DNA of 24,378 nt from a virus. The notes under the pieces are model-generated. The model saw only the letters and a list, made by a program, of their open reading frames with translations. It searched no databases and had not been told where the DNA came from. How positions within the stretch are numbered: the first letter of the stretch is position 1; each line of letters starts with the position of its first letter. The translations under genes and the position numbers were made by a program. Below are positions 1-24,378 of the stretch, piece by piece. The stretch lies in the IMG/VR virus record IMGVR_UViG_3300039050_000033, positions 1 through 24,378 of that record; one strand, given 5' to 3'.

Positions 1-1
1 C

Positions 2-94
2 GATAACAACTGGGGAATCACATACGATGCTGATTTAATTCCTATTGTTGAGCTAATCGTCAACTCACCACTTGATACAGGAACTAATCCTTAA
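2..94 (+). CDS. 3' end of a virion gene (major capsid or major tail protein?)
   Basis: An open frame enters from the left edge and stops with TAA at 92-94. It gives about 30 residues ending in VELIVNSPLDTGTNP. No family can be assigned from so short a tail. It sits just before a strong terminator and the head-completion genes. No major tail protein gene lies in its lambda position between the tail terminator and the chaperones. This could therefore be the major capsid protein, as gene order suggests, or a displaced major tail protein. The product is inference only. Confidence 0.5.
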   Translation, partial: DNNWGITYDADLIPIVELIVNSPLDTGTNP

Positions 95-115
95 TATCAT
101 TAAAGTGTGGTCATC

Positions 116-149
116 AAACCTCATCAAATATTGGTGGGGTTTTTTCTTT
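116..149 (+). terminator. rho-independent terminator
   Basis: A 10-bp stem (116-125 with 133-142, including two G-U pairs) encloses a 7-nt loop, AAATATT. A T-rich tract follows directly. It lies 22 bases after the stop of the partial gene and would end the upstream transcription unit, allowing that gene to be expressed at a different level from the tail operon. Confidence 0.8.
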
Positions 150-182
150 ACGCTACAATAAAACTAAATTACTTTAATAATC

Positions 183-713
183 GTGGCAGCTACTATAGAC
201 GCAACAATAAAAGGAGCAAATGCTAATAGCTATGTCACATTAGCTGAAGCAGACTCATACTTTGAAACTGTTCCCAGTTCTACTCAATGGGATAATAAAC
301 AAGATGATAAAAAGAATAGAGCACTAATAGCAGCTACAAGATGGATTGATACTTTAGTCTTTTATGGAGATAGATGTGATGACGACCAAGCCTTAAAGTT
401 CCCACGAACTAATTATCAGGTTGATGGAGTTGAACTGGCTTGTACTTTAATTCCACAGAATATTAAATATGCACAGTTTGAATTAGCTTTTGCCTTGGCA
501 AATGATACTGATGCAATTATTGGTAGTAGTGGAACTGATGGTAATTTTGAAGAAGTAAAACTAGGAGATATTCAAGTTAAATACAATACAAAGAGTCAGG
601 GTACTGGTTCTGTTAATAATGTATTTGACGTATATCCGTGGTTACAAAGTTATTTAGGAGCTTATGTTCTTGGAGGAGCAGGAAGTTTTCAACTTAGGGT
701 GGTTAGAGGATAA
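183..713 (+). CDS. head-tail adaptor, DnaT-like connector family
   Basis: This 176-residue protein probably adds to the portal ring as the first head-completion protein. The N-terminal pattern (NSYVTLAEADSYF, then a W, then ALIAATRWIDTL, then LKFPRTN) fits the phage family often labelled 'putative DnaT-like ssDNA-binding protein' (DnaT_2). That family occupies the head-tail adaptor position in many siphoviruses. GTG is the best start because no ATG gives the same N-terminus. The stop overlaps the next start as TAATG, so translation is coupled. The family call comes from remembered motifs. The connector role rests on position before the stopper and tail-completion genes. Confidence 0.6.
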   Translation: MAATIDATIKGANANSYVTLAEADSYFETVPSSTQWDNKQDDKKNRALIAATRWIDTLVFYGDRCDDDQALKFPRTNYQVDGVELACTLIPQNIKYAQFELAFALANDTDAIIGSSGTDGNFEEVKLGDIQVKYNTKSQGTGSVNNVFDVYPWLQSYLGAYVLGGAGSFQLRVVRG

Positions 714-1096
714 TGGCAGGTCAATTAGATTCATTATTAAAGAATGTAGCTAAACAGGTTGTAGCTGATCTTGGAGCGTCTTTAGATTCAACTATTATTT
801 ATACAAAAAAGGCATCAGGAAGTTATAACACAAGTACAGGTGTCTATTCTACAAGTGACACTGCTTATAGTTTTGATGCTCCTGTTGAGTTTGTTATTTC
901 TACTGAAGATGATGGTAGAGAAAGAAGAGAAGCAAAGGTTTATATAACACCTGATTTGATAGGAGATAATCAACCTGATTTTCAAGATGAAGTTACATTA
1001 ACTTATGCTGGATCTACAAGAGTAGGACAGATAGTTAATATAGATACAAGACAGGGTGGACAGACTTATCTGTTTACTTTATTAGTGAGGTTCTGA
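713..1096 (+). CDS. putative head closure (stopper) protein
   Basis: This is a 127-residue, mostly beta-rich protein with no recognised catalytic motif. It follows the adaptor with a TAATG overlap and a GAGG Shine-Dalgarno-like stretch, and precedes the gp10/Z-like protein with a TGATG overlap. Its size and order (adaptor, stopper, tail completion, tail terminator) match the neck module of lambda-like and HK97-like siphoviruses. The C-terminal half (DEVTLTYAGSTRVGQIVNI) resembles the small beta-barrel of head-tail joining proteins, which close the DNA channel and form the docking surface for the tail. The assignment depends mainly on synteny. Confidence 0.5.
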   Translation: MAGQLDSLLKNVAKQVVADLGASLDSTIIYTKKASGSYNTSTGVYSTSDTAYSFDAPVEFVISTEDDGRERREAKVYITPDLIGDNQPDFQDEVTLTYAGSTRVGQIVNIDTRQGGQTYLFTLLVRF

Positions 1097-1668
1097 TGGC
1101 TAGAAGTAAAGGTATTGCAAATATAGAAAGAGATCTTACTGGAAATTTACAGCAAGACTTCAATACTTTTATAAGAGCAGCTTTGTCTGATTTGTCTAAT
1201 CAAGGACCACAAAGATATAGTCCTGTTGATACTGGTTTTTTTGTTTCTAGTTGGACAGCTGGTACGCAAAGACCTAGACCTGATGAAGCTAGAGAATCAG
1301 TTGCTCCTTGGAGTAATATTAAGCCAAGAAGAAGAGGAGATCAAAAAAATCCACAAGCTGTAATTGAACCTAGATTTATAGATAAAATTAATTATAATTT
1401 CAAACCTTTTTCTAAAGTATTTATTGGAAATAGATCACAATATGCTGCTAGAGCTTTAGCTTCTCCAAATAGTGAAATACCTATATATGTTCAAAATATT
1501 ATTGGTAAAAGAATTAATGAAATATTTAACGAGAAGAAACCTAAAATCGGAGTTGCCACGTTTGGTACTGGAGTTAGAGGAGAACAAACAAATGTTAAAT
1601 TTAAAGCAACTGGTATTGGTAAATTTAGTGATCCTACTTCAGTATTTGTTGATTACACTGATTTATGA
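1096..1668 (+). CDS. tail completion / neck protein, HK97 gp10 or lambda Z-like
   Basis: This 190-residue protein carries the motif SPVDTGFFVSSW near residues 42-53. It corresponds to the (T/S)PVDTGxLxxSW signature of HK97-gp10-like and lambda gpZ-like proteins, which act at the head-tail junction. A basic, proline-rich stretch follows (SNIKPRRRGDQKN), then a region with an NRSQYAARAL-like segment typical of the same family. Upstream overlap is TGATG and downstream overlap is ATGA, so it is part of one translationally coupled neck operon. The protein is longer than many gp10 homologues (about 120-150 residues) because of its C-terminal extension. Confidence 0.6.
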   Translation: MARSKGIANIERDLTGNLQQDFNTFIRAALSDLSNQGPQRYSPVDTGFFVSSWTAGTQRPRPDEARESVAPWSNIKPRRRGDQKNPQAVIEPRFIDKINYNFKPFSKVFIGNRSQYAARALASPNSEIPIYVQNIIGKRINEIFNEKKPKIGVATFGTGVRGEQTNVKFKATGIGKFSDPTSVFVDYTDL

Positions 1669-2093
1669 CTTTAGTTAACACAAGAGCAGCTTTTGAAAAG
1701 GCAGTAACAGACGCAGTTGCAGCAGTAGATGCTACTGTTGAAATGGTTTATGACAATATGGTTTATAAAACACCTGGAAAAACTAAAAAATATATTCTTA
1801 TGTCAGTTGATTTTGCACAGGCTACAACTCAGACACAAGGAGCATCACAGGATTTTTATTCTGGTGTTATTCAATGTAATATCTATGTTCCAAGAGGTAA
1901 AGGTAGTTCAACTTTATCTGCTTTAGGAGAAGCTGTTATTGATGGACTTACTTCTGTTAATGCTTCTGATTATACAGATACTTTTAGTTGTGATCCTAGA
2001 GTATTGGATGTTGTCGGCCCTGCTCCTATTGAATTAGATGATTCTTCACACTTTCTTGGCTTAATATCTTGCCAATTTACCGCAAACGCTTAG
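1665..2093 (+). CDS. tail terminator protein (lambda U-like)
   Basis: This 142-residue protein is likely to cap the tail tube once it reaches the length set by the tape measure. Position, size and the pattern of a helical N-terminus (NTRAAFEKAVTDAV), a central strand ending in FYSGVIQCNIYVP and the final LGLISCQFTANA fit DUF4128-like tail terminators. The start overlaps the preceding stop as ATGA. The stop codon is the first three bases of a perfect 10-bp palindrome, after which comes one of the few gaps in the tail operon. In lambda the major tail protein follows here; in this window it does not. Confidence 0.6.
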   Translation: MTLVNTRAAFEKAVTDAVAAVDATVEMVYDNMVYKTPGKTKKYILMSVDFAQATTQTQGASQDFYSGVIQCNIYVPRGKGSSTLSALGEAVIDGLTSVNASDYTDTFSCDPRVLDVVGPAPIELDDSSHFLGLISCQFTANA

Positions 2094-2100
2094 TATACTA
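2091..2100 (+). promoter_or_regulatory. TAGTATACTA palindrome with a TATACT -10-like core
   Basis: A perfect 10-bp palindrome lies 19 bases before the chaperone gene. The core TATACT (2094-2099) could be a -10 element. TTGCCA at 2069-2074 would be a possible -35 with a rather long 19-bp spacer. The same 14-mer, TTAGTATACTAATA, recurs on the other strand upstream of the ERF gene. It could be a promoter, an operator or both. Confidence 0.4.
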
Positions 2101-2119
2101 ATAATAGCTACATATTAAC

Positions 2120-2470
2120 ATGACAAGAGCAGTTGATCTTTTAAGAAACAAGTTTGGAGTTTCTCAACTTTATAAACATGATGTAAAACAAGATGATGAG
2201 ATTATCTTTACTGTCTATTGGCATCCATTAACTATTGCAGAAAGAGAAGCTATACAAAAAAAATCATCAGATGATGTGAATGATTATGCTTTACAAATGA
2301 TGATAGAAAAAGCATTAGATGAAGATGGCAAAAGAATTTTTCAAGATGGAGATAAGGCTTCACTTAGAAGAGAAGTTGAAGTTTCTGTTCTTGAAGAAAT
2401 ACAATTAGCAATGATTAATGCTGGTGCTGATAAGGGGGTATCAGAGGCTAAAGCCGATTTGAAAAGCTAA
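2120..2470 (+). CDS. G: tail assembly chaperone, short form (lambda G-like)
   Basis: This 116-residue acidic, helical protein has the place and style of lambda gpG: just upstream of the tape measure and without signal or membrane segments. By analogy it coats the tape measure while the tube polymerises and is absent from the finished virion. The N-terminus (MTRAVDLLRNKFG) leads into a strand (DDEIIFTVYWHPLTIAEREAI) typical of siphovirus chaperones. The frame ends in three successive in-frame stops (TAA TAA TGA, 2468-2476). Immediately downstream, in another frame, lies a T-like extension (2463-2657) without its own start codon near its beginning. The short form should therefore be one of two products. 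Confidence 0.7.
   Translation: MTRAVDLLRNKFGVSQLYKHDVKQDDEIIFTVYWHPLTIAEREAIQKKSSDDVNDYALQMMIEKALDEDGKRIFQDGDKASLRREVEVSVLEEIQLAMINAGADKGVSEAKADLKS
2459..2470 (+). promoter_or_regulatory. candidate +1 programmed frameshift site
   Basis: The zero frame reads TTG AAA AGC TAA here. The downstream T-like frame is closed by a TGA at 2460-2462 and opens only from 2463, so the shift must lie between 2463 and the zero-frame stop at 2468. A Lys-tRNA on AAA (2462-2464) can re-pair perfectly with AAA at 2463-2465 after a +1 move, giving AAA (A) GCT AAT. A -1 move leads to a frame that stops at 2497 without T-like sequence. A -2 move gives poor re-pairing. Confidence 0.6.
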
Positions 2471-2657
2471 TAATGATTGGAAGTTTATATTTTCATTAGC
2501 AAAAGAACTAAAGAAAACTGTAGCTGAGTTATGCCAGACTCTTACCATTGAAGAGATGATAGGTTGGGCTGCTTATGCAGAAATTGAACATGAAGATTTT
2601 GAAAAACAAAGAGAACAAGCACAAAAAACTAATGCTTTAAGAGGCAAAAGAAGGTAA
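2463..2657 (+). CDS. T extension of the G-T chaperone fusion
   Basis: This open frame yields NNDWKFIFSLAKELKKTVAE, then LTIEEMIGWAAYAEIE and a charged tail ending GKRR. It matches the usual T-domain pattern: a W, a helical 'LAKEL..TVAEL' stretch, then 'TIEEMxxWxAYxEIE'. The first in-frame ATG (2556) lies inside the conserved part, so an independent start is unlikely. With the +1 shift at AAA the fused protein would be about 178 residues: 115 from G and 63 from this frame. In lambda the T domain recruits major tail protein to the G-coated tape measure. It ends 31 bases before the tape measure start. Confidence 0.65.
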   Translation, partial: KANNDWKFIFSLAKELKKTVAELCQTLTIEEMIGWAAYAEIEHEDFEKQREQAQKTNALRGKRR

Positions 2658-2688
2658 TATAGAGAAAATGTTTTAATTTTTATAGCAA

Positions 2689-4902
2689 GTGGCTAATTAT
2701 AACGTAGATATTGCTGTTGCTTTAAAAGGTGCTAAACAATTAACTTCTTTCAATAGAGAAGTTAAGGCTACAACTACAAATATAGATGCTTTTGCTAAAC
2801 AATTAAGATCTGCTGCAAAAGATCAAGGTTTATTAGTAAAAAGTTTTGATAATTTAAATCAAGTTTTATCAAAAGCTAAAAGTAATTTTAATGCTGCTGC
2901 TTCTGGTACGAGTTTACAAGAGAAAGCTGCAAGACAATTAGTACTTGCAGAAAAACAACTAAATAAAGAATATAAACAAAGAGAAAAATTATTAAATAAT
3001 TTAAGAACTTCATTTACTCCAATGCCTTTACCTGGTTCTGGTGTTGGATCTGATCCTGTTGCAAAATCTATAAAACGTAGAAGAAGAAAACTAGCTGGTA
3101 ATCCACAAGCATATTCTTCTCCAGTTGGACCTTTTCAAGCCTCACAGCTAGAAATGATACCTGGTTTTGGTATGGGCAGCTTGCAAGGTCAATCATCTCC
3201 AGTAGGCGATAGAATTGCAAAAGCATTAGAAAATGAAAAGAAACTTGTAAAAGATGTTGAAGCTATAAGAGGAAGAGCAAGTAAAAAAAGAGCAGCCAAT
3301 ACAAAACGTCAGTTATCTCTTGAAAAAAGATCAAATGCTTTTGTAAAAAAAGCAATAAAAGAAGAAACTGCATTAAGAAAAAAAGCAGAAGCAGAAGCAA
3401 ATAAACTTGCAGAAAAAAGAAGGGCAAGAAGGCAAAAACTTGGAAGCACGGCTAGTAGTGCAATCATTGGTGGAGCTTTTCCTTTATTATTTGGACAAAC
3501 AGGTGCAGCAGCAGTTGGTGGTGGAATTGGTGGTGCAGCAGGTGGTTTGATTGGTGGTCAATTTGGTTTTGCCTTATCTATTCTTGGTACTGCAATAGGT
3601 TCTGCTATTGATAAAAATGAAAAATTCAGACAATCCCTTGCTGTTTTAAATGTGCAATTTAGTGCCACAAGTGGAGGCACTCAAATATTAGCTGCTGATG
3701 TCGATAAATTAGCAAAAAGACTTAGTGTGACAAAAGAAGAAGCGATTGCAGCTTTAAGTGCTTTTAGAGAATTTGGCTCTGGTTCGGTAGCAAAATCTTT
3801 AGTCAGTATTTTTGGTACTGATTCTGGTGCATTTGATACTTTAGCAGCAACAAATAGACAAGCTGCATTAGCTCAACAAATATTTCAAGCAAGAAAACAA
3901 ATAGGTAATCAAGTTGCAAAACAACTATTACAACAAAATTTAATTAATGATAGTTCTACTATTGAATTAGCTTTAGCGGAAGCAAAAGCAAAAGCAGCTA
4001 ATGATGAAGCTATTGCAAAAGCCAAAGTTGTTACATTTACAGATCAATTAGCAGCTAGTGCTGCTGCTCAAGTTGGCAGACCCGTTGATGTAAACATTTT
4101 TGGAGAAGAAAGAGCACAGAAAATACAAGAAGAATTTGATAAAAATAGATCAAAAAGATTGGAAGATTTTAAAAATTCATTGAAAGAAGTTCGAGAATTG
4201 CTTGGCCTTGTTAATGAGGCTAATGGTCAATTTGGACAATCAGGAGTTTTAGCTTTTTCTGCTATTAACGATAAAGTAAAAAATTTACAAGATGAGATGA
4301 AAATGTTGCAAGATCCAATCAGATTAGCAATAAATTTATCAGATGTTATGGGAGCTTCATTTGAAGAATCATTTAAAGGAATTATCAAAGGAACAATGAC
4401 AGTTGCAGATGCGTTTAGAAGTATGTTGAATCGTATTGCAGATGTTTTCTTAGATACTGCTGCAAGAATGTTAGCTAATCAGTTTCAGCAGGGAATATTG
4501 GGTTTATTTGGTAATTTATTTGGTGGTTTTAATGCGTTTAATTCTGTTGGAGATCCAGCTATAACAGGAGCATTTTCTAGTAGTGGTTCAAGTATTCCCT
4601 TTGTTGTACCAAATACACCTCTTGTTCCTGGTTTAGCGAATGGAGGTATGGCTAAAGGTGGTAAATCTTATCTTGTAGGAGAACGTGGTCCAGAATTATT
4701 TACACCAGGAGTTTCTGGTATGGTTACACCAAATCATCAATTAGGTGGGATGGGAGGAACAAATATTGTTGTTAATGTAGACGCATCAGGTTCTAATGTT
4801 GAAGGTGATGAAGATGAAGGTAGAGCTTTAGGGGTTGCATTATCAGCAGCGATAGAATCAGAATTAATTAAGCAAAAACGACCTGGAGGTTTACTTGCAT
4901 AA
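2689..4902 (+). CDS. H: tail tape measure protein (lambda H-like)
   Basis: This 737-residue protein sets tail length and is threaded through the tube during DNA ejection. The N-terminal 240 residues are lysine-rich, alanine-rich coiled coil. A long glycine/alanine hydrophobic region (about 250-307, with AAAVGGGIGGAAGG) could insert in the host membrane. More helical sequence follows. The C-terminus has NGGMAKGGKSYLVGERGPEL, a motif shared by many tape measures. At roughly 1.5 Å per residue the tail would be near 110 nm. The start is GTG: an in-frame TAG at 2683 lies just upstream and no ATG fits better. Its stop overlaps gpM as TAATG. Confidence 0.85.
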   Translation: MANYNVDIAVALKGAKQLTSFNREVKATTTNIDAFAKQLRSAAKDQGLLVKSFDNLNQVLSKAKSNFNAAASGTSLQEKAARQLVLAEKQLNKEYKQREKLLNNLRTSFTPMPLPGSGVGSDPVAKSIKRRRRKLAGNPQAYSSPVGPFQASQLEMIPGFGMGSLQGQSSPVGDRIAKALENEKKLVKDVEAIRGRASKKRAANTKRQLSLEKRSNAFVKKAIKEETALRKKAEAEANKLAEKRRARRQKLGSTASSAIIGGAFPLLFGQTGAAAVGGGIGGAAGGLIGGQFGFALSILGTAIGSAIDKNEKFRQSLAVLNVQFSATSGGTQILAADVDKLAKRLSVTKEEAIAALSAFREFGSGSVAKSLVSIFGTDSGAFDTLAATNRQAALAQQIFQARKQIGNQVAKQLLQQNLINDSSTIELALAEAKAKAANDEAIAKAKVVTFTDQLAASAAAQVGRPVDVNIFGEERAQKIQEEFDKNRSKRLEDFKNSLKEVRELLGLVNEANGQFGQSGVLAFSAINDKVKNLQDEMKMLQDPIRLAINLSDVMGASFEESFKGIIKGTMTVADAFRSMLNRIADVFLDTAARMLANQFQQGILGLFGNLFGGFNAFNSVGDPAITGAFSSSGSSIPFVVPNTPLVPGLANGGMAKGGKSYLVGERGPELFTPGVSGMVTPNHQLGGMGGTNIVVNVDASGSNVEGDEDEGRALGVALSAAIESELIKQKRPGGLLA

Positions 4903-5468
4903 TGGCTACTTTCCCATCAATCACACCAACATACGGACAACAAAAAAGATCCGCACCAAATACTAGAACAGTTCGTTTTGCTGATGGCTATGAACATAGA
5001 ATATTATTTGGACTTGCTGCACATCAAAACCCAAAAGTTTATAATTTTACTTTCAACGTATCAGAAACAGATGCGGACACCATAGAAGGTTTTCTTGATA
5101 GTAGAGCAAATGATAGTGCCAGCTTTACTTTCACTCCACCAGGAGAAGGGTTCACAAAGACAGGAACTTATTCTCAATCAGGTACTACAGTAACAATTAC
5201 TATCACAAGTCATGGTGTAGCTGTAGGAGATGAACTTACTATTGACTACACAACTGGATCGGCAACTGATGGTACATTTCTTGTCGCCTCGGTTACTGAT
5301 TCAGATGTCTTTACTGTTACGGCTGCTGCCAGTGCTACCAATAGCGGTAATGTTTCGATTACTTTATCGGGTGCTGGTCAATATGTTTGCGAGGCTTGGA
5401 ATAAATCTATACCATATAACAATAGAGCAACAATTCAAGCAACATTTAGAGAGGTGTTTGAACCATGA
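4902..5468 (+). CDS. M: minor tail protein M with an inserted beta module
   Basis: This 188-residue tail tip protein is of the lambda gpM family. The family pattern is clear at both ends: FPSITPTYGQQKRSAPNTRT and RFADGYEHR at the start, FTPPGEG in the middle, and GQYVCEAWN with a C-terminal RATFREVFEP-like strand at the end. In lambda, gpM binds near the distal tip of the tape measure complex. Between FTPPGEG and the YVCEAW strand, residues 89-153 (5166-5360) are an extra serine/threonine-rich beta module. That module is repeated near the C-terminus of gpJ in this same window. The gene overlaps its neighbours as TAATG and ATGA. Confidence 0.75.
   Translation: MATFPSITPTYGQQKRSAPNTRTVRFADGYEHRILFGLAAHQNPKVYNFTFNVSETDADTIEGFLDSRANDSASFTFTPPGEGFTKTGTYSQSGTTVTITITSHGVAVGDELTIDYTTGSATDGTFLVASVTDSDVFTVTAAASATNSGNVSITLSGAGQYVCEAWNKSIPYNNRATIQATFREVFEP
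5166..5360 (+). repeat. beta module shared with gpJ, copy in gpM
   Basis: Codons 89-153 of gpM read TYSQSGTTVTITITSHG, then IDYTTGSATDG, then FTVTAAASAT. The copy in gpJ (10357-10554) reads TYTQSGTTITVTKSSHG, then IDFTSGGATDG, then FTVTASSSAT. A little over half of the residues match by eye, with one length difference. The DNA has diverged much more, so the copies are old or came in separately. Confidence 0.8.
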
Positions 5469-6040
5469 GCAGTTCTGCTATTGTTAGCAATCTTCAAAAT
5501 ACAAATCCGTCAGCAATAATTGAATTATTTACCTTACAACTTGATAATAATTTGCATGGTGCTACTACTATTTACAGGTTTCATGCAGGTAGTAGTCTTA
5601 AAGATAATGGAGAGATAGTTTGGGCTGGTAATACTTATCAAAGATTTCCTGTAAAAGCTGAAGGTTTTGCTTTTAGAAAAGGACAACTTCCTCGACCTAC
5701 ATTAACTTTAAGCAATGCTCTTGGAACAATTACATCTATTTTATTAACAGTAAATAATACAACTGTTGGTAATGATTTAACAGGTGCAACTGTCACTCGT
5801 ATCAGAACTCTTGCAAGATTTTTAGATGCTGTTAATTTTCCTGGAGACATAAATCCTTATGGAACACCAGATGCTACAGCAGAGTTTCCGCAGGAAATTT
5901 ATAAAATAGATAGGAAATCAGCAGAAAATAGAGATGCAGTACAATTTGAACTTGCATCAGTGTTTGATCTTGCTGGTATTCGTGCTGGTAGACAATGCAC
6001 CAGAACAGAGTTTCCTTCTATTGGTACGGCTATAGGATGA
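5465..6040 (+). CDS. L: minor tail protein L
   Basis: This 191-residue tail tip protein lies between M and K as in lambda. The N-terminus (LQNTNPSAIIELFTLQLD) and the central LPRPTLTLSNALGTITSILL stretch match the gpL family, which helps to form the tip complex. Lambda gpL is longer (about 232 residues) and holds a C-terminal iron-sulphur cluster bound by four cysteines. Here the protein ends soon after FDLAGIRAGRQC and has one cysteine in total, so a cluster of that type is not expected. The ATG overlaps the preceding stop as ATGA; its own stop overlaps the K start as ATGA. Confidence 0.75.
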   Translation: MSSSAIVSNLQNTNPSAIIELFTLQLDNNLHGATTIYRFHAGSSLKDNGEIVWAGNTYQRFPVKAEGFAFRKGQLPRPTLTLSNALGTITSILLTVNNTTVGNDLTGATVTRIRTLARFLDAVNFPGDINPYGTPDATAEFPQEIYKIDRKSAENRDAVQFELASVFDLAGIRAGRQCTRTEFPSIGTAIG

Positions 6041-6738
6041 ATTGGAAAAACGCTGCTCTTAATCATGCTGAAACAGAAGATCCAAAAGAATCTGTTGGTC
6101 TTTTGTTAAATATCAGGGGTAAAGAAAGATATTATCCTTGTCGTAATCTTTCAATGACAGCACATCAATGCTTTATTTTAGATCCAGAAGATTATGTAAA
6201 GGCTACAAATGTAGGAGAAGTAACTGCTGTTGTTCATAGTCATCCGACAACACCTCCAGAAGCTAGTCAAGCAGATAAAGTTGCGTGTGAACAAAGTGGA
6301 CTTCCATGGCATATTGTTAATCCTAAGACAAAACAATGGGGATATTATGAACCGCAGGGATATGAAGCACCTTTACTTGGTCGGCAATGGGTATGGGGGA
6401 TTACAGATTGTTGGAGTTTAGTAAGAGATTATTACAAGCAAGAAAGAGGTATAGAGTTGAAAGATTATGAAAGACCAATTACTCCAGAAGAGTTTATGAA
6501 AGATCCTTTATTTGAAAGTTACGCTTGGAGAACAGGATTTAGAGAACTTAGACCCGATGAAAAATTACAAACTGGAGATGTTTTATTAATGAGTATTTTA
6601 GATTCAACTTTAAATCATGTAGCTATTTTCCTTGGAGATGAGGTATTACATCATTTAACCGATAGACTATCTTGTAGAGAGCCATATTCTTCTTGGTTGT
6701 TAAAATGTACAGGAAAGAGGTATCGTTATGCTTCGTAA
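6037..6738 (+). CDS. K: tail assembly peptidase K: JAMM protease plus NlpC/P60
   Basis: This 233-residue two-domain protein is of the lambda gpK type. The N-terminal JAMM/MPN metalloprotease domain has its full zinc set: E18, HSH at 67-69, S77 and D80 in the pattern VVHSHPTTPPEASQAD. The C-terminal NlpC/P60 cysteine peptidase domain has C125 (GITDCWSLVRDYY), H194 (LNHVAIFLGD) and H205/H206. In tail tips the NlpC/P60 part can act on peptidoglycan and the JAMM part on a tail protein, though the substrates are not known here. The start at 6037 gives the usual ATGA overlap with gene L; an upstream in-frame ATG at 5995 would put L-derived sequence on the N-terminus. Confidence 0.88.
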   Translation: MNWKNAALNHAETEDPKESVGLLLNIRGKERYYPCRNLSMTAHQCFILDPEDYVKATNVGEVTAVVHSHPTTPPEASQADKVACEQSGLPWHIVNPKTKQWGYYEPQGYEAPLLGRQWVWGITDCWSLVRDYYKQERGIELKDYERPITPEEFMKDPLFESYAWRTGFRELRPDEKLQTGDVLLMSILDSTLNHVAIFLGDEVLHHLTDRLSCREPYSSWLLKCTGKRYRYAS

Positions 6739-7351
6739 AATAAAATTATATGGAGAACTTGCAAACTTTATAGGACATAAAGAGTTTGAAGTAAAAGTAG
6801 AAAGTTTATCTCATGCTGTTAGTTTTTTGATAAATAACTTTGAGGGTGTAGAAAAATATATGAGTCCTAAACATTATCAAGTAAAAGTTGGTAATTATGC
6901 TGTTGATGAATCAGAATTATGCCATCCTATTGGTCAAGAAGATATACATTTTATTCCTGTTATTACTGGTGCTGGTCGAGGTATTGGAAAAGTATTATTA
7001 GGTGCTGCGTTGATTGCAGGTGCGTTTATGTTTTCTCCCATGACTCTTGGATCTTTTACAGCAAAAGGTATAGCAGCAGGAGCAACTCCATTTGCCAAAA
7101 TAGGATTTTTAGCTAAAGCTTCTCTATACGTTGGAACATCTTTAGTAATATCAGGTGTTAGTGATATGTTATTTCCTCTGCCTAAATTTGAAGGGTTTGA
7201 ATCAGAAGAAGATCCTAGATTATCTTTTAATTTTAATGGCATACAAAATACATCAAGAGCTGGTACACCTGTGCCTATAGTTTACGGAGAAATATTCACT
7301 GGATCGGTTGTAATTAGTGCTTCGGTAGACACTGAACAGGTACAGGCATGA
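6728..7351 (+). CDS. I: tail assembly protein I
   Basis: This 207-residue protein matches lambda gpI in place and pattern. It has an N-terminal ubiquitin-like beta-grasp region (MLRKIKLYGELANFIGHKEF), then HFIPVITGAGRGIGKVLLGA leading to a hydrophobic stretch (about 85-110). The C-terminal SFNFNGIQNTSRAGTPVPIV and YGEIFTGS segment is conserved in gpI proteins and is thought to support tip assembly with gpK and gpJ. The gene overlaps K by 11 bases and J by ATGA, so K, I and J are likely to be translated in a coupled series. Confidence 0.8.
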   Translation: MLRKIKLYGELANFIGHKEFEVKVESLSHAVSFLINNFEGVEKYMSPKHYQVKVGNYAVDESELCHPIGQEDIHFIPVITGAGRGIGKVLLGAALIAGAFMFSPMTLGSFTAKGIAAGATPFAKIGFLAKASLYVGTSLVISGVSDMLFPLPKFEGFESEEDPRLSFNFNGIQNTSRAGTPVPIVYGEIFTGSVVISASVDTEQVQA

Positions 7352-10300
7352 CAGATATTAAACGTATTATTAGAGGTGCAAAAGGTGGGAATCCATCCCC
7401 TCCAAAACCCACTAGAGAACCTGATACTCTTCACAGTAGACAGTATGCAACTTTTTTAGATTTAATATCAGAAGGAGAAATAGAAGGTTTTGCTACTGCA
7501 TCTAAAGAAGGCAGAACAAAAGGTACAACTGCATATAATAATGCTGCATTGAAAGATGTATTTTTGAATGATACTCCTGTTATTAGAGCTTCAGCAGATT
7601 CTACTGATATTCAAGATGTAGATAGAAATTTTCAAAATGTAACTTTTAATCCTAGATTTGGTACTGATAGTCAAACTCCTATACCAAATATAGATAGTAG
7701 TGTATCTACAACAAATGTCGGTGTAACAGTAACAAAAGCTACTCCAGTAACTAGACAGATTACAAATACAAATGTTGATAAGGTAAGAGTATCTGTTACT
7801 TTCCCTCAACTACAGAAAGCAACTGATGATGGAGATTTGCTTGGCAGTGAAGTTACTTTATCTATAGCTGTTCAATATAATTCTGGTGGTTTTACAACTG
7901 TTATAACTGACACAATAAAAGGTAGAAGTGGAGATGCGTACCAAAGAGATTATGGTATAGAACTTACAGGTGCATTTCCAGTAGACATTAGAGTAAGTAG
8001 AGTCACAGATGATGCTACAGACACTAATTTACAAGATACTTTTCAGTGGACAAGTTTTGGCGAAATAATTGAAGAATCTCGTAATTATAACAACAGTGCT
8101 TATACTGCTTTGCGTTTGGATTCAATGCAGTTCAGTTCGATTCCTGATAGAAAATTTAGGATAAGAGGAATTAAAGTAAGAATACCAGGTGCAGGTGCAT
8201 CTAGCTCTGGCACTCCTACTGTTGACAGTACGACAGGTAGAATAGTGTATCCAGACGGATATATTTTTAACGGAGTTATGGGAGCAGCTACATGGTGTTC
8301 ATGTCCTGCGATGATTCTGCTTGATCTCTTAACCACAAGTAGATATGGATTTGGAGATCACATAACAGATAGTTCTCTTGATCTTTTTAGTTTTGTAAAT
8401 GCAAGTAAGTTTGCTAATACTCTTGTTGATGATGGTGCTGGAGGACAGGAAGCTAGATTTAGTTGCAATGTAAATATACAAAGTCCTAAAGAAGCCTTTG
8501 ACTTAATAAATGAATTAGCAGGTGTTATGAGGTGTATGCCAATATGGTCTGCTGGTTCAATAACAATTACACAAGATAAACCTAGAGATCCAAGTTATTT
8601 ATTTAGTCTCTCAAATGTAACCGAAGAGGGTTTTTCATATTCTGGTAGCAGCTTAAAAACAAGACATAGTGTTGTATCTGTTTCATATTTCAATATGGAT
8701 AGCCAAGAAGTTGATTTTGAAGTGCATGAAGATACAGATTTGATAGCAAAAATAGGCACAGTTATTAAAAAAGTCAAAGCATTTGCTTGTACTTCAAGAG
8801 GTCAAGCCAGAAGATTAGCAAAGGCTATTGTATTTGCTGAAAATAATGAATCAGAAATTGTTACTTTTGCAACATCTATTGACGCTGGTGCGGTTGTAAG
8901 ACCTGGTGCAATTATTGAAATTCAAGATCCAGTAAGAGCAGGAGTAAGAAGAGGAGGAAGATTATCTGCTGTTACTTCTACTACTGTTGTTACTGTTGAT
9001 GATACTTCTGCTACTGATTTAGCTGTAGATGCTAGTGGTAATCCTGTTGGAGATGCAACATTAGCTGTAATTTTACCCGATGGTACTTTTGAAAGTAAGT
9101 CAATCTCATCTGTCTCAGGTGGCACTATCACTGTAAGTTCTGCTTTTTCTCAAACTCCTAATGTAAATACAAACTTTCTTATATCAAACGTAACTACTCA
9201 ATCTCAGTTATTCAGAGTAATAACAGTAGAAGAAAATGATGGGATAAATTATGCAATCACAGCCTTATCTTATGTCGAAGGTAAATATGCTTTTATTGAA
9301 GATGGAGAAGCATTACCAGCTAGAGTTGTTTCTAAATTAAATGAACCAGCTAACCCTCCTTCTAACGTTACTGCTGTTGAAAGAATATTTCCTATTAATA
9401 ATCAGGCTGTATCAAAGATTATTATTAGTTGGCAACCAATAGTCGGTGTTACTGAATATCAGGTTAATTACAGATTTGGCAATGATAATTTTATTAGTGA
9501 AAAAGTAGCTAGACCTGACTTTGAAATAGTGAACAGTAGAAAAGGAACTTATACGATTCAAGTATTTTCTTATAATGTTCAAAACGTAATATCAGCTAGT
9601 TCAAGTAATTTAACTTTTGAAGCTGTTGGTAAGACAGCAGTTCCACAAGATGTTACAGGGTTATTAGTTGAGCCAGTATCAGATCAGTTTATAAGACTAC
9701 GTTTTGATAAGGCTACAGATATTGACGTTACGCATGGTGGAAACGTGGTTGTCAGACATAGTAACCTTACAGATGGAACGGGAACATTTACTAATTCAGT
9801 TGATATCATTCCTGCTTTACCAGGAAACGTATCTGAGACATTAGTACCAGCAGTAGATGGAGAGTATATTCTTAAATTCAGAGATGATGGTGGCAGACTA
9901 AGTTCTGGAGAAACTTCCGTTGTTGTAACAACTCCTGATCCTGTACCTAAGTTACTTGTATTAGCAGATAGAGAAGATACTGATGCGACTCCTTTTGCTG
10001 GAGATAAAGTTGATTGTTTCTTTTCTGATGATGTAAACGGACTTGTTCTTGGATCGTTAGAAACATTAGATAGTGTAACTGATTTTGATACTATCGCTGA
10101 CTTTGACTTTCTTGGTGCTGTTGATATTACTGGAGGTCATTATGATTTCGCTTCTAAATTGGATTTAGGTGGCAAGCAACCACTAAGATTAAAACGTCAT
10201 TTTGTTACACAGGGTTTTTATCCAAATGATCTAATTGATAAAAGATCAGGAAACATTGATACCTGGACAGATTTTGATGGTGCTACTGCCTTTGACGTAA

Positions 10301-10974
10301 ATGCAAAACTATTGGTGGCAACAACTGACAGTGATCCAGCTACATCTGATTCGGCAACTTATACCCAATCTGGAACGACAATAACAGTAACAAAATCTAG
10401 TCATGGATTCAGTGCTGGTACTTTTGTCGATATTGATTTTACAAGTGGTGGTGCAACTGATGGATATTTTGAGGTTCAATCCGTTCCAAGTAGCAGTACA
10501 TTTACTGTTACTGCATCATCCAGTGCAACAATATCAAGTAGCAACTGTAATATTGGAGCAGGATTTACTAAATTCAACACCCTTGCCAATGGAACATTCA
10601 TTGGTCGAGGATTTAGGTTTAGATGTCAAATGGACTCAGATGACCCTGCACAATCTATAGAAGTGGATCAACTTGGTTACACAGCAGAACTTGATAGTAG
10701 AACTGAAACTGTAAATACTGCAATAGCATCTGGTACGTCAAGTAAAGCAGTTACGTTCCAACACGCTTTCTTTACAGGAACATCTGAACTTGGAGGATCT
10801 ACTTCTGCTTATCTGCCTAATATTGGAATCACCATAGAAAATGCACAATCAGGCGATTTCTTTGTTTTGTCTAGTATTTCTGGAACGGGTTTTACTATTG
10901 ATATAAAGAATGGCTCTAGTTTTGTTAATAGAAATTTCAAATATGCTGCAACGGGATTTGGGCGTGGTAGTTAA
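7348..10974 (+). CDS. J: tail tip attachment protein J (central fibre)
   Basis: This 1208-residue baseplate hub and receptor-binding protein is of the lambda gpJ family. The first 600 residues hold the conserved hub: DTLHSRQYATFLDLISEGEI near the start, ALKDVFLNDTPV, the LLDLLTTSRYGFGDHI motif around residues 326-341, and a GQARRLAKAIVFAE stretch. Two fibronectin-III-like domains follow (about 670-850; PPSNVTAVERIF and FDKATDIDVTHGG). The C-terminal 300 residues diverge and include the beta module also found in gpM (1004-1069). By analogy with lambda, host specificity lies in this distal part. Start overlaps gpI as ATGA. Only a 42-bp gap with a possible promoter separates it from the side-fibre gene. 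Confidence 0.88.
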   Translation: MTDIKRIIRGAKGGNPSPPKPTREPDTLHSRQYATFLDLISEGEIEGFATASKEGRTKGTTAYNNAALKDVFLNDTPVIRASADSTDIQDVDRNFQNVTFNPRFGTDSQTPIPNIDSSVSTTNVGVTVTKATPVTRQITNTNVDKVRVSVTFPQLQKATDDGDLLGSEVTLSIAVQYNSGGFTTVITDTIKGRSGDAYQRDYGIELTGAFPVDIRVSRVTDDATDTNLQDTFQWTSFGEIIEESRNYNNSAYTALRLDSMQFSSIPDRKFRIRGIKVRIPGAGASSSGTPTVDSTTGRIVYPDGYIFNGVMGAATWCSCPAMILLDLLTTSRYGFGDHITDSSLDLFSFVNASKFANTLVDDGAGGQEARFSCNVNIQSPKEAFDLINELAGVMRCMPIWSAGSITITQDKPRDPSYLFSLSNVTEEGFSYSGSSLKTRHSVVSVSYFNMDSQEVDFEVHEDTDLIAKIGTVIKKVKAFACTSRGQARRLAKAIVFAENNESEIVTFATSIDAGAVVRPGAIIEIQDPVRAGVRRGGRLSAVTSTTVVTVDDTSATDLAVDASGNPVGDATLAVILPDGTFESKSISSVSGGTITVSSAFSQTPNVNTNFLISNVTTQSQLFRVITVEENDGINYAITALSYVEGKYAFIEDGEALPARVVSKLNEPANPPSNVTAVERIFPINNQAVSKIIISWQPIVGVTEYQVNYRFGNDNFISEKVARPDFEIVNSRKGTYTIQVFSYNVQNVISASSSNLTFEAVGKTAVPQDVTGLLVEPVSDQFIRLRFDKATDIDVTHGGNVVVRHSNLTDGTGTFTNSVDIIPALPGNVSETLVPAVDGEYILKFRDDGGRLSSGETSVVVTTPDPVPKLLVLADREDTDATPFAGDKVDCFFSDDVNGLVLGSLETLDSVTDFDTIADFDFLGAVDITGGHYDFASKLDLGGKQPLRLKRHFVTQGFYPNDLIDKRSGNIDTWTDFDGATAFDVNAKLLVATTDSDPATSDSATYTQSGTTITVTKSSHGFSAGTFVDIDFTSGGATDGYFEVQSVPSSSTFTVTASSSATISSSNCNIGAGFTKFNTLANGTFIGRGFRFRCQMDSDDPAQSIEVDQLGYTAELDSRTETVNTAIASGTSSKAVTFQHAFFTGTSELGGSTSAYLPNIGITIENAQSGDFFVLSSISGTGFTIDIKNGSSFVNRNFKYAATGFGRGS
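10357..10554 (+). repeat. beta module shared with gpM, copy in gpJ
   Basis: Codons 1004-1069 of gpJ form a 66-residue Ser/Thr-rich module beginning TYTQSGTTITV. It aligns end to end with residues 89-153 of gpM. It lies in the variable distal part of gpJ, whereas in gpM it interrupts a conserved fold. Confidence 0.8.
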
Positions 10975-11016
10975 TTTTAAAGTAGGATATACTTAGATAA
11001 AAAATTGGATTAGACA
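10975..11016 (+). promoter_or_regulatory. possible promoter for the side-fibre gene
   Basis: This 42-base AT-rich gap holds TATACT at 10988-10993, 23 bases before the fibre ATG. The same -10-like hexamer lies upstream of the chaperone and ERF genes. No good -35 is visible at the usual distance, so this is weak. Confidence 0.3.
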
Positions 11017-13920
11017 ATGAGCCAGCACGATATGATAATTGATAACTCCACGGGAGCCAACGTGAGAGCAGACATCAATAATGCACTAGGAGCAATAGCA
11101 ACAAATAATTCAGGATCTTCAGCACCATCTACAAACTACGCTAGTCAATATTTTGCAAATACTAATACTAGTATGATGCAGCTTAGAAATACTGCTAACA
11201 ATGCTCATATAAATTTATTTAGTCTTGCTGGCGCACCTGCTTTTCCATTAGATGGAACAATTAATAGTATAAATATAGGAAAAGGAGCAAACTCTGTTGC
11301 TGGTAACACTGTTTTTGGAGAAAGTGCTTTAGATGCTTCTGTTACTGGTGGACTTAACACGGCTATAGGAAAAAATTCCTTATCAGCTTTAACTAGTGGA
11401 ATAAAAAACACTGCGGTAGGCCATGATTCTTTATTGTTAAACACTACTGGTACATTGAATGTAGCTATAGGTCAAGCTACTTTAGATGCTAACACTAGTG
11501 GGTCACAGAATACTGCCTGTGGAGAGGGAGCTTTGTCAGAAAATACTACCGCTAATAATAATACAGCTGTAGGATATCAAGCTTTAGAAGAAAATACAAC
11601 TGGTGCAAATAATGTAGCCGTTGGTTCTAGAGCCTTAGATGCGAACACTACAGGAGGTTCAAACACAGTTGTCGGAGATCAAGCTTTAAGTGAAAATTCA
11701 ACAGGAGGGTCTAATACAGCAGTTGGACAAGGTGCTTTATATGCAAATACAACAGCTTCTAACAATACAGCTGTAGGTAAAGATGCATTAGTAGCAAACA
11801 CAACTGGTGCTGGTAACGTTGCTGTTGGATATCGTGCCGCAGATTCAAATACTACAGGAACAAGACTTGTTGCGATTGGTCTTGATGCACTAGCTACAAG
11901 CACTACTGCAAATGATAATACTGCTGTTGGTTATAATTGCTTGAACGCAAATACTTCTGGGACTAATAATACAAGCATTGGTGGGTATTCTTTAGATGCT
12001 AATACTACAGGATCTCAAAACTCTGCTCTAGGTATTGGTGCTTTAGGTAATAACACAACTGCTGATGACAATACTGGACTCGGTTTTTCTGCTTTACATA
12101 TAAATACCACTGGAACATCCAACGTAGCCGTAGGTGCTTATGCCTTAAGAAATAACACAACTGCGTCTGATAACGTAGCTTTAGGAAAAAATGCGTTATA
12201 TACAAACACAACTGGTTCTTCAAACACAGCGTTAGGCTCTGTATGTCTAGATGAGAATACGACAGGAAGTAATAATACTGCTATAGGTAGGTCAACTTTA
12301 GGAGAGAATACTACTGCAAGTGATAATACTGGAGTTGGTTACAACGCATTAGGAGCAAACACAACTGGAGCATCAAATGATGCTGTAGGAGCTAATGCTT
12401 TAGATGCTAATACAACAGGCAGTAACAATGCTTCTTTTGGATCTCATTCATTAGGTGCAAATACAACAGGATCTTCAAACACTGCGGTTGGAAAACAAGC
12501 ACTTCATAACAACACAACTGCTGATAATAATGTTGCTGTTGGTAAAGATTCTTTATTTACTAATAATACAGGAGCTAATAATATAGCTGTAGGAACATCG
12601 GCTTTATATTCAAACACAACTGCGTCTGATAACGTAGCTTTAGGAAAAAATGCCTTATATACAAACACAACTGGATCTCAAAATACTGCTTTAGGTTCGC
12701 TTGCCTTAAGATATACGACCACAGGTACTCATAATGTTGGTATTGGTTATCTTGCTTTAGATGCCAACACAACTGGAGGAAGTAATGTAGCAGTTGGCTC
12801 TAGAGCCTTAGATGCAAACACAACGGCAAGTAATAATGTAGCTTTAGGTTATGAAGCATTAACAGCAAACACAACTGGAGGTAATAATGTAGCATTAGGT
12901 ACTTTTGTTTTAGATGCTAATACTACGGCTAGTGATAATGTAGGAGTTGGACATAATGCCTTAACTACAAACACAACTGGAACATATAATGTAGCAATAG
13001 GTTCAGCGTGTTTAGATGCTAATACCACTGCTGATCATAATACTGGGGTAGGATATGCAGCTTTAGGAGCAAACACGACAGGAGAAAAAAATACTGCGGT
13101 GGGTAAGGACTCTTTATTATTAAACACCACTGGCACATTGAATGTAGCTGTAGGTCAAGCCGCTATGGATGCTAATACAACAGGTTCACAAAACACTGCT
13201 TGTGGAGAGGGGGCTTTATCAGAAAATACTACTGCAAATGACAATACTGCGGTAGGCTATCACTCCCTAGAAGTAAACACAACTGGAACGCAAAACACAG
13301 CTGTAGGTAAAGATGCTTTAGATGCTTGTACAACAGGTAGTTCAAATGCAGCGTTTGGTTTTGAAGCTGGCACTGCGGTAACTACAGGGTCTGATAATAC
13401 AATGATCGGCCAAGAAGCTGGACAGGATATAACAACAGGAGGTAATAATGTAGTAATTGGACATGACGCTGGCAGATCCAATTCACCTTCTGGAAGTTTA
13501 ACTACAGACAACAATGTTGTGTGTTTAGGAAATAATGATATTACAAGTTTCTATTGCAAAATTTCTACAATACAAACTTCTGACATAAGAGATAAAACTG
13601 ATATTAATGACTTTACATATGGACTTTCATGGGTTGAAAAGCTACGCCCTGTGACTTACAAATGGGATATGAGATCAAAATATGAAGATGGTGTACCTAA
13701 TGGAAGTAAAAAGGAAGAAAAATTACATCTTGGATTTATTGCACAAGAAGAATTAGAAATAGAAAAAGAGCATGGTTTTGCAAATGATAAAAACGATATG
13801 CTTCTTGTTAATAAAAATGCTGATGGAAATTATGGTATGCATTATGACCGACTTGTACCAATTCTTGTTAATGCTATAAAAGAGCTATCCGTAAAAGTCA
13901 CAGCCCTCGAAGCAGGGTAA
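11017..13920 (+). CDS. repeat side fibre with self-cleaving S74 chaperone domain
   Basis: This is a 967-residue trimeric fibre or adhesin. Residues 1-99 are a non-repeated N-terminus, presumably the attachment end. Residues 100-813 are 42 consecutive 17-residue repeats of the form VGxxALxxNTTGxxNTA, with no insertion or deletion, suggesting a beta-helix or YadA-head-like stalk. Residues about 850-967 are an intramolecular chaperone of the peptidase S74 family, with the Ser855-Asp856 dyad in TSDIRDKTDI, then LRPVTYKWD, LGFIAQEE and a C-terminal LVNAIKEL coiled coil. In that family the domain guides trimerisation and then cleaves itself off at the serine. It follows gpJ directly. Host range is likely to depend on this gene as well as on gpJ. 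Confidence 0.85.
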   Translation: MSQHDMIIDNSTGANVRADINNALGAIATNNSGSSAPSTNYASQYFANTNTSMMQLRNTANNAHINLFSLAGAPAFPLDGTINSINIGKGANSVAGNTVFGESALDASVTGGLNTAIGKNSLSALTSGIKNTAVGHDSLLLNTTGTLNVAIGQATLDANTSGSQNTACGEGALSENTTANNNTAVGYQALEENTTGANNVAVGSRALDANTTGGSNTVVGDQALSENSTGGSNTAVGQGALYANTTASNNTAVGKDALVANTTGAGNVAVGYRAADSNTTGTRLVAIGLDALATSTTANDNTAVGYNCLNANTSGTNNTSIGGYSLDANTTGSQNSALGIGALGNNTTADDNTGLGFSALHINTTGTSNVAVGAYALRNNTTASDNVALGKNALYTNTTGSSNTALGSVCLDENTTGSNNTAIGRSTLGENTTASDNTGVGYNALGANTTGASNDAVGANALDANTTGSNNASFGSHSLGANTTGSSNTAVGKQALHNNTTADNNVAVGKDSLFTNNTGANNIAVGTSALYSNTTASDNVALGKNALYTNTTGSQNTALGSLALRYTTTGTHNVGIGYLALDANTTGGSNVAVGSRALDANTTASNNVALGYEALTANTTGGNNVALGTFVLDANTTASDNVGVGHNALTTNTTGTYNVAIGSACLDANTTADHNTGVGYAALGANTTGEKNTAVGKDSLLLNTTGTLNVAVGQAAMDANTTGSQNTACGEGALSENTTANDNTAVGYHSLEVNTTGTQNTAVGKDALDACTTGSSNAAFGFEAGTAVTTGSDNTMIGQEAGQDITTGGNNVVIGHDAGRSNSPSGSLTTDNNVVCLGNNDITSFYCKISTIQTSDIRDKTDINDFTYGLSWVEKLRPVTYKWDMRSKYEDGVPNGSKKEEKLHLGFIAQEELEIEKEHGFANDKNDMLLVNKNADGNYGMHYDRLVPILVNAIKELSVKVTALEAG
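11314..13455 (+). repeat. 42 tandem 51-bp (17-residue) repeats in the fibre gene
   Basis: Every unit is exactly 51 bp, starting from FGESALDASVTGG. Units differ mostly at two variable pairs and at synonymous sites. Units 3-6 (from about 11404) and 36-39 (from about 13087) are near-copies 33 units apart. Units 17-18 and 26-27 are near-copies 9 units apart and share a nearly identical DNA run from 12154 and 12613. Confidence 0.9.
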
Positions 13921-13945
13921 ACTGTAAACAACTACTTTTTTTATC

Positions 13946-14194
13946 ATGGAAGAAAGAACCGCAGATGAAATCGCAGCAATCTTCTCTGCTGCTGGTGATA
14001 GCGTTACTGTAATAGGTATTGCTCAAACATCAGATGAAACTGATGATGAGTACAAAGACAGGATCAAGCGTAATGTAGAGCATCTTGAAATTATCAAAGC
14101 CTACAAAAAAGTAGATGAAGAAACTTCTATTTGGACATCAGAAGATTTTACAGCTATTGATAAAGCTATCACTGATGGTAAAAAACTCTATTAA
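13946..14194 (+). CDS. hypothetical acidic 82-residue protein
   Basis: I do not recognise this protein. It is acidic and helical, rich in D, E, K and T, without a signal peptide or membrane segment; its start MEERTADEIAAIF suggests a small soluble protein. It is preceded by a T-rich run and lies 25 bases after the fibre stop. Three bases separate it from the next gene, so the two are probably co-transcribed. Its place directly after an S74 fibre would fit a fibre-assembly helper or adaptor, but nothing in the sequence shows this. Confidence 0.65.
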   Translation: MEERTADEIAAIFSAAGDSVTVIGIAQTSDETDDEYKDRIKRNVEHLEIIKAYKKVDEETSIWTSEDFTAIDKAITDGKKLY

Positions 14195-14197
14195 ATT

Positions 14198-14389
14198 ATG
14201 AATTTACAAGAAAGATTACAACAACTTGCTGTTGAAAGGCAAAACCTTATTGTTGCTTTGCATGAAGTTAACGGTGCGATGAAGATTTTGGAACAGCAGA
14301 TTCTTGAGATTCAAGAGACATCCGAAGCAAACCAGCCATCAGATACAGAGGCATCAACCCCACAAGAAGCAACAGCACCATCAGAGTAA
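14198..14389 (+). CDS. hypothetical 63-residue coiled-coil protein
   Basis: Residues 1-42 form a continuous amphipathic helix with heptad-like spacing (LQERLQQLAVERQNLIVALH), which predicts a coiled coil. The last 20 residues are a disordered tail rich in S, T, E, P and A. There is no cysteine, signal or membrane segment. It follows the acidic 82-residue gene by 3 bases. Its function is unknown; similar short coiled-coil proteins are common between tail fibre and lysis genes of marine phages, from memory. Confidence 0.6.
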   Translation: MNLQERLQQLAVERQNLIVALHEVNGAMKILEQQILEIQETSEANQPSDTEASTPQEATAPSE

Positions 14390-14410
14390 GTGGTGCTACC
14401 ATTTTATTAA
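14374..14410 (+). terminator. possible weak terminator hairpin
   Basis: A perfect 7-bp stem (AGCACCA at 14374-14380 with TGGTGCT at 14391-14397) spans the stop codon of the coiled-coil gene. It is followed a few bases later by ATTTTATT. The T-run is short and offset, so termination would be partial. Confidence 0.35.
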
Positions 14411-14426
14411 GTAATTCTTTGACCAT

Positions 14427-14660
14427 ATGTTTCAAAAAATCGCAAACATTTTAAGTATTGTCTCATTTGTAATGGTAACTTCTGTTATTGGTGGAGGGTA
14501 CTTTGGTTACAAGTATGTAACTTCAGAACAATTCCAGACAAAGATGATGAATAAAGTTCTTGGTAGTGTACAAGAAATGATGCCTAAAGTATTAGAAAAA
14601 GGATTACCTAAAGTTACTGGTCCATCAATGCCTGTACCAAAAGGTTTACCTAAATTATGA
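14427..14660 (+). CDS. small membrane protein, 77 residues
   Basis: One clear N-terminal membrane segment (about residues 7-32, ILSIVSFVMVTSVIGGGYFG) is followed by a basic helix and a proline/lysine-rich tail with a repeated 'P-K-G-L-P-K' feature. It resembles neither a classic holin with several segments nor a spanin with a lipobox. A role in the membrane is clear from the sequence; holin-like, antiholin or spanin-like functions are possible but not shown. Its stop overlaps the zinc-ribbon gene as ATGA, so the two are translated together. Confidence 0.6.
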   Translation: MFQKIANILSIVSFVMVTSVIGGGYFGYKYVTSEQFQTKMMNKVLGSVQEMMPKVLEKGLPKVTGPSMPVPKGLPKL

Positions 14661-14818
14661 ACTGTTATTGGTGCGGTACAGAGTTAATCATAGGTGGCGA
14701 TATTGATATTGAAGAGGATATGAATGGTTATCCTGAGTTTTCGGTGATGACTAATTTGTCTTGTCCTAAATGCTTCTCAGAGGTAGAGGTATTAAAGAAA
14801 CGAGATGCCTACGATTGA
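14657..14818 (+). CDS. zinc-ribbon protein, 53 residues
   Basis: This short gene has an ATGA overlap at its start and a 14-base overlap with the next gene. It encodes CYWC (residues 3-6) and CPKC (36-39) separated by 29 acidic residues. Two CxxC knuckles at this spacing make a zinc ribbon. Such tiny proteins may bind a nucleic acid or a partner protein, but no specific role can be read. The even spacing of cysteines and both coupled junctions support a real gene despite its small size. Confidence 0.65.
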   Translation: MNCYWCGTELIIGGDIDIEEDMNGYPEFSVMTNLSCPKCFSEVEVLKKRDAYD

Positions 14819-15449
14819 AATACCTGACATAAGTATTCCTGAGATTTACATTCCAGACGTTCCAGAAATATATACTCCTCATTACATAACTATTACTGAG
14901 CCACCTGATATTGATGTTCCTGGTTGTACCTATCAGCATCGTGATATAAAAAATACTGGTAATCGTAATTTATTATTGGAAGATCCTAATGGTGTATATA
15001 CAACGTGTGATTTTCCGTTTCCTGGTTTTGTACCTCTTGACTATACACCTGAGAATCTTGTCATTACAGAAGAACCGCTTGTCAATAATGAACCACCGCC
15101 CTTACCAGAATCAAAGCAACCAGAAATACCAGAAATTAAAAAAGATAAAGATATTGAATTAGAACCTTGTCCTAGTAAGAAAGATCAGAGGGTTGGAGAT
15201 TTTCGTAACGAAAAACGATTGGAACGTGTTATCCGGCATGAAAGAGGGCAAGATGGGATTGAATGTATAACTTTGTATGAAGACGTACCTTTTGTGGATC
15301 AATACATCCCAGAACTTAGTACTATTGTCTCTACTGCTGTTATCGGTCTTGTGGCTGCGAGTTCTCCTCTTATTCTTAATATAATAAAACCAGCTATTAA
15401 AAATATATTTAAGAAATTAACTACTAAGAAAAAAGATAAGGTAAAATAA
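14805..15449 (+). CDS. proline-rich protein with C-terminal membrane anchor
   Basis: This is a 214-residue protein of unknown function. The first 40 residues are a strict 'IP-E/D-I' array (PTIEIPDISIPEIYIPDVPE), giving an extended, acidic, proline-spaced strand. Residues 40-125 hold two cysteines and another proline-rich stretch (PPPLPESKQPEIPEI). A charged region with 'RNEKRLERVIRHERGQDGIE' follows. One hydrophobic segment (about 173-197, IVSTAVIGLVAASSPLILNI) is then followed by a lysine-rich end. There is no N-terminal signal, so the topology is probably C-tail anchored. It is the last rightward gene before the leftward secreted-protein block and may work with it, but that is inference. 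Confidence 0.65.
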   Translation: MPTIEIPDISIPEIYIPDVPEIYTPHYITITEPPDIDVPGCTYQHRDIKNTGNRNLLLEDPNGVYTTCDFPFPGFVPLDYTPENLVITEEPLVNNEPPPLPESKQPEIPEIKKDKDIELEPCPSKKDQRVGDFRNEKRLERVIRHERGQDGIECITLYEDVPFVDQYIPELSTIVSTAVIGLVAASSPLILNIIKPAIKNIFKKLTTKKKDKVK

Positions 15450-15454
15450 TAAAA

Positions 15455-15515
15455 CCCTATTCTCCAAGGCAATGGATAGGGCGTCTAGGTAGACAAGTCT
15501 AACCTGCTTGTCTAC
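15455..15515. terminator. hairpin pair between converging operons
   Basis: CCCTAT (15455-15460) pairs with ATAGGG (15476-15481). A perfect 9-bp stem, GTAGACAAG with CTTGTCTAC, lies at 15489-15497 and 15507-15515. The second stem contains the stop codon of the leftward gene. No long T-run follows on either strand, so it may be a bidirectional, partial terminator. Confidence 0.5.
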
Positions 15516-16102
15516 TGCTTTAATTCGTGCGTATGTGGGATAACTTGATTTGGGGGGATGTTAACAATAATATCTTCACAGGTAATAGCACTAGGAGTGT
15601 TAGGTTTAAATGTAGCTCCAAGTTTTGCTTGCTCTGCACATATTTTTAAACGATACAAACTAACTTCCATCGCCAGTTTTTTGTATAGTAATTCTTGATT
15701 TTTTATATTAACTTCAGTTGCCCTATGACAAAGAGCAGGAGATTTGCCTAACGGAATATTAAACTGTGCAGAGATCCCATAATTTAAATTGAAGCTATCT
15801 TTTTCAAATCTAGGAATTTCTGAATAATATTTTATTTCACCTGTATCTTCATCGTATATTGGAGTTCTGGTAACAGTTTCTTTAGGTAGGGCAAAGGACC
15901 AACTATCTGTTACATAGGGTGTAATTGTAAGGCTAGGAGAAGCGCAAACTATGCCTTGACTCATCCTAAAACTTGGCATAGAGGAAGGTGTAATCATAGT
16001 TGCATTATTATTAACTACGCCCTGTGCGTTTGAACTTGGAGAAGCTACTGTTGTATTAGCCAAAACCCTTGCAGGGCAAAGGATTATAGCTATTGCCCAA
16101 AT
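15512..16102 (-). CDS. secreted protein, fourth gene of the leftward block
   Basis: About 196 residues if translation starts at ATT (16102), with a signal-like N-terminus, WAIAIILCPARVLA, and a mature part from NTTVASP. The mature part is rich in S, T and N, then has a beta segment around KDSFNLNYGISAQFNIPLGK and a cysteine-containing C-terminus. An ATG at 16261 would add about 53 basic, low-complexity residues read out of frame through the upstream gene; this looks like a shadow. The ATT start is unusual, gives a 13-base overlap with the upstream stop and is my best guess. The function is unknown; an exported product is likely. Confidence 0.55.
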   Translation of the reverse strand: MWAIAIILCPARVLANTTVASPSSNAQGVVNNNATMITPSSMPSFRMSQGIVCASPSLTITPYVTDSWSFALPKETVTRTPIYDEDTGEIKYYSEIPRFEKDSFNLNYGISAQFNIPLGKSPALCHRATEVNIKNQELLYKKLAMEVSLYRLKICAEQAKLGATFKPNTPSAITCEDIIVNIPPNQVIPHTHELKQ

Positions 16103-16521
16103 GTAGTTGTAGTTTCTGTGGTTGTACTTGTATTTATTTGACGACTTATACTTGTGACTGTATCTAGCCCTGGAGTTATCAGTGTTTCTTGGATTGAGAA
16201 GGCTGCTCCATCGTTTGATATGAACCAACGAGGAATAGCTTCTAAGTTTGGTGAAGTCCAATTAAAATTTACTCCCCCGACTGTTTGTTGGTTCGTAGTC
16301 GTAGGAGTAGGATTGATATATCCCGTTTCAGATTTAATATTATGTCCTGATGCTGAGTATGAGTATCCTGTCCGATATTGATGGCTCGTAATTGTTTCAT
16401 TAATTATTGATTCAGATGTACTTGATGTTGTAGAGCTTCCTGTACGAAACTGTGGAACTACAGGAACAGCAAGTGTTCTTATAGGTAATGTTAATAAAAC
16501 TAGCAACCAAAGTCTAGTCAA
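16090..16521 (-). CDS. secreted protein, third gene of the leftward block
   Basis: This 143-residue protein has an N-terminal signal peptide (TRLWLLVLLTLPIRTLA, probably cut before VPVVPQ). The mature part is rich in S, T, N and G and contains VGGVNFNW. Starting at TTG gives a TTGA overlap with the stop of the upstream secreted protein, matching the tight coupling in this block. No catalytic motif is visible. Similar small exported proteins occur in marine cyanophage genomes as far as I recall, always without known function. A periplasmic or cell-surface role during infection is inferred. Confidence 0.6.
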   Translation of the reverse strand: MTRLWLLVLLTLPIRTLAVPVVPQFRTGSSTTSSTSESIINETITSHQYRTGYSYSASGHNIKSETGYINPTPTTTNQQTVGGVNFNWTSPNLEAIPRWFISNDGAAFSIQETLITPGLDTVTSISRQINTSTTTETTTTFGQ

Positions 16522-17033
16522 TCTATGGTTATGGTTACTTTAGTTGAACCTACGCAACTTGTACCTGACCCTCCAGCGGTACAGGTATGGACTCCAGAAC
16601 TCAATGACGTTAAAGCGAGAGATCCAGCTGTACCACCTGATCCAACAGTAGTCTGTCCACCCAATACTGGTAATGCTGCGATACCCGAACTAGGAGTTAC
16701 AGCAGATGGTGTGGCATCTCCCATAGTAACCGACTCGGTTTTTGAGAAGGCCGATCCCGCTGTCGTGATAGTTGTATCTGTTTGAATCATTGCTGGCACT
16801 CCATTACTGAGGCTGCCAACATTAATACCACCTATTTTTCCTGACGTAGTTGTATCTCCTACAGTTACAGATGGTGTAATATTATTTCCGCTTAATGAAT
16901 ATGTAGTTCCTACCTTATTAGTAACGACATAAGGCATATCAACTGTGATCTGTGCAGAGGTCACAAATTCTTGTTTTATATCTGCATAGGCTGGTGCAGA
17001 TAGCATAAATAAAAATGGAAGTAGTTTTTTCAT
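16518..17033 (-). CDS. secreted Ser/Thr/Gly-rich protein
   Basis: This 171-residue protein has a textbook signal peptide, MKKLLPFLFMLSAPAYA, with cleavage before D18. The mature protein is beta-rich (ITVDMPYVVTNKVGTTYSLS, then repeated TVG, GGT and SSG elements) with two cysteines near the end (HTCTAGGSGTSCVG), which could form a disulphide in the periplasm. The ATG overlaps the upstream stop as ATGA. I recall alike proteins in marine cyanophages labelled hypothetical or structural; I cannot verify that here. It could be a surface or periplasmic protein that alters the infected host envelope, or a virion decoration. Confidence 0.65.
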   Translation of the reverse strand: MKKLLPFLFMLSAPAYADIKQEFVTSAQITVDMPYVVTNKVGTTYSLSGNNITPSVTVGDTTTSGKIGGINVGSLSNGVPAMIQTDTTITTAGSAFSKTESVTMGDATPSAVTPSSGIAALPVLGGQTTVGSGGTAGSLALTSLSSGVHTCTAGGSGTSCVGSTKVTITID

Positions 17034-17458
17034 TGTTTTGGAGGAGTGCGGTCAGCCCTGATAACATCAGGTTTTTGTGTAATTAACTCAATGGGTTGTT
17101 TAATAATAATTGTTTGATAACCCCCAGGATTGTTAGTATTGACACCGTTCTCTCCTTCTTCTTTCTTCTTTTTCTTTGCTCCTTGTGCAGCATTAACACT
17201 AATACCTAGCCCACCTAGAATATTACCTAAAAGTCCAGCAGCAAAAGTGCTATCCACTCTTGGCTGGTCTGGTATATCTATACCAAATAATTTATTAGGT
17301 AGTTTTATATATCCAAGAGATAAAACTAATAAACACCAAGTTAAAATAAAAGCTTGAGCTACAGTAGAAACTAAAAAGGTGATTTTCTCCTGATAGTCAG
17401 GCTTGTCATCTTCTAATTCTTTTGTTTTTTGGGAGGAATCTTTTGGTTTCTCTGCCAT
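17030..17458 (-). CDS. membrane protein, first gene of the leftward block
   Basis: This 142-residue protein starts with an acidic/basic cytoplasmic-looking 25 residues. It then has one strong membrane segment (about 29-52, FLVSTVAQAFILTWCLLVLS), a loop, and a second weakly hydrophobic glycine-rich stretch (FAAGLLGNILGGLGISV). A lysine run (AKKKKKEEGENG) and a tail ending in ADRTPPKQ follow. No family is recognised. It is the promoter-proximal gene of a four-gene leftward set and overlaps the next gene as ATGA. A membrane platform for the following exported proteins is a guess. Confidence 0.6.
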   Translation of the reverse strand: MAEKPKDSSQKTKELEDDKPDYQEKITFLVSTVAQAFILTWCLLVLSLGYIKLPNKLFGIDIPDQPRVDSTFAAGLLGNILGGLGISVNAAQGAKKKKKEEGENGVNTNNPGGYQTIIIKQPIELITQKPDVIRADRTPPKQ

Positions 17459-17504
17459 AACTAGGATTTATTAGTCATACTATACATAAATATAGCTTAA
17501 ATCA
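17459..17504. promoter_or_regulatory. divergent promoter region
   Basis: These 46 AT-rich bases separate divergent starts at 17458 (leftward) and 17505 (rightward). A TATAGT hexamer reads leftward from 17484-17479, and TATACA reads rightward at 17481-17486. One or both may be -10 elements. No convincing -35 was found. Confidence 0.35.
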
Positions 17505-17666
17505 ATGCCAGAGGTATATGGAGCGTTAATAGGGGCAGCAGCCACTGCCTTTCTTATGGTTTTATCTAATGTAAGTAATAGAAGAGAACGAGATATTAGA
17601 GAATTATTTAATAGATTAAATCAACTTGAAAAAACAGTGAGTAGGATAGAAGGTCAAAATCGTTAA
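17505..17666 (+). CDS. holin-like small membrane protein, 53 residues
   Basis: A single N-terminal membrane segment (about residues 5-22, YGALIGAAATAFLMVLSN) is followed directly by an amphipathic coiled coil (RRERDIRELFNRLNQLEK). The short first loop, one membrane helix and charged coiled coil resemble small holin or XhlA-like peptides of phages, though the membrane helix comes first here. The sequence supports a membrane peptide able to self-associate. It is the first of three short rightward genes. Lysis function is inferred from form alone, because no endolysin was recognised next to it. Confidence 0.55.
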   Translation: MPEVYGALIGAAATAFLMVLSNVSNRRERDIRELFNRLNQLEKTVSRIEGQNR

Positions 17667-17702
17667 TATTTGTTATGTTTGGAATACAACATATATTCTT
17701 TT

Positions 17703-17870
17703 ATGTACAAAATTTTAAAACCAATCTTAATGACGTTTTTAACAACAACTGCTGTTAAGAAATTAGTCATAGATTTATTAAAATCAATAGCTCAACAAAC
17801 TACAAATACTCTTGATGATAGAGCAGTTGCAATGCTAGAAAAACAACTTTTTCCACCTGCAAAGAAATGA
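17703..17870 (+). CDS. hypothetical 55-residue protein
   Basis: The ATG at 17703 is preferred to one at 17670. The N-terminus is amphipathic to hydrophobic (YKILKPILMTFLTTTAVKKL), then comes a helical, polar part ending in LFPPAKK. It could lie along a membrane, but a full transmembrane helix is uncertain. The stop overlaps the next gene as ATGA. The function is unknown; its neighbour with a holin-like shape suggests a membrane-related task. Confidence 0.5.
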   Translation: MYKILKPILMTFLTTTAVKKLVIDLLKSIAQQTTNTLDDRAVAMLEKQLFPPAKK

Positions 17871-18142
17871 AAATTACTAAATTTCTCAATATTGACATAG
17901 AGCCAGCACCTCCAGAGTTGGAATTACAAATTGAAATGCAATGTAGAGAAATTATGAAAACTAATGATTTAGATGGATTAAAAAGATATTGCACTCACCT
18001 TATAAGAAAAAAATTTGATCAAGATATTTTTATGGCCTCATTACTAAACAGACTTATAGAACTGGAGGCTGATCGTGTTGTAGAGAAAATGAAAAAAACT
18101 AAACCAAGAAATCCTATTGCAAAGTTTTTTCGTATTCGTTAA
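17867..18142 (+). CDS. hypothetical helical protein, 91 residues
   Basis: A soluble, all-helical pattern (ELELQIEMQCREIMKTNDLD, then LKRYCTHLIRKKFDQDIFMA) ends in a very basic C-terminus (KKTKPRNPIAKFFRIR). No family is recognised. The regular pattern of hydrophobic residues and the ATGA overlap support a real gene. Its last 29 bases overlap the 3' end of the leftward gene at 18114, so the two transcription units converge inside coding sequence. Confidence 0.55.
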   Translation: MKITKFLNIDIEPAPPELELQIEMQCREIMKTNDLDGLKRYCTHLIRKKFDQDIFMASLLNRLIELEADRVVEKMKKTKPRNPIAKFFRIR

Positions 18143-18401
18143 TTTCTTCATCAGTAAAATCTTTGATAAATAATTTTTCAATTTTATCAATTTCATAATT
18201 GTATTTAAGAACAGCAGTTCTTATATGTTCGCTTACCCAATTACCTTCATTTGTAACAACTTGAGCTTTACCTCTTTCATTAATAAATATGTAATGATCT
18301 TGTCCTTTCATTTGAATTTCTAAGAAATTCTTTTCTAAGTTTTTACGTCTTATTTCTTTAAGTTTGCGTAACTTAATCACAGACTTTCTTACTGGTTTCA
18401 T
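18114..18401 (-). CDS. hypothetical 95-residue protein
   Basis: The N-terminal 30 residues are strongly basic (KPVRKSVIKLRKLKEIRRKN), followed by a beta-like section (DHYIFINERGKAQVVTNEGN) and an acidic helical C-terminus. The layout could suit a small nucleic-acid-binding protein, but no known fold is recognised. It is the last gene of the leftward early region, separated by a hairpin from the gene before it. Its 3' end overlaps the rightward 91-residue gene by 29 bases. Confidence 0.55.
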   Translation of the reverse strand: MKPVRKSVIKLRKLKEIRRKNLEKNFLEIQMKGQDHYIFINERGKAQVVTNEGNWVSEHIRTAVLKYNYEIDKIEKLFIKDFTDEEINEYEKTLQ

Positions 18402-18412
18402 TTTTTAAATAT

Positions 18413-18440
18413 AAGGCATAGTTAAAAACATATGCCTTTT
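18413..18440. terminator. perfect 8-bp hairpin, possible terminator
   Basis: AAGGCATA (18413-18420) pairs with TATGCCTT (18431-18438) around a 10-base loop, and TTTT overlaps the rightward end. It lies between two leftward genes. On the + strand it would be a weak terminator for the rightward trio; on the - strand it could attenuate readthrough to the last early gene. Confidence 0.45.
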
Positions 18441-18450
18441 GTAAATAATT

Positions 18451-18759
18451 TTAAAATAGACCTTGAGTGTTGGGAGCACCCTCTATCTTTTGCGGATTAA
18501 TGCTGCCATAAACACCGTAGTCTCCTTCCATCGCTTTAGCGTTGATATATATACATTTAGCTTCAACGTTTTTTTTCTGTGCGAAATCATAGACTTTTCC
18601 ATCTGCTTGTTTTGTATTTACTAGGTTTTGTATATGTTCCATGAAATGTGTGACAGATTCAACTGGAATACATAAAGTTAATTGAGTACCAAATTTACCA
18701 TCATTTATATTGAATTTGATAGGTAAAGGTAAAGCTGGATTAAATTGAGAATTAGTCAT
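18451..18759 (-). CDS. hypothetical 102-residue early protein
   Basis: The start at 18759 is preferred because it overlaps the preceding RHH gene by only 8 bases; an upstream ATG at 18807 would add 16 residues. The sequence has a beta-rich core (LPIKFNINDGKFGTQLTLCI) and a helix (SVTHFMEHIQNLVNTKQAD). A further strand (EAKCIYINAKAME) and a C-terminal tail with 'QKIEGAPNTQGLF' follow. A small beta protein next to an ERF annealase could be a single-strand DNA-binding accessory, but no OB-fold signature is certain. I do not recognise a family. Confidence 0.55.
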   Translation of the reverse strand: MTNSQFNPALPLPIKFNINDGKFGTQLTLCIPVESVTHFMEHIQNLVNTKQADGKVYDFAQKKNVEAKCIYINAKAMEGDYGVYGSINPQKIEGAPNTQGLF

Positions 18760-18964
18760 TGAAATAGTTTTGTAAAACAGTTTTGATAAATTGATTGGGA
18801 GGAACATTATTGTCTTTGCAATAAGTTCTTATTTTTTGAGCAAGTCGATCATCAGTTCTAATCGAAAAGATGTTTCTGTTGTAATCTTTATGGCGATCTA
18901 GCTTGCGTTCGTGAAGTTGATTTAGAACTTGTTTCCCTGCAAATTCTGCTTCTTCCTGAGTCAT
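18752..18964 (-). CDS. ribbon-helix-helix-like protein, 70 residues
   Basis: The C-terminal 45 residues show the Arc/CopG-like order: a strand (RNIFSIRTDD), a helix (RLAQKIRTYCKDNN) and a second helix (PPNQFIKTVLQNYF). RHH dimers bind DNA through the paired strands, usually as repressors. An N-terminal helix (EEAEFAGKQVLNQLHERK) precedes it. The ATG overlaps the ERF stop as ATGA, so it is made together with the annealing protein. It could auto-regulate the early operon by binding one of the palindromes seen here; that link is inference. Confidence 0.5.
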   Translation of the reverse strand: MTQEEAEFAGKQVLNQLHERKLDRHKDYNRNIFSIRTDDRLAQKIRTYCKDNNVPPNQFIKTVLQNYFND

Positions 18965-19731
18965 AGGGTTGAATCAATTTCATTTATTAGAAGTGTAAGG
19001 AACTTACCTTGTTCAGCAGTTCTTATGTCAGCAGGGCCAATTTTTTCTGCTGTTATGCCGTATTGTTTTTTGTATTTGTTCAATACTTCATCTTTTTTGT
19101 CAGGATACTGTTGAGATAAGTTCATAATTTTTTTTACAAGAACATCAAGAACAGGTTTCGCTATGGGGTTACCATAGTTCTTATCTTCAATGGATTCAAT
19201 AGGTTCTCCTTCATCGTTTGGTTTGCTGGGAGTTCTTTTTATACGATCCTCTTTTTCAGCAGTTGATTGAGTTGTTGATTGAGTTAATGACATAGCATCA
19301 TCATCTTCCTCAGAACCTATACCATAAGCTGCACCTAATGCATATCTTCTCGTATATGTAATTGCAATACCAAGATCATGCATGATGTTATAACCTCTAA
19401 GTTCTTTTAAAGGTAACTTGCTTTCTAATTTTTCCTCTTTGAAATACAAAGTCGTAATACAGATTGTAAGTACTTTGCCATCTTCAAGAGGTAAATAATC
19501 AAAAGTTTGTGTATGAGCAATACCAAGTTTCGCTGCTGGTTGTATTGCTCTAAGAACATCTTCAAGAGTTGAATACTTACGTTCAGTAGTTACAGATTTA
19601 TTGGTTCTTTTATCTTTTCTAGTTTCTTTTGCTGTACCTGTCCTATCAGCAGATTGAACCTGTGATTGAAAGATGGCAAGAGCTTCAGAAAGAGTTTGTG
19701 GTGAATCTGTTGTAGATTTCTTTGTGGTCAT
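18961..19731 (-). CDS. erf: ERF-family single-strand annealing protein
   Basis: This 256-residue recombinase promotes annealing of complementary single strands in phage recombination. The family pattern is plain: RKYSTLEDVLRAIQPAAKLG (about 52-71), then a strand with an FDYLPLEDGKVLTICITTLY core. The signature GIAITYTRRYALGAAYGIGS followed by EEDDDA (about 125-150) closes the domain. In family proteins this reads (Q/G)xAxTYxRRYxLxxxxGIxxxxDDD. The remaining C-terminus is charged and linker-like, ending in a helical piece. RusA, a RecB-like nuclease and another PD-(D/E)XK protein are in the same operon. Two TAGTATACTA palindromes and a TTAATTAAAC leader lie upstream. Confidence 0.85.
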   Translation of the reverse strand: MTTKKSTTDSPQTLSEALAIFQSQVQSADRTGTAKETRKDKRTNKSVTTERKYSTLEDVLRAIQPAAKLGIAHTQTFDYLPLEDGKVLTICITTLYFKEEKLESKLPLKELRGYNIMHDLGIAITYTRRYALGAAYGIGSEEDDDAMSLTQSTTQSTAEKEDRIKRTPSKPNDEGEPIESIEDKNYGNPIAKPVLDVLVKKIMNLSQQYPDKKDEVLNKYKKQYGITAEKIGPADIRTAEQGKFLTLLINEIDSTL

Positions 19732-19766
19732 GTTTAATTAAGTATTAGTATACTATTAGTATACTA
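19732..19766 (-). promoter_or_regulatory. tandem palindromes and leader upstream of erf
   Basis: Two perfect TAGTATACTA palindromes (19746-19755 and 19757-19766) sit 11 bases apart, one helical turn, so a dimeric protein could bind both on one face. Each holds TATACT, a possible -10. TTAATTAAAC lies directly before the ATG. The distal palindrome overlaps the RusA stop region. Confidence 0.5.
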
Positions 19767-20216
19767 ATCACAAATAGAGGATATTGCAATATATGCTCCT
19801 GGCAATTCATCTTTATTTACATATCTTTTCTTTGTATTAAGTTCGACAACAAGAGAATCATCTTCCAACACACTTCCACCTGCACTAACAGACAATCCAT
19901 CCAAAGTAGATCTTGAAAGCTTATCAATATCACCATTACCTCTACTTGTGCAATATTGAGGTGCTGAAGGTTTTAAGACTTCCGCATTCTTACCAGTTCC
20001 ATAATGTGATTTAGGTCTAGGAAAAACAAATTCTATATCTGCTTTTACAGGCAAGTTCAATGCTCCGCTGTTATAACATTCAAGTGCAGCTTCCTTAACG
20101 TCATTTCTCCAAGGTTTTACCTTCTTAGATGCTTCGATCATCGCACCATATCTTGTTAATGTCTTAGATCCTTGAGGAGCAGGGATTCCTACTACCCTTA
20201 TTGTTATTTCGTTCAT
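19764..20216 (-). CDS. rusA: RusA-family Holliday junction resolvase
   Basis: This 150-residue dimeric endonuclease cleaves four-way junctions made during recombination or replication. The N-terminal strand and loop (ITIRVVGIPAPQGSKTLTR) and the central FVFPRPKSHYGTG are typical. The catalytic aspartates are seen in GNGDIDKLSRSTLDGL (D96, D98) and LEDDSLVVEL (D119, D120), followed by KKRY. The start at 20216 overlaps the upstream stop as ATGA; an ATG at 20252 would add 12 residues from the previous gene's reading region. It follows the AcrVA2-like gene and precedes erf. Confidence 0.87.
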   Translation of the reverse strand: MNEITIRVVGIPAPQGSKTLTRYGAMIEASKKVKPWRNDVKEAALECYNSGALNLPVKADIEFVFPRPKSHYGTGKNAEVLKPSAPQYCTSRGNGDIDKLSRSTLDGLSVSAGGSVLEDDSLVVELNTKKRYVNKDELPGAYIAISSICD

Positions 20217-21640
20217 GCTGCGTTTCCTAATACAAAAACTGGTTGATACCATCTCATTTTACGTTCCTTACGTTTAGCTCCTTTCAATACTGTATGCCAA
20301 TGACCTCTTCGCCAATGTGGTCTTAACTTTCTTTTATTTCCAGTAACAATCAACATATCTTCATCCTGTTTTGGTTTCAGTTTGACAACTCTTGTTGTAA
20401 AGTCTTTTCCCACCCAACAAATAGCTCTTGGTTTGATATCACTTTGTACTTTGTATTTTTCTTGTAAAGGTACAATTTTAGATGGGATATATTCTTCAGT
20501 AATAATATCTGGCTGTTGATTCATTAGTAGAAGCAGATTTACAACTGTCTTAAAATGATCTTGTATTATGTGATTCTCAACTTCTGTAAATTGCAGTATT
20601 TTAAATATCTTTAAATTTTTCCAGTTAAATGCGTAATAATAAATTTTATTCGGTTCGATTACAAAATTAACAAATACATCAAATTTAAATTTTGGATTTA
20701 TCAACATATCTTTAGCATCATTTATCCCCCATTTATGACATTCAATAAATGAATATTTGATATTATTAATCTTATTTGAATGCAATAAAAAGAAACTTGG
20801 ATTGACTACGTTTGGATTTTCTGTAAGTTGTAAGTTATCGATATTTGTATTTATCAATGAATTACATAAATCATCTTTTAAGTAGTAAGCAGGAGAGTCA
20901 TAGATGTATTGTTTACTTCTGTGTTTACAGTTGATATGTTCTCTTGCCAAATCCTGCCAGGAATAAAAGTTTTGAGGTGATTTGTATTTGTATAAGAATT
21001 GTCCTCTGGTAATTTTTGGTTTAGTTTCAAGTACAACTTCTTTTACTTCAGTTTCCTGTTTCTTACGTTTTTCTGCGAAAGCCTCGGATAAATCTTTCTT
21101 AACTTTTTGTTTGTTAAGTTTTGGAAGTTCATTTGGATCATTAACAGTAATCCATTTATCACCTACTTTCATTTTTAGGTTTCCTGTATTTGGATGAACC
21201 CATAAATCACCTTCTTTTGCATCACCTCTACGTTCAACTATTTTTCTTTCATTTGTTTCTTCTTCGACAGTATAAAGATTTGAATCATTTGTATTAAAAA
21301 ATAAAGCTCCATCCATTGATACAGTTTGACCACTAGGACTTGTAATGGTTGGTTGAGATTGAATAATTTTTTCTTTACTTCTGTATTTCCCACCTCTTTT
21401 TTTATATTCAGACTTTATCCAAGCTGTAGCATACGATGATGGATAAACCTTGAATTTGTTTTTAGCTTCCTGTTTTATCTTTGCAAAAAGACTTGTATTA
21501 AGACATTGATTTTGTAACTTTCCATAAGCCTTATCAATATATTTTTGTTTACCTTTTTCTTTGTAATATTTTTCTAATCGTTTTTTATATTCTTCTTTTG
21601 ATAAACGCTTACCTTTTTCAAACTCTGATGGCTTTGGCAT
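20213..21640 (-). CDS. DUF5872-like protein with AcrVA2-like C-terminus
   Basis: This is a 475-residue protein. Residues 55-87 (KQEAKNKFKVYPSSYATAWI and then KSEYKKRGGKY) look like DUF5872, common in viral proteins. Residues 108-167 look like a small beta domain (GALFFNTNDSNLYTV, GDLWVHPNTGNLKMKV). Residues about 245-470 resemble the anti-Cas12a protein AcrVA2: YDSPAYYL, a hydrophobic helix then LLLLMNQQPDII (369-380), ICWVGKDFTTRVVK (407-420) and LRPHWRRGHWHTVLKGAKRK, then RWYQPVFV (439-470). The end of AcrVA2 as I recall it has RPHxRRGHWH, RW and PAVFV at the same spacing. AcrVA2 blocks Cas12a production; related domains occur widely, so anti-CRISPR action here is a hypothesis. It is coupled to rusA by ATGA. 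Confidence 0.7.
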   Translation of the reverse strand: MPKPSEFEKGKRLSKEEYKKRLEKYYKEKGKQKYIDKAYGKLQNQCLNTSLFAKIKQEAKNKFKVYPSSYATAWIKSEYKKRGGKYRSKEKIIQSQPTITSPSGQTVSMDGALFFNTNDSNLYTVEEETNERKIVERRGDAKEGDLWVHPNTGNLKMKVGDKWITVNDPNELPKLNKQKVKKDLSEAFAEKRKKQETEVKEVVLETKPKITRGQFLYKYKSPQNFYSWQDLAREHINCKHRSKQYIYDSPAYYLKDDLCNSLINTNIDNLQLTENPNVVNPSFFLLHSNKINNIKYSFIECHKWGINDAKDMLINPKFKFDVFVNFVIEPNKIYYYAFNWKNLKIFKILQFTEVENHIIQDHFKTVVNLLLLMNQQPDIITEEYIPSKIVPLQEKYKVQSDIKPRAICWVGKDFTTRVVKLKPKQDEDMLIVTGNKRKLRPHWRRGHWHTVLKGAKRKERKMRWYQPVFVLGNAA

Positions 21641-21708
21641 CTTTAATTAAATAATAGATATATTCATATATAACTATATACCAAATTATATCATCCTTCA
21701 AGTTCTTA
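21641..21708 (-). promoter_or_regulatory. AT-rich promoter region for the AcrVA2-like gene
   Basis: These 68 bases between two leftward genes hold a consensus -10, TATAAT (complement of 21685-21690), 45 bases before the ATG. TTAATTAAAG lies directly before the start codon. No strong -35 is visible. It would allow the AcrVA2-like, rusA and erf genes to be expressed apart from the upstream early genes. Confidence 0.4.
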
Positions 21709-22191
21709 TTAGATTCTGATATCTTTCCATTCAATTTTATCCAAAGGACAGTGATAAAACTCCTGACTAACATTTTCATAGTTCCCACATTTCACTTTTT
21801 TTGTAAACCAATGATCAAAAGTATTTGTTTTAACTAAAGCAGCATGAGTCCTTGTCTTATTTAAAATGTAATAACAAGTAGGAGGATTAGGTAATGTTCT
21901 ATCATAAGAATCTTTTTCACAAACCATAAAATTTTTAAAAGGCCAATCGTTTAAATTAGTAAATTCAGCATTCAATCCTTTAACTTCAATTCTTACCCAT
22001 TTCTCTTTATCTTGTATAAATAAATCCCCATCATCTGCATATTCTTTATGACTAGAGGCGGTAGGAGAACATTTCTGTCCATTGATACGAATGGTAAAAC
22101 CATGATGATGAAAATAATGAGCAACAATAAATAAAGCTTTTGTACTTTCTTTTAAGTGTTCTGTGAATTTTTTATGATTCTCTGTTGTCAT
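21709..22191 (-). CDS. PD-(D/E)XK nuclease-like protein, 160 residues
   Basis: The segment YADDGDLFIQDKEKWVRIEV and then KGL (51-73) gives D56 and E69-x-K71 on a strand-turn-strand, the restriction-endonuclease active-site pattern. The region before it is helical and histidine-rich (FIVAHYFHHHGF). After it, a motif NDWPFKNFMVCEKDSYDR and a strand with a cysteine follow (CYYILNKTR). The fold is that of a small endonuclease, but the substrate is unclear: Holliday-junction, nicking or restriction-like are all possible. The start overlaps the stop of the upstream gene as TAATG, with a GAAGG Shine-Dalgarno. It is separate from the RecB-like nuclease upstream. Confidence 0.65.
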   Translation of the reverse strand: MTTENHKKFTEHLKESTKALFIVAHYFHHHGFTIRINGQKCSPTASSHKEYADDGDLFIQDKEKWVRIEVKGLNAEFTNLNDWPFKNFMVCEKDSYDRTLPNPPTCYYILNKTRTHAALVKTNTFDHWFTKKVKCGNYENVSQEFYHCPLDKIEWKDIRI

Positions 22192-22361
22192 TAACCTTCA
22201 AGTTCTCTGATACGTCTTTGAATATCATCAAATGCTACAACATATTCTTTATCTGTAATCTCTTGTTGAAACCATTGCCATTCAATCGTTGCAATCTCAT
22301 TATTTAATTTTGTAATCAAATACTTTTTTCTTTGATCAAGTTCCCTATAGAAACATTTCAT
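22191..22361 (-). CDS. hypothetical coiled-coil peptide, 56 residues
   Basis: The start at 22361 gives an ATGA overlap with the preceding gene; an ATG at 22376 would add five residues. The peptide is helical and charged (MKCFYRELDQRKKYLITKLN, then FDDIQRRIRELEG) and has no membrane segment. Its stop overlaps the nuclease start as TAATG. It may bind a partner from the same operon. No family was recognised. Confidence 0.55.
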   Translation of the reverse strand: MKCFYRELDQRKKYLITKLNNEIATIEWQWFQQEITDKEYVVAFDDIQRRIRELEG

Positions 22362-22564
22362 TTCATTATTTTCCATTTTCTTCTTAGTTTTGCATTTAAT
22401 TGTTTTGTTTTTTGTCTTTTCAGACTTAAATAAGTCTCATTAAGTTCTTCGATCAGATGTTCAAAATCTCCTTGAGATGACATCTCCAATGACCTTTCAA
22501 AGTTAACAATAGAAGCTTTGATTAGCTCTAAGTCTCTACCTGAGACATCAAGTATATATCTCAT
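22358..22564 (-). CDS. hypothetical helical protein, 68 residues
   Basis: This is an amphipathic helical protein (SGRDLELIKASIVNFERSLE, then FEHLIEELNETYLSLKRQ) with a strongly basic C-terminus (LNAKLRRKWKIMK). The ATG overlaps the stop of a 27-residue mini-gene as ATGA, and its own stop overlaps the next start as ATGA. The function is unknown; a basic tail suggests binding to nucleic acid or an acidic partner. Confidence 0.55.
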   Translation of the reverse strand: MRYILDVSGRDLELIKASIVNFERSLEMSSQGDFEHLIEELNETYLSLKRQKTKQLNAKLRRKWKIMK

Positions 22565-22644
22565 TTTTTACTCCACTCAGCGATAAGTTTTTTTAGCTCC
22601 TCGATACGTTTACGAGCAGCTTCTATTCTTTCTTCTTTTTTCAT
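22561..22644 (-). CDS. 27-residue mini-protein
   Basis: A short frame encodes a lysine/glutamate-rich amphipathic helix (MKKEERIEAARKRIEELKKL, then IAEWSKK). It is supported by a good Shine-Dalgarno (AAGAGGTG) just before the start, a TAATG overlap with the nuclease stop and an ATGA overlap with the next gene. A 27-residue single helix could act as a small partner protein, or translation of the frame could merely couple its neighbours. Confidence 0.55.
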   Translation of the reverse strand: MKKEERIEAARKRIEELKKLIAEWSKK

Positions 22645-23306
22645 TAAAACACCTCTTGTTTAGCTTCAAACTTTTCCCAGGCTTCCTGCCAAGCATCTTT
22701 ACATCTTTGCACAGGTTGATCTTCATTTAACATACATTTTCCCTTATATGCCCAGACAGTATTACAGATATCTGGCTCTATATCACAATTTAGTTTCAAC
22801 ATTTCGATGTAGCAACCTAATTGTCTATCAGTTTTATAAGGTTCTGTCCAACCTGTTTTTTTCTTAAAATCAAACTTTAAGGCAGATGCACCTTTAGTTT
22901 TAAGATCAATCAATCTAATCTTCTTAGCCTTAGTGTCATAACCAATAAGATCAAGTTGACCTCCTAAGTCTTTATCAGGATTGCTCATCATATATTCAAC
23001 ACCCATAGGTTCAAAATGTGTGAACAGTTCCAGCTCAAACAATGGGATAGCCCATTCTTCATATTCACCCATATCGATATCATCAGCACCTAACATCTTC
23101 TGTTCTAAACAATAATGAACAGTTTCTCCTCTTGGTTGCCATATATGTCTTAGTCTTTCAATATTCTTTTTGGCTTCTTCATCTAAATCACTACATACTT
23201 GAGTAGTTGAATATTTTAGCCATTTATTAGACTTCTCACAAAAATATTTATGTGTAGCTTCATGTCTGAAGATAGGAAGTCTGGAAAGTTTTTGAATAGT
23301 TTTCAT
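22644..23306 (-). CDS. RecB/Cas4-type PD-(D/E)XK exonuclease
   Basis: This 220-residue protein has the full active-site set of the RecB-like nuclease group: H64 in RGETVHYCLE, E104, D119 in GGQLDLIGYD, D134-x-K136 in IRLIDLKTK, and Q162 with Y166 in TDRQLGCYIEML. It probably digests one strand of a DNA end to supply single strands for the ERF annealase, as phage exonuclease-annealase pairs do. Cysteines C176 (about) and near the C-terminus (CKGKCML-like) are too few and wrongly placed to claim a Cas4 iron-sulphur cluster. A TTAATTAAAC leader precedes the ATG. Confidence 0.8.
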   Translation of the reverse strand: MKTIQKLSRLPIFRHEATHKYFCEKSNKWLKYSTTQVCSDLDEEAKKNIERLRHIWQPRGETVHYCLEQKMLGADDIDMGEYEEWAIPLFELELFTHFEPMGVEYMMSNPDKDLGGQLDLIGYDTKAKKIRLIDLKTKGASALKFDFKKKTGWTEPYKTDRQLGCYIEMLKLNCDIEPDICNTVWAYKGKCMLNEDQPVQRCKDAWQEAWEKFEAKQEVF

Positions 23307-23312
23307 GTTTAA

Positions 23313-23573
23313 TTAAAAATAAGTTGGTAAATCTTTAGGATCAGTTAGTTCTACTTTTTCCTCTACAGGTTTTGGTTTTTTTATTTTTAACCTGGCAAGG
23401 TTTTTATACTCGATACCTTGATAACCTTGAGGAAAAGCAGGGTTGCCTTTGCAGTTGTTTACTACTTCTATCCAGCCTGGGGGTGGGGTATCTAAGTCTT
23501 TGAGAGTAAACTTACCTCTTTTGATTGCATCTTTAAGAGTTTTGATAACAGAAACATCAAATAATTTTTCCAT
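23313..23573 (-). CDS. hypothetical 86-residue protein
   Basis: The N-terminus is helical and charged (MEKLFDVSVIKTLKDAIKRG), then a proline/tryptophan motif (DTPPPGWIEV), followed by a glycine-rich loop (PAFPQGYQGIEY) and a lysine/proline-rich end. I do not recognise a family. The ATG overlaps the preceding stop as TAATG and has a strong GGAGG-type Shine-Dalgarno (GGAGGAAAAACATA). It sits immediately before the RecB-like nuclease, so it may aid that enzyme. Confidence 0.55.
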   Translation of the reverse strand: MEKLFDVSVIKTLKDAIKRGKFTLKDLDTPPPGWIEVVNNCKGNPAFPQGYQGIEYKNLARLKIKKPKPVEEKVELTDPKDLPTYF

Positions 23574-23794
23574 TATGTTTTTTCCTCCAATCTTTGTAGT
23601 CTTTCATTTATTTCAACTATTGACTGAGTCATTATTTGCATAACATCTTTCATTTCTTGCTGTACTTTCAAACTCCTTTTATTATTTATTAAGGCTTCAT
23701 GATGAAGGTATTTATTTTTGTCATGCCAAAAAGTCAGTTGTTTATAACCTTTTTCGAGATCAAGTATTTTGTTTTTTAATTGTTGTAAATCCAT
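23573..23794 (-). CDS. hypothetical coiled-coil protein, 73 residues
   Basis: The protein is almost wholly helical with heptad-like spacing (MDLQQLKNKILDLEKGYKQL, and later SIVEINERLQRLEEKT), predicting a coiled coil that can form dimers or trimers. Both junctions are TAATG overlaps, and a GGAGG Shine-Dalgarno precedes its start. No enzymatic motif is present. It may be a scaffold or regulator in the early operon; the sequence shows no more. Confidence 0.55.
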   Translation of the reverse strand: MDLQQLKNKILDLEKGYKQLTFWHDKNKYLHHEALINNKRSLKVQQEMKDVMQIMTQSIVEINERLQRLEEKT

Positions 23795-24261
23795 TATTGA
23801 AAACCTCCTTTAGCTGTAAATACTCTTGATGCTGGGTGATTGTTTTTTGGCTCTTCTGGTTTGTAACCCTTCTTAAGTGGGTATATATCCTTCCAACCAG
23901 CCGTAATTGCCTTCTCAAGAGCTTCTTTCCTATCTTGTGATGGAAATGACCTGAGGGTATCAAAGATGCGGTTAGCGACCTTTAAAGTACATGATGCACC
24001 TTTTTTCTTTCTTATAGGCCACCATTCAATTAAAAGATCTGCATATTCTTTTAAATCATCAGGTATTACTTCATGATTAATGACGTAATAAGAAAAAGGA
24101 TCAGAAGCAACTGATTTTGATTTTCTTTTAGCAGAACTTTTCATCTTCTGTTTAAGAATTAGACGAATATACTGTGGAATGGTTAGCTCTTCTCCTCTAC
24201 TTTCATTCAAATAAGCATGAAGATCAGAATCTAACCAAATACAAACTTTAGTTTTTTCCAT
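23794..24261 (-). CDS. RHH protein with replication-initiator-like C-terminus
   Basis: This 155-residue first gene of the leftward operon has a ribbon-helix-helix N-terminus: a strand (KVCIWLDSDL), a helix (HAYLNESRGE) and a helix (TIPQYIRLILKQKMK). A basic linker (KRKSKS) leads to a domain LLIEWWPIRKKKGASCTLKV followed by FDTLRSFPSQ and ALEKAITAGWKDIYPLKKG. The W-P-x-x-K-G, helix, then A-I-x-x-G-W order resembles C-terminal parts of phage replication-initiation proteins. The combination suggests a DNA-binding protein used in early control or origin binding; this is a moderate-confidence inference. Its stop overlaps the next start as TAATG. Confidence 0.55.
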   Translation of the reverse strand: MEKTKVCIWLDSDLHAYLNESRGEELTIPQYIRLILKQKMKSSAKRKSKSVASDPFSYYVINHEVIPDDLKEYADLLIEWWPIRKKKGASCTLKVANRIFDTLRSFPSQDRKEALEKAITAGWKDIYPLKKGYKPEEPKNNHPASRVFTAKGGFQ

Positions 24262-24378
24262 TCATATTTATGTGTTCATTACTGACAGTAAATGATACTT
24301 ATTCAAATGTCAAGCAGATATTTTAAAAATTCTTCTCTATATCCTATGTAATATGTATTTATATAATATATATATATT
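24262..24378 (-). promoter_or_regulatory. early promoter/operator region and AT-rich edge
   Basis: The sequence has a consensus -35, TTGACA, reading leftward (complement of 24308-24313). A 6-bp inverted repeat, TTACTG-A-CAGTAA (24279-24291), lies where the -10 and start point would fall, so a repressor could block transcription there. The -10 itself is poor (TACTGT at 17 bp). The far right (24350-24378) is an alternating A/T tract without coding sequence. Confidence 0.45.

Follow-up and report, generated by a model that had tools for sequence, protein, structure and literature searches.

Does a phage protein that resembles the anti-CRISPR AcrVA2 also act against Cas12a, and if not, what might it do instead? 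The question is raised by a 475-residue protein encoded in a virus record of 24,378 bases, the whole of which was analysed (hereafter, the window). Tail genes occupy the plus strand of the record and a recombination/replication operon the minus strand, the latter encoding an O-like protein, an exonuclease, small proteins, the 475-residue protein, RusA, Erf and an Arc-like repressor. An initial annotation had described the protein as a DUF5872-like front fused to an AcrVA2-like domain and translationally coupled to rusA. The homology, the fusion and the coupling all hold, but a specific link to Cas12a is not supported.

20213..21640, minus strand: gene for the 475-aa protein, an open frame with a DUF5872-like front, a small module and an AcrVA2/FinQ-like domain
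21371..21520, minus strand: DUF5872-like module, residues ~41–90; PF19197 in 10/22 relatives; fastest-evolving part
21131..21250, minus strand: small module, residues 131–170, RKIVERRGDAKEGDLWVHPNTGNLKMKVGDKWITV; near-invariant in 22 rows, median dN/dS 0.09
21017..21130, minus strand: variable charged linker, residues 171–208, from the alignment of relatives; median dN/dS 0.32
20216..21010, minus strand: AcrVA2/FinQ-like domain, residues 211–475, from phrog_6160, an independent HMM and the AlphaFold model
20516..20575, minus strand: long helix with VVNLLLLMNQQ, residues 356–375, equivalent to LLPYLLWLCVAE of AcrVA2, from predicted secondary structure and alignment
20294..20317, minus strand: HWRRGHWH, residues 442–449, of which H442, R444, H447 and H449 are superfamily-invariant
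21673..21701, minus strand: promoter-like TTGAAG-N17-TATAGT, from upstream alignment and scan; kept in most relatives with the gene order
19764..20216, minus strand: rusA-type Holliday junction resolvase (PF05866, E 1.5e-11; phrog_140, 1.6e-23)
18961..19731, minus strand: Erf-type single-strand annealing protein of the same operon (PF04404, E 2.9e-11)
22644..23306, minus strand: PD-(D/E)XK superfamily exonuclease of the same operon (PF12705, E 5.7e-6; phrog_298, 8e-11)

An accessory gene in a conserved position of the operon

The frame is open over exactly 20213–21640 on the minus strand, and 25 loci homologous to it were found in viral contigs. Together with a median dN/dS of 0.11 in the AcrVA2-like domain, these loci mark it as a living gene. 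The protein gave no usable match to Pfam, and none to NCBIfam or PADLOC.

Coupling of the gene to rusA is seen in most of its close relatives. The longest rusA open reading frame (162 aa, starting at 20252 inside the 475-aa gene) is longer than needed, and the conservation of an ATGA junction suggests that the true start is probably the ATG at 20216, which overlaps the stop codon of the 475-aa gene. Every compared relative that has this gene order keeps the junction, in agreement with the coupling originally proposed. At four loci (L007, L013, L019 and L023) the gene instead lies away from rusA with a different upstream region, and the syntenic virus AG-345-A17 lacks it: there, the places of rusA, the 475-aa gene and its preceding neighbour are taken by a probable DNA methyltransferase and a small gene resembling a nuclease. 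The 475-aa gene is thus accessory, and its slot in the operon is a conserved one. The replacement segment in AG-345-A17 corresponds to L214:8026-9056, and its nuclease-like gene encodes 110 aa.

The TATAAT reported upstream of the gene is present but unconserved, the conserved pair being TTGAAG-N17-TATAGT. A promoter scan of the region returned promoter-like sites in numbers no greater than chance gives. The copies at L007, L013, L016, L019 and L023 have in common an upstream TTGACA-N17-TAATAT-like element, which is a better promoter match than the sequence upstream of the rusA-coupled copies.

The C-terminal domain is a distant relative of AcrVA2

The last ~265 residues of the protein are remotely homologous to AcrVA2. 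Residues 438–471 matched AcrVA2 in the PDB (7ci1, E 0.0026) in a single-sequence search, and residues 347–473 matched phrog_6160 among the PHROGs profiles (E 1.9e-11), which bears out the claimed resemblance at the level of profiles. Other matches to this profile include AcrVA2 of Moraxella phage Mcat4 (6e-107), the Shewanella Y11 gene that was published under the name AcrVA2, and proteins of Leptospira, Pasteurella, Lactobacillus, Erwinia and Salmonella phages. An independent HMM, made from viral relatives with the HWRRGHWH rows left out, gave the 475-aa protein 49 bits. When the 22-row alignment of close relatives (A1) was compared with 12 diverse members by hhalign, only the last 37 columns were aligned because A1 is too uniform, and diverse profiles were consequently needed. 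With hhalign, a window-type profile covered the whole domain of other marine relatives (E 7e-37), and profile comparison joined these relatives to the wider superfamily over the last ~110 columns (1.2e-16). A control run of hhalign with the sequence reversed gave no match (prob 4.9). Identity between the window domain and AcrVA2 itself is about 15–18%. Direct sequence alignment with AcrVA2 reaches no further than the last ~115 residues; placement of the first half of the domain relies on its fold and on intermediate sequences. The order of elements noticed initially (LLLLMNQQPDII ... ICWVGKDFTTRVVK ... RPHWRRGHWH ... RWYQPVFV) agrees with the family alignment.

The fold was predicted with AlphaFold for the C-terminal domain only, using an alignment of 105 diverse relatives, and the resulting model is of moderate confidence (pLDDT 76, pTM 0.74); the full-length protein, modelled with 22 near-identical relatives, reached a pLDDT of 43. 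AcrVA2 was the sole significant PDB match of the domain model (7ci1; Foldseek E 1.1e-4, prob 1.00, 264 alignment columns). VIA-align superimposed 188–204 residues at Z 8.2 over model residues 23–267, such that the structural match extends well beyond the RRGHWH motif, and the next unrelated chain scored Z 5.7. This value belongs to colicin N, over 87 residues, a match that was discounted because the arrangement is a common one. The TM score against AcrVA2 is modest (0.40), and the details of the first half of the domain are for that reason not to be trusted. Among viral models, a Mediterranean phage protein was the best match (4.5e-16), followed by jumbo-phage relatives. By both profile and fold, the C-terminal domain of the window protein is a distant but real relative of AcrVA2.

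Four residues, H442, R444, H447 and H449, are the only ones invariant across the 105 sequences, and together form an HxRxxHxH motif; G411, R445, W448, G454, W464 and P467 are nearly invariant, and the downstream G454 and W464 of the superfamily motif are both present in the window protein. Its HWRRGHWH aligns with the HIRRGHWH of AcrVA2 and FinQ, a plasmid protein discussed below; the four invariant positions are residues 291, 293, 296 and 298 in Mcat4 AcrVA2 and 310, 312, 315 and 317 in FinQ. The motif may be catalytic, or may only bind RNA, the ribosome or a peptide. The pocket residues proposed by docking for the Shewanella homologue are unconserved even in Mcat4 AcrVA2 and FinQ, and their mapping gave no information.

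AcrVA2 of Moraxella phages (PDB 7ci1, 7ci2) thus shares with the window protein the fold, the order of elements and the HxRxxHxH close to the C-terminus. The N-terminal region of AcrVA2, by contrast, is unrecognised in the window protein, which adds the DUF5872-like and small modules. In a quick tree, the Moraxella and Shewanella AcrVA2 rows group as a single clade (SH-aLRT 100). The deepest split (support 93) separates AcrVA2, plasmid FinQ, and jumbo-phage and prophage proteins from a marine-phage HWRRGHWH clade that includes the window protein.

The N-terminal modules are exchangeable

Among the 22 close relatives, residues 131–475 hardly change, and it is the front that differs in length and sequence. 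Median dN/dS values follow the same division, at 0.43 for residues 1–100, 0.09 for residues 131–170, 0.32 for the linker and 0.11 for the AcrVA2-like domain. The proposed DUF5872-like front is borne out by matches to PF19197 (DUF5872) in 10 of the 22 relatives (best E 1.2e-8), whereas the window's own copy gives no match to this Pfam family. The one bit score seen among the relatives' matches, that of L008, lies below the cut-off (25.8 against 27.5 bits). The relatives carry one or two copies of the module, with two stretches in L008.

Uncharacterised marine HWRRGHWH proteins (L158, L166, L157, L147 and L182) belong to the same clade and share 34–41% identity with the window C-terminal domain, but differ in front of it. 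Three of these sister proteins (L157, L147 and L182) have DUF5824 in place of DUF5872, and the other two have no N-terminal extension, as is also the case for L178, L187 and L189, so that the AcrVA2-like domain stands alone. Since the fronts differ (DUF5872, DUF5824 or none), the AcrVA2-like back domain is the shared unit, and the exchangeable modules probably tune which partners it encounters or the site at which it acts. A literature search returned no experimental work on proteins of the marine clade.

Plasmid FinQ belongs to the same superfamily

We were led to FinQ, the fertility inhibition protein of IncI plasmids, by a note that the depositor of Salmonella phage SA002 had left. FinQ matches phrog_6160 over residues 76–347 (8e-48) and an AcrVA2-only HMM at 1.1e-28, and a one-sequence BLASTP comparison with Mcat4 AcrVA2 gave 26% identity over 282 residues (E 4e-18; L035:1234-2319, L027:1640-2614). 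Judged by these alignments, FinQ and AcrVA2 are plain homologues, and FinQ is a closer relative of AcrVA2 than is the window protein. Members of the superfamily occur in 604 plasmid records, many of them annotated finQ. In the literature searched (no preprints and few subscription papers), FinQ was never named together with AcrVA2 or anti-CRISPRs, and the link may be known elsewhere. The initial annotation had suspected that such domains serve a wider purpose; this suspicion is supported, although the better functional clue, plasmid FinQ, had been missed.

FinQ is described as ending the transcripts of the F tra operon at multiple sites without Rho (PMC8744291) and is, in this respect, a mobile-element gene that lowers the expression of a chosen operon. 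Unlike the window protein, it carries neither DUF5872 nor any other fused module. Jumbo-phage proteins from Erwinia and Salmonella phages (RisingSun gp126, SA002, pEa_SNUABM_40) are phrog_6160 members like the window protein but have a single domain of ~330–360 aa, and are annotated as hypothetical or as 'mycothiosynthase'. Erwinia phage RisingSun gp126 (L033:1622-2623) has the AcrVA2-type fold, and its annotation as a 'putative mycothiosynthase' looks wrong.

Probable host and the proposed link to Cas12a

The tail J protein of the window phage is closest to those of the Prochlorococcus siphophages MED4-117 and MED4-184 (45–46% identity over 95–98%), and most DNA similarity is to AG-345-A17, a virus recovered from one individual marine cell, for which a literature search by name found no paper. 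Both comparisons point to marine picocyanobacteria as the probable hosts. Marine picocyanobacteria are practically without CRISPR (PMC11316352, PMC10820777), and there is no sign of Cas12a in the likely host of the window phage, a point of difference from AcrVA2. Of 50 genomes from many phyla that bear a superfamily member, just one, Moraxella lacunata, encodes Cas12a.

These observations leave the specific Cas12a link unsupported, and they make it very improbable that the window protein truly works, like AcrVA2, as an anti-CRISPR against Cas12a or any other type V effector. Such a role would be in keeping with the homology to AcrVA2 and with similar assignments for Shewanella phage Y11 and for huge phages (PMC7162821), but the superfamily is found mostly without Cas12a, the phage looks picocyanobacterial, and the marine clade is separate from that of AcrVA2. 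There would be no justification for recording the window gene as an anti-CRISPR.

A candidate translation-coupled silencer

AcrVA2 brings about translation-dependent decay of cas12a mRNA via the nascent N-terminus of its product (review PMC13131331; meeting report PMC12908700). Chiefly because both members with known effects, AcrVA2 and FinQ, reduce the mRNA of their targets, our best reading, to which we give slightly better than even chances, is that the window protein is a translation-coupled silencer of a target mRNA, probably one other than that of Cas12a. Its mode of action is modelled on the published behaviour of these two proteins, the homology, modular build, operon and conservation having been observed directly. 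The C-terminal domain would most likely act on messages during translation, recognising the nascent peptide of one chosen protein, whereupon the mRNA for that protein would be lost. The probable target would be a different protein of the host, or one belonging to a rival mobile element, made early in infection. The invariant HxRxxHxH, the purifying selection, the swapped N-terminal modules and the broad spread without Cas12a all favour such a silencer. Against it stand the description of FinQ as a transcription terminator rather than an mRNA-decay factor, the low identity to AcrVA2, the short reach of the direct alignment with it, the moderate model confidence, the modest TM score and the lack of conservation of the docked pocket residues.

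The position of the gene suggests a different role, in which the protein serves its recombination neighbours (RusA, Erf and the exonuclease), for example as a DNA-binding or nuclease partner whose DUF5872-like front binds DNA and whose HxRxxHxH domain acts on DNA or RNA. We consider this unlikely: the translational coupling to rusA and the operon order conserved in most close relatives would be expected of such a partner, but at L007, L013, L019 and L023 the gene is apart from rusA and has another upstream region, one syntenic phage manages without it, and neither AcrVA2 nor FinQ nor most homologues have recombination genes as neighbours. Somewhat less probable again is regulation of the phage's own genes, with the mRNA for one phage protein lowered at a set time. 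The early-operon place, the promoter-like site of its own and a mechanism common to the family would suit this role, yet AcrVA2 and FinQ act on foreign genes and the fast evolution of the N-terminus fits conflict better than housekeeping.

The silencer reading can be extended, in a form that we regard as speculative and rather doubtful, to AcrVA2, FinQ and the marine clade as one superfamily of peptide-programmed silencers, in which HxRxxHxH would cut the mRNA under translation or set off its decay, swapped modules would retarget or localise the domain, and phages of CRISPR-less picocyanobacteria would use it against a non-CRISPR target. AcrVA2 has been described as the first case of prokaryotic translation-coupled mRNA decay turned against a defence system. 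That FinQ and a large marine-phage clade share its domain would make a single unusual anti-CRISPR part of a broad class of silencers carried by mobile elements. The shared domain also points to a single invariant motif for mutation, offers F conjugation in E. coli as a second genetic system in which to study an AcrVA2-type mechanism, and warns against the annotation of AcrVA2-like genes as anti-CRISPRs.

Other features of the record

A 160-aa gene at 21709–22191 (minus strand) carries a D...EVK pattern resembling that of a PD-(D/E)XK nuclease and gave no family match and no PDB match. It is absent from all compared relatives and is flanked by a 17-nt imperfect direct repeat (21690–21706 and 22190–22206), which is the 3' end of the gene upstream of it; the absence and the repeat together make it look like a recent insertion between that upstream gene and the 475-aa gene. 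On the plus strand, 11017–13920 encodes a 967-aa tail-fibre-like protein with many short repeats of the NTTGxxNTAVGxxAL type, the end of which resembles a cleaved chaperone domain (SDIRDKTDI).
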